Positions 1 to 64,000 of a DNA stretch of 64,000 bases are shown here, one piece after another. Origin of the DNA: Streptomyces tsukubensis (lineage in GTDB: Bacteria > Actinomycetota > Actinomycetes > Streptomycetales > Streptomycetaceae); contig NZ_CP045178.1 in assembly GCF_009296025.1 (NCBI RefSeq), forward strand, positions 2,294,001-2,358,000, read 5' to 3'. How positions within the stretch are numbered: position 1 is the first letter of the stretch; each line of letters opens with the position of its first letter. The notes below the pieces were generated by a model. The model had not been told where the DNA came from. It worked only from the letters and a program-made list of their open reading frames with translations, and did not search any database. Both the position numbers and the translations under genes were made by a program.

Positions 1-210
1 GACGACCCAGGTGACGATCTCGGTGTGGCTGTGCGGATGCTCGTCGAAACCGGCGCCGGGGGCGAGCCGTTCCTCGTTGCAGGCGAGTATGGCGCCGAAC
101 CGCAGGTTGTCCGGGTCGTAGTGCGGCCCGAAGGAGAGGGCGTGCAGGGACGCGATGCCGGTGCCGGGGTCGCCGCCGCGGTACCGGTCGCCGGAGCGCC
201 GTACTTCCAT
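1..210 (-). CDS. Pirin-family protein, N-terminal part (runs off the window)
   Basis: These are the first 70 codons of a minus-strand gene whose 3' end lies outside the window. The ATG at 210-208 follows a GGGAGGTG ribosome site. Residues 58-69 read HPHSHTEIVTWV, the histidine-rich metal-binding strand of pirins (bicupin, iron-binding proteins sometimes with quercetinase activity). The start MEVRRSGDRYRGGDPGTG also fits the family. It is divergent from the fasR-like gene across about 150 bases. The substrate or partner cannot be told from this fragment. Confidence 0.8.
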   Translation of the reverse strand, partial: MEVRRSGDRYRGGDPGTGIASLHALSFGPHYDPDNLRFGAILACNEERLAPGAGFDEHPHSHTEIVTWVV

Positions 211-363
211 CACCTCCCCACGGTAGCCCGGCGTGTCCAGCCCGTCCGACCCCGTGGCAGAGGCCGCGCTCCCGCCTTCCGAGGCAGGTCGCGCCCGCCC
301 CGCGGCGGGCCTCCCCCGGACCCGGCGCCGCATCCGGCAGCCGCGGTAAGGCAGTCTTGTCCC

Positions 364-1578
364 GTGCCAGAACCCGAATCCACGCAGCCCGGCCGTCCGC
401 GGCCCAGGGCACAGGACGCCCCCTTGCACGCCGCGACCCTGAAGCGGCTGGAGAAGTCCTCCGGCCGGCTCGCCGCGAACGCCATCGCCCGTATGGACGA
501 GACGCTGCCGTGGTACCGGGCGATGCCTCCGGAGAACAGGTCGTGGATCGGACTGGTGGCGCAGGCCGGTATCGCGGCGTTCACGGAGTGGTTCAGGCGC
601 CCTGACGCCCCGCAGGCGATCTCCACGGATGTCTTCGGCACCGCACCGCGCGAGCTGACCCGGGCGATCACCCTGCGCCAGACCGTCGAGATGGTGCGGA
701 CGACGATCGAGGTGATGGAGGCCGCGATCGAGGAGGTCGCCGCCCCGGGCGACGAGGCGGTGCTGCGCGAGTCGGTACTGGTCTACGCACGGGAGATCGC
801 CTTCGCGACGGCACAGGTGTACGCGCAGGCCGCCGAGGCACGTGGCGCGTGGGACGCCAGGCTGGAATCGCTCGTCGTCAACGCGGTGCTCTCGGGAGAG
901 GCGGACGAGGGCGCGGTCTCCCGGGCGGCCGCGCTCGGCTGGAACTCCCCCGAACATGTCTGCGTGATACTCGGCACAGCCCCCGACGGGGACAGCGAAC
1001 TCATCGTCGACGCGATCCGTCGGGCCGCGCGCCACGCCAAGCTCCAGGTACTGACGGGGGTGCTCGGCAATCGGCTGGTCGTCATCGCCGGGGGCAGCGA
1101 CAACCCCCTGTCGGTCGCGAAGTCGCTGATCGGCCCCTACGCGGCGGGGCCCGTCGTGGCGGGGCCCGTGGTGCCCGACCTGCTCGCGGCCACCAGGTCG
1201 GCGCAGGCCGCTGCCGCGGGACTCAAGGCCTCCGCCGCCTGGCAGGACGCCCCGCGCCCCGCACTGGCGGACGATCTGCTTCCGGAGCGCGCGATGGCCG
1301 GAGACCCGGCCGCGAGACTCCAGTTGGTGGAGGAGATCTACAGACCGCTTCAGGAGGCGGGCTCGGCTCTGCTGGAGACTCTGAGCGTCTATCTCGAACA
1401 GGCCAGCAGCCTTGAGGGCGCGGCGAGGATGCTGTTCGTACACCCCAACACCGTGCGCTACCGGCTCCGACGTGTGACCGACGTCACCGGGTGGTCGCCC
1501 TCGGATGTGCGTTCCGCCTTCACGCTCCGGGTCGCGCTGATCCTGGGACGCTTGGCTGATGCGGATCCCCAGACCTAG
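364..1578 (+). CDS. fasR: PucR-type transcriptional activator of the fatty-acid synthase genes
   Basis: A protein of 404 residues with a C-terminal PucR-type helix-turn-helix (about residues 340-395, core LFVHPNTVRYRLRRV) and a GGDEF-like central region. It lies directly upstream of fabD, the place and architecture of FasR, known in Streptomyces as activator of the fabD-fabH-acpP-fabF operon. The GTG at 364 was chosen because an in-frame extension to base 25 would overlap the divergent pirin gene and reads as low-complexity Pro/Arg-rich peptide. A perfect inverted repeat lies five bases after the stop codon and is its likely binding site. Assignment rests on domain plus neighbourhood. Confidence 0.85.
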   Translation: MPEPESTQPGRPRPRAQDAPLHAATLKRLEKSSGRLAANAIARMDETLPWYRAMPPENRSWIGLVAQAGIAAFTEWFRRPDAPQAISTDVFGTAPRELTRAITLRQTVEMVRTTIEVMEAAIEEVAAPGDEAVLRESVLVYAREIAFATAQVYAQAAEARGAWDARLESLVVNAVLSGEADEGAVSRAAALGWNSPEHVCVILGTAPDGDSELIVDAIRRAARHAKLQVLTGVLGNRLVVIAGGSDNPLSVAKSLIGPYAAGPVVAGPVVPDLLAATRSAQAAAAGLKASAAWQDAPRPALADDLLPERAMAGDPAARLQLVEEIYRPLQEAGSALLETLSVYLEQASSLEGAARMLFVHPNTVRYRLRRVTDVTGWSPSDVRSAFTLRVALILGRLADADPQT

Positions 1579-1582
1579 ACTT

Positions 1583-1599
1583 TTGTTGGATAACAACAA
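1583..1599. promoter_or_regulatory. Inverted repeat between fasR and fabD, probable FasR operator
   Basis: TTGTTG (1583-1588) and CAACAA (1594-1599) form a perfect 6-base inverted repeat around the spacer GATAA. It is AT-rich in very GC-rich DNA and sits about 70 bases before the fabD start, where an activator of the fab operon would bind. The link to FasR is inferred from position. Confidence 0.5.
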
Positions 1600-1667
1600 T
1601 TCCCTCGTCGGTTCTTGGTCCCTGTCCCCACCGGTGATTCGTACCGTCCACAAGAGAGAGTGTGAGA

Positions 1668-2588
1668 GTGCTCGTACTCGTCGCTCCCGGCCAAGGCGCT
1701 CAGACGCCCGGCTTCCTGTCCCCCTGGCTCGACCTGCCAGGCGTCACCGACCGAGTGGCCGGCTGGTCCGAGGCCATCGGGCTCGACCTCGTCCACTACG
1801 GCACCAAGGCCGACGCCGACGAGATCCGTGACACGGCGGTGGCTCAGCCGCTGCTCGTCGCCGCGGCCCTGCTGTCGGCCGGCACCCTCGGCGATGTCCG
1901 CCCCGGCGCCGTGGCCGGCCACAGTGTCGGCGAGTTCCCCGCTGCCGTGCTCGCGGGTGTGTTCGACGAGGTCACGGCCTTGAAGCTGGTACGCCGTCGC
2001 GGCCTCGCGATGGCCGAGGCGGCCGCCGTCACGGAGACGGGCATGTCCGCGCTCCTCGGCGGAGAGCCCGACACGGTCGTCCCGCACCTCCAGAAGCTGG
2101 GGCTCACCCCGGCCAATGTGAACGGCGCGGGCCAGATCGTGGCAGCCGGTACCGCGGCACAGCTCGCGGCCCTCGCCGAGGACAAGCCCGAGGGCGTCCG
2201 TCGGGTCGTCCCGCTGAAGGTCGCGGGGGCGTTCCACACCGAGCACATGGCCCCCGCCGTCGAGCGGCTCGCCGAGAGCGCGCGGGAGCTGACCCCGTCC
2301 GAGCCGACGGTGACCTACGTCTCCAACCGGGACGGTTCGCCGGTCGAGACCGGCGGGGAGGTACTCTCCCGGCTTGTCGGTCAGGTGGCCAACCCGGTCC
2401 GCTGGGATCTGTGCATGGAGACCTTCAAGGAGCTGGGGGTGACCGCTCTCGTCGAGGTGTGCCCAGGTGGCACACTGACGGGTCTCGCCAAGCGTGCCCT
2501 TCCGGGCGTAAAGACGTTGGCACTCAAGACGCCCGATGATCTTGATGCCGCCCGCACGCTGATTGCCGAGCACTCGACCACGGCGTGA
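1668..2588 (+). CDS. fabD: Malonyl-CoA:ACP transacylase
   Basis: This enzyme moves malonyl groups from CoA to acyl carrier protein in type II fatty-acid synthesis. The 306-residue protein has the GQGAQT oxyanion loop at its N-terminus, the nucleophile motif GHSVGE (Ser about 86) and the catalytic His in AGAFHTEHM (about 190). A GTG at 1662 is also possible; 1668 gives the usual start MLVLVAPGQGAQT and better spacing from the AGAGAGAG at 1653-1660. It is the first gene of the fab operon, with fabH 26 bases downstream. Confidence 0.95.
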   Translation: MLVLVAPGQGAQTPGFLSPWLDLPGVTDRVAGWSEAIGLDLVHYGTKADADEIRDTAVAQPLLVAAALLSAGTLGDVRPGAVAGHSVGEFPAAVLAGVFDEVTALKLVRRRGLAMAEAAAVTETGMSALLGGEPDTVVPHLQKLGLTPANVNGAGQIVAAGTAAQLAALAEDKPEGVRRVVPLKVAGAFHTEHMAPAVERLAESARELTPSEPTVTYVSNRDGSPVETGGEVLSRLVGQVANPVRWDLCMETFKELGVTALVEVCPGGTLTGLAKRALPGVKTLALKTPDDLDAARTLIAEHSTTA

Positions 2589-2614
2589 GAAGCCGGACAA
2601 GGAGCCCCGAGACC

Positions 2615-3616
2615 ATGTCGAAGATCAAGCCCAGCAAGGGTGCCCCACACGCGCGCATCCTGGGCGTCGGCGGCTACCGTCCGACCCGTGTCGTGCCGAA
2701 CGAGGTGATCCTGGAGACGATCGACTCGTCCGACGAGTGGATCCGTTCCCGTTCCGGGATCGCCAGCCGTCACTGGGCGAACGAGGAGGAGACCGTCACC
2801 GCGATGTCGGTGGAGGCCTCCGGTAAGGCGATCGCCAACGCCGGGATCGCGCCCGAGCAGATCGGCGCCGTGGTCGTCTCCACCGTCTCGCACTTCAAGC
2901 AGACCCCCGCCGTGGCGACGGAGATCGCGGACAAGGTCGGCGCGGGCAGGCCCGCCGCGTTCGACATCTCCGCGGGCTGCGCCGGTTTCGGCTACGGCCT
3001 GACGCTCGCCCGAGGCATGATCGTCGACGGCAGCGCGCAGTACGTCCTGGTCATCGGCGTGGAGCGGCTCTCCGACCTGACCGATCTGGAGGACCGTGCG
3101 ACGGCCTTCCTGTTCGGTGACGGTGCCGGCGCGGTCGTCGTGGGCCCTGCGGAGGAGCCGGCGATCGGCCCCACCGTGTGGGGCTCCGAGGGCGACAAGT
3201 CCGAGACGATCAAGCAGACCGTGGCGTGGACCGACTACCGCGACGGCACGGTCGACAAGTTCCCTGCGATCACGCAGGAAGGCCAGGCGGTTTTCCGCTG
3301 GGCCGTGTTCGAGATGGCGAAGGTCGCCCAGCAGGCGCTGGACGCGGCCGGAATCACCGCGGACGACCTGGACGTCTTCATTCCGCACCAGGCCAATATG
3401 CGGATCATCGACTCGATGGTGAAGACATTGAAGCTGCCGGATCACGTCACGGTCGCCCGTGACGTGGAGACCACCGGCAACACCTCGGCCGCCTCGATCC
3501 CGCTCGCGATGGAGCGGCTCCTGGCGACCGGTAAGGCGAAGAGCGGCGACACCGCGCTCGTCATCGGCTTCGGGGCGGGTCTCGTCTACGCCGCGACGGT
3601 CGTTACCCTCCCCTAG
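2615..3616 (+). CDS. fabH: 3-oxoacyl-ACP synthase III (initiating ketosynthase)
   Basis: FabH condenses a short acyl-CoA starter with malonyl-ACP and so sets the branched or straight starter of actinomycete fatty acids. The ATG at 2615 follows AAGGAG. The 333-residue protein shows the Cys-His-Asn triad: Cys122 in DISAGCAGFG, His about 258 in IPHQANMR and Asn about 288 in GNTSAAS, followed by the C-terminal GFGAGL loop. It lies between fabD and acpP and is probably co-transcribed with both. Confidence 0.96.
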   Translation: MSKIKPSKGAPHARILGVGGYRPTRVVPNEVILETIDSSDEWIRSRSGIASRHWANEEETVTAMSVEASGKAIANAGIAPEQIGAVVVSTVSHFKQTPAVATEIADKVGAGRPAAFDISAGCAGFGYGLTLARGMIVDGSAQYVLVIGVERLSDLTDLEDRATAFLFGDGAGAVVVGPAEEPAIGPTVWGSEGDKSETIKQTVAWTDYRDGTVDKFPAITQEGQAVFRWAVFEMAKVAQQALDAAGITADDLDVFIPHQANMRIIDSMVKTLKLPDHVTVARDVETTGNTSAASIPLAMERLLATGKAKSGDTALVIGFGAGLVYAATVVTLP

Positions 3617-3745
3617 GCACATCTTCCGGATCTTCCAGCGATGCACGTCGGCTCGGCCCACCAGGTCTGATCTGATCGTCACCGCTGGTACGCCCGGACA
3701 GACGTCGCCACACCCCTCTGGAACAGATACCGAAGGAGCGCCATC

Positions 3746-3994
3746 ATGGCCGCCACTCAGGAAGAGATCGTCGCCGGTCTCGCGGAGATCGTCAACGAGA
3801 TCGCCGGCATCCCGGTCGAGGACGTCAAGTTGGAGAAGTCCTTCACCGACGACCTGGACGTCGACTCGCTGTCCATGGTCGAGGTCGTCGTCGCAGCCGA
3901 AGAGCGCTTCGACGTCAAGATCCCGGACGACGACGTCAAGAACCTCAAGACGGTCGGCGACGCGACCGACTACATCGTCAAGCACCAGAGCTGA
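3746..3994 (+). CDS. acpP: Acyl carrier protein
   Basis: An acidic 82-residue protein with the phosphopantetheine attachment site DLDVDSLSMVEVV (Ser41). It carries growing acyl chains between the fatty-acid synthase enzymes. The ATG follows GAAGGAG seven bases upstream. A 129-base gap separates it from fabH, and a small hairpin follows it at 4033-4054, which may tune its expression relative to fabF, since ACP is usually needed in excess. Confidence 0.97.
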   Translation: MAATQEEIVAGLAEIVNEIAGIPVEDVKLEKSFTDDLDVDSLSMVEVVVAAEERFDVKIPDDDVKNLKTVGDATDYIVKHQS

Positions 3995-4032
3995 CCTCGG
4001 GACGCCGGGAGCCGCGTCCGCGCCACCGGGGC

Positions 4033-4054
4033 CAGGCCCGTCACCACGGGCCTG
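4033..4054 (+). terminator. Hairpin between acpP and fabF, possible attenuator or processing site
   Basis: CAGGCCCGT (4033-4041) and ACGGGCCTG (4046-4054) form a perfect 9-base stem with loop CACC. There is no T-tract, so partial termination or mRNA end protection for acpP is more likely than a full stop. Confidence 0.45.
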
Positions 4055-4195
4055 CTCCGGAGCACGGGGCGTCCTCCCGGCCTCCGGACCGCGCTCGGCG
4101 CTCATCCGCCGTGACCCGCGCGGATCACCGCGTGACTGCCGCCACCCGGCGGTAGCGCCGTTCAAATCCCTCGTAACCGTGGAGAGAGAATTCCT

Positions 4196-5458
4196 GTGAG
4201 CCCGACCAATCGCACCGTGGTCGTCACCGGTATCGGCGCAACCACACCGCTGGGTGGCGACGTAGCGTCCACTTGGGAAGGACTGCTCGCGGGACGCTCC
4301 GGCGTCCGGCCGCTCACCGAGGAGTGGGCCGAGCAGCTTCCCGTCCAGATCGCCGCCCGGGTCGCTGTCGAGCCCGGCGAGATCCTGCCCCGGCCGCAGG
4401 CCCGCAAGCTGGACCGTTCGGCACAGTTCGCGCTGATCGCCGCCGCGGAGGCCTGGAAGGACGCCGGTTTCACCGCGAAGGCCGGCGAGGACGCCTCCGT
4501 CGACCCCGACCGCCTCGGGGCTGTCATCGCCTCCGGTATCGGCGGTGTGACGACCCTGCTCGACCAGTACGACGTGCTGCGGGAGAAGGGCGTACGCCGC
4601 GTCTCCCCGCACACCGTGCCGATGCTGATGCCCAACGGCCCCGCCGCCAACGTCAGCCTTCAGGTCAACGCCCGTGCGGGCGCCCACACCCCCGTCTCGG
4701 CCTGCGCCTCGGGCGCCGAGGCCATCGGCTACGCGGTCGAGATGATCCGTACGGGCCGCGCCGACGTGGTGATCGCGGGCGGTACGGAGGCGGCCATTCA
4801 CCCGCTTCCCATCGCCGCCTTCGGCAACATGATGGCGATGTCCAAGGAGAACGACAATCCTGAGGGCGCCTCGCGCCCCTTCGACACCACGCGTAACGGC
4901 TTCGTGCTGGGCGAGGGCGCTGGTGTGGTCGTTCTGGAGTCCGCCGAGCACGCCGCCGCGCGCGGTGCCACGGCGTACGCGGAGGCCGTGGGCCAGGGCA
5001 TCTCCGCCGACGCCCACCACATCACCGCCCCCGAACCGACCGGCAACGGCATCGCCAAGGCGCTGGAGAACCTGCTGAAGGGTTCCGACCTCGACCCGAG
5101 CGAGATCCAGTACGTGAACGCGCACGCCACGTCCACCCCGATGGGTGACCTCGGCGAGATCAAGGCGCTCCACAAGGTCTTCGGCCCCGACCTGGACCAC
5201 ATGGCCGTCTCGTCCACCAAGTCGATGACCGGGCACCTGCTCGGCGGCGCCGGTGGTATCGAGTCGGTGGCGACGATCCTGTCCCTGAAGCACCGGCTCG
5301 CCCCGCCGACCATCAACATCACCGAGCTCGACCCCGAGGTGACCGCGGACATCATCCGCGACGAGCCGCGCAAGCTGCCCGAGGGCCGGATCTCCGCGCT
5401 CAACGACTCCTTCGGTTTCGGCGGCCACAACGTGGTCCTCGCCTTCCGTACGGTCTGA
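4196..5458 (+). CDS. fabF: 3-oxoacyl-ACP synthase II (elongating ketosynthase)
   Basis: A thiolase-fold elongation enzyme of 420 residues. The Cys-His-His triad is visible: Cys about 170 in SACASGAEAIG, His about 310 in NAHATSTPMGD and His about 346 in STKSMTGHLLGGAGG, with the C-terminal NDSFGFGGHN loop. The GTG at 4196 follows GGAGAGAG. It closes the fab operon; a strong terminator lies about 170 bases downstream. Confidence 0.96.
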   Translation: MSPTNRTVVVTGIGATTPLGGDVASTWEGLLAGRSGVRPLTEEWAEQLPVQIAARVAVEPGEILPRPQARKLDRSAQFALIAAAEAWKDAGFTAKAGEDASVDPDRLGAVIASGIGGVTTLLDQYDVLREKGVRRVSPHTVPMLMPNGPAANVSLQVNARAGAHTPVSACASGAEAIGYAVEMIRTGRADVVIAGGTEAAIHPLPIAAFGNMMAMSKENDNPEGASRPFDTTRNGFVLGEGAGVVVLESAEHAAARGATAYAEAVGQGISADAHHITAPEPTGNGIAKALENLLKGSDLDPSEIQYVNAHATSTPMGDLGEIKALHKVFGPDLDHMAVSSTKSMTGHLLGGAGGIESVATILSLKHRLAPPTINITELDPEVTADIIRDEPRKLPEGRISALNDSFGFGGHNVVLAFRTV

Positions 5459-5460
5459 AC

Positions 5461-5600
5461 GACTGATCGGATCGGCTGAACGCTGGACGACTGGACGGCC
5501 GGACAGCTGAACGACTGGACGGCCGGTCCCGGCCGATCGGACGGACGACCGGACGGTCCGGGCCGCCCCGGCACCGGACGGTCCGAGCGCCCCGGTCACG
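5461..5600. repeat. Degenerate short repeats after fabF
   Basis: The spacer between fabF and its terminator contains imperfect repeats built from GACTGGACGGCCGG (seen twice between about 5490 and 5524) and GGACGGTCCG-like units. No convincing gene is present. Simple slipped-strand expansion is the likely origin. Confidence 0.6.
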
Positions 5601-5631
5601 GAGACGAGCCCCCGGCTCGGTCACGAAGAAG

Positions 5632-5676
5632 AGCCCCTGGCTTCGGAACACACCGTTCCGGAGCCAGGGGCTTTTC
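5632..5676 (+). terminator. Strong rho-independent terminator of the fab operon
   Basis: An 18-base stem starting AGCCCCTGGC (5632) pairs with the arm ending GCCAGGGGCT (5672), with one G-T pair and the loop ACACC at 5650-5654, followed by TTTTC. It would also serve the converging minus-strand gene at 5799. Confidence 0.9.
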
Positions 5677-5798
5677 TGCGCGTCTGCGCGCTGTTCTTCG
5701 TAGGCCGGAGGCATCGATCACCACCAGACCCCCGGACGGACCCCCGCGACCCGGGAAAACAGCCACCGGATGGCCGTCACCCGGACGGGAACCGCCGG

Positions 5799-6293
5799 TC
5801 AGACCACCTGGTGCAGCCACCGCACGGGAGCGCCCTCGCCCGCGTACCTGAAGGGTTCGAGTTCGTCGTCCCAGGGTTTGCCCAGGAGCCGGGTCAGCTC
5901 GTTCTCCAGGCCCGTCTCCCCGGCCTGTGACCGGGTCAGCGCGGCGCGCAGCCGGTCCTCGGGGATCAGGATGTCGCCGTGGATACCGGTGACGGCGTGA
6001 AAGATGCCGAGTTCGGGCGTGGCGCTGTACCTCTCGCCCTCCGCGCCCGCGCTGGGCTCAGCCGTGACCTCGAAGCGCAGCAGCTGCCAGCCGCGCAGCG
6101 CCGAGGCCAGCTTGGACGCGGTGCCCGCCTCGCCCTGCCAGGAGAACTCGGCTCTCCAGGTACCGGGCGCGGCGGGCTGCCTGATCCAGTCGAGGCTGAC
6201 ACGCACGCCTAGTACGCCCGCGACCGCCCATTCGACGTGCGGACACAGCGCGCGCGGTGCGGAGTGCACGTACAGAACTCCACGTGTCGTCAC
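5799..6293 (-). CDS. DUF3145 family protein
   Basis: A soluble 164-residue protein of a family found almost only in actinobacteria and commonly encoded next to the fab operon. The start MTTRGVLYVHSAPRALCPHVEWA is the family's typical N-terminus, so the GTG at 6293, preceded by GGAGGT, was preferred over a start 69 bases further out. No catalytic motif is seen and the function is unknown. It converges on fabF. Confidence 0.85.
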   Translation of the reverse strand: MTTRGVLYVHSAPRALCPHVEWAVAGVLGVRVSLDWIRQPAAPGTWRAEFSWQGEAGTASKLASALRGWQLLRFEVTAEPSAGAEGERYSATPELGIFHAVTGIHGDILIPEDRLRAALTRSQAGETGLENELTRLLGKPWDDELEPFRYAGEGAPVRWLHQVV

Positions 6294-6631
6294 CGGGACC
6301 TCCAGTGTGGGACGAGGTGCGCCTCCGGCGGCCTCGCGCCCCTGCCGAGCGATTTTCCCCAAATGGGACAGATGTGACGTGATGTAATTTAGCGGAACCG
6401 TAACAGCGGGCTGTCACCGGGTCGGGGGGCCGCCAAATCGCAGGCGAGTCGGCGGTGGCGAGGGCTGTCACGGGGCAAAGCTACCGTGCGGGAACGGCGG
6501 GAGTGTGACGTACGGTCGGTCCCGGGGCCTGGAAACACCAAGCTTTCACCCGGCAGGACGCTGCCGGACCGTCAAGGGGTCACTGTGCGCGCCGACCGTG
6601 CGCCGGAGGACCGGCGGAAGGAGACCTGGGA
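6294..6631. other. Divergent promoter region, no gene seen
   Basis: These 338 bases separate the DUF3145 gene from the GDSL lipoprotein gene. An AT-richer patch (about 6360-6405) near the DUF3145 start may hold its promoter. Open frames here have neither ribosome sites nor recognisable protein. Confidence 0.6.
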
Positions 6632-7546
6632 ATGCGCGAGCGAAGCCCGCGGGCGCGTGCGGCCGTGGCCACCGTGACAGCCGCCGTACTGGCCGTTCTC
6701 GCCGGTTGTAGCGGCGCCGACGGCGGCCCGGCGGTTCCCGGGGGCAGCTCGGCGGGGAGCGGCGCACGGTCCGGCCCTTCGTGGGACCGTCATCCGGACT
6801 CCGTGGCCTCTTTGGGTGACTCCATCACCCGGGGTTTCGACGCCTGCTCGGTGCTGGTCGACTGTCCCAAGGTGTCGTGGTCGACGGGCTCCTCCCCCGA
6901 GGTGGACAGCCTGGCACTGCGGCTGCTCGGCAAGGACAAGGTCGCGGACAACTCCTGGAACTACGCGCGCAGCGGCGCCAAGGCCGACGACCTGCCCCGG
7001 CAGATGGAGCGGGCGGCCAAGCGCGAGCCCGCGCTGGTGACGATCCTGATAGGCGCCAACGACGCGTGCCGGGGCTCGGTCGACGCGATGACCTCCGTGT
7101 CGTCGTACCGCTCCGATGTCGAGCGGGCGCTGCGTACGCTGCGCCGCGAGTCGCCGAAGACCCAGGTGTACGTGGGCAGCGTGCCCGACCTGAAGCGGCT
7201 CTGGTCGGAGGGGCGTACCAATCCGCTGGGCAAGCAGGTGTGGAAGCTGGGGCTGTGCGCGTCGATGCTGAGCCACCCGGACTCTCTGGACGCGGGCGCG
7301 TCCGAGCGCAGGGACGATGTGCGTGACCGGGTGCGGGCGTACAACGAGGCGCTGCGCGACGTGTGCGCCAAGGACAGTCTCTGCCGCTACGACGGAGGGG
7401 CCGGGTTCGCCTACCGGTTCAGCGGCAAGCAGCTCAGCCACTGGGACTGGTTCCACCCGAACACGAACGGTCAGGCGCGGCTGGCGGAGATCGCCTACCG
7501 CACGGTGACCGCCAAGCACGCCCCCGCGGACGCCACCGGCGGGTGA
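6632..7546 (+). CDS. Secreted SGNH/GDSL hydrolase lipoprotein
   Basis: A lipoprotein of 304 residues. The N-terminus has arginines, a hydrophobic run and the lipobox LAGC (Cys about 27), so it should be acylated and anchored outside the membrane. SGNH blocks are present: GDSIT with the nucleophile Ser about 63, a Gly/Asn region, GAND, and the C-terminal Asp/His in WDWFHPN. Such enzymes deacylate lipids or esters; the substrate is not predictable. Start ATG with GGAGACC upstream. It converges with the beta-glucosidase gene across a perfect terminator. Confidence 0.85.
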   Translation: MRERSPRARAAVATVTAAVLAVLAGCSGADGGPAVPGGSSAGSGARSGPSWDRHPDSVASLGDSITRGFDACSVLVDCPKVSWSTGSSPEVDSLALRLLGKDKVADNSWNYARSGAKADDLPRQMERAAKREPALVTILIGANDACRGSVDAMTSVSSYRSDVERALRTLRRESPKTQVYVGSVPDLKRLWSEGRTNPLGKQVWKLGLCASMLSHPDSLDAGASERRDDVRDRVRAYNEALRDVCAKDSLCRYDGGAGFAYRFSGKQLSHWDWFHPNTNGQARLAEIAYRTVTAKHAPADATGG

Positions 7547-7591
7547 GCGGGCGCGGCCGACCGCTGGCGGGCCTTCGGCGGGCGGTGCTGC

Positions 7592-7625
7592 GCCCCGGGG
7601 CGGCTGTCAGGAACCGCCCCGGGGC
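7592..7625. terminator. Bidirectional terminator between convergent genes
   Basis: GCCCCGGGGCGG (7592-7603) and CCGCCCCGGGGC (7614-7625) form a perfect 12-base stem with a 10-base loop, placed between the stops of the GDSL lipoprotein and the GH3 enzyme. Confidence 0.85.
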
Positions 7626-7647
7626 CGGTCGGGGTGAGCACGGCCCG

Positions 7648-10146
7648 TCAGACGTGGGTGGTCGCGCTCACACGGAGGTCCGCCAGGGAGCGGCCCGCTG
7701 TGATCAGGTAGGTGCCACTGACGGTGGTCCAGGCGTTCGTGTCCTCGTCCCAGATCTCGAAGGCGCGGCGTGGGACGCGCACCTCGGCCTCGACGCTCCC
7801 GCCGGGCGGCGCCTCGACCGTCGCGAAGCCGCCGAGCCAGCGGGCGGGCCGCTCCACGCCGTCCCGGACCGTCCCGGAACCGCTGGGGACGTCGGGGGCG
7901 AGGTAGATCTGCACGGTCTCGCGCCCGGCGCGGGGGCCTGAGTTGCGGAGCAGGACCGTGGCGGTGACGCCCTCGTCGGTGCTGTGCGCGGTGACCGAGT
8001 CGTAGCTCCAGTCGGTGTAGCCGAGGCCGTGGCCGAAGGAGTACGCGGGGGCGGTGCCCGCCTTGTCCCAGGCGCGGTAGCCGATGAAGACGCCCTCGTC
8101 GTAGTGGAGTTCGCCGTCGGTGGGCGTGGTCTCGCTGACGGGAACGTCGGCGAGGACCGCGGGCCAGGTGGTGGGGAGCCGGCCGCCGGGCTCCGCGCCG
8201 CCGAGGAGCACGTCGGCGAGGGCAGCGCCGCCTTCCTGGCCGGGGAACCAGCTCAGCAGCACCGCGGCCACCTCGTCGCGCCACGGCATCTCCACGGGTG
8301 AGCCGGAGTTCACGACGACGACGGTGCGCGGGTTGGCGGCGGCGACGGCGCGGACGAGGTCGTCCTGGCGTCCCGGCAGCCGCAGGTCGCGGCGGTCGAA
8401 TCCCTCGGACTCGACGCTCTCCGTGGTGGCGACGAGGACGACGGCGGTGTCGGCCGCGCGCGCGGCCTCCGCGGCGGCGGCGATCAGCTCGTCCGCGTCG
8501 TGGACGGGGTTCTGGTGGAGGAAGGTGAAGCCGACGGCCTGGATGGGCAGCCCCTCGGGCTTGGCGACCTCGCAGGTGAGGCTGACGTCGACGGGGGTGC
8601 CCTCGGTCAGTTCGACGCGGCCCCGTTCGGTGGGCTTGCCGAAGAACGCCTCGAACGGGTCGGAGGCGCCGCCCATCGCCACCTCGCCCGTGTACAGCTC
8701 CGCGCCGTCCACGGTGAGCAGGAAGCCGCCGATGCCTCGGGTGCCGAAGGTGTGGGTGCCGCTCTCGCGCGGGGTGAGGGTGCCGGTCAGCTCGATGCTG
8801 TGCAGGGCGTCGAAGGTGACGCCTTCCGGCAGGTCGCTGCCCATCCACTGGATCCGGCCGTCGGGGGCGGGGACGGTGGCGAGGGTGTCGCCCGAGGAGT
8901 CACGGCATACGGCGCGCAGGTCGAAACCCTTGCCCGCGGCGTCCAGTTCGTTGCCGGGGTCGGCGCCGACCTCGTAGGTGAGGGCGTCGGCGGGGAGGGC
9001 CGCGGTGAGGCCGTCGAGCGGCGAGACGATGTGCGCGGGGAAGACGGTGGCCGAGCCGCCGCCGAGGACCCTGGCGTCGCGGGCGGCGCCGCCGATGAGA
9101 GCGACCTTGGTGGTGGCCTCCGGGTCGATCGGCAGGGCGCCGCCCTCGTTGCGTACGAGGACGAAGGAGCGGGCGGCGATCTCGCGGGCCAGGGCCTCGC
9201 CGTCGATGGGGGCGGGCAGCGCGTCCTGGGTGACGGCCGGGTCGACGCCCTCCAGCGCGCCGACGCGGGCGGCGAGCAGCAGCACCCTGCGTACGGCGGC
9301 GTCGACGACGGACTCCTCGACCTCGCCCGCGCGGACGGCCTCGGCCAGGGCCTCGCCGTACACGGTCCTCGGCCCCGGCATGGCCACGTCGAGGCCGCCG
9401 AGGGCGTCGCCGACGGTGGATCGGGCGGCGGTCCAGTCGGAGACGTTGAATCCGTCGAAGTGCCATTCGCCGCGCAGCACCTCGCCTACGAGGTAGCGGT
9501 GCTCGGTCATGGAGGTGCCGTTGACCGTGTTGTAGGCGGTCATGATGCCCCACGGGTGGGCGTTCTCCACGATGGCCTCGAACGGGGCGAGGTACAGCTC
9601 GCGCAGGGGGCGTGGGGCGATCCTGTTGTCGACGGTGAAGCGGTCGGTCTCGGCGTCGTTGGCGACGAAGTGTTTGACGGTGGTCCCTACGCCGCCGGAC
9701 TGCACGCCCTGGACGTAGCCGGTGCCGATGGCGCCGGTCAGGTACGGGTCCTCGCTGTACGCCTCGAAGTGCCTGCCGCCCAGCGGGGAGCGGTGCAGGT
9801 TGACGGTGGGGGCGAGCAGGACGTGCACGCCCTTGCGCCGCGCTTCCTGGGCGAGCAGCGCGCCGGTCCTGCGGGCGAGGGCCGGGTCCCAGGTGGCGGC
9901 GAGCGCGGTGGGCGAGGGCAGCGCGATCGACGGGTCGTCGGAGGTGGAGCGGACACCGCGGACACCGATCGGCCCGTCCGACATCACGAGCGGGTCGAGG
10001 CCGATCTCGGGGAGTGCGGGCAGCGACCAGAAGTCCTGGCCCGCGAGCAGCCGCGCCTTGGTGTCGAGGTCGAGCTTGCCGAGCGCGGTCTCCGCCGCCG
10101 CCTCGTGGGCCGCCTGCCGCTCGGGGGTGATCGATGCGCCTGCCAC
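7648..10146 (-). CDS. Glycoside hydrolase family 3 beta-glucosidase with PA14 insert
   Basis: An 832-residue intracellular enzyme with no signal peptide. The order is: GH3 N-terminal barrel with substrate-binding KHFVANDAETDR and the nucleophile Asp about 237 in NVSDWTAA; GH3 C-terminal domain; a PA14-like insert (about residues 395-545); and a fibronectin III-like C-terminus (DVPSGSGTVRDGVERPARWLGG region). It probably removes terminal beta-linked glucose from imported oligosaccharides. The GTG start follows GAGGAGT. The TetR gene next door is divergent and is the likely regulator. Confidence 0.92.
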   Translation of the reverse strand: MAGASITPERQAAHEAAAETALGKLDLDTKARLLAGQDFWSLPALPEIGLDPLVMSDGPIGVRGVRSTSDDPSIALPSPTALAATWDPALARRTGALLAQEARRKGVHVLLAPTVNLHRSPLGGRHFEAYSEDPYLTGAIGTGYVQGVQSGGVGTTVKHFVANDAETDRFTVDNRIAPRPLRELYLAPFEAIVENAHPWGIMTAYNTVNGTSMTEHRYLVGEVLRGEWHFDGFNVSDWTAARSTVGDALGGLDVAMPGPRTVYGEALAEAVRAGEVEESVVDAAVRRVLLLAARVGALEGVDPAVTQDALPAPIDGEALAREIAARSFVLVRNEGGALPIDPEATTKVALIGGAARDARVLGGGSATVFPAHIVSPLDGLTAALPADALTYEVGADPGNELDAAGKGFDLRAVCRDSSGDTLATVPAPDGRIQWMGSDLPEGVTFDALHSIELTGTLTPRESGTHTFGTRGIGGFLLTVDGAELYTGEVAMGGASDPFEAFFGKPTERGRVELTEGTPVDVSLTCEVAKPEGLPIQAVGFTFLHQNPVHDADELIAAAAEAARAADTAVVLVATTESVESEGFDRRDLRLPGRQDDLVRAVAAANPRTVVVVNSGSPVEMPWRDEVAAVLLSWFPGQEGGAALADVLLGGAEPGGRLPTTWPAVLADVPVSETTPTDGELHYDEGVFIGYRAWDKAGTAPAYSFGHGLGYTDWSYDSVTAHSTDEGVTATVLLRNSGPRAGRETVQIYLAPDVPSGSGTVRDGVERPARWLGGFATVEAPPGGSVEAEVRVPRRAFEIWDEDTNAWTTVSGTYLITAGRSLADLRVSATTHV

Positions 10147-10231
10147 GCGTACTCCTCAGTGACGTCAGTACCGGACGGCATCATCCTGCCCCTTCACCCT
10201 GTAGATCGGTAGGTATCGTTATCTCTGCGTT

Positions 10232-10243
10232 ACATATTTATGT
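10232..10243. promoter_or_regulatory. Possible operator between the GH3 and TetR genes
   Basis: ACATA and TATGT flank TT in an AT-rich island within the 188-base divergent promoter region. A TetR dimer could bind there, but the arms are short, so this is only suggestive. Confidence 0.3.
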
Positions 10244-10334
10244 CGTACGGTCCTGCGCGGGGAGCGGTACGCGAGGCTTCCCGTGGATACGCGACGCGGC
10301 CCGGGGCGGCGGCGGAAGGGCAGGGGCACAGGGC

Positions 10335-10922
10335 ATGACCAGGGCAAGGAGCGCGGAACGGCGTGCGGAGATACTCCGGGCGACGCTTGAGGTGATCGCC
10401 GAGCGCGGCTACCGGGGAGCGACGCTCGGCGCCGTGGCCGAACGGGTGGGCCTCACCCAGCAGGGGCTGCTGCACCACTTCCCCACCAAGGAGGCGCTGC
10501 TCGTCGCGGTGCTGGAGGAGCGCGACCAGTGGGACGCCCTGCCCAGCGACTCCTGGCGGCTGGATCTGGTCGCCTCGCTCGTGGACTACAACGCGATGCG
10601 TCCAGGCATCGTGCAGACCTTCTCCGCCCTGCTCGGCGAGAGCGTCACCGACGACCATCCGGCCCGCGACTTCTTCACCCGCCGCTACGTCACCGTGCGG
10701 GCCAACATGGCGTCGGTGCTGCGTGGCGCCTACGGGGAACGGCTGCCCGGCGGGCTCACCCCGGAGCGCGCGGCGGTGCTGATGGTGGCCGCCATGGACG
10801 GACTTCAGTACCAGTGGCTGCTCGACCCGGACTCGGTCGACATGGCGGAGTCGTTCAGGGAGTTCCTGACCCTGATCGAGGGGCGACCCGGAACTACGGA
10901 CGAGGCTGCGGATACGGACTGA
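10335..10922 (+). CDS. TetR-family regulator
   Basis: A 195-residue regulator. The N-terminal helix-turn-helix covers about residues 6-52 (ILRATLEVIAERGYRGATLG, then VGLTQQGLLHHFPTKEAL). The C-terminal ligand domain has the all-helical character of the family. The ATG at 10335 was chosen because the codons upstream lack family similarity. Divergence from the GH3 beta-glucosidase suggests it represses that gene in the absence of a sugar ligand. Its 3' end overlaps the converging EI24 gene by 29 bases. Confidence 0.88.
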   Translation: MTRARSAERRAEILRATLEVIAERGYRGATLGAVAERVGLTQQGLLHHFPTKEALLVAVLEERDQWDALPSDSWRLDLVASLVDYNAMRPGIVQTFSALLGESVTDDHPARDFFTRRYVTVRANMASVLRGAYGERLPGGLTPERAAVLMVAAMDGLQYQWLLDPDSVDMAESFREFLTLIEGRPGTTDEAADTD

Positions 10923-11802
10923 CGCCGGGGGCCGCGGCACCCGGCGCGGTCATGTGCGGGGCGGGCGCCGCCCCGTCCCGGAGACGGTCACCGTCCTCGG
11001 CCTGTCCGGGGTCACCGTCCTCGGCCTGTCCGGGGTCACCGTCCTCGGCCTGTCCGGGGTCGGCGTCCTCGCCCAGCAGGTCCCTGGCCATGAGCGTGGC
11101 GCCCGCGACCGCCCCCGGCATCAGCAGCACGGCGACGAACGGAACGAGGAAGGCGAGCCCGAGCGGCACCCCGAAGCCCCACGCGAGGGTGCGCCTCGAT
11201 CGCAGCAGCGCGAGCCGTTCGCGGAGTTGCACCCGGCGGCGTTGGAGGGCGACCGAGGTCAGCTCCTCGGCGAGGAAGAATCCGGTGACTCCGAATCCGA
11301 TGACGGGGACGACGGTCTGGCCGACGACGGGCAGGAACCCGAGCGCGAAGAGGAGGACGCCCCAGATTCCGGCGCGTACGACGATACGGAGGCTGTCACG
11401 GGTGGAGATCCACAGATCCCGCCAGAACGAGAGCCCCGACTCGGGGGCGGAGCCCGCCACGTCCATGTCGACCTGCTCGGAGAGCGAGTCGTAGAAGGGC
11501 TGTCCGATGAGGAGTGTCACCGCCGTGAAGGTGACGACGGCCAGCAGCAGCCCGAGGGCGAAGAGCAGCCCGGTGAGGGCTCCGCGGAAGATCGTGGCCC
11601 AGGGCGAGCCCCAGCCGTCGGCGAAGGGTGTGGCCCAGTCGATGAGGTCGTCGGCGCCCAGGGCGAGCGCGATGAGCGCCGCCGCGTAGAGCACGAGGGT
11701 GATCAGCCCGGGGAGCAGTCCGAAACCGAACCGCTTCCCGTGGCGGCCGACCCACCGCTGCCCTTTCAGCAAGTAACCGAAGCCTGCCCCGAGATCACGC
11801 AT
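10894..11802 (-). CDS. EI24-domain integral membrane protein with C-terminal acidic repeats
   Basis: A 302-residue protein with about four to six membrane segments in an EI24/CysZ-like arrangement (GLLPGLITLVLYAAALIALA, FALGLLLAVVTFTAVTLLIG, GVLLFALGFLPVVGQ, GLAFLVPFVAVLLMPG). The GQPFYDSLSE motif is typical of the family. CysZ members help sulfate uptake; the actinobacterial members are uncharacterised. The cytoplasmic tail holds three exact copies of DPGQAEDG. The ATG at 11802 was preferred over an upstream start because family similarity begins there. Confidence 0.85.
   Translation of the reverse strand: MRDLGAGFGYLLKGQRWVGRHGKRFGFGLLPGLITLVLYAAALIALALGADDLIDWATPFADGWGSPWATIFRGALTGLLFALGLLLAVVTFTAVTLLIGQPFYDSLSEQVDMDVAGSAPESGLSFWRDLWISTRDSLRIVVRAGIWGVLLFALGFLPVVGQTVVPVIGFGVTGFFLAEELTSVALQRRRVQLRERLALLRSRRTLAWGFGVPLGLAFLVPFVAVLLMPGAVAGATLMARDLLGEDADPGQAEDGDPGQAEDGDPGQAEDGDRLRDGAAPAPHMTAPGAAAPGVSPYPQPRP
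10986..11057. repeat. Three tandem copies of a 24-base unit in the EI24 gene
   Basis: The unit beginning GGTCACCGTCCTCGGCC occurs exactly three times (10986, 11010, 11034). It encodes DPGQAEDG on the minus strand, so the number of units can change without shifting frame. Confidence 0.95.
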
Positions 11803-11836
11803 GGGCGGCACTCTACCGGCCGGGGGTGACAGCGAA

Positions 11837-11882
11837 GGGCCGCGTCCCCGCCCCCTGTGGCAGCGGAGAGGGGACGCGGCCC
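11837..11882 (-). terminator. Hairpin downstream of ohr
   Basis: GGGCCGCGTCCCC (11837-11849) pairs perfectly with GGGGACGCGGCCC (11870-11882) over a 20-base loop. It lies after the ohr stop and before the EI24 start on the same strand. There is no clear T-tract, as is common in GC-rich actinomycetes. Confidence 0.7.
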
Positions 11883-11906
11883 TGTACACGCGCCTTGCGC
11901 GCCTAC

Positions 11907-11945
11907 AGGTGCCCTTGGGGACCCTTGAAAGGTGCCCTTGGGGAC
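11907..11945. repeat. 16-base direct repeat
   Basis: AGGTGCCCTTGGGGAC occurs at 11907-11922 and again at 11930-11945, with further CCTTGG/CCAAGG variants up to about 11985. This is non-coding DNA between EI24 and ohr. Confidence 0.85.
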
Positions 11946-12002
11946 GGCCAAGGCCCCCTAGGGTGCCCCTAGGAGTCCTTGGCCGCCTTCACGCGCGAAG
12001 GC

Positions 12003-12431
<429 letters not shown>

Positions 12432-12604
12432 ACGGTGAGATCCTCCTGAGTCGCGCCGCCGGACGTCGCGCCCACGCATCCGGCGGTCTGCCTGGCAGCC
12501 TAACGCCTCGCCCCGGCGGCGCGATTGACGGCCGGGAGCGGTTCCCGCTGATCATCGGGACGCCCTCGCGTCGCCGGAGCGGCGGCGGTACGCGCGGGCG
12601 GCCC

Positions 12605-13624
12605 TCAGTCGGTCAGGTCGACGATCATCTTGCCGGTGTTCTCGCCCCGCATGAGACCGAGGAACGCCTCGACGCCGTTGTCGACGCCCCTGACGACCGT
12701 CTCCCGGTACTTGAGGTCACCGGAGCGCACCCAGCGGGAGACGTCCTCGATGAACTGGCCCTGGAGGTCGGCGTGGTCCTGGACCAGCATGCCCTCCATC
12801 CGCAGCCGCTTGCCGATGAGCAGCGCGAGGTTGCGGGGGGCCGAGGTGGGCTTGGTGGAGTTGTACTGCGAGATCATGCCGCAGACCGCGATCCGGCCGT
12901 GGGTGTTGAGCCGGCTGATCGCGGCTTCGAGGTGGTCGCCGCCCACGTTGTCGAAGTAGACGTCGATTCCGGCCGGAGCGGCTTCCCTGAGCTGGTCGGC
13001 GACGGGCCCGTTCTTGTAGTTGAAGGCGGCGTCGAAGCCCAGCTCCTCGGTGAGGAACTTGACCTTCTCGTCGGAGCCCGCTGAGCCGATGACGCGCGAG
13101 GCGCCCTTGAGCCGCGCGATCTGGCCGACCTCGGAGCCGACGGCGCCGGCCGCGCCCGAGACGAAGACCGCGTCACCCTCCTTGAACTCCGCGACCCGCA
13201 GCAGCCCCGAGTAGGCGGTGAGCCCGGTCATGCCGAGGACGCCGAGATAGGCCGAGAGGGGGGCGGCGTCCGGGTCGACCTTGGTGAGGTGCTTGGCCGG
13301 TACGGAGGCGTACTCACGCCAGCCGCCGAAGTGCAGCACGTAGTCGCCCTCGCTGAAACCGTCCGCCTGGGAGGCGACGACCTGGCCGACGGCGCCGCCC
13401 GCCATGGGCTGGTCGAGCTGGAAGGGCGGCGTGTAGGACTTCACGTCGTCCATGCGGCCCCGCATGTACGGGTCGACCGAGAAGTACAGGTTCTTGACCA
13501 GTACGTGACCCTCAGAAGGCTGTCCGACGGGGCGCTCGCGCAGGGCGAAGTCGTCCGGTACGGGCTCACCGTCGGGGCGGCGTACCAGGTGCCATTCGCG
13601 GCCGGTCTCGGGGAGTGCGGACAT
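12605..13624 (-). CDS. NADP-dependent zinc-free medium-chain oxidoreductase (CurA/leukotriene B4 dehydrogenase type)
   Basis: A 339-residue enzyme. The N-terminal GroES-like part holds NLYFSVDPYMRGRM, typical of double-bond reductases of the YncB/CurA group. The Rossmann part has VSGAAGAVGSEVGQIARLKGASRVIG; no zinc-binding cysteine cluster is present. Such enzymes reduce alpha,beta-unsaturated ketones or aldehydes with NADPH. The ATG follows TAGGAGG. It is divergent from a MarR regulator, which probably controls it. Confidence 0.9.
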   Translation of the reverse strand: MSALPETGREWHLVRRPDGEPVPDDFALRERPVGQPSEGHVLVKNLYFSVDPYMRGRMDDVKSYTPPFQLDQPMAGGAVGQVVASQADGFSEGDYVLHFGGWREYASVPAKHLTKVDPDAAPLSAYLGVLGMTGLTAYSGLLRVAEFKEGDAVFVSGAAGAVGSEVGQIARLKGASRVIGSAGSDEKVKFLTEELGFDAAFNYKNGPVADQLREAAPAGIDVYFDNVGGDHLEAAISRLNTHGRIAVCGMISQYNSTKPTSAPRNLALLIGKRLRMEGMLVQDHADLQGQFIEDVSRWVRSGDLKYRETVVRGVDNGVEAFLGLMRGENTGKMIVDLTD

Positions 13625-13646
13625 GCTGATGAGCCTCCTAAAGCTT

Positions 13647-13687
13647 CATGACGTGAAACAACAATGGTCATGGATATTTCATGTTGT
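13647..13687. promoter_or_regulatory. Overlapping inverted repeats in the CurA-like/MarR divergent promoter
   Basis: CATGAC (13647-13652) pairs with GTCATG (13667-13672), and ACAACA (13658-13663) pairs with TGTTGT (13682-13687). The region is AT-rich and lies between the two divergent starts, as expected of a MarR operator. Binding is inferred. Confidence 0.45.
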
Positions 13688-13713
13688 CAAGTAAACGGGT
13701 AGAGTGGACGCCC

Positions 13714-14265
13714 ATGGTTACCCGTACCTCCCGCGCGACCACCCAGGACAGGCCGGACACCACCTCGGCAGCCACCTCCTCCGGCGCCAGAACCGGGGCC
13801 CCGGGCCCCGGCAGTCAGGCCGGCGCGCCCGCCGCCGAGCAGTCCGACTTCGTCACCCTGGAACTGGTCGAACTCGTCGGCACCATCGTGGCCCGCTACC
13901 ACGACGAATACGAGCAGGCCGCGTTCCGGCACGCGCTCACCGGCGCGCAGGCTCGCGTACTCGCCCTGCTCTCCGTCAAACCGATGCCCATGCGCAGGAT
14001 CGCCCAGAAGCTGAAGTGCGAGCCGTCGAACATCACCGGGATCATCGACCGCCTCGAAAGCCGTGGCCTGGTCGAACGCCGCCCGGACCCGGACGACCGC
14101 AGGGTCAAACTCGCGGCCCCCACGGAGGAGGGGAACCGGACGGCGGCCCGCCTGCGCGACGGCCTCGACTTCGCCCGTGAACCGCTCTCCGAGCTGTCCA
14201 GGGAGGAGCGCCTGGTGCTGCGCGGACTGCTCCGCAGGATCGTCGGGGAGCCCGCCGCCGGGTGA
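13714..14265 (+). CDS. MarR-family regulator
   Basis: A 183-residue winged-helix regulator. After a disordered Thr/Ala/Gly-rich N-terminus, helices lead to the recognition region PMPMRRIAQKLKCEPSNITGIIDRLESRGLV and the wing ERRPDPDDRRVKLAAPTEEG. The ATG at 13714 was chosen over 13681 because a GAGTGGA precedes it and nothing resembling a ribosome site precedes the other. It probably regulates the divergent CurA-like reductase in response to a small aromatic or electrophilic ligand. Confidence 0.88.
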   Translation: MVTRTSRATTQDRPDTTSAATSSGARTGAPGPGSQAGAPAAEQSDFVTLELVELVGTIVARYHDEYEQAAFRHALTGAQARVLALLSVKPMPMRRIAQKLKCEPSNITGIIDRLESRGLVERRPDPDDRRVKLAAPTEEGNRTAARLRDGLDFAREPLSELSREERLVLRGLLRRIVGEPAAG

Positions 14266-14457
14266 CCTCGCGGGCGCCGCGCGAGGCCTTCGGACAGCCC
14301 CACGCAGAACCCCTCGCGCACCCTGTGCGGGCCTCTCCCACTGCCCCGCGCCGGACCTCTCGCTCTCCCGCGTTCGGCGCCTCTCGCGCAGCCCCACGCA
14401 GGACCTCTTGCGCAACCCATTGACACTGCCCTTACCCCCTCCTTACTGTCACGCCAC

Positions 14458-14501
14458 GATTTCGAACGCGTGACGATATTTCGAACAAGGCGATGTCGAA
14501 C
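14458..14501 (+). promoter_or_regulatory. Probable IclR operators before the dehydratase gene
   Basis: Three CGAAC-ended elements sit in tandem before the start at 14521: GATTTCGAAC (14458), GATATTTCGAAC (14475-14486) and GATGTCGAAC (14492). The central 12-mer recurs exactly, inverted, before the iclR gene at 23079-23090. Confidence 0.6.
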
Positions 14502-14520
14502 AGGGCTGGGGGCAGTTGCC

Positions 14521-15690
14521 GTGCGCATCACGGGAATCAGTACGCACGTGGTGGGGACACCGTGGCGCAATCTCACCTACGTCCAGGTGCACACCGACGA
14601 GGGCGTCACCGGGGTCGGCGAGACCCGGATGCTCGGGCGCACGGACGCGCTCATCGGCTACCTGCGGGAAGCGGAACAGAACCACCTCCTCGGCTCCGAC
14701 CCCTTCGCCGTAGAGGACCTGGTCCGCAGGATGAAGTACGGCGACTACGGGCGGGCGGGCGAGATCGTCATGTCCGGCATCGCCTGCGTCGAGATGGCCT
14801 GCTGGGACATCAAAGGCAAGGCCCTCGGCGTCCCGGTCTGGCAGTTGCTGGGCGGGAAGGTCACCGACAGGGTCAAGGCGTACGCCAACGGCTGGTACAC
14901 CGTCGAGCGCACCCCCGAGGCGTTCCACGCGGCGGCGGAGAAGGTCGTCGCACGGGGCTATCGCGCGCTGAAGCTCGACCCGTTCGGCACCGGGCACTTC
15001 GAGCTCGACCACGAGGAGACCCTGCGTTCGATCGCGCTGGTCGAGGCGGTCAGGGACGCCATCGGGCCCGAGGCCGAACTGCTGGTGGAGATGCACGGCA
15101 GGTTCAGCCCCTCGACCGCCGTGCGGCTCGCCCACGAACTCGAACCGTTCCGGCCCTCGTGGCTGGAGGAGCCGGTGCCTCCGGAGAATCTGAAGGCGCT
15201 CGCCAAGGTCGCGGAGAAGACCCGGCTGCCCATCGCGACCGGTGAACGCATCCACGACCGCATCGAGTTCAGGGAGCTCTTCGAGTCGCAGGCCGCGGAC
15301 ATCATCCAGCCGGACGTGGGCCACCTCGGCGGCATCCTGGAGACCCGGAAGCTCGCCGCGACGGCGGAGACCCACTACATGATGATCGCCCCGCACAATG
15401 TGGGCGGTTCCGTGCTGACCGCCGCCTCCCTCCAAGTGGCGGGATGCACCCCCAACTTCAAGATCCTTGAGCACTTCAACGACTTCGCGGACGCGGAGAT
15501 CAAGAAGGTCGTCAAGGGCGCGCCCGAGGTCGTCGACGGTTACTTCGAGCTGCCGCGGACCCCCGGTCTCGGCGTCGAGCTGGACACGGACGCGGCGGCC
15601 GAGTTCCCGCAGCGTCAGGCCAAGTTCGACCTCTGGGCCGAGGGCTGGGAGAAGCGGGACCCGAAGCGCGCCGCAGGCGCGGGCGCGTGA
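14521..15690 (+). CDS. Enolase-superfamily sugar-acid dehydratase (mandelate racemase type)
   Basis: A 389-residue enzyme. The N-terminal capping domain is followed by the barrel with magnesium ligands Glu190 (LLVEMHGRF), Glu216 (WLEEP) and Glu242 (ATGERIH), plus His192 and His292 (APHN) as candidate acid/base groups. The pattern resembles D-galactonate dehydratases. It probably dehydrates a sugar acid to a 2-keto-3-deoxy acid; the exact substrate is unknown. The GTG at 14521 follows GGGGGCA. It overlaps the next gene by four bases and lies just after probable IclR sites. Confidence 0.85.
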   Translation: MRITGISTHVVGTPWRNLTYVQVHTDEGVTGVGETRMLGRTDALIGYLREAEQNHLLGSDPFAVEDLVRRMKYGDYGRAGEIVMSGIACVEMACWDIKGKALGVPVWQLLGGKVTDRVKAYANGWYTVERTPEAFHAAAEKVVARGYRALKLDPFGTGHFELDHEETLRSIALVEAVRDAIGPEAELLVEMHGRFSPSTAVRLAHELEPFRPSWLEEPVPPENLKALAKVAEKTRLPIATGERIHDRIEFRELFESQAADIIQPDVGHLGGILETRKLAATAETHYMMIAPHNVGGSVLTAASLQVAGCTPNFKILEHFNDFADAEIKKVVKGAPEVVDGYFELPRTPGLGVELDTDAAAEFPQRQAKFDLWAEGWEKRDPKRAAGAGA

Positions 15691-16784
15691 GCGCCGCCGA
15701 CGCCACCGGCGACCTGCCCGACACCGCCGGTCCGCCCGACACCGCCGGTCCGCCCGACACCACCGCCGGTCCGCCCGAGGCGACCGCCGTCCTGCTCGAA
15801 GCCCCCGGCAGCCACCGTCTCGTCACGTACGGGCCGAAGGCGCCGGGCCCCGGTGAGGCCCGTGTGCGGGTGCACGCGGCCGGGATCTGCGGCAGCGACC
15901 GTGAGCTGTACGCGGGCACCAGGGCGGCGGGTTACGCGCGTTACCCGATCGTGCCCGGCCACGAGTGGTCGGGCACGGTCGAGGCGGTCGGCGACTCGGT
16001 GCCGCCGGGACTCGTGGGGCGCGGGACGGTCGGTGAGGGGTTCCGCAACTGCCAGGTGTGCGAGCGCTGCCACACGGGCGACACGACGCTGTGCACTGCC
16101 GGGTACGACGAGACGGGCTTCACCCGGCCCGGCGCCATGGCCACCACGCTGACACTTCCCGCGCGGCTGCTGCATCCGCTGCCCGACGACGCCGACCTCA
16201 CGGCCGCCGCGCTGCTCGAACCGGCCGCCTGTGTGGCCGCCGCCGCACTGGAGGCTCGGGCCCTTCCCGGGGACCGGGTCGCGGTCGTCGGCGACGGCAC
16301 CCTTGGCATGCTGGCGGTGCAGTTCCTCGCCGCCGTGTCCCCCGCGCGGCTGCTCATGGTGGGCGCGCGGCCGGAACGTGAGGGCCTGGCACGCGAGTTC
16401 GGCGCCACCGAGTTCCGTACCGCGCGGGACCCGCTGCCCGAGGGCGAGTTCGATGTGGTGATCGAGGCCGCGGGAGGCCCGTCGGCTGCGGGGAGCGCCG
16501 CCGCGTTGGCGCGCGGGGGCGGCCGACTGGTGCTCACCGGGCTGCCCGAGGCCGGCACGGCGTCGCTCGATCCCGCCGGGCTGGTGACGGGCCAGTTGGA
16601 GGTGCGCACCGTCTTCGGCGCACCGCCCGCCGCCTGGGCACACGCCGTACGCGCCTTCGGCTCTGGGCTGCTGCGCACCCTGCCGCTGGTCACCCATGAG
16701 CTGCCTCTCGACGGCTTCGGGAAGGCCATGGAGCTGATGGGACCGGACGGTCCGGGGGTCGGGAAGGTCCTGCTGAGGCCCTAG
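15687..16784 (+). CDS. Zinc-dependent alcohol/polyol dehydrogenase
   Basis: A 365-residue medium-chain dehydrogenase. The catalytic zinc site is seen as GICGSDRE and PGHEWSG, and the structural zinc lobe as NCQVCERCHTGDTTLC. The Rossmann motif is VVGDGTLGMLAVQ. The first 35 residues are a repetitive Pro/Thr/Ala tail (GPPDTA units) outside the fold. It probably oxidises a sugar, polyol or aldonate in the same pathway as the dehydratase, with which it shares a GTGA overlap. Confidence 0.87.
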   Translation: MSAADATGDLPDTAGPPDTAGPPDTTAGPPEATAVLLEAPGSHRLVTYGPKAPGPGEARVRVHAAGICGSDRELYAGTRAAGYARYPIVPGHEWSGTVEAVGDSVPPGLVGRGTVGEGFRNCQVCERCHTGDTTLCTAGYDETGFTRPGAMATTLTLPARLLHPLPDDADLTAAALLEPAACVAAAALEARALPGDRVAVVGDGTLGMLAVQFLAAVSPARLLMVGARPEREGLAREFGATEFRTARDPLPEGEFDVVIEAAGGPSAAGSAAALARGGGRLVLTGLPEAGTASLDPAGLVTGQLEVRTVFGAPPAAWAHAVRAFGSGLLRTLPLVTHELPLDGFGKAMELMGPDGPGVGKVLLRP

Positions 16785-16926
16785 TCCTGCTCAGGCCCTG
16801 ACCCGGGCTGCGGCCTCCCTTGATCGGCCCCCGGCGTCCCGCAGTCGGCCGGGAAAGAGCCGGGGAGCACCCGCTCAGGAACGCCGGACCGCCGGGACCG
16901 GCACGACCAGTCTCGATCGTTCTCGG

Positions 16927-16960
16927 TATCTCGTCCGGGACACGAACGCCGTACGAGATA
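16927..16960. promoter_or_regulatory. Perfect 8-base inverted repeat, probable IclR site
   Basis: TATCTCGT (16927-16934) and ACGAGATA (16953-16960) are exact reverse complements 18 bases apart. The right arm continues as GATATCGAAC (to 16966), resembling the GATATTTCGAAC motif of the same locus. Confidence 0.55.
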
Positions 16961-17029
16961 TCGAACGCGCGCACCCGTCCACCCGACCGGCCACGTACCG
17001 GAACAGCGCTTGAGAACGCCAGAACACAT

Positions 17030-17085
17030 GAACGCCTGAACGCCTGAACGCCTGAACACCGGAACGCCTGAACACCGGAACAGAG
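17030..17085. repeat. Tandem octamer array
   Basis: Seven consecutive 8-base units: GAACGCCT three times, GAACACCG, GAACGCCT, GAACACCG, GAACAGAG. The array ends at the presumed ribosome site (AGAGGA) of the gene at 17093, so changes in copy number would alter the 5' leader. Confidence 0.9.
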
Positions 17086-17092
17086 GACTCAC

Positions 17093-18088
17093 GTGCCCGC
17101 ATCTCCCGCGCGCTCAGCGCCGCCCTCCCCTCCTTCCCCCCGCAGCCCCGGTGACCGGGCCCTGGGGACGCTCGGCTTCGGGGCCCCCGCGCCCGATCCT
17201 GCCGACGCCTCCCCGCACGTGTTCCCCGACGGGGGCCTGTGGCGTACCGAAGTCCCCTCCGTGGAGGGGCCCGAGGCCCTGGACGTGGTCCTCAAGGAGT
17301 CGGAGCGCCTGAGCGTTCCCGTGCACAGGATCAGTCAGGGCAGCGGCGTCTGGATGCTGACCGACGGCGAGATCACCGAGATGGTGAACGCCTGTGAGGC
17401 GCGCGGGATCGAACTGTGCCTGTTCACGGGGCCGCGCGGCACATGGGACATCGGCGCGTCGACCCGCAGTGACTCGCGCGGCGGCGGGCTTCGGGCGCGC
17501 GGCCACGACGCCGTCGCGGGTTGCGTCGAGGACGCCGTACGGGCCACCGCTCTCGGGGTGCGGTGCCTGCTCGTCGCCGACGAGGGTGTGCTCTGGCTGC
17601 TGCACCGGCTGCGCGCGGACGGCACCCTGCCCGCGGACACCACGTTCAAGGTCTCCGCGCTGATCGGACCGGTCAACCCGGCCTCGTACACCGTTTTCGA
17701 GGGGCTCGGGGCGGACTCCCTGAACATCCCCTCGGACCTCACGCTCCAGCACCTCACCGAGATCCGCCGGGCGAGCCGCGCCCCGATGGACCTCTATCTG
17801 GAAGCACCCGACGACCTGGGAGGCTACGTCCGGATGTACGACGCCGCCGAACTGATCAGGCGCGGCGCACCGCTGTATCTCAAGTTCGGCCTCTCCAAGG
17901 CCCCTGGTATCTACCCGTACGGCGCCCATCTCCGCGATCTCACCCTCGACACCGCGCGTGAGCGGGTGCGCAGGGGGCGCCTCGCCCTCGACCTGCTGGC
18001 CCGTCTGGGCGCCGAAGGCGGGATGTCGCCACTCGGTTCCCGGTCCCCCGGCGAGTTGCGGCGCTTCCCCCTCCCTGAAGGGAACTGA
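17093..18088 (+). CDS. Unrecognised protein of a sugar-import operon, possibly a TIM-barrel enzyme
   Basis: A 331-residue protein I do not recognise with certainty. After about 45 low-complexity residues come alternating strands and helices (IELCLFTGPRGTWDIG, LGVRCLLVADEGVLWLLHRL, FKVSALIGPVNPASYTVFEGLGADSLNIPSD, MDLYLEAPDDLGGYVRMYDAAELIR, PLYLKFGLSKAPGIYPYG), suggesting a barrel related to the U32-peptidase group. No signal peptide is seen. It lies three bases before the sugar-binding protein gene, so a role in handling the imported compound is inferred. Confidence 0.7.
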   Translation: MPASPARSAPPSPPSPRSPGDRALGTLGFGAPAPDPADASPHVFPDGGLWRTEVPSVEGPEALDVVLKESERLSVPVHRISQGSGVWMLTDGEITEMVNACEARGIELCLFTGPRGTWDIGASTRSDSRGGGLRARGHDAVAGCVEDAVRATALGVRCLLVADEGVLWLLHRLRADGTLPADTTFKVSALIGPVNPASYTVFEGLGADSLNIPSDLTLQHLTEIRRASRAPMDLYLEAPDDLGGYVRMYDAAELIRRGAPLYLKFGLSKAPGIYPYGAHLRDLTLDTARERVRRGRLALDLLARLGAEGGMSPLGSRSPGELRRFPLPEGN

Positions 18089-18091
18089 CCC

Positions 18092-19279
18092 ATGACCACT
18101 CCATCCACTCCATCCACCCCACCGACGCCCTCGTCGTCGCCGCGGCGACGGCCCGGCCGGGTCGCCAAGGGGGTGCGGCTCACCGCGGGCGCCGCCCTGG
18201 TCGCGCTGCTCGCCGGATCGCTCGCCGCCTGCGGCCAGGAGGCCAGGGGCGGCAGCCGCTACAAGGCGGACGAGGGCAAGGGCGGCACGATCGGGCTCGC
18301 GATGCCCACCAAGTCGTCAGAGCGCTGGATAGCCGACGGCAAGAACATGGCCAAGCAGTTCCAGAAGGCCGGCTACAGGACGGACCTCCAGTACGGCGAC
18401 GACAAGGTGGAGAACCAGGTCGCCCAGATCGAGAACATGATCACCAAGGGCCACCGGCTGCTGGTGGTCGCCGCCATCGACGGATCGGCCCTCACCGACG
18501 TACTGCACAGGGCGCAGGACGCGGGCATCAAGGTGATCGCGTACGACCGGCTGATCATGGGCACACCGGACGTCGACTACTACGCGTCCTTCGACAACGA
18601 GCGCGTCGGCGAGCTCCAGGCGTCGTACATCGTCGACAAGTTGAAGCTGCCGAAGAACCCGTCGAAGAAGCCGGACGAGACGTACTCGCTGGAGCTGTTC
18701 GCGGGTTCGCCCGACGACAACAACACGAAGTTCTTCTGGAGCGGCGCCATGAAGGTGCTGAAGCCCTACCTCGACAGCGGGTCGCTCGTCGTACGCTCCA
18801 AGCAGACGAAGATGAGCCAGGCCACGACGCTCCGCTGGGACGGCGGCACCGCCCAGAAGCGCATGGACGACCTGCTCAGCAAGAACTACGGCGAGCGGCG
18901 CGTGGACGCCGTCCTCTCCCCGTACGACGGCATCTCCATCGGCGTCATCTCGGCCCTGAAGAGCGCGGGTTACGGCTCGAAGAGCGATCCGCTGCCCGTC
19001 GTCACGGGGCAGGACGGCGAACTGGCCTCTGTGAAGTCCATCATCCGCGGTGAGCAGACGCAGACGGTCTTCAAGGACACCAGGGAGCTGGCCGCGCAGG
19101 CGGTGCGGATGGGCAACGCCGTACTGACGGGCGAGAAGCCGCGGGTCAACAACACCAAGGACTACGACAACGGCGAGAAGATCGTGCCGTCGTACCTCCT
19201 GAAGCCGGTCAGTATCGACAAAAGCAACACCCAGCTCCTCGTCGACGAGGGGTACTTCACCGCAGGGCAGCTCAAGTGA
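18092..19279 (+). CDS. Sugar ABC transporter substrate-binding lipoprotein (CUT2 type)
   Basis: A 395-residue protein with an N-terminal signal and lipobox SLAAC (Cys47), so it is anchored outside the membrane. The periplasmic-binding fold of the xylose/ChvE class is seen from [20 protein letters not shown], through [19 protein letters not shown] and VIAYDRLI, to [19 protein letters not shown]. It delivers a mono- or disaccharide to the importer encoded next; its stop overlaps the ATPase start by four bases. Confidence 0.93.
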
Positions 19280-20961
19280 GCGCCGGGAGCGGAGCGGCGG
19301 ACGTGCCGCTGCTGGAGATGCGCGGGATCACCAAGACGTTCCCCGGGGTCGCCGCCCTGTCCGACGTCCGGCTGACCGTGCGGCCCGGTGAGATCCACGC
19401 CATCTGCGGGGAGAACGGCGCGGGCAAGTCCACGCTGATGAAGGTCCTCAGCGGGGTGCATCCGCACGGCAGTTACGAGGGCGACATCCTCTTCGAGGGC
19501 CGGCCCATGGCCTTCAAGGACATCAGGGCGAGCGAGCGGCACGGCATCGTCATCATCCACCAGGAGCTGGCACTCGTCCCGTACCTGTCGATCGCCGAGA
19601 ACATCTTCCTCGGCAACGAGCAGGCCACCAAGGGGATCATCCGCTGGAGCGACACTCTGCGCAGGGCGTCGGAGCTGCTGCGCCGTGTCGGTCTGCGCGA
19701 GAAGCCGCAGACGGCCGTCGCCGACATCGGGGTGGGACAGCAGCAGTTGGTCGAGATCGCGAAAGCCCTCGCCAAGGAGGTGCGGCTGCTCATCCTCGAC
19801 GAGCCGACGGCCGCCCTGAACGACGAGGACAGCGGGCAGTTGCTGCGGCTGATCCTGGAACTGCGCGAACAGGGCATCGCCTGCGTACTCATCTCGCACA
19901 AGCTGAACGAGATCCGCAAGGTCGCCGACTCCCTGACGATCCTGCGTGACGGACGGTCCATCGAGACGCTGACCGTACGGGAGCGGGGTGCGGGGCCCGA
20001 CATCGAGCCCGAGCTGTCCGAGGACCGCATCATCCGGGGCATGGTCGGGCGCGACCTCGACCACCGCTTCCCCGAGCGCAGCCACTACGAGGGCGACGAC
20101 GCGGGCGAGACGGCGCTCAAGGTGTCGGAGTGGACCGTGCGCCACCCGATCGACCAGCAGCGCCTTGTCGTGAACGACGTGTCGCTGACGGTGCGGCGCG
20201 GGGAGATCGTCGGTATCGCCGGGCTGATGGGGGCGGGCCGCACCGAACTCGCGATGTCACTCTTCGGCCGCTCCTACGGGCATTACGTGGCCGGCTCGGT
20301 GGAGGTGGGCGGCGAGCCCGCGCGGACCAGAACGGTGCCGCAGGCCGTGGCCGCGGGCATCGCCTATGTCACCGAGGACCGTAAGAAATACGGGCTCAAC
20401 CTCATCGACAACATCAACCGCAACGTCTCCCTCTCCTCCCTGCCCGGCATGGCGCGCGGCGGCGTCGTGGACGAGCACAAGGAGCGGCGGGTCGCGGAGC
20501 GCTACCGCACCTCGATGAACATCAAGACCCCGACGGTCTTCGAGCAGGTGGGGCGGCTCAGCGGCGGCAACCAGCAGAAGGTCGTGCTGAGCAAGTGGAT
20601 CCACGCCGATCCCGAGGTGCTGATTCTCGACGAGCCGACGCGTGGCATCGATGTCGGCGCGAAGTACGAGATCTACACGGTGGTCGACTCCCTCGCCGCC
20701 TCGGGCAAGGCCGTGCTGTTCATCTCGTCGGAACTGCCCGAGCTGCTGGGCATGTGCGACCGGATCTACACCATGGCCGAGGGGCGGCTGACCGGCGAGT
20801 TCACCCGCGCCGAGGCCACTCAGGAAGTGCTGATGCGCCGTATGACCAGGACCACCGCGACGCTCACGGCCGCCGCGGCACCCGCCACCTCCGGGGCGGA
20901 CGCCGCCCCAGACCCGCCCGACAGCCACGGGGCGCCCCGCGGTTTCGAGAAGAAGAGCTGA
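19276..20961 (+). CDS. Sugar ABC transporter ATP-binding protein (two ATPase domains)
   Basis: A 561-residue tandem ATPase typical of CUT2 importers. The first domain has Walker [10 protein letters not shown] and Walker [12 protein letters not shown]. The second has the usual degenerate P-loop [10 protein letters not shown], the signature LSGGNQQKV and [12 protein letters not shown]. The Ala/Pro-rich C-terminal tail is extra. It powers uptake of the sugar captured by the upstream lipoprotein; the permease gene follows after nine bases. Confidence 0.95.
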
Positions 20962-20970
20962 GGCCACGTC

Positions 20971-22212
20971 ATGACCCTGACGACCACTCCACAACCGCCG
21001 AAGGGTGAGACGGACGCCGAGGCGCAGGCCGCCCCGACGTCGGCGGGGGCTCTGCTGCTGCGGGGCCTGCGTACGCACATGCGCCAGTACGGCATGCTCA
21101 TCGCGCTGGCCTTCATCGTCGTCCTCTTCCAGATCTGGACCGACGGCACGCTGCTGCTGCCCAACAACGTCTCCAACCTGATTCAGCAGAACGGCTACAT
21201 CCTCATCCTGGCCATCGGCATGATGATCGTCATCATCGCCGGGCACATCGACCTCTCCGTGGGGTCGCTCGTCGCCTTCGTCGGCGCGATGTCGGCGGTG
21301 ATGATGGTCAAACACGACATGCCGTGGGGATGGGCGCTGGTCCTCTCCCTGCTCATCGGGGCGGTGGCAGGAGCCTGGCAGGGGTTCTTCATCGCCTATG
21401 TCGGCATCCCGTCGTTCATCGTGACGCTGGCGGGGATGCTGCTCTTCCGCGGCCTCACGCAGATCGTGCTGGAGGGCCAGTCGATCGCCCCTTTCCCCAA
21501 GGGGTTCCAGAACATCGCGCAGGGCTTCATCCCTGAGGTGGGCCCCTACACGCAGTACCACAACCCGACGCTGCTGATCGGTCTGCTCGTCGTCGTGGTG
21601 CTGCTGGCCCAGGAGTGGCGCGACCGCAAGCGTCAGCTCTCCTACGAGCTTGAGGTACTGCCGACGGGGATGTGGGTGATCAAGTGCGTGGCGATCGTCG
21701 CCGCCGTGGTCGCCTTCACGATGACCCTGGCCAGTTTCCACGGCGTCCCCGTGGTGCTGCTCATCATGTGCGCGCTGCTGATCGGCCTCGGCTACGTGAT
21801 GCGCAACGCCATCGTCGGCCGCCATGTGTACGCGCTCGGCGGCAACAAGGCGGCGGCGATGCTCTCCGGCGTCAAGGACAAGCGCGTCGTCTTCCTCGTC
21901 TTCGTCAACATGGGCGTGCTCGCCGCTCTCGCCGGCTGTGTCTACGCGGCCCGGCTGAACGCGGCCACCCCACAGGCCGGCCTCATGTTCGAACTTGAGG
22001 CCATCGCGGCGGCGTTCATCGGCGGCGCCTCGATGAGCGGCGGCGTCGGCACGGTGCTCGGCGCGGTCATCGGCGGCCTGGTGCTCGGTGTATTGAACAA
22101 CGGCATGTCGCTGGTCGGCATCGGTACCGACTACCAGCAGGTCATCAAGGGACTGGTGCTACTGGCCGCGGTGGGCTTCGACGTGTGGAACAAGAGGCGG
22201 GTCGGACGATGA
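20971..22212 (+). CDS. Sugar ABC transporter permease (CUT2 type)
   Basis: A 413-residue membrane protein with about ten hydrophobic segments. Family landmarks are GHIDLSVGSLVAFVGAMSA, GIPSFIVTLAGMLLFRGL and YALGGNKAAAMLSGV. It should form a homodimeric channel with the upstream ATPase. The ATG at 20971 follows GAGCTGAGG. It is the last gene of the operon; the convergent iclR gene ends 70 bases away. Confidence 0.94.
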   Translation: MTLTTTPQPPKGETDAEAQAAPTSAGALLLRGLRTHMRQYGMLIALAFIVVLFQIWTDGTLLLPNNVSNLIQQNGYILILAIGMMIVIIAGHIDLSVGSLVAFVGAMSAVMMVKHDMPWGWALVLSLLIGAVAGAWQGFFIAYVGIPSFIVTLAGMLLFRGLTQIVLEGQSIAPFPKGFQNIAQGFIPEVGPYTQYHNPTLLIGLLVVVVLLAQEWRDRKRQLSYELEVLPTGMWVIKCVAIVAAVVAFTMTLASFHGVPVVLLIMCALLIGLGYVMRNAIVGRHVYALGGNKAAAMLSGVKDKRVVFLVFVNMGVLAALAGCVYAARLNAATPQAGLMFELEAIAAAFIGGASMSGGVGTVLGAVIGGLVLGVLNNGMSLVGIGTDYQQVIKGLVLLAAVGFDVWNKRRVGR

Positions 22213-22282
22213 GCCAGGGCGGGCGGGCTGCCGGGGTCGCCCGGGGCCCGCCCGCCCTTTGTCATGCCATGTACGTCACCCG

Positions 22283-23053
22283 TCAGGAGCCGCCCAGCCT
22301 CGCCGAGAGGTCGGCGGCGCCCTTGGCCACCAGCGTCTCCAGCTCGACTCTGCGCTCGTCGCTCCAGCGGATCATCGGTACGGAGATGCTGAGCGCCGCC
22401 ACCACCCGGGCCGTCCGGTCACGCACCGGGGCGGCCACGCAGCTCACGTCGGGGTTGGACTCGCGCTCCTCCACGGCCACACCGCGCGCCCTGATCTCGT
22501 CGAGCTTCTCGCGCAGCCGCCGGGGGTCGGTGATGCTGGCCGGTGTCATCGCGGTGAGCTGTGCGCCGTCGGGGAACCGGCTCTCGATCTCAGGACGCGG
22601 CAACGCGGCGAGCAGCATCTTGCCGACGGAAGTGCAGTGCGCGGGCAGCCTGCGGCCGGCCGCGGACACCATCCTCACGGCGTGCGTCGAGTCCACCTTG
22701 GCGATGTAGATGACATCGGTGCCGTCGAGGATGGCGACGTGCACGGTCTCGTCGCAGGTGCTCGCGACATCCCCGGCCACCCGCTGTCCCTCGGCGGCGA
22801 GGTCGAGCTGTTCCGCGTACCGGCTGCCGAGCTGGTACGGGCGCACCCCGAGCCGGTAGCGGCCGGGCCGTCCCTCGACCGCCACCAGGTAGGAGCGGGC
22901 TGTGAGGGTGGCGACCAGTTCGTGCACAGTGGTGCGTGGCAGTTGAAGACGGCGGACGATGTCGGGGGCCGACAGCGTGCCGTCGCCGCCGGGTTCGAGG
23001 AATAGCTCAAGTACGTCAAGAGCCCTGGTCACAGCGGGTACCAGACGTCCCAT
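22283..23053 (-). CDS. IclR-family regulator
   Basis: A 256-residue regulator. The N-terminal winged helix (about residues 5-65) has PAVTRALDVLELF and LPRTTVHELVATLTARSYL. The C-terminal effector domain shows the family's LAAEGQRVAGDVAS, HCTSVGKMLLAAL and ALSISVP segments. The ATG follows GGGGAGGA. Its promoter carries the same 12-mer as the dehydratase promoter, so it probably controls the sugar-acid locus and itself. Confidence 0.92.
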   Translation of the reverse strand: MGRLVPAVTRALDVLELFLEPGGDGTLSAPDIVRRLQLPRTTVHELVATLTARSYLVAVEGRPGRYRLGVRPYQLGSRYAEQLDLAAEGQRVAGDVASTCDETVHVAILDGTDVIYIAKVDSTHAVRMVSAAGRRLPAHCTSVGKMLLAALPRPEIESRFPDGAQLTAMTPASITDPRRLREKLDEIRARGVAVEERESNPDVSCVAAPVRDRTARVVAALSISVPMIRWSDERRVELETLVAKGAADLSARLGGS

Positions 23054-23078
23054 GGCCGGTCCTCCCCATCTCTACGCT

Positions 23079-23113
23079 GTTCGAAATATCAACCACTGGC
23101 CGGTATCACGAAC
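23079..23113. promoter_or_regulatory. Probable IclR autoregulatory operator
   Basis: GTTCGAAATATC (23079-23090) faces GGTATCACGAAC (23102-23113), forming an imperfect inverted repeat with 9 of 12 positions paired. The first element is the exact reverse complement of GATATTTCGAAC at 14475-14486. Confidence 0.6.
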
Positions 23114-23295
23114 GCAGCTTACGTTCACCTCCGAACGCGGACAACGGGGTGTCGACGAGGTACGCCCGGAAGAGGGGGGACGGCGGAGCTGGCGCTGACG
23201 CACGGTGTGCGGCCCTGAGCCCCGAAGGGACGAGGGCCGGGGCCCACTGGACGCGCGCCCCGGCCCGGCGGCTACGTTCGCGTGCCGCGACACGG

Positions 23296-23510
23296 CTGTC
23301 ACCCATCCAGGGCATCAGCGAGAAGACGCTCGCCCAGACCCTGCGCGCGCTGGTCCAGGACGGCCTGGTCTGGCGCGAGGTCGAGCCGACGACGCCGCCC
23401 CAGGTCACCTATGGACTGACCGAGTTCGGCCGGGACGTCGGCGAACCGCTGACGGAGCTGTTCGACCGGATCACACTGCGGCTGTCGGCGGGCGACGCGG
23501 GGGAGCGCGG
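23296..23510 (+). pseudogene. Remnant of an HxlR-type regulator (C-terminal half)
   Basis: The plus strand encodes IQGISEKTLAQTLRALVQDG, then LVWREVEPTTPPQVTYGLTEFG and GEPLTELFDRIT, the recognition helix, wing and last helix of HxlR regulators. The N-terminal part with the usual CP-start and first helices is missing, no start codon with a ribosome site precedes it, and the frame runs on into repetitive DNA. It is probably a truncated leftover. Confidence 0.65.
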
Positions 23511-23641
23511 TACCGGACCACACAGCGGCGCCGCCGTACGGCAGCCCGGTACCGGACAGCGCAGCGGCGCTCGCCGTACGGCACGGGACAGCCCGGTACC
23601 GGACGCCCACGCCCCCGACCGCGAACGTGCACGATGGGGGC

Positions 23642-24247
23642 ATGCCCGACACCCCCTCCCCCACCCCGTCCGGCCCTCCCGCGCCTTTCACCCCGTACGA
23701 CTTCCAGCTCGTACTCCTGCGCAGGATGGCCGACCACAACCCCGGTCTCGTGGAGGACGCCAGGCGTCAACTGGACGCCTCGCCCGCCCGGATGCGGGAG
23801 GCCAATCGCCGCTGGCAGGCCATGGTCCGCTCGCCACGCGGGCGGGGCGCGGTGGGCCGCTACCGTTCGGTCCTCGGCGCCCCTGAGTCGAGACGCCCCC
23901 GGCGGATCGGTGACCTGGAGTGCGAGGCGCTGAGTTGGCCTGTGCCGCTCTGGCCGTCGTTGCGCTTCGAGGTACTGACCGCCCCCGGCGGCGCGGTCTG
24001 GAACGAATGGCTGGTCCGCGCCCCGGACGCGGACCCTCCCGAGCTACGGACGGCCGAGGACCTGGCCCCTTGGTCGTGCACGGTGGACGAGGTGGCCCGC
24101 GCCTTCTCCCCCGCCCGGCCGCTGGAGGGCACGGCCCCGACCCGCTGGCGGCTGCTCTTCGAGGCGCCGGACGCGCGGGGCGTACGCAGGCGGTGCGTGG
24201 CGGAGTTCACCTGGGGTCTGCTCCAAGAGGTGACGTACACCGCGTGA
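23642..24247 (+). CDS. Conserved hypothetical protein, 201 residues
   Basis: A soluble protein I do not recognise. It starts at the ATG after GGGGG, with a Pro-rich leader, then helical segments (YDFQLVLLRRMADHNPGLVE, ARRQLDASPARMREANRRWQ) and a C-terminal beta-rich part with many aromatic residues (SLRFEVLTAPGGAVWNEWLV, RWRLLFEAPDARGV, EFTWGLLQEVTYTA). Codon bias is normal for the strand, supporting a real gene. No catalytic motif is visible. Confidence 0.7.
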   Translation: MPDTPSPTPSGPPAPFTPYDFQLVLLRRMADHNPGLVEDARRQLDASPARMREANRRWQAMVRSPRGRGAVGRYRSVLGAPESRRPRRIGDLECEALSWPVPLWPSLRFEVLTAPGGAVWNEWLVRAPDADPPELRTAEDLAPWSCTVDEVARAFSPARPLEGTAPTRWRLLFEAPDARGVRRRCVAEFTWGLLQEVTYTA

Positions 24248-24590
24248 GGCGCGGGGCCCAGCACGTGAGGCAGGGTCTGCCGCGTACGACGTGCGGCACA
24301 CAGCGCGAGACGTGAGGCCCGCCGCGTTCAAGACATGGGTCCATCGCGGGAGGCGTGGTGCCGTCCTGTCCGGTCGAGAATCTAGTCTGCGGGCAGCAAC
24401 TCACCCGACCCGCATGCCGAACCAGCGCGACGCACCATGTTGTGGACCACTCCGCCGAATGAACCACTCCGCCGGACCACACCGCCGAACCACCCCGCTG
24501 GAACTTCCTCATGCCGGGAACCCGCTCCCGGCATCCGGTCGGGCCGGCCCGCCGCCGCGGGTGACGGCCCCGCAAGCCAAGGAGTCGCAC
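24248..24590. other. Intergenic region before matB
   Basis: These 343 bases hold no supported gene. Between about 24,448 and 24,500 the unit ACCACTCCGCCG and near-copies repeat several times. An AT-richer spot around 24,380 may be part of the matB promoter. Confidence 0.5.
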
Positions 24591-26138
24591 GTGTCCTCCC
24601 TCTTCCCCACCGCAGAGCGTCCCACCACGGGGCGTTCCGCTCCGGAACGTCCGGCCACGGACGGGGCCGCCCCTGTGCGGGACACCACCGTGCCCACTTT
24701 CCGCGCCCCGGACGGCACCACCGTCCCCGCCGACCGGATCGCGTTCCGCTTCGGGGACCGCGCGCTGACCTACGCGGAACTCGCCGCCGTGACAGGGCCC
24801 CTCGCCGCCGGACTCGGCGGGGAACGGCGGGTGGCGATCTGGGCGACTCCCACGCTGGAGACGGCCGTCGCCGTGGTGGCCGCGCTGGAGGCCGGGGTAC
24901 CCGCCGTGCCGGTCAACCCCAGGTCGGGCGAGGCCGAACTCGCACACATCGTGGCCGACAGTGAACCGTCGCTGGTGCTGGCCGCGCCAGGCGAGACCCT
25001 GCCAGGCGCCCTCTCCGTCCTGGCCCGCGCCGATGTCGACGTCACTGCGGGAGGCCCCGCGCACCACGCACCGGCCGACCTTCCGGATACGGCGCCCGCC
25101 CTCGTCGTCTACACCTCGGGGACGACGGGCCCGCCGAAGGGCGCCGTCCTCCCGCGCGGGGCGATCACCTCGACCCTCGACGCACTGGCGGACGCGTGGG
25201 CGTGGACCGGTGACGACGTCCTCGTACACGGGCTGCCGCTCTTCCATGTGCACGGGCTGATCCTCGGCGTGCTCGGCCCACTGCGGCGCGGTGGCAGCCT
25301 GCGCCACCTCGGCAGGTTCTCCGCCGAGGGCGTGGCCCGCGAGCTGGCGGGGGGCGGCACGATGCTTTTCGGGGTGCCGACGATGTACCACCGTCTCGCG
25401 GAGGCGCTGGACGACGATCCGGCGCTCGCCAAGGCCCTGACGGGGGCGCGTCTGCTGGTCTCCGGTTCGGCGGCGCTCCCCGTCCACGACCACGAACGGA
25501 TCGCCGCGGCGACCGGAAGGCGGGTCGTGGAGCGGTACGGCATGACGGAGACGCTGATGAACACCAGCGTCCGCGCCGACGGCGAGGCGCGGGCCGGCAC
25601 GGTCGGGGTGCCCCTTCCCGGCGTGGAGGTGCGGCTGGTCGACGAGGCGGGCGACCCGGTCGGGGCGAGGGACGGCGAGACCATCGGCGAGATCCAGGTG
25701 CGGGGCCCCAACCTCTTCACCGAGTACCTGAACCGTCCCGACGCCACGGCGGAGGCCTTCGCGGGCGACTGGTTCCGTACCGGCGACATGGCGGTGCTGG
25801 AACACGACGGCTACGTACGGATCGTGGGCCGCAAGGCGACCGATCTAATCAAGAGCGGCGGCTACAAGATCGGTGCGGGGGAGATCGAGAACGCCCTGCT
25901 CGAATACGCCGGGGTGCGCGAGGCGGCCGTGACGGGCGAGCCCGACGAGGACCTGGGCGAGCGGATCGTCGCCTGGATCGTGCCCGCAGATCCGCAAAAC
26001 CCGCCCGCCGAAAGGGAGTTGGCCGACCATGTGGCCCGCAGGCTCGCCCCGCACAAGCGCCCGCGCGTCGTGCGGCTCCTCGCCGAGCTGCCCCGCAACG
26101 ACATGGGGAAGATCATGAAACGGTCGCTACGTGGCTGA
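24591..26138 (+). CDS. matB: Malonyl-CoA/methylmalonyl-CoA synthetase
   Basis: A 515-residue adenylate-forming enzyme that activates malonate or methylmalonate with ATP and CoA, supplying extender units. The sequence closely follows what I recall of Streptomyces MatB: VYTSGTTGPPKGAVLPRGA, GLPLFHVHGLILGVLGPLRRG, VPTMYHRLAEAL, ERYGMTETLMNTSVRADGE and the C-terminal lysine in NDMGKIMKRSLRG. The GTG at 24591 follows AAGGAG; earlier in-frame codons are repetitive. It stands alone rather than in a mat operon. Confidence 0.93.
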   Translation: MSSLFPTAERPTTGRSAPERPATDGAAPVRDTTVPTFRAPDGTTVPADRIAFRFGDRALTYAELAAVTGPLAAGLGGERRVAIWATPTLETAVAVVAALEAGVPAVPVNPRSGEAELAHIVADSEPSLVLAAPGETLPGALSVLARADVDVTAGGPAHHAPADLPDTAPALVVYTSGTTGPPKGAVLPRGAITSTLDALADAWAWTGDDVLVHGLPLFHVHGLILGVLGPLRRGGSLRHLGRFSAEGVARELAGGGTMLFGVPTMYHRLAEALDDDPALAKALTGARLLVSGSAALPVHDHERIAAATGRRVVERYGMTETLMNTSVRADGEARAGTVGVPLPGVEVRLVDEAGDPVGARDGETIGEIQVRGPNLFTEYLNRPDATAEAFAGDWFRTGDMAVLEHDGYVRIVGRKATDLIKSGGYKIGAGEIENALLEYAGVREAAVTGEPDEDLGERIVAWIVPADPQNPPAERELADHVARRLAPHKRPRVVRLLAELPRNDMGKIMKRSLRG

Positions 26139-26343
26139 CCGCGCGCGGCCGTCACTGACGACTGCCACGAGGACGACTTCCGCTGGGGCGGGTTTCGCGA
26201 GGACGACCTCCGCGAGGTCGGCTCCGCGCCGCCGCCGGCCAACTCAGGCCACGCCCCAGGACCTCGTGGAACTGTCCATCGCGCGGGGCATCGTGGAGCC
26301 GTAAGCACCCGAGCCGCCGCAGGACGGGACCGGAACCCCACGG

Positions 26344-26405
26344 ATGTGGATGTGGACGTGGGCGCGGAACGTGGGCGCGGACGTGGACGCGGACGTGGAC
26401 GCCGA
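26344..26405. repeat. Hexamer-like low-complexity tract
   Basis: Near-perfect runs of GTGGAC, GTGGGC and GCGGAC repeat about ten times in non-coding DNA. Confidence 0.8.
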
Positions 26406-26443
26406 CGGTCCATACGAACACCACATACGAACACCCGCGCAGT

Positions 26444-26457
26444 TGTTCCCTGGAACA
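26444..26457. promoter_or_regulatory. Perfect palindrome TGTTCC-CT-GGAACA
   Basis: Two 6-base arms around CT lie in AT-richer DNA about 175 bases upstream of the peptide gene. It has the form of an operator for a dimeric regulator; which one is unknown. Confidence 0.4.
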
Positions 26458-26631
26458 GGTGATCGTCGCTCAGGAGATTGCATAGGGCACGCGTGAACAA
26501 CGATGCTTACGGGGCGCGAGCAACGGGATGCATACCGTGACAGCGCGCGCCGATCCCCCGGGAGCCATGTCCCTTTGTGTTGCCGGGAGTTCGTTCCACG
26601 CGAAGCACCATCCGAAGGAGAACAAGGCACC

Positions 26632-26691
26632 ATGAACTTCCTCACCGACATCCTCGCCGGCATCGTCCACGTCGTCGGGTGGCTGGTCTGA
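26632..26691 (+). CDS. 19-residue amphipathic/membrane peptide
   Basis: An ATG after GAAGGAGAACAAGGCACC opens a frame of 19 codons, MNFLTDILAGIVHVVGWLV, ending in TGA. The peptide is almost entirely hydrophobic with one Asp, one His and one Trp, so it should lie on or across the membrane as a helix. The strong ribosome site, normal wobble GC and a terminator 85 bases downstream support a real short gene. No function can be assigned; membrane-anchored morphogenetic or regulatory peptides are a precedent. Confidence 0.6.
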   Translation: MNFLTDILAGIVHVVGWLV

Positions 26692-26776
26692 CACCTGACG
26701 CCGCAGGACGTACGGCGGCCCGCGCCACACGAAGGGCGCGGGGCGGCCGGCGTCACAGAGGCTGAGGTCACATGAG

Positions 26777-26816
26777 ACGGCGCCGTCTCCCCGGTCCCAC
26801 GGGGAGGCGGCGCCGT
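26777..26816. terminator. Strong bidirectional terminator
   Basis: A 17-base stem with one G-T pair: left arm ACGGCGCCGTCTCCCCG (26777-26793), right arm 26800-26816, a 6-base loop, then TTCTT. It separates the peptide gene from the converging protease gene. Confidence 0.9.
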
Positions 26817-26878
26817 TCTTCACGGGTGCCCGGCCGGGGTCGCTTCACCCCTGCCGGGGTTGCCTCACCCTTCCCGGA

Positions 26879-29800
26879 TCACTTCACCCCCACCGCGCGG
26901 ATGATCTCCTGCTCGACCGAACCGCCCCGGTTGTCACTCGCCGAGGCGCGCAGCGAAATGAAAGCCGCGCCCTTGGGGACGCTGATCTTCCCCTTCCAGG
27001 TCGCCTTGGAGCCGTCCTTCTTCAGCGAGACCGACTTCCAGGTCTTGCCGTCGTCGTACGAGGCCTTCAACGTGCCTCCGGAGATCTTCCCCGTGTCGTT
27101 CGCGCCCACCACGTACTCGGAGAAGAGGGAGACCGTGAGCTTCTTGCCCGCCTTGACGTCGCCCGAAAGGTCGGTGTCCACGTCGTAGCCCAGGTTCAGC
27201 AGCGGCAGGTACGTCTCACGGTCGGCCGGGGTCTCCTTGGACCTGAACGTCCAAGCGGAGTGGCCCTTGGTGCCGAGCCGCCAGGTCTCCGGGTCGAGTG
27301 TGGTGTCGGTGACGACCTTGTACGTCTTCTCCGCCGGGTCGGAGTCCCAGGCGTAGGCACCGGAGCTGGTCGCCTTGTCGACGCTCTTGCCGTCGGCGAA
27401 GACCTCGGTGGTCTGTGTCATGGAGGGGTCGTTCCACACATCGCCGAAACCGGTGTGGTCGGGGCCCGAGTCGCCCCAGCCCGGGGTGTTGAACTGCAGG
27501 TCGTTGCCCGAGCGGGTCTGTCCCCAGCCGAGGCCGGTGCCGAGCCACGGGTGCAGGACCGGCTTGAACCAGTCGAGGTCCACCTCCTTACCGCCCTGAT
27601 AGGTGACGAGTCCACTGCGCTCCTCCAGGGCGCCGCCCTTGGTGGTCAGCGTCTCGTGCCACTTCTGGCCGGTGCCCGTGGAGACGTAGTCGGTGCGCTC
27701 GGCCGGGTAGGCGACGCGCTCGGCGAAGCCGAACCCGATGGGGAAGGTGTCGGTGATCGAGTAGCGGAACTCGCCGCCTTCGGTCGCCTTCGGCGCGTGC
27801 GCCTTCACGTCGACCACACCGAGATCACGCTTGCCCGGCTTGTAGGTGAGGTCCTTGGCCGGGATCGATCCGGGGTGCCCCTGCGAGAGGTCGTACATGT
27901 AGGGCGAGTAGGTCGCCCCGGTGAGCTGGACCTTCTTGTCGCGGGCGGCGGCCTTGGCCAGGGTGGCCCCGTCCGCCGCGTTCACGGTGGCGACGGGCAG
28001 CGAACGGCTCTCGCCCTCCTCCGTGCCGAAGTTCTCCATGAGACGGCCGGGCTGGTCGTCGGTGACGAAGAGCGCCTTCGCACCCGCCGTCTGGGCGTTC
28101 CCGCCGATCTCCGTGCCGGGGAGGGTGCCGTCGGCGTGCACGAGGACGGCCCTGCCCTTGACGTTCTTGCCTTCGTACGCGGCGGCCGAGCCGTTGCCCG
28201 CGTCCACCAGGGTGAGCTTCTGCTTGCCGGTGAAGTCGGCGGAGCCGTACTGCGTCCTGGCGTCCGAGATCTTCTTTCCGTCCGCCTTCGCCTCAAGCGT
28301 CGGCTTGCCCAGGCGCCACACTGTCCTGTACTCGAAGGTACCGGCCTTGGGCTTGGTGGTGGGCGCGGCGAAGATACTGTCGTACGTCAGGGGGACCTGT
28401 ACGGCGCCGCCGAACGTGGCGCCGTTCGCCGTACGGTCGAACTCCATCAGCAACTGACGGGTCTCGGTGCGCTTGGACACCTCGGCCTTGACCTCACGGA
28501 GCTTGCTGCCGTCGAGCGTGACCTCGCGGTCCTTGTCGAGGGTGACCTCGGGGTCGGTGAGGAAGCCCATGCCGAGCGAGTCCTTGCCGTGGCTGCCGGT
28601 CACGTCGAGGAAGGAACTCAGCGCGTACGTACCGGGCTTCAGCCGCAGCTTCAGCGTGCCGGAGTCGCCGACGGTGTACGGGGCGGGGTCCGCTCCCCGG
28701 GTGAGCTGCTGGACGGCGACGGGAGCGGCGGTCGGGGCGCCCGCACGGTCCTTGACGTGCACGGTGAGCGTGTACCGCTCTTCCTCCTTGACCAGGCCGA
28801 ACACGGTGTGTGCGACGGTCTTGTCCCCCTCCTTGGCGAGGATCTGCCCGGAGGTGTTGCCCACGGGCGCGTCCGTGCCGTCGCCCGTGACCGTGGTACT
28901 GGCGGTGGAGTGGGCGGGGACGGTCAGCGTGGAGTCGGCGAGCTTCACGACGCCGGCCCCGGCACCCCGTGCGCTGAGCGTGAGAGTGACGGGCGAGTCT
29001 GAGGAGTTGGCGTAGCTGACGGTCTTGGTGACGGGCTTGTTGTCCTCGTAGGGCCAGCCGTAGAAGCCCAGGTCGGCGCTGCCCGACGCGGTGATCCTCG
29101 CGTCGAGCGCGTCGGGGACGCTGACGCGGCCCGCGCCGAGCGCGTACGCGGAGGCGTCCAGCTCCTCGGAGCTGGACATCAGCCCGTCCTTGAGCTGCTG
29201 CCACGTCCAGTCGGGGTGTTTCTGCGCGAGGAGCGCGGCGACCCCGGCGACGTGCGGGGTCGCCATCGACGTACCGCTCATCGTCGTGTAGTCGCCCTCG
29301 CCCGTCACGAAGTGCGAGCGGGCGGCGAGAATGTCGACGCCGGGGGCGGACAGGTCGGGCTTGAGCGCGTTGTCGCCGAGGCGCGGGCCCTGGCTGGTGA
29401 AGTACGCGGCGGTGTCGGTGCTGTCGACGGCGCCGATGGTCAGCGCGTCGTCGGCCGCGCCGGGCGAACCGACGGAGACCGGTGTGCCCGCGTTGCCCGC
29501 GGCGATGACGAAGAGGGTGTCGTTCTCCTCGGAGAGGGTGTTCACGGCCTGCGCCATCGGGTCGGTGCCGTCGCTGGCCTCCGTGGAGCCGAGGCTCATG
29601 GAGACGACCTTGGCGTCCAGGTCCTTGGAGGCCCACTCCATACCGGCGATGATCTGCGACTCCGAGCCCTCGCCCGCGTCGCTGAGTACCTTGCCGACGG
29701 CGAGATCGGCGTCGGGCGCGACGCCCTTCTCCTTGCCGTCCGACGCGGCTCCGCTGCCGCCGACGGTCGAGGCGGTGTGCGTGCCGTGTCCGTTGCGGTC

Positions 29801-30664
29801 GGCGGTCTCCTCGCCCTCGATGAAGCTCTTGCTTTCGCTGACGCGGCCCTTGAGGTCGGGGTGGTCGGCGTCGATGCCGGTGTCGAGGACGGCGACCTTG
29901 ACGCCCTTGCCGGTGAGCCCCGCCTGCCACGCCTCCGAGGTGCCGATCTGGGCGTTGGACTCGGCCATGTCGGCCTCGACCTTGCCGTCGAGCCAGATCT
30001 TTCCCACCCCGGCCGCGAAGGTGTCGGCGGCTCCGGCAGCGGACCTGGTGTCCTGGGTCGCCGTCGGGTTCTTCGTGTCGGACTTCGTGACGGAGGACCA
30101 GAAAGCCCCGCCCTTGTCCGCCTCGACCGCGACGCCGCCGACGCTGGGCAGCGAGCGCACCTTACGGGTGCCGTCCAAGGGCGCGGGGGCGCTGCGGGCG
30201 TTCTTCTTCTTGTACGTGACGATGAGCGGCAGGCCGGTGGTCCCGCCCTTCTTGGCCTGGGCGCCCACGGGGTCGGCGTAGCCCTGGCGTATCAGCTCGC
30301 CGACATCGAACAGGCGGCGGTCCAGGGTCCCCGCGTCGAGGTAGGGGCGGGCCTCGTCGGGGATGACGGTGACGTGGCCGCCTGACGTCTCACTGCGTAC
30401 GGCGCCCGTCGCGCCCTTGGCGCGTTCGACGGTGACGGTCTTCTTCCCGGCCCCGAGGTCGGTGACGGTCACCTTGTCGCCGGTCACCAGGGTGACGGTG
30501 CGGGCGGCGTGGGCGGCGTTGTTCGTCGCTGTCTTCGCGGCCGAGGACTGCGACGGCGCGTCCTCGGCGTGGGCGAACTGGCCGGTGGGCAGCAGGACTA
30601 GGGCGAGCCCGGCCGGCAGCAGTGTCGCTCTTCGCCACCCGGTCCCTCTGGTCGTACGGGTCAT
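26879..30664 (-). CDS. Large secreted S8 (subtilisin-like) serine protease
   Basis: A 1261-residue extracellular protease. Residues 1-33 are a signal peptide (LLPAGLALVLLPTGQFAHA), followed by a propeptide to about 235. The triad is visible: Asp about 258 (VAVLDTGID), His about 293 (NGHGTHTAS) and Ser about 463 (SGTSMATPHVAG). The long C-terminal part has beta-rich modules and a PA-like segment (AGAKALFVTDDQ). The ATG at 30664 follows GAGAGAG; upstream frame is not protein-like. It probably degrades environmental or mycelial protein. Confidence 0.92.
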   Translation of the reverse strand: MTRTTRGTGWRRATLLPAGLALVLLPTGQFAHAEDAPSQSSAAKTATNNAAHAARTVTLVTGDKVTVTDLGAGKKTVTVERAKGATGAVRSETSGGHVTVIPDEARPYLDAGTLDRRLFDVGELIRQGYADPVGAQAKKGGTTGLPLIVTYKKKNARSAPAPLDGTRKVRSLPSVGGVAVEADKGGAFWSSVTKSDTKNPTATQDTRSAAGAADTFAAGVGKIWLDGKVEADMAESNAQIGTSEAWQAGLTGKGVKVAVLDTGIDADHPDLKGRVSESKSFIEGEETADRNGHGTHTASTVGGSGAASDGKEKGVAPDADLAVGKVLSDAGEGSESQIIAGMEWASKDLDAKVVSMSLGSTEASDGTDPMAQAVNTLSEENDTLFVIAAGNAGTPVSVGSPGAADDALTIGAVDSTDTAAYFTSQGPRLGDNALKPDLSAPGVDILAARSHFVTGEGDYTTMSGTSMATPHVAGVAALLAQKHPDWTWQQLKDGLMSSSEELDASAYALGAGRVSVPDALDARITASGSADLGFYGWPYEDNKPVTKTVSYANSSDSPVTLTLSARGAGAGVVKLADSTLTVPAHSTASTTVTGDGTDAPVGNTSGQILAKEGDKTVAHTVFGLVKEEERYTLTVHVKDRAGAPTAAPVAVQQLTRGADPAPYTVGDSGTLKLRLKPGTYALSSFLDVTGSHGKDSLGMGFLTDPEVTLDKDREVTLDGSKLREVKAEVSKRTETRQLLMEFDRTANGATFGGAVQVPLTYDSIFAAPTTKPKAGTFEYRTVWRLGKPTLEAKADGKKISDARTQYGSADFTGKQKLTLVDAGNGSAAAYEGKNVKGRAVLVHADGTLPGTEIGGNAQTAGAKALFVTDDQPGRLMENFGTEEGESRSLPVATVNAADGATLAKAAARDKKVQLTGATYSPYMYDLSQGHPGSIPAKDLTYKPGKRDLGVVDVKAHAPKATEGGEFRYSITDTFPIGFGFAERVAYPAERTDYVSTGTGQKWHETLTTKGGALEERSGLVTYQGGKEVDLDWFKPVLHPWLGTGLGWGQTRSGNDLQFNTPGWGDSGPDHTGFGDVWNDPSMTQTTEVFADGKSVDKATSSGAYAWDSDPAEKTYKVVTDTTLDPETWRLGTKGHSAWTFRSKETPADRETYLPLLNLGYDVDTDLSGDVKAGKKLTVSLFSEYVVGANDTGKISGGTLKASYDDGKTWKSVSLKKDGSKATWKGKISVPKGAAFISLRASASDNRGGSVEQEIIRAVGVK

Positions 30665-30914
30665 GTGACTCTCTCTCCGTCGGCCCGGGATCTGGGGAGC
30701 CCGGGGCACTGCGAAGAGTCTCGGGCGGCATGTGTTTCTGATGAGTTGACAGGTGCTGGCGGGAACGTGACATGGCGGATTCCCGCCCGGAGCGCCCCAC
30801 CCGGCGGTTGGGGGCTTTCCGGCCAGACCGCGAACACCCGGTTTAGGGGTCCTTGCGCGCCCGGTGGCCCGACGGCGGAAGGCGGGAAGGGCACTTCGGC
30901 GGCCGGGCGCGAGG

Positions 30915-32729
30915 TCAGGGCCGTGGGTTCCTGGCGTCGTAACGGGCGAATCCACGCCACTTCAGAGCCATCAGACTTACGGCGACCACACAGGCCACAC
31001 CACCACCCGTGATGGCGAAACCGGGGCTCGTCAGGTCCGCGACGGACCCGGCGAGGAACTCGCCGAGGCGGGGGCCGCCCGCGACGACGACGATGAAGAC
31101 CCCTTGCAGCCTGCCGCGCATCTCGTCCGGGCTGGCGGCCTGGAGCATGGTGTTGCGAAAGGCCATGGACACCATGTCCGCGCATCCCGCGAGGGCGAGG
31201 AAGAGCAGGCCGAGCCAGAGTTCCCGCGTGAGCCCGAAGACAGCGATGGCGGCGCCCCACGCGGCGACGGCGATCAGGATGACGGCCCCGTGTCCGCGTA
31301 CCCGCCCCTGCCATCCCGAGAACACCGCGCCGAGCATCGCCCCGCAGGCCGGCGCGGCGACGAGCAGCCCCGTGGTCTTCGCGTCGCCCCCGTACCAGAG
31401 GACGGCGACGGCCGGGTACAGCGCACGGGGGTGGGCGAGGACCATGGCACACAGGTCGGAGACGAAGGCGGTACGCAGGTTGGGCCGGGAGGCGAGAAAC
31501 CGCAGGCCGTCCACGACGGAGGGCCTGCGGGCCCTCGCTCCGGAGGCGACGGAGGCTTGACCCGCCTGCGCTCCGTCCTCGCCGCGATCCGGCGGTGCTC
31601 CGTCCCCGCCGCGCTCCTTCACTGTCCTGTCCCTGCCGCTCCCCCTCACGGTTCCGTCGCCGCCTTGCCCGGCCACGGTTCCGTCCCCGCCTTGCCCGGC
31701 CACGGTTCCGTCGCCGCCGTGCCCCGCCACGGGTCCGTCCCCGGTGCGGCCGGGCAGCATCGCGGGCAGCCGCCACATGGCGTACAGCGAGAAGGAGAAG
31801 GCGACGGCGTCGATGAGGTACGCGGACTGGTAACCCCCGACACCGACGACCAGTCCGCCGAGCATCGGCCCCATCAGCGTGCCCGAGGTGATCGTCATGG
31901 AGGTGAGTGCGTTGGCGGCCTGCAACTGCTCGGGCGGTACGAGCCTCGGGATCATCGCGGAGCGGGCGGGCGAGTTCACGGCTCCGCAGACCGCCTGGAG
32001 CGCCACGATCGCGTAGAGGAACCAGACACGGTCGAATCCGGCGAACGCGGCGGCGGACAGCGCGACCGAGAGCGCGCAGGACCCGAGAGAACTGATCAGC
32101 CCCAGTCTGCGGCGATCCACGATGTCCGCGATGGCGCCGCCGTAGAGACCGAAGATCATGAGCGGCACGAACGAGAAGAGCCCGACAAGTCCGACGGAGA
32201 AACTGGACCGGGTGATGTCGTACACCTGGAGCGACACGGCGAGCGCCGTCATGGCCTGCCCGATCCAGGAGACCGTGTTACCGGCCCAGAGCCGCCGGAA
32301 GTCGGCGGAGTCGCGCAGTGGTGCGAGATCCACGAGGAAGCGGCGGCCCGCGGCGGTAGCGGGTCCGGGCCCGACGGCTTCGCGGGCATCGTCGCCGTCA
32401 GGACCTGCCGCGTCCAGCGGGGGCGGGGGCGAGGAGGCGGGGAGCCGCGCGGGGGTGTCGTGCGTTGCCAAGGGGTGGGCCCGCGGGGCCCCTTCGGCGG
32501 CGGAGGGTATGAGAGGGCGCTCGGGGGCGGCGTCTTGGGGTGCGGCCTCCGAGCCGGTGACTTCCGATCCGCCGGTGGCCTCTGTTGCACCCACGGCCTC
32601 TGTTACGCCCGTCGTGTCCCTCGTGTCGGTCGGACCCGTCGTGTCGGGTGCGCCCGTCGTGTCGGGTGCGCCCGTCGTGTCGGGTGCGCCCGTCGTGTTG
32701 GTCGCGCCCGTCGATGTCGTGTGATGCAC
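30915..32729 (-). CDS. MFS transporter with repetitive N-terminus and central loop
   Basis: A predicted 604-residue major facilitator. From FLVDLAPLRDSADFRRLWAG onward it resembles actinobacterial MFS_3/enterobactin-exporter-like proteins, with 10-12 hydrophobic segments. The first 130 residues are low complexity (GAPDTT units), and the loop between the halves carries 9-residue GGDGTVAGQ-like repeats, both unusual. The GTG at 32729 has no good ribosome site, so translation may start further in. Substrate unknown; efflux is most likely. Confidence 0.75.
   Translation of the reverse strand: MHHTTSTGATNTTGAPDTTGAPDTTGAPDTTGPTDTRDTTGVTEAVGATEATGGSEVTGSEAAPQDAAPERPLIPSAAEGAPRAHPLATHDTPARLPASSPPPPLDAAGPDGDDAREAVGPGPATAAGRRFLVDLAPLRDSADFRRLWAGNTVSWIGQAMTALAVSLQVYDITRSSFSVGLVGLFSFVPLMIFGLYGGAIADIVDRRRLGLISSLGSCALSVALSAAAFAGFDRVWFLYAIVALQAVCGAVNSPARSAMIPRLVPPEQLQAANALTSMTITSGTLMGPMLGGLVVGVGGYQSAYLIDAVAFSFSLYAMWRLPAMLPGRTGDGPVAGHGGDGTVAGQGGDGTVAGQGGDGTVRGSGRDRTVKERGGDGAPPDRGEDGAQAGQASVASGARARRPSVVDGLRFLASRPNLRTAFVSDLCAMVLAHPRALYPAVAVLWYGGDAKTTGLLVAAPACGAMLGAVFSGWQGRVRGHGAVILIAVAAWGAAIAVFGLTRELWLGLLFLALAGCADMVSMAFRNTMLQAASPDEMRGRLQGVFIVVVAGGPRLGEFLAGSVADLTSPGFAITGGGVACVVAVSLMALKWRGFARYDARNPRP
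31648..31755. repeat. 27-base tandem repeat inside the MFS gene
   Basis: Units starting ACGGTTCCGTC recur at 31648, 31675, 31702 and, diverged, 31729. They encode GGDGTVAGQ-like peptides in the cytoplasmic loop between the two halves of the transporter. Confidence 0.9.
32638..32709. repeat. 18-base tandem repeat in the MFS N-terminus
   Basis: GTCGTGTCGGGTGCGCCC occurs exactly at 32638, 32656 and 32674, with a diverged fourth copy at 32692. It encodes GAPDTT on the minus strand. Confidence 0.95.
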
Positions 32730-32999
32730 AGCGGATGGTAACCACGCGCGGCAGCTCCGCCGTAAGGGTTTATCGCCGGGGCGGACCCGTACGGGAAGGG
32801 GGTGACGGGCCCCTCAGGAGCAGGGACCGTGGGCGTGCGCCGCAGGCCGGGTCCCCGGAGCGACCCATGGCTCTCACCCGGTCGGGCGCGCCCCGCACGG
32901 CCCTCCCCGGCGGGCGGCCCGCACCGCGCACGCGCACGATGCGATCAGGGGGCGCCGCCCGGTGTCTCCGTACGGTCCGCGCTCTCGGGAGGATCTGCC

Positions 33000-34037
33000 A
33001 TGACCGTAAGTCTTGAGCAGCTGCGCCGCTGCCACCTCGCTGTCGACCTCGGCGCCGCCAGGACCAGGGTGTACGTGAAAGGGCTCGGGCTCGTCGTGGA
33101 CGAACCGAGCGTGGCGGCGGTCAACACCAGGACGGGCGCGCTGATCGCGGTCGGGGAGTTCGCCCAGCGGATGACGGGGCGGACCCCGTCGTACATCCGG
33201 GTCGTGCGTCCGGTGGCCGGCGGCACGGTCGTCGACGTCCAGATGGCCCAGCGGATGCTGCGTCACCTCCTCGGCGACAAACTGCGCAGGGCACTGCGGC
33301 GCAAGCCGCGGCTGCGGGCGGCGGCCTGCACCCCGCACGACGCGGACCCGCTCGCGCAGCGGGCGACCACGGAGACGCTGGTGGGGCTGGGGGCGCGCCG
33401 CGTGGAACTGGTCGACACGCTCATCGCGTCGGCCGTGGGCTGCGGGCTGCCGGTCGAGCGGCCGGAAGCCACCATGATCATGATGTGTGGCGCGGCGACC
33501 ACGCAGGTGGCGGTGTTGTCGCTCGGCGCGATCGTCACGGCGCAGCGCATCCCCGTCGGCGGGGAGGCCATCGACCACGCGATCGTGCAGCACCTGCGCC
33601 AGCGGCACGAACTGATGCTGCCGACCCAGTCGGTACGTCCGCTCCAGATCGCCCTGCGGGGCAACGGCCTGACCCCCACGGGCCCCACGTCCACCGAGAT
33701 CCACGGCAGGGACGTCTCCACGGGGCTGGCCCGTTCGGTCACCGTGGACACCGCCGCCGTGCGCGAGGCGATCCACACACCGCTGACGGCGGTACTCGAC
33801 GGCATCGGCAGACTGCTGCGCGACTGCCCGCCGGACCTCGTCGCCGACCTGGCGGAACGCGGGATCAAGATGGTCGGGGGCAGCGCCATGCTCCCCGGTC
33901 TCGACGAGATGCTGCGTGAGGCCACGGGGATGCCCGTGGAGATCGCGGAGCGGCCCGATGTCTGCTCGATCCTGGGGCTCGGCGCGATGCTGGACGGCAA
34001 GGTCCTGCCCATGACGCTGAACCCACTGGCCCGCTGA
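33000..34037 (+). CDS. mbl: MreB/Mbl-like actin homologue with altered nucleotide-binding motifs
   Basis: A 345-residue actin-fold protein. Phosphate loop 1 is recognisable (LAVDLGAARTRVYVKG), as are RPVAGGTVVDVQMAQRML, VGGEAIDHAI and VGGSAMLPGLDEMLREATG. In phosphate loop 2 the usual DIGGGTTE-like motif reads MCGAATTQ, losing the acidic residues, so ATP turnover may be weak. Streptomyces Mbl-type proteins contribute to spore-wall integrity. The ATG at 33000 follows GGGAGGA. The next gene, a degenerate sensor kinase, starts 15 bases downstream. Confidence 0.8.
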   Translation: MTVSLEQLRRCHLAVDLGAARTRVYVKGLGLVVDEPSVAAVNTRTGALIAVGEFAQRMTGRTPSYIRVVRPVAGGTVVDVQMAQRMLRHLLGDKLRRALRRKPRLRAAACTPHDADPLAQRATTETLVGLGARRVELVDTLIASAVGCGLPVERPEATMIMMCGAATTQVAVLSLGAIVTAQRIPVGGEAIDHAIVQHLRQRHELMLPTQSVRPLQIALRGNGLTPTGPTSTEIHGRDVSTGLARSVTVDTAAVREAIHTPLTAVLDGIGRLLRDCPPDLVADLAERGIKMVGGSAMLPGLDEMLREATGMPVEIAERPDVCSILGLGAMLDGKVLPMTLNPLAR

Positions 34038-34052
34038 GCCGGTGACGGGGCC

Positions 34053-35888
34053 ATGGTCAGGAAACCGGACAGTGACCGGCTCTCCCGTCTGCTGCGGGCC
34101 GTCATCGGCGTCGGCACCGACCTCGACGTACCGTCCACGCTCCAGCACCTGGTGGAGAGCGCGGCCGGACTGACGGACGCACGCGTCGGGGTGCTCGGGG
34201 TGATCGACCAGGAGCGCGGGGGCGTGCGCGAACTGTTCGCGTTCGGCGCGGACGAGGAGGCCGAACGGCGGGTCGCCCGGCTGTCCGTCGGGGATCTCGG
34301 GCCCTTCGGTGATCTGCTCGACGGCCCGGGTTCCGGCCCCGGCCCCGGACCCGGACCCGGTCCTGCGTCCGCACCCGAACCCGAACCTGCGTCCGGATCC
34401 GAACCCGGACCCGAGCCCGGTCCGGGCGTACCGCGCGAAGGTCCCTCCGGTGCGGGCGCGTCCCGGAGCCGCTCCACGGCGCCCACCTTCCTCCGAGTAC
34501 GGGTCATGGTGGGCGAGGACCTCTTCGGGAACCTCTGCCTCACCGACCGGGCGGAGGGCCGTTTCACCTACGAGGACCAGCAGGTTCTGTGGGTGCTCGC
34601 CGCCCAGGCGGGCATCGCGATCGGCAACGCGCGACTGTACGGGAGGGCGCGCCAGCGCGAGCGCTGGATCGAGGGCGCGGCGGCCGTCACCACGGCGCTG
34701 CTGGCCGGTGAGAACGCGGCGGAGGCGCTGACGACCGTGGCGGAGCAGGCACGCTTCCTCGCCGACGCGAACGCCGGAGTGATCCTCCAGCCCACGGACG
34801 AGGGCGGCATGGAGATCGTGACGGTGTCCACCGGAGACGACCCGGCGGGCATCGTCGGTACGTCGATCGAACCCGGCAGCGCGGTACTTGAGCAACTGCT
34901 CGGCGGAGAGGCGGTGTTCCTCGACGACTCGGCCACGGACCCGCGGATGACGACCCATGTGCGGGAGCGGTTCGGGCCGAGCATGATGCTGCCGCTCCAG
35001 GCGAACGGCAGGCTGATCGGCACGCTGGCCCTTCCGAGGCGCAGGGGCGCACGCGGCTACACATCGGTGGAGCGGCTGATGGCCACGCAGTTCGCCTCGC
35101 AGGCCGCGCTGGCCCTCGTACTCGCCGACACGCAGCAGCGGAGGGAACGGCTCGCGGTCTTCGAGGACCGCGACCGCATCGCCCGTGACCTGCACGACCT
35201 CGTCGTACAGCGGCTGTTCGCGACGGGCATGATGCTGGAGTCCACCCGGCGCAGGGCCGAGGCGGAGCCGGGGGTGCGGCGGGAAGAGGCGGGTGACGGA
35301 GCCGGGACGGGCGACCCCGCCGGGGCGGGTGGGGCGACCCCCGTGACAGGGGCCCACGTGCCCGGGTCCCCCGTGCCCGCGATCCTGGAGCGCGCCATCG
35401 TCGAACTGGAGTCGACCATCCAGGAGGTACGTACGGCGATCTTCGCGCTCCAGCAGCCACCGACGGACGCACCGGCCACCCTGCGCGGCAAGGTACTCAG
35501 GGAAGCGGCGGGCGCGGCGGCCGTACTGGGATTCCAGCCCTCGGTGCACTTCGGCGGCGCGGTCGACAGCAGGATCGACGCGACGACGGGCGAGCATCTG
35601 CTGACGGCGCTGCGCAGGGCGCTGGCCGCCGCGTCGCGGAGGACGTCCGTGAGCCGCGTCGACATCGCGGTCGACTCCTCGGCGGCCTTGCCGGACGGCA
35701 GGGAGGCGGTACGGCTGACGGTGTACGACAACGGGGCGACGGAGGAGGCGGAGGGGACGGAGGAGATGGAGGGGACGGAGGAGGCGGAAGGGACGGAGGA
35801 GATGGAGGGGACGGAGGAACGACAAGGGGAAGAGGGAGCACGGGAAGGGAACCCCGGCACCACACTCACCTGGCAGTCGCCCTTGTGA
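34053..35888 (+). CDS. GAF-domain sensor histidine kinase with degenerate ATPase domain
   Basis: A 611-residue cytoplasmic protein with two GAF domains (about 15-195, interrupted by a Pro/Gly/Glu repeat, and about 205-355), as in DevS/DosS kinases. A dimerisation helix follows with the phospho-acceptor His about 380 in RIARDLHDLVVQRLFATGM. The ATPase domain looks dead: its N-box reads LRRALAAASRRT without the usual Glu and Asn, and after VYDNG the lid and second glycine box are replaced by Glu-rich repeats and a short tail. A sensor or scaffold without kinase activity is inferred. Confidence 0.8.
   Translation: MVRKPDSDRLSRLLRAVIGVGTDLDVPSTLQHLVESAAGLTDARVGVLGVIDQERGGVRELFAFGADEEAERRVARLSVGDLGPFGDLLDGPGSGPGPGPGPGPASAPEPEPASGSEPGPEPGPGVPREGPSGAGASRSRSTAPTFLRVRVMVGEDLFGNLCLTDRAEGRFTYEDQQVLWVLAAQAGIAIGNARLYGRARQRERWIEGAAAVTTALLAGENAAEALTTVAEQARFLADANAGVILQPTDEGGMEIVTVSTGDDPAGIVGTSIEPGSAVLEQLLGGEAVFLDDSATDPRMTTHVRERFGPSMMLPLQANGRLIGTLALPRRRGARGYTSVERLMATQFASQAALALVLADTQQRRERLAVFEDRDRIARDLHDLVVQRLFATGMMLESTRRRAEAEPGVRREEAGDGAGTGDPAGAGGATPVTGAHVPGSPVPAILERAIVELESTIQEVRTAIFALQQPPTDAPATLRGKVLREAAGAAAVLGFQPSVHFGGAVDSRIDATTGEHLLTALRRALAAASRRTSVSRVDIAVDSSAALPDGREAVRLTVYDNGATEEAEGTEEMEGTEEAEGTEEMEGTEERQGEEGAREGNPGTTLTWQSPL
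35745..35821. repeat. Glu-rich repeat at the kinase C-terminus
   Basis: A GA-rich tract encodes alternating TEEAEG and TEEMEG units where the ATP lid of a histidine kinase would normally be. Slippage probably replaced or displaced the missing domain part. Confidence 0.85.
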
Positions 35889-35905
35889 CATTGGCCGTGA
35901 CAACG

Positions 35906-35930
35906 GCTCTGACGGCGGCTCCGCCAGAGC
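35906..35930 (+). terminator. Hairpin after the sensor-kinase gene
   Basis: GCTCT and GGCGG pair with CCGCC and AGAGC around the loop CT, with a three-base bulge. It lies 18 bases after the stop and is a plausible terminator for the mbl-kinase pair. Confidence 0.5.
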
Positions 35931-36186
35931 TGTGACAGCGGCAGGGGGGAGCCCTGACCGGGGCTCCTCGCGTGACAGGGCCGCGAGTCAACGGGCCGTG
36001 TGTGACTCCGGGTACCAGGGATACGGGTGAGGTCGCACACGAAGGACCCCGTCACGCGGCCTCGTCAAAAACGCGGATTCCCGCGCATCCGTCCATGCCG
36101 CAGGGGAGAAGGTATGGGGTGAGGGCAGGTGCGTTTTCGTCCGCCGGGGAGCGGACCGCGGACACCCTCGACGGAGACCGCTGCCG

Positions 36187-36423
36187 ATGATCAGTCGTTC
36201 CACCCCACAGCAGAGCGCCGCGACCACGCCGGGAACGGGACGCGACGCATACACCTCACCCGCCTGCCGACTGGGGGAACATCCCTCCTGCCACGGCAAC
36301 GTGCAGCAACGGCTGCACACGGCACAGGCACCCGTGCAGACCCTGCACTGCGGCTGCGCCTGCCACCACACCCACCCGCCCCGCTCCGACGAGGACACGC
36401 GCGGCTCGGGCCCAGTGATCTGA
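36187..36423 (+). CDS. Small Cys/His-rich protein, possible zinc-binding domain
   Basis: A predicted 78-residue protein with a central metal-site-like pattern: CRLGEHPSCHG, then after about 20 residues HCGCACHHTHP. Spaced C-x-LG-x-H-x-x-C and CxCxCHH signatures recur in small actinobacterial proteins. No clear ribosome site precedes the ATG. A strong hairpin lies ten bases after the stop. Function unknown; it could also be a chance frame, but the clustered cysteines and the terminator argue for a gene. Confidence 0.5.
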   Translation: MISRSTPQQSAATTPGTGRDAYTSPACRLGEHPSCHGNVQQRLHTAQAPVQTLHCGCACHHTHPPRSDEDTRGSGPVI

Positions 36424-36432
36424 GACCGAAAG

Positions 36433-36457
36433 GCCCGCCCCTCACGAGGGGGCGGGC
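36433..36457 (+). terminator. Terminator after the Cys/His-rich gene
   Basis: GCCCGCCCC (36433-36441) pairs with GGGGCGGGC (36449-36457) over a 7-base loop, ten bases after the preceding stop codon. Confidence 0.75.
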
Positions 36458-36801
36458 TCCAACCCGGCAGACACCGCCCGCCGAAGCCCGGAAACCACAG
36501 CCGCGACAGCGGGACGCGCCGCAGCACCTTGCCGGCAGGCCACCTCGGTACGACGCGACATGACAAGCCTGCCGAGCGTGACGCCGGCCGCCCCCTCAGC
36601 AGCGGGTTCAGCCACGATCGCCGCACCCTGCCCCGCCGCTACGAGCGTTTCCACAGGGCCGCGCGCCACGTAAGGATCACTGCGCTATACGGACCACCCC
36701 CAGTGGCAGCAGGCGGTAGCAGGGATTAGAAAGGTCCCGAGTTCGCATATGCCCGTGGAACAGCGTTGTCCTCCGGCAATGCTCGGAACCGGAAGGCAAT
36801 C
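36458..36801. other. Intergenic region without a supported gene
   Basis: These 344 bases precede the membrane-protein gene at 36802. Frames on both strands lack ribosome sites and family features. The AT-richer 36,670-36,790 stretch is the likely promoter region. Confidence 0.55.
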
Positions 36802-38322
36802 ATGACGACGAGGCCAGAACCGACCACATCTGCCATTCCGCCCGTGCTCATCCCTGTGGACAAGGTGAGTGAGCCGTCGCCGGCCGGTCCGGTGTTCGCA
36901 TCGGACGCGTCCCATCCCTCCCACCCCGCCCACGCGTCTCTCGACGAGTCGTTCGCCGGGCTGGAGCACGAACCCTGTGACGCGGCGGAGTGCGAGGTCT
37001 GCCTCGACCCTGTCGGTGGTCTGGTGCAGACCGCCGCCACCGCCCGGTCGCTTGACGAGGTCCTTGATCTGATTCGCCTGCTGGAGGAGTCACCGGACGG
37101 CGAGGGCGCCGCGGTGGAGGCGCTGCGCGCCGCCGCGGTGGAACGCCCCGTGGAGGATGTCGCCGAACTGGTGGCCCGGCTCTCCGAGCCACCGCAACCC
37201 GTCGACCGGGCCGACGAGGCGATTCGGACCGCGGCCGCACGCCGATCGATCAGTGATGTCAGCCGTCTCATGGCACTCCTGCACCGCCCGCCCCACGATC
37301 TGCACGCGGGAGAGGAAGCGGTCCGCGCGGCCGCCACGGGACTCACCGTCGAGGAACTGGTGGAACTCATCAGCCGGATGAGGGCTGATCGAAGACCGAG
37401 AGCGGCAGCCGTGACGCCTCCCCCGGCTGAGCCCGCGCCCGCCGAAACACCCGCCCTCACACCCACACCCACACCCACACCCACACCCACTCCTACGCGT
37501 ACTTCCCCGCCTCCACCCCCGCCCGCGGTGGATCGGGCCCCGATCGATGCCCCCGCACCCACACCCACTCCAACCCCCGCGCCCGCGTCCGCGCCGGATC
37601 GGGACCGGGGCCTGAACCTGTCCGACGGCCGTTCGGCCTACGACGGCTTCGATCTCGGTTACTCGGCGGACGCCATGTCAGCCCCCGTCGGCCGCCCGGG
37701 TGCGGCCGACGTACCGGTCGCCGAACCGGCGTCCCCCGAACGGCTTCCCGAACCGACCGGAGAACCGGAACCGGTCACCAACCCACTGCCCGCCCGCCCG
37801 ATCCGCTCTTCCGGGTCTGCTCACACAGGGCGGCACCCCCACTCCTCCGAAGCTCCGGAGAACCCCGCAGGCACGGACGCGGACTCAGCAGAGCATGGCA
37901 ATCGGGGAAAACCGGGCCGCAGGGCATCGCTGTACGGGCTGCGCTGGGTGGCGGCCGCGGCGCTGCTGCTCTGCGGTGCCACGCACTTCCCGCTGCACCG
38001 GGCCGACACGTCGACGTACGCGTACATCGTGTCGGCCGGTATCTCGGGCGTGTGCCTCCTCCTCGCCGTAGGCATGCTCCTGCGCAATGTGCTGCCGGTG
38101 CTGATCGTGAATGTGGTGCTGCTGGGGACCCTGGCAGCGTCGCACCTGATCGCCACCAGGATTTCGTCGGCGACCCTCACCCACACGCTGCAAACGGGTG
38201 GTGCCCCCGCCGCACTCACCGCGGTACTGGCCGTCCTGATCTCGCTGCTGGCCCTGGCGGTCGCTCTCACCCGCGACAGGACACGCGACGCGGAACGGAC
38301 ACAGACCGCCTCCCACGCCTGA
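36802..38322 (+). CDS. Repeat-containing membrane protein, 506 residues, function unknown
   Basis: The ATG follows GGAAGG. Order of parts: a Pro-rich start; a cysteine cluster (PCDAAECEVCLDP, about 55-68); three or four helical repeats of about 38 residues (LDEVLDLIRLLEESP, VEDVAELVARLSEPP, ISDVSRLMALLHRPP, VEELVELISRM); a long Pro/Thr/Ala linker with PTPTPT runs; and four hydrophobic helices at the C-terminus (about 390-495). The soluble part probably faces the cytoplasm and may bind a partner. I do not recognise the family. Confidence 0.75.
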   Translation: MTTRPEPTTSAIPPVLIPVDKVSEPSPAGPVFASDASHPSHPAHASLDESFAGLEHEPCDAAECEVCLDPVGGLVQTAATARSLDEVLDLIRLLEESPDGEGAAVEALRAAAVERPVEDVAELVARLSEPPQPVDRADEAIRTAAARRSISDVSRLMALLHRPPHDLHAGEEAVRAAATGLTVEELVELISRMRADRRPRAAAVTPPPAEPAPAETPALTPTPTPTPTPTPTRTSPPPPPPAVDRAPIDAPAPTPTPTPAPASAPDRDRGLNLSDGRSAYDGFDLGYSADAMSAPVGRPGAADVPVAEPASPERLPEPTGEPEPVTNPLPARPIRSSGSAHTGRHPHSSEAPENPAGTDADSAEHGNRGKPGRRASLYGLRWVAAAALLLCGATHFPLHRADTSTYAYIVSAGISGVCLLLAVGMLLRNVLPVLIVNVVLLGTLAASHLIATRISSATLTHTLQTGGAPAALTAVLAVLISLLALAVALTRDRTRDAERTQTASHA

Positions 38323-38953
38323 GCGTCAGCCGGTGGTCGGGCGGCGGGCGGGCGGCGGTCGGGCAGCCGTTCGTGTCACCGATGACCGCAAGCCGCTTGC
38401 GGTCGCCGATGACCGCAAGCAGCCGTCGGTGACCGCCGGTTCGCACATCGGCCTCGTGCGCGGTGACGGAGAGACAGGGTGTCAGGACTACCAGGGGTGC
38501 CGGATTGCCAGGGCTGCCAAGGCTGCCAGGGCTACAGGTTCGGGTGCTCCCCAGGGGTGGAGAGCGCGCCCGGCGCTCACCGCCCGGACGGTGAGCGCCG
38601 GTACAGCGGAACAGCACGCGCCCCGGACGGCGCGCGAAACCCAGGTCGCGACCGTCTTCCCCCGCGCGTACGGCCGTACGCGATCAGCCTCTGGAACCTC
38701 CGAGCCCCGGCCCCGGCCCCGACCCCGACCCCGACCCCGACCCCGTACGACGTTCAGTTGAGCATGCCCACGATCGACAGCCCGATGAAACCGAACAGCC
38801 TCCGGTCGGTCAGGCGAAGGAAACCGGGGCGGCCGCCGTCACCGGCACCGCGCCCGCGTGCGGAACGCCGCGCCCGTACGACGCCCCGTACGACCCCTCG
38901 TACGACGAAACGCCCCACGGGGGCGATACGGCAGGAGGCGGGGCGCCGGGAGC
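38323..38953. other. Repetitive intergenic region
   Basis: This 631-base stretch has no supported gene. It holds a near-perfect hairpin (ACCGCAAGC/GCTTGCGGT, 38385-38403), a CTGCCARGG run near 38,510 and a CCCCGA hexamer tract near 38,710-38,745. The hairpin may end transcription of the upstream membrane-protein gene. Confidence 0.6.
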
Positions 38954-39853
38954 TCAGCCCCGTTCGGCCAGAAAGGCCTCCACCTCGTCCCTGCGGGCCA
39001 GCGACGGCTGGGCTCCGGGGCGGGTCGTGCTGAGAGCCGCGGCGGCGGCCGCCCATCGGGCGGCCTGCTCCAGTGTGCGCCCTTCCGCGAGGCCGACGGC
39101 CAGCGCGCCGCAGAAGCAGTCGCCCGCCGCGGTGGTGTCCGTCGCCCGCACGGTGAACGCGGGGATGTGCAGGCTCGCGCCGCCCTCAAGGAGGAGTACA
39201 CCGTCGCCGCCGAGGGTCACCACGACCGCCCCGGCCCCGGTCATCCGCCGGGCAGCCGCGACGACCTGGTCGATCGTCTTGGGGACGGGAGTACCGGCCA
39301 GGGCCGCCAGTTCCGTGCGGTTGGGCACCAGCAGGTCCACGTACGGCGGCGGCACCGTGTTCTCGCCCGCGGGCGCGGGATTGTGCACCACGATGCCGCC
39401 CGACAGCCGCGCCGCCGCGTGGTTCGCCTCGTCGGGCACCTCCTGCTGGAGGACCGTCACCCGGGCGCGGCCGAGCAGATCGGCCGACCCCTCGCAATCG
39501 GCCGCGCTCAGCCGGGCGTTGGCGCCGGGGCTGACCACGATGGAGTTCTCGCCGGTCGGCCCGACCGCGATCATCGCGCGACCGGTCGGCACTCCCTCGG
39601 TCCGTACGACGTGCGTACTGTCCACGCCCTGGCCGCGTACCGCCTCCAGCATCAGCTGCGCCGCGTCGTCGTCGCCGACACGGCCCACCATCGCGACCTC
39701 ACCGCCGAGGCGGGCCGCGGCGACCGCCTGGTTGGCGCCCTTGCCGCCGGGGTGCTCCGCGATGTCGCCGCCCAGAACGGTCTCGCCCGGCACGGGGTGC
39801 CGGGGGACGGGGGCGACGAGGTCCAGGTTGAGACTTCCGACAACGGCGATCAC
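38954..39853 (-). CDS. rbsK: Ribokinase
   Basis: A 299-residue PfkB-type sugar kinase that phosphorylates ribose at O5. The N-terminal GSLNLDLV, substrate motif GGKGANQAVAAARLG and catalytic anion-hole motif DTTAAGDCFCGAL are all present. The GTG at 39853 follows GGAGGAA and overlaps the LacI stop by four bases, so the two genes are co-translated. Together with the divergent nucleoside hydrolase it should feed ribose from nucleosides into the pentose-phosphate pool. Confidence 0.93.
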   Translation of the reverse strand: MIAVVGSLNLDLVAPVPRHPVPGETVLGGDIAEHPGGKGANQAVAAARLGGEVAMVGRVGDDDAAQLMLEAVRGQGVDSTHVVRTEGVPTGRAMIAVGPTGENSIVVSPGANARLSAADCEGSADLLGRARVTVLQQEVPDEANHAAARLSGGIVVHNPAPAGENTVPPPYVDLLVPNRTELAALAGTPVPKTIDQVVAAARRMTGAGAVVVTLGGDGVLLLEGGASLHIPAFTVRATDTTAAGDCFCGALAVGLAEGRTLEQAARWAAAAAALSTTRPGAQPSLARRDEVEAFLAERG

Positions 39854-40917
39854 GGGTGTTCCTCCGCGGTTCTCTGAGCGACAAGCGGTGCGGCGGTGTC
39901 CGCCGCGTCGAGGTGAGTGGCGGGCCCGCTGGAAGCGCGGACCATGAGGGCAGGGGCGAGTCGTACCGTGCGGCAGGCGCCCGGCCCCGCCCCCGCCAAC
40001 CGGTGGTCCAGCAAACGGGCCGCCTCAGCGGCGAGTTCACCGACGGGCTGGCGGACAGTGGTGATCCCCGGAGCGGTGAGTTCCGCCACGGGGATGTCGT
40101 CGAAGCCGGTCACGGCGACGTCTCCCGGTACGTCCGCGCCCAGTTCGCGCAGCCGTTGCAGTACGCCGACCGCGATGAGGTCGTTCGCGCAGACGATGGC
40201 GTCGGGGCGGGACGGCCAGATCCGGTCGACCGCGGCCCTCCCCCACGCCACGGAGAAGTCGCCGAGTTCGACCCGCGCCGAGGCACCGGGCGCGAGCAGG
40301 GCCGCCACGGAGGTGTAGGTGGCGGCGCGTTCGGCGGCTGCCGAGTCCGTGCCGGCCGCGCCGACGAAGCAGAACCGGCGTCGGCCCCCCGACGTCAGGT
40401 GCTCAAGCAACAGGGACATACCAGCCATGTTGTCCACCGCGACCGAGTCGGCGACGCCGGGCCCGCAGCCGCGGTCGAGCAGGACGAGCGGCACCCGCCG
40501 CGCCGCGGCGGCGACCGCCTCGCGGCTGCGCTGCTCGTCCGCAGGTATGACCAGCAGCGCGTCGACCTGGCGGCCCAGGAGGTCGGCGATCCTGCTCGCC
40601 TCCTCCACCGGGTCGTCGTCGCAGTCGGCGAGCAGCACCGCCCGGTCGTCGGCGTGCAGGGCGCGCGTCAACTCCCGTACGAGCGACGGGTAGAAGGGGT
40701 TGGTGATCTGCGGGAGCACCAGCCCGACCGTCCCCGTGGAACGGCTGCGCAGCGCACGGGCCACCTGGTTCGGCACGTATCCGAGGCTCTCGGCGGCCTG
40801 GCGCACCCGGCGCGAGGTCTCCGCGCCGACGGGCCGCGTCCCGGCAAGGACGCGGGAGACGGTGGAGACCGAGCAGCCGGACAGCAGCGCGACCTCGCGC
40901 AGCGTCACCTCAGCCAT
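39850..40917 (-). CDS. LacI-family repressor of the nucleoside/ribose cluster
   Basis: A 355-residue regulator. The N-terminal helix-turn-helix and hinge are clear (VTLREVALLSGCSVSTVSRVLAGTRPVGAETSRRV and YVPNQVARALRS), followed by a ribose-binding-protein-like effector domain. The effector is probably ribose, a nucleoside or a phosphorylated derivative. Two inverted copies of a GGCAAACGTT-type site lie between it and the divergent nucleoside hydrolase, its likely targets. Confidence 0.93.
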   Translation of the reverse strand: MAEVTLREVALLSGCSVSTVSRVLAGTRPVGAETSRRVRQAAESLGYVPNQVARALRSRSTGTVGLVLPQITNPFYPSLVRELTRALHADDRAVLLADCDDDPVEEASRIADLLGRQVDALLVIPADEQRSREAVAAAARRVPLVLLDRGCGPGVADSVAVDNMAGMSLLLEHLTSGGRRRFCFVGAAGTDSAAAERAATYTSVAALLAPGASARVELGDFSVAWGRAAVDRIWPSRPDAIVCANDLIAVGVLQRLRELGADVPGDVAVTGFDDIPVAELTAPGITTVRQPVGELAAEAARLLDHRLAGAGPGACRTVRLAPALMVRASSGPATHLDAADTAAPLVAQRTAEEHP

Positions 40918-41074
40918 GCGTCACCGGCCACGCCTCACCGCCGGCCATGCGTCACTCCAGCCATCAGCTCAGCACTCCAGCCATCAGCTCTGCTCATTTC
41001 GCTCGGTACGGCCAGGACGGCCGTGGGAAAGACCGCTGATCACGGCAGCACCAGCATGCACCGCCCTTGGCAGC

Positions 41075-41087
41075 GGCAAACGTTATC
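41075..41087 (+). promoter_or_regulatory. LacI-type operator, copy 1
   Basis: GGCAAACGTTATC contains the palindromic AACGTT core. Its reverse complement nearly equals the second copy at 41196-41208 (12 of 13 positions). It lies nearer the lacI start. Confidence 0.6.
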
Positions 41088-41195
41088 ACCGGCCTTCGTC
41101 TTCGAACAGAGTGATGCTCACCATCCTGAACTGGCCATTTGCGTGACGTGCATCTCTTTCGTTGACATCGGCTCCACTGATGCGCAAAGTCTTCG

Positions 41196-41208
41196 GAGAA
41201 CGTTTGCC
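41196..41208 (+). promoter_or_regulatory. LacI-type operator, copy 2
   Basis: GAGAACGTTTGCC is the inverted counterpart of copy 1, 121 bases away, and lies 89 bases before the nucleoside hydrolase start. Confidence 0.6.
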
Positions 41209-41296
41209 CACTGTCGCGATCCGACCGGTCCGACCCTGTACGTGGGCGCCACAGCGTCACCCGCACCACTGCCGGCCGAGCGAAGGGGCTCTTCCG

Positions 41297-42277
41297 ATGA
41301 CCAGAAAGATCATTCTCGACTGCGATCCCGGGCACGACGACGCGATCGCCATGCTTCTGGCGCACGGGAATCCCGACGTCGAGCTGGTCGCGGTCACCAC
41401 CGTGGTCGGCAACCAGACGCTGGAGAAGGTGACGAGGAACGCGCTCTCCGTCGCGCGGATCGCCGGCATCACCGGCGTACCGTTCGCCGCCGGCTGCCCC
41501 CGGCCGCTGGTGCGCGAGGTGGAGAACGCCCTGGAGATCCACGGCGAATCCGGACTCGACGGCCCGCGGCTCCCCGAGCCGGAGCTCGCACTCGACCGTC
41601 GGCACGCCGTGGACCTGATCATCGACACGGTCATGGCGCACGAGCCCGGCGAGATCACGATCGTCCCCACCGCGGGGCTCACCAACATCGCCCTCGCCGC
41701 GCGCAAGGAGCCCCGCATCGTCTCCCGCGTACGGGAGGTCGTTCTCATGGGCGGCGGCTACCACCAGGGCAACTGGAGCGCGGTCGCCGAGTTCAACATC
41801 ATCATCGACCCGGAAGCCGCTCACATCGTCTTCAACGAGAGCTGGCCGCTCACCATGGTCGGCCTCGACCTGACACACCAGGCCCTGGCGACGACCGAGG
41901 TGACCGAGCGGATCGCCGCGCTGGGCACCGGGCCCGCCCGCTTCGTGAACGAACTGCTCGACTTCTTCGGCGCGACCTACCGCGAGTCCCAGGGCTTCGA
42001 GCATCCGCCGGTGCACGACCCCTGCGCCGTCGCGTACGTCATCGACCCCGGCGTCATGACCGTACGCAGGGCCCCGGTCGACATCGAGCTGACCGGCACG
42101 CTGACCAGGGGCATGACCGTCGCGGACTTCCGTGCCCCCGCGCCCGACGACTGTCACACCCAGGTCGCCGTCGACCTCGACCACCAGCGCTTCTGGGATC
42201 TCGTCGTGGACGCTCTGGAACGCATCGGCGAAGGCGGTCGGGTGGGCGACGACGACGCCGGCGAGGCCCTCGCGTGA
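41297..42277 (+). CDS. Inosine/uridine-preferring nucleoside hydrolase
   Basis: A 326-residue enzyme that splits nucleosides into base and ribose. The calcium-binding N-terminal motif DCDPGHDDAIAMLLA is intact; family segments NALEIHGESGLDGP, IIIDPEAAHIVF and the late HDPCAVAYVI follow. The ATG follows GAAGGGG. It is divergent from lacI-rbsK and overlaps the next transporter gene by four bases, which together form a nucleoside uptake and breakdown unit. Confidence 0.94.
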   Translation: MTRKIILDCDPGHDDAIAMLLAHGNPDVELVAVTTVVGNQTLEKVTRNALSVARIAGITGVPFAAGCPRPLVREVENALEIHGESGLDGPRLPEPELALDRRHAVDLIIDTVMAHEPGEITIVPTAGLTNIALAARKEPRIVSRVREVVLMGGGYHQGNWSAVAEFNIIIDPEAAHIVFNESWPLTMVGLDLTHQALATTEVTERIAALGTGPARFVNELLDFFGATYRESQGFEHPPVHDPCAVAYVIDPGVMTVRRAPVDIELTGTLTRGMTVADFRAPAPDDCHTQVAVDLDHQRFWDLVVDALERIGEGGRVGDDDAGEALA

Positions 42278-43722
42278 ACGTCTCCACGGCCGGCGCGTCC
42301 CGCGCGGGCGGGGGACAGCTCACCGGCGGCCGCCCGGTACGCGTCGGCGTGCTGGTCCTCGCCCTGCTCGTGGCCTGCTTCGCGTTCCAGCTCAACGCGA
42401 GCATGCTCAGTCCCGCACTGACCAGCATCCAGCACTCGCTCCACGCCAGCTCCTCCGAAGTGGGGCTGACGCAGACGGCGTTCTTCACCTCGGCGGCGCT
42501 CTTCTCGCTCTTCCTCCCCCGGCTCGGCGACCTGATCGGCCGCCGCAGGGTCCTGGTCGCGATGCTCGCCCTCATGGTGATCGGCTGCGTGGTCTCCGCG
42601 CTGGCGACGAACGTGCCGATGCTCTTCGCAGGCCGGATCATCCAGGGCGCGTCGGGCCCCACCGTCCCGCTCTGCCTGATCATGCTGCGGGTCGCGGTCA
42701 CCGAGCCCAAGAGGTACGGGACGCTGCTGGGCGTCATCACCGCCGTCAACGGTGGCATCGCCGGCGTCGACTCCCTGGCCGGCGGTTACCTCGCCGACCA
42801 CTTCGGCTTCGGTTCCGTCTTCTGGACGATGGCCGTCGTGGCCGCGCTCGCGGCCGTCCTGGTCGCCACCCTCACCCCCGAGTCGAACGCGGCCACGACC
42901 GGTCGCATGGACTGGCCGGGCGTGGTCCTCCTGGTCGTCTCGGTCGGCACGATGCTCACCGCCCTCAACGAGGCGGGCAAGCTGGGAGCGGCGAACTGGC
43001 TGCTCTTCGCGGTGCTTGTGGTCGTCTCGGCCGTCGCGTTCGCGCTGTTCTGGCGGACGGAGCGGGCCAGCCACCAGCCACTCGTCGCCATCCACCACCT
43101 CAAGCAGCGGGCGACCTGGGCGCTGCTGCTGTGCACCGTCCTGACGATGACCGGTGTCTTCGCCGTCATGAACGGGCTGATCCCCGCGTTCGCACAGGAC
43201 GCGCGGGCCGGCCTCGGCATGTCGGCGGAACAGTCGGCGTGGTGGACCCTCACTCCGTACGCGCTAGCCGGGCTCGCCATGGGCCCCATCGCGGGCCGCC
43301 TCTCGGCGACCTTCGGCTACGGCAAGGTCCTGCGCTGCGGGCTCATCGGCTCCGCCGCGTCGATCGTGCTGATGATCGTCACCCTGCACGGCCACTCGCG
43401 CCCGCTGCTGCTTGTGTGCTCACTGCTCGTCGGCATCACCTACGCGGGCGTGGGCAACATCGTCCTCAACGGACTCGGCATCGTACTGTCGCCCGGCGAC
43501 AACCCCGGCTACCTGCCGGGCCTGAACGCGGGCGCCTTCAACCTGGGCTCCGGGCTCAGCTTCGCGGTGCTGTACGCCGTACAGACGGCGGCCCAGCCGT
43601 CGGACGGGTCGTCCGTCACGGGATACACCTCGGGCATGATCGCCGGTGTTGTCCTCATCGCGCTCGCCTTCGTGGGCTCCTTCCTCATCCCGAAACCGGC
43701 GGAGGCGGAGGCGCGCGCCTGA
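42274..43722 (+). CDS. MFS transporter, probable nucleoside permease
   Basis: A 482-residue transporter of the drug:H+ antiporter-like MFS branch with 12-14 hydrophobic segments. The motif between helices 2 and 3 reads LGDLIGRRRVLVA, and GRIIQGASGPTVPLCLIML is the typical antiporter-like segment. Start GTG overlaps the nucleoside hydrolase stop (GTGA). Sequence type suggests export, but operon context suggests uptake of nucleosides; the substrate is inferred. Confidence 0.85.
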   Translation: MNVSTAGASRAGGGQLTGGRPVRVGVLVLALLVACFAFQLNASMLSPALTSIQHSLHASSSEVGLTQTAFFTSAALFSLFLPRLGDLIGRRRVLVAMLALMVIGCVVSALATNVPMLFAGRIIQGASGPTVPLCLIMLRVAVTEPKRYGTLLGVITAVNGGIAGVDSLAGGYLADHFGFGSVFWTMAVVAALAAVLVATLTPESNAATTGRMDWPGVVLLVVSVGTMLTALNEAGKLGAANWLLFAVLVVVSAVAFALFWRTERASHQPLVAIHHLKQRATWALLLCTVLTMTGVFAVMNGLIPAFAQDARAGLGMSAEQSAWWTLTPYALAGLAMGPIAGRLSATFGYGKVLRCGLIGSAASIVLMIVTLHGHSRPLLLVCSLLVGITYAGVGNIVLNGLGIVLSPGDNPGYLPGLNAGAFNLGSGLSFAVLYAVQTAAQPSDGSSVTGYTSGMIAGVVLIALAFVGSFLIPKPAEAEARA

Positions 43723-43979
43723 CGTCGAGCCGCGCCGCGAGCAGGGGCCGATCCGGCCCACCGCGTCGCGGGCAGGGGCCCGGCCCCACCGGCCGGTGCC
43801 GGTGAACGGCCGGGCTCCGGGCTCGACGCGGTGGCGCGACTCGCTGTCAGGGCCCCTCCTGACAGCCGGGAGTCGGTTCGACCGAGACCACGAGACATCC
43901 CACGGACCTTCGGTGCCACGTCCGCGCGGTGGGCCGGGACCGACAGGCCAGCCGCCGGAGTCCGCCGCGGTCGTGCCTC

Positions 43980-44023
43980 TTTCCCCTTGAGGGGTCAGTG
44001 ATTTCCCCTTGCGGGGTCAGTGA
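43980..44023. repeat. Tandem 22-base duplication containing small hairpins
   Basis: A unit starting TTTCCCCTTG and ending GGGGTCAGTGA is present twice (43980-44001 and 44002-44023), differing at one base. Each contains a CCCC/GGGG hairpin with a four-base loop. The second copy includes the stop codon of the minus-strand gene at 44017. They may act as double terminators. Confidence 0.85.
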
Positions 44024-44673
44024 CCGCCCGCGTCGAGCAGGGCGGAGTACCGCAGGCGGAGCGCGCGCTCCATGCTCGCCAGGACGGCCCCGCAGCCCAG
44101 TGCGATGTTCAGCCAGATCGGCAGCCGGACGGGCGATTCGAACGTTCCGAACCTCTCCGCGACCGGGGGGACTTGGGAGAGAGGTTCGGCGAGCTGCAAC
44201 ACGTTCAGGCCCACGCCGATCAGAAGCAGCAGCAACGAGCCGATGCCGATAGCCCGGCTCAACCCCGGATGCCGGGCCCCGAAGCGGGCCCGCCGCCCCT
44301 CGGCCGAGGCCGGGTCGGGGGTGAGCTGACGTGGCTGCCCGACCGAGGGGCAGTAGTGGCAGCGCTTGATGCCGTAGTTGCTCATCGCCACCTCGATGAC
44401 GCCCCCTTCGACCGGGAAGACCGCGGGCAGTCTCGACTCGGCCGCGTGCCTCCCGTCAAGGAACAGGTGCGCCCGGATCTTGCTGTCGTCCAGCCGCGCC
44501 CAGTGCCGTACGTCGATGGCGTGCAGGGCTGCGGGTCCGGCGACGCCGTCGGCGCCGGGAAGCCGTATCCAGAAGAGCGAGCGCAGGGGCATCTGCCACC
44601 AACGGAACCTCTTCAGCGCCCTGCCGTCCCCCGGGCCGAGACGCTTCGACGCCGCCCACCGCTTCCACGTCAT
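44017..44673 (-). CDS. Putative membrane protein with CxxC motif
   Basis: A 218-residue protein I do not recognise. A basic Trp/Arg-rich N-terminus (LKRFRWWQMPLRSLFWIRL) is followed by a small beta-rich domain, a CHYCP motif about residue 115, and two hydrophobic helices (IGIGSLLLLLIGVGLNVLQL and LPIWLNIALGCGAVLA). The start at 44673 is favoured; a more upstream codon (44709) would overlap the operator. It is divergent from a TetR gene that probably represses it. Confidence 0.7.
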   Translation of the reverse strand: MTWKRWAASKRLGPGDGRALKRFRWWQMPLRSLFWIRLPGADGVAGPAALHAIDVRHWARLDDSKIRAHLFLDGRHAAESRLPAVFPVEGGVIEVAMSNYGIKRCHYCPSVGQPRQLTPDPASAEGRRARFGARHPGLSRAIGIGSLLLLLIGVGLNVLQLAEPLSQVPPVAERFGTFESPVRLPIWLNIALGCGAVLASMERALRLRYSALLDAGGH

Positions 44674-44711
44674 CCCTCTGCACCTCTCACCCGTCCACCG
44701 CAGCACCACTA

Positions 44712-44747
44712 GTACAGTGTGTTGGTGGGGACGCTAACACACCGTAC
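44712..44747. promoter_or_regulatory. TetR operator between divergent genes
   Basis: GTACAGTGTGTTGG (44712-44725) and CTAACACACCGTAC (44734-44747) form a 14-base inverted repeat with 12 paired positions and an 8-base spacer. It lies between the membrane-protein gene and the TetR gene. Confidence 0.75.
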
Positions 44748-44795
44748 TACTACAGTGGGGAGGACCGAGGAAGAGGAAGAGAGGGAGGGCGGGAG

Positions 44796-45407
44796 ATGGA
44801 CACGCGCGAGAGAATCCTCCAGGCCGCGGCCGAGATGATCGCCGAGGACGTGGCAGCGAGGCTCAGCGTTCGAGCGGTCGCCGCGCGTGCGGGGGTGAGC
44901 ACCGGCTCCCTGAGGTTCCACTTCCCCACCCAGCGCGCCCTACAGGACAGCCTGCTCTCACGAATCTACGGACACCTGCTGCCAGACGACCCGATTCGGG
45001 ACCAGGAGCTGCCTGCTCGGGAGCGGCTGCTGAACTGCCTGCGGCAAGTCCTCGCGCCTCTCGGCGTCGACGAGGACGCCAGGACCGCGTGGGGCAGGAT
45101 GTACCGGGCCTTTATCGAACCCGAGCCGACCGAACAGCTACGCACCGCGTACCTCAGCCACGAGCGGGAGGCGGAGCAGCGGATCGAACACTGGCTGACC
45201 GTGCTTGCCGAGGAAGGCGCACTGCCACCGGGAGATCACTCCCGGAACACCAGATTCCTGCTCACCGTCCTCAACGGGCTCGCACTCGAACGCGCCCTGC
45301 CCACCGGCGAATCCGTCCTCACCGCCGAGACCGAGACCCTCGATGCGGCTGTCGACCACGTCCTCAAGACCGCCCCGGCGTCACAGGACCGGCCGATTCG
45401 ACGCTGA
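44796..45407 (+). CDS. TetR-family regulator
   Basis: A 203-residue regulator with an N-terminal helix-turn-helix (TRERILQAAAEMIAEDVAAR, then AARAGVSTGSLRFHFPTQRAL) and a helical C-terminal ligand domain. The ATG follows GGGAG. The large inverted repeat just upstream suggests that it represses itself and the divergent membrane-protein gene. Ligand unknown. A perfect hairpin follows the stop. Confidence 0.9.
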   Translation: MDTRERILQAAAEMIAEDVAARLSVRAVAARAGVSTGSLRFHFPTQRALQDSLLSRIYGHLLPDDPIRDQELPARERLLNCLRQVLAPLGVDEDARTAWGRMYRAFIEPEPTEQLRTAYLSHEREAEQRIEHWLTVLAEEGALPPGDHSRNTRFLLTVLNGLALERALPTGESVLTAETETLDAAVDHVLKTAPASQDRPIRR

Positions 45408-45409
45408 AA

Positions 45410-45438
45410 GCGGCCCCGGCACCACCGACCGGGGCCGC
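45410..45438 (+). terminator. Terminator after the TetR gene
   Basis: GCGGCCCCGG (45410-45419) and CCGGGGCCGC (45429-45438) form a perfect 10-base stem with a 9-base loop, three bases after the stop codon. Confidence 0.85.
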
Positions 45439-45773
45439 ACCGGACGCGGGCCCGCCGAGGGAGGCCGGACCGTCACCGGGTCGGCGGACCGCCACTACCG
45501 GGACGGGGCTGGACCACCACCGAGTGCGCACCATTCCTGGCCCACGTCCGGCAGATCCGCGACGGACGGACCCGCCTGCCGAGAGCAGCAGAGCGTTCAG
45601 CGCCGGGGGACGCTCGACCGGTACCTCACGGGCGCGGCGCCCCCGCGGGCACCGCCCGGCCCGCCGGCCTTGACACCCCTGACGGCCCCGCCGGCCTTGA
45701 CGGTCTTGACAGCCATCCCCAATGCTCCGCTTGAGGCGACACCGTCGAGGCGGAGGTACTGTCGGGGAGTTGC
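45439..45773. other. Intergenic region without a supported gene
   Basis: GC-rich sequence between the convergent TetR and hydrolase genes. Short repeats of CCGCCGGCCTTGAC and CCTTGACGG type occur near 45,660-45,715. Frames here do not resemble proteins. Confidence 0.55.
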
Positions 45774-46748
45774 TTACTTGCTGTCGATACGGCCGATCGC
45801 CGTTCCGGTCTCGGCAAGGGCGGAGACGGCCCTGTTCCAGCTGGTGTCGGACGGGTTCAGCGCGCTGCGCAGATAGGCGGTGGTCAAGCGCTGGAGGACA
45901 GCGACGCGCTCCGGGTTCTCGTCCGTGGTTTCCGCGGCTTCCCAGTTCGGGATGCCACCCAGCGAGTGCTCCGCACCGAACAGGGTGAGCAGGTCGGTGG
46001 CTCCGGGGCCGTACGTGTAAGCGTCGGTGAACCAGTCCGGGCCGCGGCTGGACATCTTGGACTGGTCGCGGTCACCGGCCACCACGAGCGTCGGCGTGGC
46101 CAGTTCGGCGAAGGACGGGTTCATGAAAGGGAAGTGTTCCTTGGCGAACGGGTGCAGTTCGCCGCCACCGAGACCGGTCGCGGCCAACAGCACACCGGCC
46201 TTGACCCGCGGGTCCGCGTAGTCCTTGCCGGGCTGCCCGGACTCGTCGAGGGTGCGGACACCGAGCAGCATCTGTGCCGTCTGCGCGCCCCAGGAGTGTC
46301 CGGCGACGACGACCTGCCCCTTGTCCACCCGCCCGGCCAGCCCCGGTACAGCCGCTTCGACGGTGTCCCACTGGTCGAGAACGCGTTCCAGGTCTTCGTA
46401 CCTCTCGGTCCAGATCCGCCCGAACACCGGGTCGTCGAAGCCGATGCCGTTCCGCCGCGAATCGAGGTGGGTCGGCTGCACCACGACGAAGCCCCGCGAT
46501 GCCCAGAAAGCCGCCAGCGGAGCGTATCCATCCAACGACCAGCCGTTGCCGTGGGAGAAGAGGAGCACCGGCAGGCCCTCACCGGCAGTCGGCGCGGAGA
46601 CCCGTATCTCAAGCGGAACGGCACGGCCGGACGCGTCCAGCGCGACAGGCGCGACGGACACGACCCGTTCACCGGCGCCGACGACCTCGTCCAGGGTGCG
46701 CACTATCTGTGTGTCGGTTGCTGTGGGAGCGCTGCTCATGGGAGTCAT
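45774..46748 (-). CDS. Alpha/beta hydrolase (chlorophyllase/dienelactone hydrolase-like)
   Basis: A 324-residue cytoplasmic hydrolase. The oxyanion loop LLFSHGNGWSLDGYAPLAAF and nucleophile elbow VVAGHSWGAQTA (Ser) are clear; the Asp in VVAGDRDQ and the His in FGAEHSLGG would complete the triad. Substrate unknown. The ATG at 46748 follows AGAGGA; a second ATG three codons later is possible. A long palindrome lies 36 bases upstream of the start, so the gene is probably repressed by a TetR-like protein not encoded next to it. Confidence 0.85.
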   Translation of the reverse strand: MTPMSSAPTATDTQIVRTLDEVVGAGERVVSVAPVALDASGRAVPLEIRVSAPTAGEGLPVLLFSHGNGWSLDGYAPLAAFWASRGFVVVQPTHLDSRRNGIGFDDPVFGRIWTERYEDLERVLDQWDTVEAAVPGLAGRVDKGQVVVAGHSWGAQTAQMLLGVRTLDESGQPGKDYADPRVKAGVLLAATGLGGGELHPFAKEHFPFMNPSFAELATPTLVVAGDRDQSKMSSRGPDWFTDAYTYGPGATDLLTLFGAEHSLGGIPNWEAAETTDENPERVAVLQRLTTAYLRSALNPSDTSWNRAVSALAETGTAIGRIDSK

Positions 46749-46783
46749 CCGTCCTCTGCGTTGTGGATTCCCGTCGCCCACGT

Positions 46784-46830
46784 CGAAACGGAGCGACGTT
46801 CCGAATAATACGGAACGCCGCTCCGTTTCG
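46784..46830. promoter_or_regulatory. 47-base palindrome upstream of the hydrolase gene
   Basis: Left arm CGAAACGGAGCGACGTTCCG (46784-46803) and right arm (46811-46830) are complementary at 19 of 20 positions around the spacer AATAATA. Inner GTTCCG/CGGAAC and outer CGAAACGGAGCG/CGCTCCGTTTCG pairs suggest two nested dimer sites. Confidence 0.75.
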
Positions 46831-47187
46831 CAAACATCGCGACGCGAGTGACCTCGACACCGATCCGAACACCGCCGCCGCAACGTCGCGCGACAGGCGG
46901 GCGGAGTCCGTCGCAACGGGCGGATGCCGCTCGGCACGGAGCGGGTGCCGCTCGGCACGGAGCGGGTGCCGCTCGGCGGCGCGGCAGCCGTATGCGTCCT
47001 GCACGGCGTGGAGGCACCGCTACGGCTGACAGCCGCGGAGGCGGGCGGGGGGTTGGAGGCGGCCTACCGACGCTTCCTCGACCGACCGGCACTCGTCCGC
47101 GTCGCACTGCTGCTCATGACGCTCGGCGACACCGGAGCGAAACGGCCCTTCGGGCGCATATTCACGCGCGGCCCGAAAATAGAGACC
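46831..47187. other. Region with a 21-base tandem repeat and no supported gene
   Basis: Two exact copies (apart from the first base) of a unit ending CCGCTCGGCACGGAGCGG start at 46924 and 46945, and part of a third follows. A plus-strand frame beyond it reads GGGLEAAYRRFLDRPALVRV, faintly like a regulator's last helices, but has no start or family signature. It may be what is left of the regulator for the palindrome. Confidence 0.45.
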
Positions 47188-47221
47188 AGGGCTGTCCCGA
47201 AATCTCTGTCGGGACAGCCCT
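47188..47221 (-). terminator. Terminator of the lysozyme-like/propeller gene
   Basis: AGGGCTGTCCCGA (47188-47200) and TCGGGACAGCCCT (47209-47221) form a perfect 13-base stem with an 8-base loop. The stem begins inside the stop codon; on the minus strand it is followed by a TCTCTATTTT-type tract. Confidence 0.9.
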
Positions 47222-48116
47222 CAGACGGGCTGCCAGGGTTTGAAGTCGCTTCCGGGGCCGGATTTGTTTCCGGTGGCCCAGAATCCGCCGTCAGTACCAC
47301 GGACATAGATACTGATACTGCCATCAGCGAATTGCAGGACAGACGGCTGCCCGACAAATTTCCCACCGTCACTCAACCGCTGCCAGGAATGATCAAAATC
47401 CCCACCCGGCGCCTTCTGACCCATCCCATTAACACTGCCATCCGCAAGCACCGCATACGTCGCAAGCGTCCCATTCGACCGCAACACCACCACCGGACCA
47501 CCAGCGACCGCCATCGCCCCACCCGGCGAAGTCTGCTGCCACGGCTTGAAATCACTACCCGGCCCACCCTTGTTCCCCGTCCCCAAAATCACACCCCGCC
47601 CCGTGCGCACATACACACTCACCGTCCCATCAGGAAACTGCACCACCGAAGGACGCCCCACAAAACCACCCTCACTCAACCGCTGCCAGGAATGATCAAA
47701 ATCCCCACCCGGCACCTTCTGACCCATCCCATTAACACTGCCATCCGCAAGCACCGCATACGTCGCAAGCGTCCCATTCGACCGCAACACCACCACCGGA
47801 CCACCAGCGACCGCCATCGCCCCACCCGGCGAAGTCTGCTGCCACGGCTTGAAATCACTACCCGGCCCACCCTTGTTCCCCGTCCCCAAAATCACACCCC
47901 GCCCCGTGCGCACATACACACTCACCGTCCCATCAGGAAACTGCACCACCGAAGGACGCCCCACAAAACCACCCTGAGAACTCAACTGCTGCCACGGACC
48001 AAAAAGACCACCAGGCGCCGCCTGACCCCTCCCGTACACATTGCCATCCGACTGCACCGCATACGTCCCGATCGTGCCATTCCGGAACAACACCATCTCC
48101 GGACCACCCAGACCGG
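47221..48116 (-). repeat. 896-base repeat, copy A (propeller module)
   Basis: This segment aligns without gaps to 48644-49539 (offset 1423), with a small number of base differences, mainly around 48,901-48,938 in the partner. It ends exactly at the head/propeller junction of the two genes. Within it a 303-base unit occurs twice (for example 47373 and 47676). Confidence 0.9.
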
Positions 48117-48579
48117 TGGAGCCGACAGTCCTCTCCGCCTCCGCGATCAGCGAACGGGCAGTCGATTCAACCTGATCGTAACGTTCCGGAAAGGCGGAGC
48201 GCTGTACCGCTTGAGCAAGATGGCCCGCGGTGTAACCGGGGTTCTTCCGATCCGCGTCGATGGCCCGTCGCAAGAATGACGCGGTGGCATACGCGACGTC
48301 CCTGCATTGCTCGACCGTCCCCCAACCCTGGCTGGGGCGCTGCTGGAATACGCCAACCGAATCACGGTCCCCGCAGGGGAGGTTATTCATACGAGACTCG
48401 ACCCAGCCGGCCTCGAATGCGGCAAGTTGCACCTTGTTGTTCACTTGCAGCTCGACGCAGACTCGATAGACGGTCTTCGTCACCTCAAGGTCACGGGTCG
48501 CAGGCACGGGACAAGCCGCTGCGGCTGAAGAGCCGAGTAAGGTTGCCGGTACGCGGTCCGCTGTAATGTCGCCGCTCAT
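47221..48579 (-). CDS. Lysozyme/transglycosylase-like head fused to a lectin-type beta-propeller
   Basis: A 452-residue protein. Residues 31-150 look like a lysozyme-superfamily domain (AAFEAGWVESRMNNL with Glu56/Glu61, then GDRDSVGVFQQRPSQGWG). Residues 155-452 are about six beta-blades of roughly 50 residues resembling the PLL/tectonin-like lectin propellers (PSVVQFPDGTVSVYVRTGRG, VVLRSNGTLATYAVLADGS). No signal peptide is seen. The pair of blades repeats as an exact 101-residue unit. It likely cuts peptidoglycan while the propeller binds glycans. The next gene upstream carries the same propeller with a different head. Confidence 0.75.
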   Translation of the reverse strand: MSGDITADRVPATLLGSSAAAACPVPATRDLEVTKTVYRVCVELQVNNKVQLAAFEAGWVESRMNNLPCGDRDSVGVFQQRPSQGWGTVEQCRDVAYATASFLRRAIDADRKNPGYTAGHLAQAVQRSAFPERYDQVESTARSLIAEAERTVGSTGLGGPEMVLFRNGTIGTYAVQSDGNVYGRGQAAPGGLFGPWQQLSSQGGFVGRPSVVQFPDGTVSVYVRTGRGVILGTGNKGGPGSDFKPWQQTSPGGAMAVAGGPVVVLRSNGTLATYAVLADGSVNGMGQKVPGGDFDHSWQRLSEGGFVGRPSVVQFPDGTVSVYVRTGRGVILGTGNKGGPGSDFKPWQQTSPGGAMAVAGGPVVVLRSNGTLATYAVLADGSVNGMGQKAPGGDFDHSWQRLSDGGKFVGQPSVLQFADGSISIYVRGTDGGFWATGNKSGPGSDFKPWQPV

Positions 48580-48643
48580 TCGTGTCCGCCGCCTTCTGTT
48601 TCGTTGCTGTGGAAAACCCCTCGGACCTGTTCACGCGGCTGCC

Positions 48644-49539
48644 TCAGACGGGCTGCCAGGGTTTGAAGTCGCTTCCGGGGCCGGATTTGTTTCCGGTGGC
48701 CCAGAATCCGCCGTCAGTGCCACGGACATAGATACTGATACTGCCATCAGCGAATTGCAGGACAGACGGCTGCCCGACAAATTTCCCACCGTCACTCAAC
48801 CGCTGCCAGGAATGATCGAAATCCCCACCCGGCGCCTTCTGACCCATCCCATTAACACTGCCATCCGCAAGCACCGCATACGTCGCAAGCGTCCCATTCG
48901 GCCGCAACACCACCTCCGGATCCCCGACAACCGCCATGGCCCCACCCGGCGAAGTCTGCTGCCACGGCTTGAAATCACTACCCGGCCCACCCTTGTTCCC
49001 CGTCCCCAAAATCACACCCCGCCCCGTGCCCACATACACACTCACCGTCCCATCAGGAAACTGCACCACCGAAGGACGCCCCACAAAACCACCCTCACTC
49101 AACCGCTGCCAGGAATGATCAAAATCCCCACCCGGCACCTTCTGACCCATCCCATTGACACTGCCATCCGCAAGCACCGCATACGTCGCAAGCGTCCCAT
49201 TCGACCGCAACACCACCACCGGACCACCAGCGACCGCCATCGCCCCACCCGGCGAAGTCTGCTGCCACGGCTTGAAATCACTACCCGGCCCACCCTTGTT
49301 CCCCGTCCCCAAAATCACACCCCGCCCCGTGCGCACATACACACTCACCGTCCCATCAGGAAACTGCACCACCGAAGGACGCCCCACAAAACCACCCTGA
49401 GAACTCAACTGCTGCCACGGACCAAAAAGACCACCAGGCGCCGCCTGACCCCTCCCGTACACATTGCCATCCGACTGCACCGCATACGTCCCGATCGTGC
49501 CATTCCGGAACAACACCATCTCCGGACCACCCAGACCGG
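48644..49539 (-). repeat. 896-base repeat, copy B (propeller module)
   Basis: This is the second copy of the propeller-encoding segment, with its own 303-base internal repeats (for example 48796 and 49099). Near identity at silent positions implies recent duplication or continuing gene conversion. Confidence 0.9.
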
Positions 49540-50020
49540 ATTGTCGACCGGTCCACCACGTGGTCTCCTTCCGGGCACCGGGCCAGCCGAAGCTGAGGTG
49601 AACGTGATCCGTATGCGCACTGCTTCCGCTGTAAGCCGACGAAGAATGGTTGCTCGCCTGCCAGATGCGGCGGTTCCAGATGAGATACATGATCCCCATA
49701 CGCCGAGCGAGCGCGTGAGGATTGTTCCACCGGTCAGTCGCCAGCAACCAGTTGACCAGGGCATCCCCTTGCTCACGTTGGGCGCCGTCATTGGCGTTGA
49801 AGGGGTAGTCCAGTGCCCGGCCCTCTTTGTGTTCACTCGTCCCGACCGCATTGCAGGGACGGACAATACCGAGGTCGGGGCGGCCATAAGTGGACCGCAG
49901 GAGATCCCTGATTTCCAGAACACCCGGCTTCGCTGTCGGATCGCAGCCCGTCTGACCGTGGTAGGGCTGGTAATTGTCGATACCGGCCCCGAAATCAGGA
50001 GCGGGCGGAGTCAGAACCAC
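48644..50020 (-). CDS. M15/LAS-type peptidase-like head fused to the same lectin-type propeller
   Basis: A 458-residue protein. Residues 1-160 resemble the D,D-carboxypeptidase-like domain seen at the C-terminus of actinobacterial cell-wall enzymes: His64 and Asp71 in HKEGRALDY, and HTDHVHLSFGW (136-146) giving the H-x-H zinc ligands. Residues 162-458 are the six-blade propeller, almost identical to that of the downstream gene. No signal peptide. The GTG at 50020 follows AGGGGAAC. It probably cleaves peptide cross-links of peptidoglycan. Confidence 0.75.
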   Translation of the reverse strand: MVLTPPAPDFGAGIDNYQPYHGQTGCDPTAKPGVLEIRDLLRSTYGRPDLGIVRPCNAVGTSEHKEGRALDYPFNANDGAQREQGDALVNWLLATDRWNNPHALARRMGIMYLIWNRRIWQASNHSSSAYSGSSAHTDHVHLSFGWPGARKETTWWTGRQSGLGGPEMVLFRNGTIGTYAVQSDGNVYGRGQAAPGGLFGPWQQLSSQGGFVGRPSVVQFPDGTVSVYVRTGRGVILGTGNKGGPGSDFKPWQQTSPGGAMAVAGGPVVVLRSNGTLATYAVLADGSVNGMGQKVPGGDFDHSWQRLSEGGFVGRPSVVQFPDGTVSVYVGTGRGVILGTGNKGGPGSDFKPWQQTSPGGAMAVVGDPEVVLRPNGTLATYAVLADGSVNGMGQKAPGGDFDHSWQRLSDGGKFVGQPSVLQFADGSISIYVRGTDGGFWATGNKSGPGSDFKPWQPV

Positions 50021-50672
50021 TGATGTTCCCCTGTTCGATTCTGCTTGGCATGGGCAGAGCCGTTACTTCTTCATGCGGTCAGCGAGTGCTCACATGTACA
50101 CACCAGCTACGGACCGGTCAGCTACGGACCAGCAAGATGGACTGCGTGCCTGCACGTATTCCAGGCCGCAGGTTCACCTCTCGTCATTTCCCTCGGCTCG
50201 TACGAGGCCAATTCTCCTCGCCTGGACCTGAGTTGAGCGACGAAAATTCCACGGGACCACTCGGACGAGGTACAGAGAGGGCCTGATCCACCGCGGCGTC
50301 CCTGACACCTGACACCTGACACCTGACCCGACGTGCGGATCCTCAGGTCCTCGTACGCGATGCGGTCGTGCGCACCAATGACCGGAGCGAGGCCTACGCG
50401 TCCACGGGACCAGGTACCGGCGCCTCCGCCCCGGGCTCCCGCAGCCCCCCGTGTGACACCGGGCACCAGGCGATGGACCTGCTCAGATCAGCTCACACCG
50501 ATCCATCGGGCCATCGGGCCATCGGGCCATCGGGCCATCGGGCCATCGGGCCATCGGGCCATCCAGGGTCGTGTCGGCACCATGGCCCCGTACAAGGCTC
50601 TGGCAGCCGTGCGTGATTCTCGCGAAGGGGCCCGCTGTCGGCTGATGGCGACGGCCCGAGCCGCCGGGAGGG
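50021..50672. other. Repeat-bearing intergenic region
   Basis: A 652-base stretch between the propeller gene and the glycosyltransferase gene. It includes three copies of CTGACAC (about 50302-50327) and the octamer array at 50503-50558. No frame has both a ribosome site and protein character. Confidence 0.6.
50503..50558. repeat. Seven perfect tandem copies of CCATCGGG
   Basis: The octamer is repeated seven times without change and followed by a diverged unit (CCATCCAG). It is a simple-sequence tract, not a CRISPR array, as there are no spacers. Confidence 0.97.
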
Positions 50673-51584
50673 TCAGACGATCGGAGGACGGCCGGCGCGC
50701 GTCAGCCGCCACACTGTCCGCCATGACATCGGACGGCGCTCCCCCTGTCCTCCGCGCAGCCCCTCGGCGAAGCCCCTGAACCAGACGCGCAGGTTCCCGG
50801 AGGAACGGAAACGCCAGAGGCTGATCACGACCCAGGTGGCCAGATAGACCGGGACCAGCGAGGCCGGCAGGCGACGACGCGCGACCCAGACCCTGTTGCG
50901 GGCGACCATGCGGTAGAACGGTCCGTGCCTCGCCGGGTTCGTCGCCGGGTGGTGCACCTCGATGTTCCCGGCGTACCAGCCGACCCGTCCGAGATCCCAC
51001 AGCCGCCACGCGAGATCCACCCCCTCGTGAAAGAGGAAGAAATGCCCTGGCCAGCCGCCGACAGCGGCGTAATCCGCCCGGCGGACGAGCACGATCCCCT
51101 CCGCCATGACGGTGACAACCCCTGAGCGCCTGGCGTCACCGGTCCGCAGCCGGGGAACCCACCGGCCCAGCGTCTCGCCGGTGGCGGGGTCGGCGATCCT
51201 GGGTTGGACGTACGCCGCGTCTCGGTGCCGGTCGGCCTCGACGATCAGCTCGTTGAGAGTCCGCGGGTCCGGAAGAACCGCGTCATTGTCGAAGAACAGC
51301 ACGAACTCGGCGTCACCGACGGCCAGCGCCTCCGCACCAATGTTGCGCCCCTCCGGAATCCCCGTATTGACAGCAAGCGTGACGCTCTGCACACCATCGG
51401 GAACGTAGTCGGACTCCACACCGTTCCCGACGATCACGACCCGCAGATCCACACCCTGCTGGGCGAGAACCGAGGACATCGCCGTACGGAAAGCCTCGTC
51501 CCGGTCATTCATGGTGAGCACGACGACGTCGACCGTGCGCTTGGTCGCGGACTCTTCCCTACCCACCTTGACCTGCTCCTTCAT
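50673..51584 (-). CDS. Family 2 glycosyltransferase
   Basis: A 303-residue GT-A enzyme. The nucleotide-sugar fold starts VDVVVLTMNDRDEAFRTAMS; VNTGIPEGRNIGAEAL and the metal-binding FFDNDAV follow, then WPGHFFLFHEGVDLAWRLWDLG resembling rhamnosyl- or galactofuranosyltransferases. The C-terminus has a hydrophobic helix (LVPVYLATWVVISLWRF), suggesting membrane association. It is divergent from a second family 2 enzyme. Together they may decorate a surface glycan; acceptor and donor are unknown. Confidence 0.87.
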   Translation of the reverse strand: MKEQVKVGREESATKRTVDVVVLTMNDRDEAFRTAMSSVLAQQGVDLRVVIVGNGVESDYVPDGVQSVTLAVNTGIPEGRNIGAEALAVGDAEFVLFFDNDAVLPDPRTLNELIVEADRHRDAAYVQPRIADPATGETLGRWVPRLRTGDARRSGVVTVMAEGIVLVRRADYAAVGGWPGHFFLFHEGVDLAWRLWDLGRVGWYAGNIEVHHPATNPARHGPFYRMVARNRVWVARRRLPASLVPVYLATWVVISLWRFRSSGNLRVWFRGFAEGLRGGQGERRPMSWRTVWRLTRAGRPPIV

Positions 51585-51831
51585 ACGCTGGGCCTACCGG
51601 ACAGCTCTCGCGCGGCGCGCCCTTGTGCAGGCGGACCGTGAGATGAAGACCTGGCCGCACGGCCCGGCGCAGCGTAGCTCCCAAGTCACCCGGTGGCCCA
51701 CCTCCGCGGCGCTCCCGGCCGGCGGTGGCCCCACATGGCCTTGGCCGGCGACAACGACGTGCGTGGGAGTTCCTCCTACGGTTTCAGTGCTTGGATGGAC
51801 TGTTGTCTCTGGCCTAGCAAGGAGAAGCGCT

Positions 51832-52605
51832 GTGCCCCTGGTATCTGTTGTGATGCCCGTGTACAACTCGGCCGTCACTCTTGGCGCCGCGGTCCGGTCG
51901 GTGCTGACGCAGACCCACACAGACCTGGAACTCCTCGTCACCGATGACAAATCGTCCGACGGGTCGATGGATCTGCTCATGCAATTCGCCCGGCAGGACA
52001 AGCGTGTTCTGCCGGAATCGGCGCCCGAACGGGGCGGCGCAGGCCGGGCACGCAATCGTGCCATCGAACGGGCCAGGGGCGACTACATTGCTTTTCTTGA
52101 CAGCGACGACATGTGGCTCCCGGAGAAGACCGAGCGGCAAATCGCATTCGCCGCGGAGACGGACACCCCTCTGACGTTCACCTCCTACCACAAGATGGAC
52201 GCCGAATACGAAGGTGAGAGCACCGATTTCATTCCGACCGGGCGCGTGGTCCAGGCGCGGGAGCACGTGGACTATCGCGCCATGTTGGTTCAGGATCACA
52301 TCGGTGCGCTCACCGCCATGTATGACCGCACCGTCCTCGGCTCAAGGCTGATGCCGGAAATGCCTAAGCGCCAGGACTACGCTCTGTGGCTTTCGATCAT
52401 GCGTGACGGCGTGGACGCCCGGGGCCTTCCAGAGCCGCTGGCGGTGTACAGGGCTCACCGCGCGGGATCACTCTCCTCCAACAAACTGAGCCTCGTCCCG
52501 TACAACTGGTCGCTGTACCGCGAGCACGAGGGGCTGTCGGTCCCCCTGGCGACGCGGGCATTGGCCGGCGCCGCGTGGCACTCGCTGCGCAAGTCGCGGA
52601 TCTAG
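51832..52605 (+). CDS. Family 2 glycosyltransferase
   Basis: A 257-residue GT-A enzyme starting at a GTG preceded by AAGGAGAAG. Motifs: PLVSVVMPVYNSAVTLGAAV, the Asp-rich VTDDKSSDGSMDLL, ARNRAIERARGDYIAFLDSDDMWLPEK with the metal-binding DSDD, and the late catalytic region KRQDYALWLSIM. It resembles capsule- or teichoic-acid-type transferases. A perfect palindrome 110 bases after the stop may end its transcript. Confidence 0.9.
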   Translation: MPLVSVVMPVYNSAVTLGAAVRSVLTQTHTDLELLVTDDKSSDGSMDLLMQFARQDKRVLPESAPERGGAGRARNRAIERARGDYIAFLDSDDMWLPEKTERQIAFAAETDTPLTFTSYHKMDAEYEGESTDFIPTGRVVQAREHVDYRAMLVQDHIGALTAMYDRTVLGSRLMPEMPKRQDYALWLSIMRDGVDARGLPEPLAVYRAHRAGSLSSNKLSLVPYNWSLYREHEGLSVPLATRALAGAAWHSLRKSRI

Positions 52606-52714
52606 GGCTCCCCACCGCACCCGGGCCGGCGGGCCCGCCGCACCGCCTACGGGGCTTTACGACCCGGTGGTGCCAGCGCCGCGCAGGGACAGTTAGAGAG
52701 CAGAAAGCGGCGAT

Positions 52715-52740
52715 CGGCCGGCACGACGTCGTGCCGGCCG
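52715..52740. terminator. 26-base perfect palindrome
   Basis: The arm CGGCCGGCACGAC is followed directly by its exact reverse complement, with no spacer. As RNA it folds into an 11-base stem with loop ACGT, a good terminator for the glycosyltransferase gene; as DNA it could also be a protein-binding site. Confidence 0.7.
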
Positions 52741-52910
52741 GTGCCGGGCGATCCGCGGCCGTGAACTCAGCGGTGCTGGTGCACGGTCAAGAAGTCACCG
52801 CGCTGGAACGCTTTCATGGCGTTGTCCACGTCGCAGCGGGTGGCGGGCCGCCCGGGGCGCCCCCCTCTCGCGAGAAGGGAGCACCCGGCCGTCCGTCGGT
52901 GTGCGCCGGT

Positions 52911-53234
52911 CTACGGCTCGTCGTATCCGATCCAGTGGATCTGCCACTTGTTGGTCGTCGCGTCGCTCGGCGTGATTCCCTTGTCGGTTCCGCGGCGCTT
53001 CCACCCCTCCCAGCGCAGGTAGACCCGGAAGCCGGTCGAGGTGCCGTTGTAGACGCTACTGCCGCCTGCGGTCTCGTACATCGCTCCGGTGCCCGCGAGG
53101 GAGCACACGTAGGTCGGCGTCCCCGTGAACTCGGCCGTTTTGGTGTCGACGTCGATAAAGATCGTATCGCCGCCCTGCGCCTGCCATCCGACGCCGGGTT
53201 CGGTTTTCCCTGAGGCAATCCTTGCTGTTGGCAC
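52911..53234 (-). CDS. H-type-lectin-like small protein
   Basis: A protein of about 107 residues with a beta-rich sequence: GGDTIFIDVDTKTAEFTGTP, then TYVCSLAG, a Tyr/Gly-rich turn, TGFRVYLRW and KWQIHWIGYDEP at the end. The pattern of a TP-x-V strand, a TGF-x-V strand and a final W-x-x-x-W-I-x-x strand resembles H-type lectin domains, which bind GalNAc-like sugars. The GTG at 53234 has a GGAGGG site at proper spacing; an ATG at 53240 is too close to it. No signal peptide. Identification is tentative. Confidence 0.6.
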   Translation of the reverse strand: MPTARIASGKTEPGVGWQAQGGDTIFIDVDTKTAEFTGTPTYVCSLAGTGAMYETAGGSSVYNGTSTGFRVYLRWEGWKRRGTDKGITPSDATTNKWQIHWIGYDEP

Positions 53235-53240
53235 AGACAT

Positions 53241-54045
53241 CCCTCCAGAGATTCGCGATCAACTGCCGAAATGCGCGCACTCAAGTTAGCTGGCGATAGT
53301 TGGACGAGTAAGTCCCTCAACCGGCCAACACCGGTGGGACAGGTGGGATATGAAAAGCGATCGGCAGCCTGGCGCAGACGTCCACCTCTCAGCCAGAACC
53401 CCGCAGCCTGGCGCCGCGACAGCCCCGGATGGCGAGATCGAATTGTTTCCCCGGGGTTCCGCCCCTGCTGGGCCCCGGTGCCGCGCATCGTCGTACGAGA
53501 CCGCCGGTGGCGGCTGTCCGGGCACCGGGATCGTAATGCCCCACCGCCGACACGAAGGCAAAGAGATGCCCGACTGAAACAGGCCCGCAACAGGTCCCAT
53601 AAACAGGCCCACGCCCGCGTCTTCCAGGTCTTCTTCGCCCGTATGAAGACCTGGAAGATCCTCTCCCCTACGGAAGTCGGATCCACATTCCTGGTATTGG
53701 GTCCTAGGACATCTCTGTCGCGCGGGGTGTCACGCACGACTATCGGGCCGATCCCCGCGACCTGGTCGCTGACGGCGTTGAGCCAGGACGCGGTTGGGCC
53801 AGGGCGCGCCCCGCGTTTGCAGCGTAGGACTTGGGCGAGGGGCTGGTGTTGGTGCTCTTGCCCTGGACGACGAACCGAGGAGGGAGCGCCCCGCGTGCGC
53901 GCGGCGTGAGGACAGGCGCGAAGCGTGCGATCCGGCACCGCTCGGAAGAGTGACGTCGCTGGGTTAGGGGGAAGCGTGGATGCTCGGGTCGAGACGATGC
54001 TCGTGTTCGGTGTGACCTGCCGCGATACCAAGGAGTCGTCGAGCC
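53241..54045. other. Long region without a supported gene
   Basis: These 805 bases have irregular codon statistics in every frame and no recognisable protein, so they may be decayed or purely regulatory. The only clear structure is the hairpin at 53620-53658. An AAGGAG at 54030 serves the next gene. Confidence 0.55.
53620..53658. terminator. 14-base perfect stem-loop
   Basis: TCTTCCAGGTCTTC (53620-53633) and GAAGACCTGGAAGA (53645-53658) pair perfectly over an 11-base loop. No gene ends close by, so it may be a leftover terminator of a lost gene. Confidence 0.6.
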
Positions 54046-55293
54046 ATGTCCAACTCTGTCGTCAGTTTTTGGGGTTCCCTTCCGGGGTCTGAGTCCGCGT
54101 CCGCGCAAGCGTCTCCCTGGGACACGGAGTGGGAACTCCGCGGCGGTACCGCCTGGATCTTCTACAGCTCGTCCGACCAGAGTGCCGTCAGGCGGCCGGT
54201 GATCCTCGCCGACGGTTTCGCCCCGGGACCGAGCAACGGCCAGCAGCTTTTCGCGGGCCTGGAGAACGGGGACTACCCGTTCATCTCCACGCTGCGCGAC
54301 AACGGCTTCGACGTCGTGCTGATGGGCTTCGCCGACCGATCCGCGTCCATCCTCGACAACGCCGAGGTGGCGATCGAGTGTGTCAGGCGGACGATCGCCG
54401 ACCGCGAAGGCAACGCCCCGCTGACGGTGGGCGGATTCAGCATGGGAGGGCTGGTCACCCGCTACGCCCTGGCCAAGATGGAATGGCACAGGGAGCAGCA
54501 CGAGACCGCCACCTACCTCTCCTACGACACCCCGCACCGCGGGGCGTGGCTGCCGCTGGGGGTCCAGGTGTTCGCGCACTTCGTCAGGGAGCACTGGGGC
54601 AGCGCCAACCCGCTCCTCAGCATGTACTCCGACCTGATCAACAGCCCGGCCGCCCGCCAGATGCTGCGCTGGCACATGGAAACCGGTGCCGATGCCACCC
54701 TCGATGTCGGTGCCGGCCAGGACCAGGAGCGGACCGAGTTCCTGACGGCCCTTGAGCGAGTAGGCGGCTGGCCTCAGATTCCCCGCCTGCTCGGTGTCGC
54801 CAATGGAACGGGCACCGGCGTGGGCAACGGCATCCCCGCCGACGACACGGCGATGGCCACCGAGGGCCCTGAGCTGTCCGGTCGGCTTCACGCCCAGGGC
54901 AGCGGATCGCAGACCGTCGCTCGGATGGCCAAGGCGGACCAGAATCCGGTGGAGATCCGCACCACCGGCTTCCCCGAACTCGACGGTGCTCCGGGCGGTC
55001 TCTTCCCGAAGGCCCCGCTCCTGGGAGACGCGGCCAATTTCGGCATGGCCGCCATGCTGGCCGACATCGTCAACAAGCAGTCGTCCGAACTCACCCACAA
55101 CACCTCGACGTTCGTCCCCACCGTCAGCGCCGTGGCGTCGGCCGACATCGACGACCACGCCGCCCTGTACGGCAAGGTCGACCCCGAAAGCAGTAGCCTC
55201 CACGACTTCCTCTGCGCCACCGCCAACGAAGGACACACCGTCATGACGACGGAACTCGGTGAGTGGATCCTGGCCAGGCTCCAAGAGGCGTAG
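54046..55293 (+). CDS. Lipase/esterase-like alpha/beta hydrolase (PGAP1/DUF676 type)
   Basis: A 415-residue protein without a signal peptide. The nucleophile elbow is VGGFSMGGLVTRYALAKM (Ser); RPVILADGFAPGPSNGQQLF resembles the oxyanion region, DTPHRGAWLPLGVQ is typical of PGAP1/LCAT-like lipases, and EGHTVMT near the end probably supplies the catalytic His. It may hydrolyse lipids or polyesters. Start ATG follows AAGGAG with rather wide spacing. A 14-base terminator follows. Confidence 0.8.
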   Translation: MSNSVVSFWGSLPGSESASAQASPWDTEWELRGGTAWIFYSSSDQSAVRRPVILADGFAPGPSNGQQLFAGLENGDYPFISTLRDNGFDVVLMGFADRSASILDNAEVAIECVRRTIADREGNAPLTVGGFSMGGLVTRYALAKMEWHREQHETATYLSYDTPHRGAWLPLGVQVFAHFVREHWGSANPLLSMYSDLINSPAARQMLRWHMETGADATLDVGAGQDQERTEFLTALERVGGWPQIPRLLGVANGTGTGVGNGIPADDTAMATEGPELSGRLHAQGSGSQTVARMAKADQNPVEIRTTGFPELDGAPGGLFPKAPLLGDAANFGMAAMLADIVNKQSSELTHNTSTFVPTVSAVASADIDDHAALYGKVDPESSSLHDFLCATANEGHTVMTTELGEWILARLQEA

Positions 55294-55306
55294 CCATGGC
55301 CAAGGC

Positions 55307-55350
55307 GCCCTCGTCGGGCCTGGGCCGCACCGGCCGGGCCCGACGAGGGC
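55307..55350 (+). terminator. Terminator after the lipase-like gene
   Basis: GCCCTCGTCGGGCC (55307-55320) and GGCCCGACGAGGGC (55337-55350) form a perfect 14-base stem with a 16-base loop, 14 bases after the stop. Confidence 0.88.
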
Positions 55351-55821
55351 GAGGCTCGTCCGGCACCACATGGTGGATCAGTCGGCAGGTGAAGGTGTGA
55401 CACGAGAGGACGCCGCACGACACCACAGGACGCCGCACGTGGCGCATGACGCCGCTGATGGGGCGTCGAGCGGCAGGCCCTGCCCCGTGGGCCGTATCAC
55501 CTGCTGTCCGCGCAGCCGGCTGACTTCGAAGAAGTAAAGGGGTGGCACGGTGCCTCGTAGGGCGGGTCGAAGGCTCTTACCAGCTGGCCGAGTTCGGCGG
55601 CTGTGGGCCGGTCGTCGGCCTGCCGCTGGAGGACCGTGCGCGGTGTGTCCCGCATCTCGGGCCACCGTGTGCGGTCGTTGAGGGGAAGACGACGGCTTGC
55701 GATGACGTCGTGGGGGGGGCGCGGGTGAGTTGTGCCGGGTCGAACTCCTCCACCCGGCAGTGAGACCCCGGCCGCCGGACAAGGTCGCCGCTGCGACAGT
55801 CAGAAGCCTTGACGCAGATAT
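55351..55821. other. Region without a supported gene
   Basis: About 470 bases between the lipase-like and DinB genes. Minus-strand frames show protein-like fragments (for example PPLYFFEVSRLRGQQ near 55,520) but no family, start site or continuous frame; decayed coding DNA is possible. Confidence 0.45.
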
Positions 55822-56376
55822 TCAGACGCCTTGACGCAGATACAGGTCACGCAGCAGGCCGATCTCGCCGCCGTGATGTGTGACCTCTTTCAGAGCGTGC
55901 AGCGCGAGCTTCAGATACGTCTCATCGGCCCAACCGCCTGGGCCCACGCCTATCGGCGCCACGAGGCGCTTGTCGCCGAGGGCCTCGATACGGGAGATGA
56001 AGTGCTCCCAGTCCTCGGCCAGCGCCTGGACGCCCTCCTTCGCCGTTCCCGGCCACTCGTGGCGGTCACCGAGCTCGGGAACGTCATCGAAGAAGTGGAT
56101 CACATAGCCGCGCAGGCAGAGGCTGCCGATGTGCCAGACGCGCCAGGCGATCGTCGTGAAGGGGTCCGGTTCCCCCGGACTCGATTCCGGAATCAGCTCC
56201 GCGACGCGGAAGACACCGTCGTCGCCGGGGCGGATGCTGACGCAGTCGCTGACCGGCTCCCAGCGGTACTCGGCGTCGGTCAACTCCTCCAGGCGCTTGA
56301 ACAGCCGGAATCGCACGTTTTCGAAGATCGCGAGAAGGTCGCGCGTGACAGGGTCGTGCACGATCACGTCAGCCAC
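55822..56376 (-). CDS. DinB-superfamily protein
   Basis: A 184-residue four-helix-bundle protein. The first helix reads RDLLAIFENVRFRLFKRLEELTDAEYRWEPV, and the last helix holds HHGGEIGLLRDLYLRQG; a His in TTIAWRVWHIGS and the late HHGGE would be the metal ligands typical of DinB-like thiol-dependent transferases. The GTG at 56376 follows GGAG. The last codons lie in a short duplication (GCCTTGACGCAGAT occurs twice, around 55807 and 55829). Function unknown, possibly thiol-linked detoxification. Confidence 0.82.
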   Translation of the reverse strand: MADVIVHDPVTRDLLAIFENVRFRLFKRLEELTDAEYRWEPVSDCVSIRPGDDGVFRVAELIPESSPGEPDPFTTIAWRVWHIGSLCLRGYVIHFFDDVPELGDRHEWPGTAKEGVQALAEDWEHFISRIEALGDKRLVAPIGVGPGGWADETYLKLALHALKEVTHHGGEIGLLRDLYLRQGV

Positions 56377-56469
56377 GTCAGCTCCAGGGCACGGTGGTTC
56401 CGGGACGGTCAGGATGATCAGGATCAACGGGTCGGTACGCCCCGTCAACTGCCGCCGCCTCGTTGGCGT

Positions 56470-56828
56470 CACCGCGTCGAATCACCCGTGACGGCCACTT
56501 GGCGGATCGCCGGCCACTTGGCAGATCTACGAGACGCAGGACGGGGTCGAACCGCCGGGGGCCCACCCCCCTTCTTGTAGGTCTGCGCCAGGCGGCAGGC
56601 GCTGAAAGCCGCCCAGCCGTCCGAATTCGGTGAGCTGCTGAGCGGGTAGGCGTACGCGGTCAGATACAGACGCGCGATCCCCTCGGCCCACCCTGGGGCG
56701 TTCGCGGTGTACTGACGTGCGCTGGTGCCAATAAGCGCGATCCTCTTGTCCCACAGGACGAACACGTCCGGCCGTCGCAGATGCAGCAGATACAGCAGAT
56801 ACAGCAAGCATGAGGCATAGCTGGTCTA
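56470..56828 (-). pseudogene. Uncharacterised gene fragment next to transposase debris
   Basis: A minus-strand frame reads RRPDVFVLWDKRIALIGTSA and later LYLTAYAYPLSSSPNSDGWA, which looks like real protein but lacks a proper start and abuts the IS4-type remnant at about 56,830. Probably the 3' part of a gene broken by an insertion. I cannot name the family. Confidence 0.4.
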
Positions 56829-56829
56829 G

Positions 56830-57240
56830 CTCTCGGCGGTGGGCCCGAACCCGCACCGAGCACAGCTTGTGTGCCGGGCTCGACCACGTAGTCAACTCCA
56901 GTGCGGAACAACCGTGATGGGAGGTTCGCCCCCACCAGATCCTGTTGCGCCCGGAATCGGAACCTTCTGGGGGCTGCGGCCGTCGAAATGACACGGTCCG
57001 GTACGGCTCGCCCCGCACACCGGGTGTCGTCGGCCGGGCCACATGCCCCACGAGCACCTCGGATAACGCGCGCACCGACCCACTGCCCAGCCGTCGGCGC
57101 AGATCACTCAGTGCCTTCGGCGTCGGGCAGGCCACCGGCACGTCGGCCGGCCCGGCCGTCAGCTTGTCCCGGACCAGCCGGTCGGAGCTCCTCAAATACG
57201 AGCCGTCTTGTACGGCTGCCGGTACCAACGAGCTACGTTG
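56830..57240 (-). pseudogene. IS4-family transposase remnant, frameshifted
   Basis: Reading the minus strand across three frames gives LTAGPADVPVACPTPKALSD, then RRLGSGSVRALSEVLVGHVA, RPTTPGVRGEPYRTVSF, FDGRSPQKVPIPG and VDYVVEPGTQAVLGA. This order matches the N-terminal domain and first catalytic block (YRTVSFDG, first Asp) of IS4-type transposases common in Streptomyces. At least two frameshifts and loss of the C-terminal half make it inactive. No terminal inverted repeats were found by eye. Confidence 0.75.
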
Positions 57241-57524
57241 CTCTCCGTCGGAGATTCTTCAACTGGCTCGCGTGGCCTGCGAAACCACCAACTACCCGGC
57301 CTTGGATCAAGGCCCCCACGGCCGTCGGCCCTTGCGGCAGGCCACCCTGGCGATGAGGTCCATGCCGCGTTGTGCCCGAGACCGGGACGCTCCGGATACT
57401 CCACAGCGGGATCTGAAAGAACTGTCGGTATGGCGGTGTCCTCTGCCGGCACGCGGCGGGAGGAGAGCGCCGTGAAGGTCGGCCGGGCCCGCCGCTTCCG
57501 GCCGATTCGTCCGCTTCCGGCGCC

Positions 57525-58109
57525 TCACTGGTCGCCGTCGGCAGGCCGGCACGCCGGTCCGGCGTGGACTGCGATGACGACGACAACATTGGCGATCTTG
57601 TCGGCGAACGTCTGCTTCTTTTTGTCCCAGAGGGCCCACCACCAGCCCAGCCCGAACACCACGAAGTTGAGATACTGGCAAAGCCGACGGAGGAGAGCCA
57701 GGCCGACACCGGGCATGAGGCCGTCGCTGTCGCGCACGGCCCGGATGCCGAGGACGCTCTTGCCCACGGTCTGCCCGGTCCGGCCTTCACGGATCAGCTG
57801 CACGACCAGCGCGGCGATCATGGCGGTGCAGCCCACCCAGCTCAAGATGGCCGAAGGGATCTCGCCACTGTCACCAGGGCTTCTGTCGTCGACCTCACTG
57901 CCGATACCCGTCAGCAGCCACAGCGGCCCAAAGTTGATCAAGACGTCCATGAGCAAAGCGCCCGCCCGCCGCAGCCACCCGGCGTATGGATGGTGCCGCA
58001 GGGTGTACGGAGAGTGGGCCGGCGGATACGGGGCCCCGTCCATCTGCTGCGGTGACGGGTAGCCGGGCCGCCCTTCTGACGGCGGGGGTGGGTTCTGCGG
58101 GTAGCTCAT
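57525..58109 (-). CDS. RDD-family membrane protein
   Basis: A 194-residue protein. A Pro-rich cytoplasmic start (SYPQNPPPPSEGRPGYPSPQ) precedes the RDD domain: AGWLRRAGALLMDVLINFGP, a second hydrophobic segment (AILSWVGCTAMIAALVVQLI), GRTGQTVGKSVLGIRAVRD, and a third segment ending WDKKKQTFADKIANVVVV. The family's Arg and Asp residues are present. The ATG at 58109 follows GAGGTG. RDD proteins are poorly understood; some move ions. An IS5-type remnant ends immediately upstream. Confidence 0.85.
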   Translation of the reverse strand: MSYPQNPPPPSEGRPGYPSPQQMDGAPYPPAHSPYTLRHHPYAGWLRRAGALLMDVLINFGPLWLLTGIGSEVDDRSPGDSGEIPSAILSWVGCTAMIAALVVQLIREGRTGQTVGKSVLGIRAVRDSDGLMPGVGLALLRRLCQYLNFVVFGLGWWWALWDKKKQTFADKIANVVVVIAVHAGPACRPADGDQ

Positions 58110-58129
58110 TTGGGACACACCTCATTTTT

Positions 58130-58550
58130 CCCATGCCGGGAAGCCGAAATTTGTGGAGCCCGCTTTCCAGGGCCCTGACGTGGCCGGATTCGACCACGCA
58201 GCGGGACCAGTCGAGGCGGGAGGCTGCGTTCAGCTCGGCCTGCGGGACCTGGTGGAGCCGCTACCGCTCGCCGGCCTCGTTCCAGTCCCGCAACCGCCGC
58301 CAGCACGCCATGCCCGAGCCGAAACCGAGGTCCTGCGGCCGTACTCCCACTGGATGCCGGTGTACAGCACGTACAGGATCCCGCACAGCACCTCCCTCCC
58401 GGTCCAGCAATGGTCTGCGGCCGGATACCGGAACCTGCGCTCACACCCCGGCAGCATCGGCTCCAGACGATCCCACAGCTCATCCGACACGACCCACGGC
58501 AACGCACTCACACCAGACCGAACGCTTAACTCCCGCCCTGGAAAAGGCAA
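58130..58550 (-). pseudogene. IS5-family transposase remnant, truncated and frameshifted
   Basis: The minus strand encodes VVSDELWDRLEPMLPGCERR, FRYPAADHCWTGREVLCGIL and YVLYTGIQWEY, the N-terminal domain of IS5-type transposases, then continues in another frame as FRLGHG and later VESGHVRALESG, corresponding to the start of the catalytic domain. The rest is gone: the sequence stops about 30 bases before the RDD start codon. Confidence 0.8.
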
Positions 58551-58565
58551 CCAGCAGCGACCCAC

Positions 58566-59029
58566 CTCATTGCGTTAGCCCCTACGAGCATGCCGCCCCC
58601 TCACCGAGATGCCACTCAAAAGGGTTGGGTGGGCGATTCCGAAGCGTAGCGACTGTCGTTGGCCCGCGCAGGCGAGCTTCCGGCTCCGACGAATGAGGCG
58701 GATCGATTCTGTTTGCTCCGCACGGGTGAGGTGGAGTGCGCAGGTCGACCGTGGGGGGCTATAACGGTGCTGAACAGCTCCGGCACCGGGCGAAGTAGGC
58801 GCATCTCCACTGCTGGCGGACAGCGGTTCGAAGGAGCCGCGCAGTCCCGGACAAGAGTCCGATCGAGGGTCCCAGCGCCACGTGGCGGATTCCCCCATTG
58901 CCATCCGATGGGAGATCCCCCCCATGGGCCACGTCATCGCTTCGCCTCGCTGGGTCATCGCCCTTGCAAGAGTCACTACCACCGACCCTGTCGATACGCG
59001 CTGACGCACGACGGAGTCATAGGAGAGTC
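58566..59029. other. Region without a supported gene
   Basis: 464 bases upstream of a small secreted protein gene. Frames here have mixed composition and no family features. The final 50 bases hold the promoter-proximal leader and the AGGAGA ribosome site of the next gene. Confidence 0.5.
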
Positions 59030-59431
59030 ATGTTGAAGAGCAAGAAGTCTCGCTATGTCGCTCTCTCAACCGCCGGTGTCGTACTGGCCGGCGCTGCTGC
59101 GGGAGCTGCTTACGCAGTCGTCGACAACGTCAAAGCCCCGCACACGCAGGCAGCGGCAACAGTGAGGGCCAACGGGGTAGTACAAAACGCCAAGAACATT
59201 AAATCGGCTCGCCGTATCAACCCTGGCGAGTACTGCGTCACCTTCTCCGACACCAATTTGCGGGTGTCAAGGTCCATCCTGCAAGCCACGGCCAACATGA
59301 GTAACCGAATTCTCGACGTCACCTGGGGAAACGACTACGGGTGTGGAAGCGCCCAGAACGTCGTCAAGGTCGTCGCGACCAACCACAACGGCGTCAAGGC
59401 GGATTCCTGGTTCACCGTTTCTGTCCACTGA
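59030..59431 (+). CDS. Small secreted protein, 133 residues
   Basis: The ATG follows AGGAGA three bases upstream. An N-terminal signal peptide is clear: basic LKSKKSRY, a hydrophobic run, and cleavage near residues 28-45. The mature part is beta-rich with two cysteines (GEYCVTFSDTNLRVSRS and NDYGCGSAQNV) that probably form one disulfide, and ends in DSWFTVSVH. I do not recognise the family. GC content is lower than in the core genes, suggesting acquisition with the surrounding mobile debris. Confidence 0.75.
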   Translation: MLKSKKSRYVALSTAGVVLAGAAAGAAYAVVDNVKAPHTQAAATVRANGVVQNAKNIKSARRINPGEYCVTFSDTNLRVSRSILQATANMSNRILDVTWGNDYGCGSAQNVVKVVATNHNGVKADSWFTVSVH

Positions 59432-60268
59432 CTTGACTCTGGCCAATTGCGTGGCACGGCCGGCCGCGCGCTGGGGGGAAGAAGCCAGCGCGAAGAAGGC
59501 AGCGCCGCCACGTGCCTTGGCTGCCACAGCCCGAAATCGCTTGGCTGCCTGGTCGTCCCTGTCCTCGGCCCTCCGCAGAAGCTCAGCCTTCTCCTGCGAC
59601 GGCTGCCCGCTCCAGCAAGCACGGCTTCCAGCTCGCAGCTGGGTCCGGCAAACTCGGCGGCATCGCGTAGCCGCGTGCCCATCTGCTCCAGTTCCCGTTC
59701 TGTATTCCCACACATGCGAAGCAGTTCCTACCGATTTGCCTCCACCGCAGCACACTCCTCCCCACGCCGGTGCCGGGAGTGCGCGGTGTCGGCAGTTCGA
59801 CCACGGCCTGTCGGACGTGGGCGGGTACCGCCTTTTTCGGGAGTTCGGTGAGGATCATGCGCTCCTCGGTGCCGCTCTCGATCTCGCGGATGAGGATCGC
59901 GACAGCGCGGTCAAGCTGTTCCTGCTCGGTGAGCGCGTCACCTGCGCGTGCCCGGTCAGCGTCGGGCTCGTAGACCGACAGCGGCAAGAAGGGGGTGGGA
60001 CTCCTTCTTGTCGCGGCTCATCATCGTGTAGAGCGCGTTGGCTTGCGCGCCGAGGCCGTGGCCCAGGGCCTCTTGGACGCCGAGCCCCTGCGACTTGTGG
60101 CCGGTGATCGCGTATTCGAAGCTGAGGCCGCCGTGCGCGAAGTAGTCGGTGTCTACCCGCTCGGCGACATCTCGGTGGCTGTCGGCGGTCTTCGCGCGCC
60201 ACTCGACCAGGACTCGGCGTTCGGTGTCCACGGCTCGTACGATTCCGCGGTAGTCGTTCAGCACACCT
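59432..60268 (-). pseudogene. Remnant of a MobF-type conjugative relaxase/helicase
   Basis: The minus strand from 60268 reads GVLNDYRGIVRAVDTERRVL, then FAHGGLSFEYAITGHKSQGL and NALYTMMSRDKKESH, the C-terminal helicase motifs (YAITGHKSQG, YTMMSRDK) of TraA/TrwC-like relaxases. A frameshift near 59,985 is followed by LPLSVYEPDADRARAGDALT and a helical tail in further shifted frames. Everything upstream of the last helicase motifs is missing, cut at the junction with an RHS fragment. Confidence 0.8.
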
Positions 60269-60778
60269 TTCGACCGGCTCGGACGCCTCACCTCACAGTC
60301 CGCCCTCGACAGCAGCGGGCGCGATATCCAGCGGCGCGACTTCGTCTACCGGGCCGACGGCCATCTGACGGGCCACCACGACCAGGTGAACGGCACCCGA
60401 CGCGTCACGCTCGACGCGGCGGGCCGCGTCACCGCCATCGACGCCGAAGGCTGGGCCGAGCGCTACGCCTACGAGGCGACGGGCAACCTGACCGACGCAT
60501 CCTGGCCCCCACCCACCCGGGTCACGAGGCCACCGGCGAGCGCTGTTACACGGGCACCCGCATCACGCGTGCCGGACGTGTCCGTTACGAACATGACGCT
60601 CTCGGCCGCATCACCTCGCGCCGACGCACCAGGCTGTCCAACAAGCCCGAGACCTGGCGTTACACCTGGGACGCGGAAGACCGTCCCTCCTCCGTCCTCA
60701 CACCGGACGGTACGAGGTGGCACTACCGATACGACCCTCTGGGACGCCGTATCGCCAAGCAAGACCCTGGCTTCTGAG
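60266..60778 (+). pseudogene. RHS/YD-repeat protein remnant, frameshifted
   Basis: The plus strand gives FDRLGRLTSQSALDSSGRDI, RDFVYRADGHLTGHHD, VTLDAAGRVTAIDAEGWAER and YAYEATGNLTDASWP. After a frameshift near 60,510 it continues GRVRYEHDALGRITSR, WRYTWDAEDRPSSVLTPDG and WHYRYDPLGRRIAKQ. These are consecutive YD repeats of an RHS polymorphic-toxin protein close to its core end; the N-terminus and toxin tip are lost. It abuts the relaxase remnant with no spacer. Confidence 0.85.
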
Positions 60779-60851
60779 CGGCGCATCGCCCCCTCCTACC
60801 GATTGTCTCAGCTCCCTCAAGATCCACCAGGAACGGTAGGCAGATAAACGT

Positions 60852-61215
60852 CAGATGGCGGGAACGGGCTGGACGGACAAGGGGCTCGTCTTCACCACCC
60901 CGAAACAGACCACTCGACCCGACCAAACTCATCCGCCGCTTTCGGCGCCCCCTCCGATGCGCGGAGCTCCGGACGATCCGCTTCCAAGACCTCCGAAACT
61001 CAACCGCGACCCTGCTCCGGCGAGCAAGGCGTCGGCCTCGTCGTCATAAAGGAACTTCTCGCCACGCGCACATCGGCGTCACCGCAGGCGTCCATGCCCA
61101 CGTCCGACTCCGACTCCGACTCCGACTCCGACTACAGCGTCAGGCCGTCGACGCTCTCGGCAGCATCCTCGGCCCGACCGACGCCCCGGAGGACCCGCCC
61201 GGGGGAACACCCGCG
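60852..61215 (+). pseudogene. Tyrosine recombinase (integrase) C-terminal remnant
   Basis: Joined across frames, the plus strand reads GWTDKGLVFTT, LRTIRFQDLRNSTATLL, GEQGVGLVVIKELL, HIGVTAGVHAHVR and LQRQAVDALGSILGP, the end of a phage-type integrase. The HxLRHS catalytic box reads FQDLRNS, with both histidines changed. A TCCGAC repeat interrupts it just after the VHAHVR segment. It is clearly dead. Confidence 0.8.
61103..61132. repeat. Five tandem copies of TCCGAC
   Basis: A perfect hexamer expansion inside the integrase remnant, presumably arisen after the gene lost function. Confidence 0.95.
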
Positions 61216-61273
61216 CTCGTGGGCCGCAGAGACGACTTGCTACCGGCCCGTTGCGCGCAGGCGCAGCGGATCA

Positions 61274-61810
61274 CTACTGGCCGTCGACCGGAATCCAGCC
61301 GGAGTAAGCCAATGGCTGGAAGTAGCGCCCCGTGGGCTTTTCGTAGGTCGCGACCTGGAGCTTCACGTTTCCGGTCTCCTTGTAATTCTTGTTACAGGTG
61401 CCCCAGGTACCCGCGCCGCCGCTGTGGATGCAGACATAGCCCGCACGCCCGTAGTCGGTGGTGACGCCGACGGCGGCTGACCGGCCGTCGGACTTCGTGT
61501 CATGCACCCAGATGACATCACCGTAGGGCTGGAAGCATCCTTCGGCTCCGGCGACGGCGGTCGCCCCGAGACAGGCGTGGGTGGACCCCGCGGCCTTGGC
61601 CACCTCCACAGGCGGCTCTTCGCCCAGCGGCAGGGGCGTGGCCTCCACGATCTCCAGACCTTCCAGACCCTCCACACCTTCTGATGTCGGCACGGGCACG
61701 GGCTCCTCCGCCCGCTCGCCAGCCAGCGCCGACGACACCGTCACGGCCGTCAACAGCAGGGCCGCACCCGCCGCAACCACGCCCCATCTGTCACGCCTAC
61801 GTTCACGCAT
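61274..61810 (-). CDS. Secreted protein, 178 residues, with paired cysteines
   Basis: The N-terminus is a signal peptide (basic RERRRDRWG, hydrophobic AAGAALLLTAVTVSSALA, cleavage near residue 30). After an acidic Glu/Pro/Val linker the mature domain starts near residue 70 and carries four cysteines (THACLGA, EGCFQPYGD, GYVCIHSGG, WGTCNKNYKETG), suggesting two disulfides, plus aromatic residues near the end. It looks like a small extracellular binding protein or spore-wall-associated factor; no family recognised. It lies amid mobile-element debris but has an intact frame. Confidence 0.75.
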   Translation of the reverse strand: MRERRRDRWGVVAAGAALLLTAVTVSSALAGERAEEPVPVPTSEGVEGLEGLEIVEATPLPLGEEPPVEVAKAAGSTHACLGATAVAGAEGCFQPYGDVIWVHDTKSDGRSAAVGVTTDYGRAGYVCIHSGGAGTWGTCNKNYKETGNVKLQVATYEKPTGRYFQPLAYSGWIPVDGQ

Positions 61811-62149
61811 ACGCCACTACCCCCACAGGTGGCCCCAACCACAGGCCGTCACTCCACTTGTGAACAAGATGTGACGGTAACGGACCTTCTTCTGTAGGCG
61901 TGGAACCACCCCACCCCCACTCGCCCGTGCCCCTCCCACCGCACCCTCACAGCCGCATGCGTGTTGGCTCGTCAGAGCCACTGGTGAGGGCGGGATCAAC
62001 GGCGCCCTGCCTGCCGCTTGGGAGGCGTCGGACAGGCCACAAGGGGCCTCATACGGTTGAGGCGTGCGTGTCGCCACCGTCACCGTGCCGGACACCACGA
62101 CCATCGACACGGGGGCGGTGAGCAGCGCGTCCCCGTCGCCCGGCTTCCA
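61811..62149. other. Region without a supported gene
   Basis: About 340 bases upstream of the secreted protein gene and of an IS1182-type remnant. It should hold the promoter of the minus-strand secreted protein; no other signal was found. Confidence 0.5.
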
Positions 62150-62965
62150 CCACAACGTACTGGCCGACTTCCGCGATCATCTGCCGCCCTCGTCCCTGCC
62201 GGTCGTCTCTCCCAACGACATCTCGACCCGCTACGCACGGCACGGACACATCATCAGTTGGAGATGGTTCACCGCTCATCTGACCGAGGTCTGTGCTGCT
62301 GTCGGCCCCAACGTGATCACGGACGTGGCCACCACCGCGGCGACGACCCGAGACAGCCAGGTGTTGCCCGGCACCGATACGCGCTTGGCCCGCCGCGGGC
62401 TGCTGCCTGCCGAGCACTTGACCGACGCCGGCCACACCGCCCTGCCCCACCTGGTACAACCCACCCGTGAACACCGGGTCACCACCTCCGGTCCGCTCCG
62501 GAACAACGTCACCCGGCGAAACCGCCAGAATGAGGGCTTCGGCCGGGACGACTTCGGCCATCGACTACGACCATCAGCAGGTCACGTCTCCCGGGGCCAG
62601 GTCAGCACGGGCTGGCACTAGGTCAGCACGCGCCCTACTCGGCCTCGCCCACCGCGGCCCCGCTGATCGTGGTCAGGTTCACCCAGAGCCAGTGCCGCCT
62701 CTGCCGACCCGCTCCCAGCGCACCACCGCCGCCGACAGCGCCGGCACCGTGGGTTTTCCTCGCGAGAGCCGCGCGACCTGCAACCCCGCGTCCGCACCGC
62801 GCAACAGACGCCCGAGCGGAAGGCCCGTTACGCGGTCCGCTCCGGAGTTGAGAGCAGGGTCAGGGAGTTCTCCCACGGACTTGGCATACGGCACTGCCGC
62901 GACCGAGGACAGGGGAAAGCCCACGTCCAACATCCCGACGGCCATCGCCGTCAACATCTAACGCC
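62150..62965 (+). pseudogene. IS1182-family transposase remnant, frameshifted
   Basis: The plus strand reads [78 protein letters not shown] and FGRDDF in one frame, then [61 protein letters not shown] and AIAVNI spread over others. The order matches the middle and C-terminal catalytic parts of IS1182-type transposases. Several frameshifts and a missing N-terminus make it inactive. Confidence 0.82.
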
Positions 62966-64000
62966 TCAGTGGACTACCACCGGTAGGAAACACCCACACC
63001 CCACCGATCAACTGCTCTACAGAACCACATCGACCGACGCGTGATACCCCGGCAGAAGCCCAGGCGAACCCTGGGCGACTGCCCCGGCAACTCCGAGATC
63101 CTCGACAGAGTCGAGATAGCCCTGGCAGTCACGGTGCGGGCCCGACCGACCGCTCACAACCCCGTGGTGTCACCGTGGGCACGTGCCCCGGCTCGGCCGG
63201 CGTCAGATACGTGGGACCCATCCACGACGCTTCCACAAGGCGTGGCCACAACAGCCCAGGTCACGACATCGCAAGGCTCGCCTCCGACACACGAAGGCCC
63301 ACTTCGCCACACCTCGCGAGGCGAACGCCACACACAAATGTGCCCCGGAAAACGCGTTTCCCCAGGTCAGAACGTTTCTGCAAGGGTGGGGCGGGTGGGA
63401 CTCGAACCCAAATGGGTGACACGTCTCACCTGCGGAAACGCCGCAGAGGCGGACATTCACATCCTGCTGGATCCCGCTGCGTCCGCCTCGATCCCTGGAA
63501 ACGGCACCGCGGTGCGGTACGTACCGCACGGCTACAGGGCACTCCCCTCGCCCGTATATGGGAGAAGATCCGCCGGGCGCATCTGCTGCAAGTCAGCCCA
63601 TCGCGCGGCTCACCCGTAGTGCATGCTGCCGACTCCATTGCCGCCTCTCCCCTGTTCCGCGCAGTCACACTCTGTATCGACCGGGCACGAGGAGCCGCAG
63701 GCGTATCGGTTTTGGCTTCCCGGCGACGCAAGTAGCAGAGCGACTCAACGGAGTTGTTGGATCTGGTCCGCTCTCAGCCGGAGAGCCGATAGCCGCTACT
63801 GCACTGCGCCAAAACCGGGCCGCCGCCTGGCGGATCAGTGGACGAATCCGGGTGATGTCGCCGCAGGCGGTGCGCCTGAGGCGTAGGTTGCCCCGGATCT
63901 TTTCTCGGGGGTGCCCGGTTCTGAGCATCGGCGTCACAGAAAGCGGTGATCCAGGACCCCGCGTCGCTGCGGATCGCTGAGGCGATCCATGATGCGTTCG
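62966..64000. other. Final kilobase without a supported gene
   Basis: No frame on either strand shows a recognisable protein or a good start. The only structured element is the tRNA-3'-end-like sequence at 63384-63414. Composition is uneven, as in the rest of the decayed zone. Confidence 0.5.
63384..63414 (-). other. tRNA 3'-end-like sequence, possible attachment site
   Basis: On the minus strand the bases read TTTGGGTTCGAGTCCCACC followed by CGCCCCACC. GGGTTCGAGTCCC is the T-arm consensus of tRNA genes and is followed, at the right distance, by an acceptor-like end. The matching 5' acceptor strand and anticodon arm are not present upstream, so this is not a whole tRNA gene. Integrative elements often leave such copies where they insert in tRNA genes. 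Confidence 0.45.

What the first reader, a model, noticed from the sequence alone, without database searches (positions are those of the whole stretch)
47221..50020. Two different peptidoglycan-hydrolase heads on one shared lectin-like propeller
Adjacent same-strand genes encode a lysozyme-like head (Glu56/Glu61, GDRDSVGVFQQRPSQGWG) and an M15/LAS-like zinc-peptidase head (His64, Asp71, HxH at 139-141), each joined to an almost identical six-blade propeller. A glycan-strand cutter and a peptide cutter guided by one binding module is a logical two-part wall-attack or remodelling system. Neither has a visible signal peptide.
Basis: partly seen in the sequence, partly recalled or inferred. Interest (0 to 1): 0.75.

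Follow-up and report, generated by a model that had tools for sequence, protein, structure and literature searches.

The report
Paired wall-cutting enzymes sharing one propeller
[quoted passage not shown] related bacteria carry a different targeting part, again the same in both enzymes, which suggests a two-part wall-cutting tool with an exchangeable aiming device.

Summary
Two same-strand genes (48644-50020, 47221-48579) carry unrelated heads on a six-bladed propeller (292 of 298 residues identical; 12 of 894 nt differ). Head A is an MT3/VldE-type zinc peptidase: all six residues needed for activity in pneumococcal VldE (an L,D-endopeptidase) are present, equally spaced within each motif. Head B is a muramidase head, related by profile to fungal GH184 enzymes and to phage tape-measure lysozyme domains. 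The propeller is PLL-like, but 1 of 6 blades keeps the PHL fucose-pocket trio: "lectin" is unproven.

In 12 of 12 VldE+muramidase pairs where both carry a tail, both carry the same tail type, although types differ between lineages (about 35% identity or less) while heads stay conserved. Several tail pairs are homogenised in DNA, in one genome with the genes 2.26 Mb apart (98.7% over 984 nt). One species fuses both into one ORF. The Streptomyces pairs seen lack recognisable leaders.

Best reading: a two-cut wall-hydrolase cassette with an exchangeable, matched targeting module. Against: 72 of 84 VldE loci show no adjacent partner, and 4 muramidase partners lack most or all of the tail. Activity, target and export route are unknown.

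The parts
48644..50020 (-). Gene A: MT3/VldE-type zinc peptidase head plus six-bladed PLL-like propeller, 458 aa, no leader found
49547..50020 (-). Head A (aa 1-158), LAS-type L,D-endopeptidase-like
   Evidence: relatives carry precomputed PF26571; profile A5 against solved VldE 9flh E=6e-4
49808..49831 (-). Zinc ligands H64 and D71 (equivalent to VldE H301 and D308)
   Evidence: SEHKEGRALD motif; 90% or more conserved in A5; mutational data in PMC11667670, passages
49598..49615 (-). H136, D138, H139, H141 (equivalent to VldE H370, D372, H373, H375)
   Evidence: HTDHVH, same spacing as in VldE; D138 is N in L022, L024, L026 and L027
48644..49540 (-). Tail A: six-bladed PLL-like propeller (aa 161-458 and stop)
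48580..48643 (.). 64-nt gap between genes A and B
47221..48579 (-). Gene B: muramidase-type head plus the same propeller, 452 aa
48118..48579 (-). Head B (aa 1-154) with GDRDSVGVFQQRPSQGWG; E61 likely catalytic, E56 less conserved
   Evidence: profile A4 against muramidases 8b2h E=2.1e-7 and 8b2e E=1.3e-5; PHROG tape-measure family E=2.6e-24
48397..48399 (-). E61 of gene B, proposed catalytic Glu
   Evidence: invariant in the ten rows of A4 (so is E56); by eye E61 but not E56 is kept in the divergent heads of L055 and L082; assignment inferred
47221..48117 (-). Tail B: propeller, 292/298 aa identical to tail A

Best explanation
The two genes form a two-enzyme peptidoglycan-hydrolase cassette. 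Enzyme B cuts the glycan strand (muramidase). [quoted passage not shown] Both are brought to the same place by the same beta-propeller, so the two cuts fall together and open the wall. The propeller is an exchangeable targeting module: different lineages carry different ones (PLL-like/DUF346, FG-GAP types), both partners carry the same one, and gene conversion keeps the two copies alike. Shown here: head families, shared tail, matched tails in all pairs with two tails, DNA-level homogenisation in several of them, no recognisable leader. Inferred: catalysis, that the propeller binds a wall or surface glycan, cooperation, gene conversion as the cause, and release of the leaderless forms by lysis or a non-classical route.
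For: Catalytic residues of head A are present and mapped to VldE. Head B matches solved muramidases and phage tape-measure and endolysin families. Adjacency in 7 of 13 genomes against 0.02 expected. Matched tails in 12 of 12 pairs with two tails. In the same-type pairs L064, L067 and L074 the tails of one locus are 94.1, 99.9 and 94.8% identical over 954 nt, while all 12 comparisons between species give 77.6-83.8%. In G738 the genes lie 2.26 Mb apart, yet tails are 98.7% identical over 984 nt and an upstream 82-nt element is 85% identical. Both enzymes lie in one ORF in Actinomadura rifamycini.
Against: Pairing is not obligate: 12 of 84 distinct VldE loci have a lysozyme head in the fetched flank (many flanks are cut by contig ends), and G036, G094, G163 and G407 have no strong partner anywhere in the genome. 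Four muramidase partners (L045, L046, L062, and the unlinked one of G234) lack most or all of the tail. Nearest neighbours are not always within the pair (L054_L, L092_V, and marginally L064_V); L065 and L082 tails are only 72-75% alike in DNA. One unlinked tailed pair was seen, not several. Only 1 of 6 window blades keeps the PHL fucose trio and none the galactose trio. No activity data. Leaderless proteins must still reach a wall.
Confidence: 0.6

Rival explanations
1. The matched tails are a by-product of neighbourly gene conversion between two independent wall enzymes; no functional coupling.
For: Tails of tandem genes are long, near-identical and internally repeated, good conversion substrates. 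Solo VldE genes with the same tail types exist.
Against: Conversion between neighbours alone does not easily explain the match across 2.26 Mb with a shared upstream element, nor the fusion, nor why both genes carry the same type in each lineage (12 of 12). A recent move of one gene in G738 is not excluded, and it is a single case.
Confidence: 0.2
2. The proteins are normally secreted and the missing leader is a gene-model artefact (unusual start codon, frameshift or unrecognised weak leader, especially in B).
For: B has a weakly hydrophobic start, VPATLLGSSAAAAC (hydropathy 1.53); in-frame stretches upstream of L024_V, L037_V, L046_L and L074_V reach 1.54, 1.41, 1.74 and 2.13. Relatives outside the leaderless group have clear leaders.
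Against: No hydrophobic stretch in any frame upstream of A. Leaderless relatives in many species begin where the leader-bearing relatives appear to be cleaved (MAPTAPDFGP, MAPCPVPPDRDL). The leader state agrees within pairs.
Confidence: 0.12
3. Cargo of a contractile injection system, or part of a phage-tail-like particle, since both heads have relatives in phage tape-measure proteins.
For: MT3 is named after the TM4 tape measure (PMC1796659, passages); head B matches tape-measure families. Leaderless cargo fits; tape-measure-related effectors of a Streptomyces injection system are published (PMC13277306, abstract and passages).
Against: No phage-sheath match (PF04984) in the window's own genome; 6 of 12 leaderless-VldE genomes have one against 17 of 24 other Streptomyces genomes.
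Confidence: 0.05
4. Developmental autolysins for the producer's own wall, released in hyphal death or sporulation.
For: B has a TTA codon at position 14, a mark of bldA-dependent genes in Streptomyces (recalled). Leaderless hydrolases fit a role at lysis.
Against: Patchy: VldE-type matches in 14 of 392 Streptomyces genomes. Exchange of targeting modules suggests a varying target. No TTA in gene A or in the 12 other leaderless genes examined.
Confidence: 0.2

Closest known systems
VldE (Spr1875) MT3-domain L,D-endopeptidase, PDB 9flh and others
   Same: All six activity-essential residues with the same spacing within each motif; profile match to the solved domain; LAS type
   Different: Spr1875 joins LysM to MT3; here MT3 is N-terminal on a beta-propeller and without a leader. 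[quoted passage not shown] its Fig. S20 was not seen)
GH184 muramidases (8b2e, 8b2h) and lysozyme domains of actinophage tape-measure proteins
   Same: DRDSVG-FQQR core and the part after it align (E=1.3e-5 and 2.1e-7); PHROG tape-measure match
   Different: The aligned part does not reach the catalytic Glu; the paper states that bacterial GH184 members lack the SH3-like wall-binding module (passage); here a propeller takes that place
PLL-family lectins of Photorhabdus (PLL, PLL2-5, PHL)
   Same: Closest solved sequences and Foldseek's top 22 chains for the propeller; also without a recognised signal peptide, and PLL2 and PLL3 were reported in the extracellular fraction (PMC12203525, passage)
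   Different: Seven blades and stand-alone; here six blades, fused to enzymes, pocket residues mostly absent
Modular endolysins and bacteriocins (enzyme head plus exchangeable wall-binding module)
   Same: Works like them: catalytic head plus a swappable targeting domain (recalled class knowledge)
   Different: Two enzymes whose targeting modules differ between lineages together; no holin or phage context seen among five neighbours

Membership tests
MT3/VldE endopeptidase | Zinc ligands H, D, H (VldE H301, D308, H375) | tested here: met
   H64, D71, H141; each 90% or more conserved in A5
MT3/VldE endopeptidase | Essential H370, D372, H373 before the last ligand | tested here: met
   H136, D138, H139 in the window. 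D138 is N in four of the six relatives in A3
MT3/VldE endopeptidase | Sequence relation to the solved domain | tested here: met
   A5 against 9flh E=6e-4, aligned over profile positions 102-143 only; with the 7-row A3 only E=0.2
MT3/VldE endopeptidase | LAS fold | not tested
   head predicted with confidence as part of model A, but neither the head nor model A was compared with known folds
MT3/VldE endopeptidase | Hydrolysis of L-Ala-D-Glu | not testable with these tools
   no enzymology
Peptidase M15 (Pfam models) | Match to a Pfam M15 model | tested here: not met
   hmmscan of gene A's protein against Pfam-A, no M15 model at E up to 1
GH184-type muramidase | Profile similarity to GH184 structures | tested here: met
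   A4 against 8b2h E=2.1e-7, 8b2e E=1.3e-5
GH184-type muramidase | Catalytic Glu equivalent to KsGH184 Glu41 | tested here: inconclusive
   alignment starts after it; E61 proposed by conservation
PLL lectin family | PLL-type propeller by sequence and fold | tested here: met
PLL lectin family | Seven blades | tested here: not met
   six blades
PLL lectin family | Fuc pocket (PHL Thr194, Trp199, Trp214) and Gal pocket (Arg186, Glu188, Trp202) | tested here: not met
   Fuc trio in 1 of 6 blades (the last), Gal trio in none, read by eye from the alignment and the blades; residues from passages
CIS effector | Contractile sheath gene in the genome | tested here: not met
   no PF04984 match in G000
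Phage endolysin in a prophage | Adjacent phage genes | tested here: inconclusive
   five window neighbours scanned: two glycosyltransferases, an alpha/beta hydrolase, a putative esterase, one without Pfam hit; the rest of the window was not scanned

The most novel reading that the evidence does not exclude
A bipartite bacteriolytic weapon (or self-lysis kit) whose two enzymes are aimed by one interchangeable propeller: lineages swap the aiming module in both enzymes at once and hold the copies identical by gene conversion, even when unlinked, because both cuts must fall on the same cell type. Having shed their leaders, the proteins are freed by lysis, as colicins are.
Probability: 0.25. Interest if true: 0.8.

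Novelty: new variant of a known kind. Interest (0 to 1): 0.58.

Why it matters
Modular wall hydrolases are familiar. Two enzymes that carry the same targeting domain in each lineage, a different one between lineages, and keep the two copies alike were not described in any title or abstract start listed by the ten searches here (open-licence papers only, and only some of these searches were aimed at this point). If the coupling is functional, it says that the two cuts must be made at the same target, and the natural variety of propellers is a ready set of candidate wall-binding modules whose targets can be found by binding assays. The lack of leaders in both partners also poses a clear secretion question in Streptomyces.

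Tried and rejected
Pfam and NCBIfam scans of the two proteins found no usable domain; the local Pfam copy did not return PF26571 or PF26607, which the protein database lists for relatives, so family assignment rests on relatives and on profile searches against the PDB. Seven rows (A3) gave only E=0.2 to VldE; 41 rows (A5, one of them a short fragment) gave 6e-4. Heads could not be folded alone (both prediction jobs went to the full proteins), and the structure searches of model B are dominated by the propeller; model A was not searched. Phages: protein A has a match in 1 of 50,697 records (residues 6-158), protein B in 361, none covering 80% of it. Plasmids: 2 of 72,556 records for A, one of them over 89% of the query at 32% identity in a Streptomyces sp.; 149 for B, none over 80%. 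Contractile-injection delivery was tested and not supported. A conserved neighbourhood (AAA ATPase regulator-like gene, carboxylesterase) occurs beside L022, L024 and L027 (the regulator also beside L026), but not among the predicted genes near the window pair. Searches for papers on leaderless secretion and on concerted evolution of such domains listed nothing relevant.
Full report
What is in the window. The window lies at C2:2294001-2358000 of a two-contig 8.63-Mb genome. Genes A (48644-50020) and B (47221-48579) are consecutive on the minus strand with 64 nt between them. The tails are 292/298 identical, with 12 differences in 894 nt touching 11 codons. The homologous block runs from the head/tail border to the stop codon; BLAST finds no convincing match between the heads. 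Both genes have low third-position GC (0.64-0.71) against 0.77-0.95 for the genes predicted in the window, which were picked partly by that bias; recent acquisition is a possible reason (inference).

Head A. Relatives carry precomputed PF26571 (P0001, 67% identical over 99% of the query). A profile of 41 heads (A5) finds pneumococcal VldE (9flh) at E=6e-4 and, at 0.023, 9fln, which has Ala at the first His of HxH and is presumably the H373A form. The VldE paper (PMC11667670; [quoted passage not shown] The window has H64, D71, H136, D138, H139 and H141 with the same spacing inside each motif. D138 is N in L022, L024, L026 and L027, so some relatives may differ in activity. The model is confident (pLDDT 91.9), but its fold was not compared with others.

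Head B. A profile of ten heads (A4) finds muramidases 8b2h (E=2.1e-7) and 8b2e (1.3e-5), described as GH184 (PMC10394673; passages). The same region matches a phage tape-measure family (E=2.6e-24) and endolysin families and has matches in 361 of 50,697 phage records. MT3, the family of head A, is named after the TM4 tape-measure protein, where the domain supports peptidoglycan hydrolysis (PMC1796659; passages). So both heads belong to families found in phage proteins that degrade walls.

More than two heads use this tail type. P0008 carries CHAP (Pfam E 4.4e-13); P0004 carries a head with a DCSGY motif (resembling NlpC/P60, recalled; no Pfam hit). P0003 (lysozyme head) and P0004 have tails 92% identical to each other and 65-67% to the window tails; both list a longest contig of 82,592 bases, so they may lie on one contig.

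Pairs elsewhere. One search examined 88 loci holding a VldE head (7 + 80 + the window). The 80 are the best of 194 relatives, and many flanks are cut by contig ends. VldE comes first and lysozyme second in all of these except L055, where the order is reversed. One search found VldE-type matches in 14 of 392 Streptomyces genomes; I left out G007 and G380, whose VldE genes bear leaders, and added G738, the best match (120 of 394 genomes of the class). Of these 13 genomes, 7 have the muramidase head within 3 kb (G000, G032, G048, G093, G241, G275, G388); 0.02 would be expected by chance, P about 3e-17 (the profile A3 was built from seven such loci, four of them paired, the window included, so the sample is not independent of the finding). 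G738 and G234 have a strong but unlinked partner; G036, G094, G163 and G407 have none at that strength.

Tails match within pairs. In all 12 pairs in which both genes carry a tail, the tail type is the same: window, L054, L064, L067, L074, L065, L082, L092 and P0074/P0227, L161, G738 (L164/L178), L055 (93% over 147 residues, after which both reading frames lose the likeness). P0074 and P0227 are assumed to share one contig because both list a longest contig of 77,322. Within-pair identity is 65-100%; between tail types it is about 35% or less or undetectable, while VldE heads are 51-90% and lysozyme heads 42-94% alike. For example L054 and L064 have heads 85% (VldE) and 86% (lysozyme) identical but tails 32-34% identical, whereas within each pair tails are 88% and 96% identical. 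By Pfam the tails differ in family: DUF346 in L054 and P0074, FG-GAP in L082 (FG-GAP_3 just under its cut-off in L065), FG-GAP_3 and CBM_35_2 over cut-off in L064. Four muramidase partners lack the tail or keep at most a fragment of its first blade: L045, L046, L062 (unrelated DNA follows) and L179, the unlinked one of G234.

Homogenisation. In the three same-type pairs L064, L067 and L074, V and L tails of one locus are 94.1, 99.9 and 94.8% identical over 954 nt; all 12 comparisons between species, same gene or cross, give 77.6-83.8%. Other within-pair values: L161 99.2%, L054 87.2%, L092 89.9%, L082 74.6%, L065 72.3%. Nearest neighbours among the tails compared are mutual within the pair for window, L067, L074, L161, L065, L082 and P0074/P0227; L064_V is marginally closer in score to a solo tail (L066_V), L054_L is closer to P0121 and L024_V, and L092_V to P0123 among others. 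The pattern is concerted evolution, strong in some lineages and weak in others.

Two natural experiments. In G738 (one contig of 7,396,071 bases) the VldE and muramidase genes lie 2.26 Mb apart, both without a recognisable leader; their tails are 98.7% identical over 984 nt (13 mismatches) and 99.4% in protein, against at most 78.6% for the nine other tails compared. An 82-nt stretch upstream of both genes is 85% identical, as if they share a control element; a palindrome-like GCGCGTGATC...GATCACGCGC occurs upstream of several other VldE genes of the group (the two halves as exact 10-mers in 7 and 6 of 25 upstream stretches), and was not seen upstream of window gene A. Recent relocation of one gene is not excluded. 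The other unlinked partner, in G234, has no tail. In Actinomadura rifamycini (L092) both enzymes lie in one uninterrupted ORF, VldE-propeller-muramidase-propeller, 919 aa from the first Met; the second propeller is shorter.

Leaders. Leader-bearing and leaderless forms were told apart by hydropathy, start codons and eye, not SignalP. Leaderless proteins start at MAPTAPDFGP or MAPCPVPPDRDL, where leader-bearing relatives appear to be cleaved. The state agrees within pairs: leaderless in L045, L046, L054, L062, L064, L067, L074, L161 and G738 (and one leaderless ORF in L092); leader-bearing in L055, L065, L082 and P0074/P0227. Exceptions to a clean call: in-frame stretches upstream of L024_V, L037_V, L046_L and L074_V reach hydropathy 1.4-2.1. 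The window's A is leaderless; B is leaderless or has a decayed leader. Export by a contractile injection system is not supported: the window's genome has no sheath match, and 6 of 12 leaderless-VldE genomes have one against 17 of 24 others.

How it most likely works. B opens the glycan strand, A cuts stem peptides, and the shared propeller brings both to the same surface. Whether that surface belongs to a competitor or to the producer's own dying hyphae is open; patchy distribution and module exchange favour a varying target, the TTA codon in B favours developmental timing, and both can be true. [quoted passage not shown] its supplementary figure was not seen). The joint exchange and homogenisation of the targeting module was in no title or abstract start listed by the ten literature searches.

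Noticed in passing
window 48538-48540: Gene B has a TTA codon at position 14 (bldA-type control in Streptomyces, recalled); gene A has none.
   Followed up: partly
window 50104-50130: A tandem direct repeat GGTCCGTAGCTG lies about 85-110 nt upstream of gene A, a possible operator (read).
   Followed up: no
window 46924-48279 and 48566-50023, plus strand: Long antisense ORFs (451 and 485 aa, Arg/His-rich repeats) mirror the propeller DNA; probably a composition artefact.
   Followed up: no
L022, L024, L026, L027: A large regulator-like gene (AAA_16 by Pfam in L027, related by BLAST in the others) sits near the VldE gene in these four loci, and a divergent carboxylesterase in three of them (L022, L024, L027).
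   Followed up: partly
L158, L063, L068, L073, L067, L074 (and with changes L064, L066) upstream of the VldE gene: Conserved inverted repeat like GCGCGTGATC...GATCACGCGC, probably a shared control element; by eye a related sequence lies upstream of both unlinked genes of G738.
   Followed up: partly
L105 (= L167) 4968-6621: Two VldE heads in tandem genes, both with leader-like starts.
   Followed up: no
L180 (G275:C60) 4561-4959: An additional muramidase head of the same family with a leader-like start and no propeller, while the full pair lies elsewhere in the same genome.
   Followed up: no
window 1662-5458: Genes resembling the primary fatty acid synthase cluster (acyltransferase, KAS III, ACP, KAS II), judged from N-termini only.
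   Followed up: no
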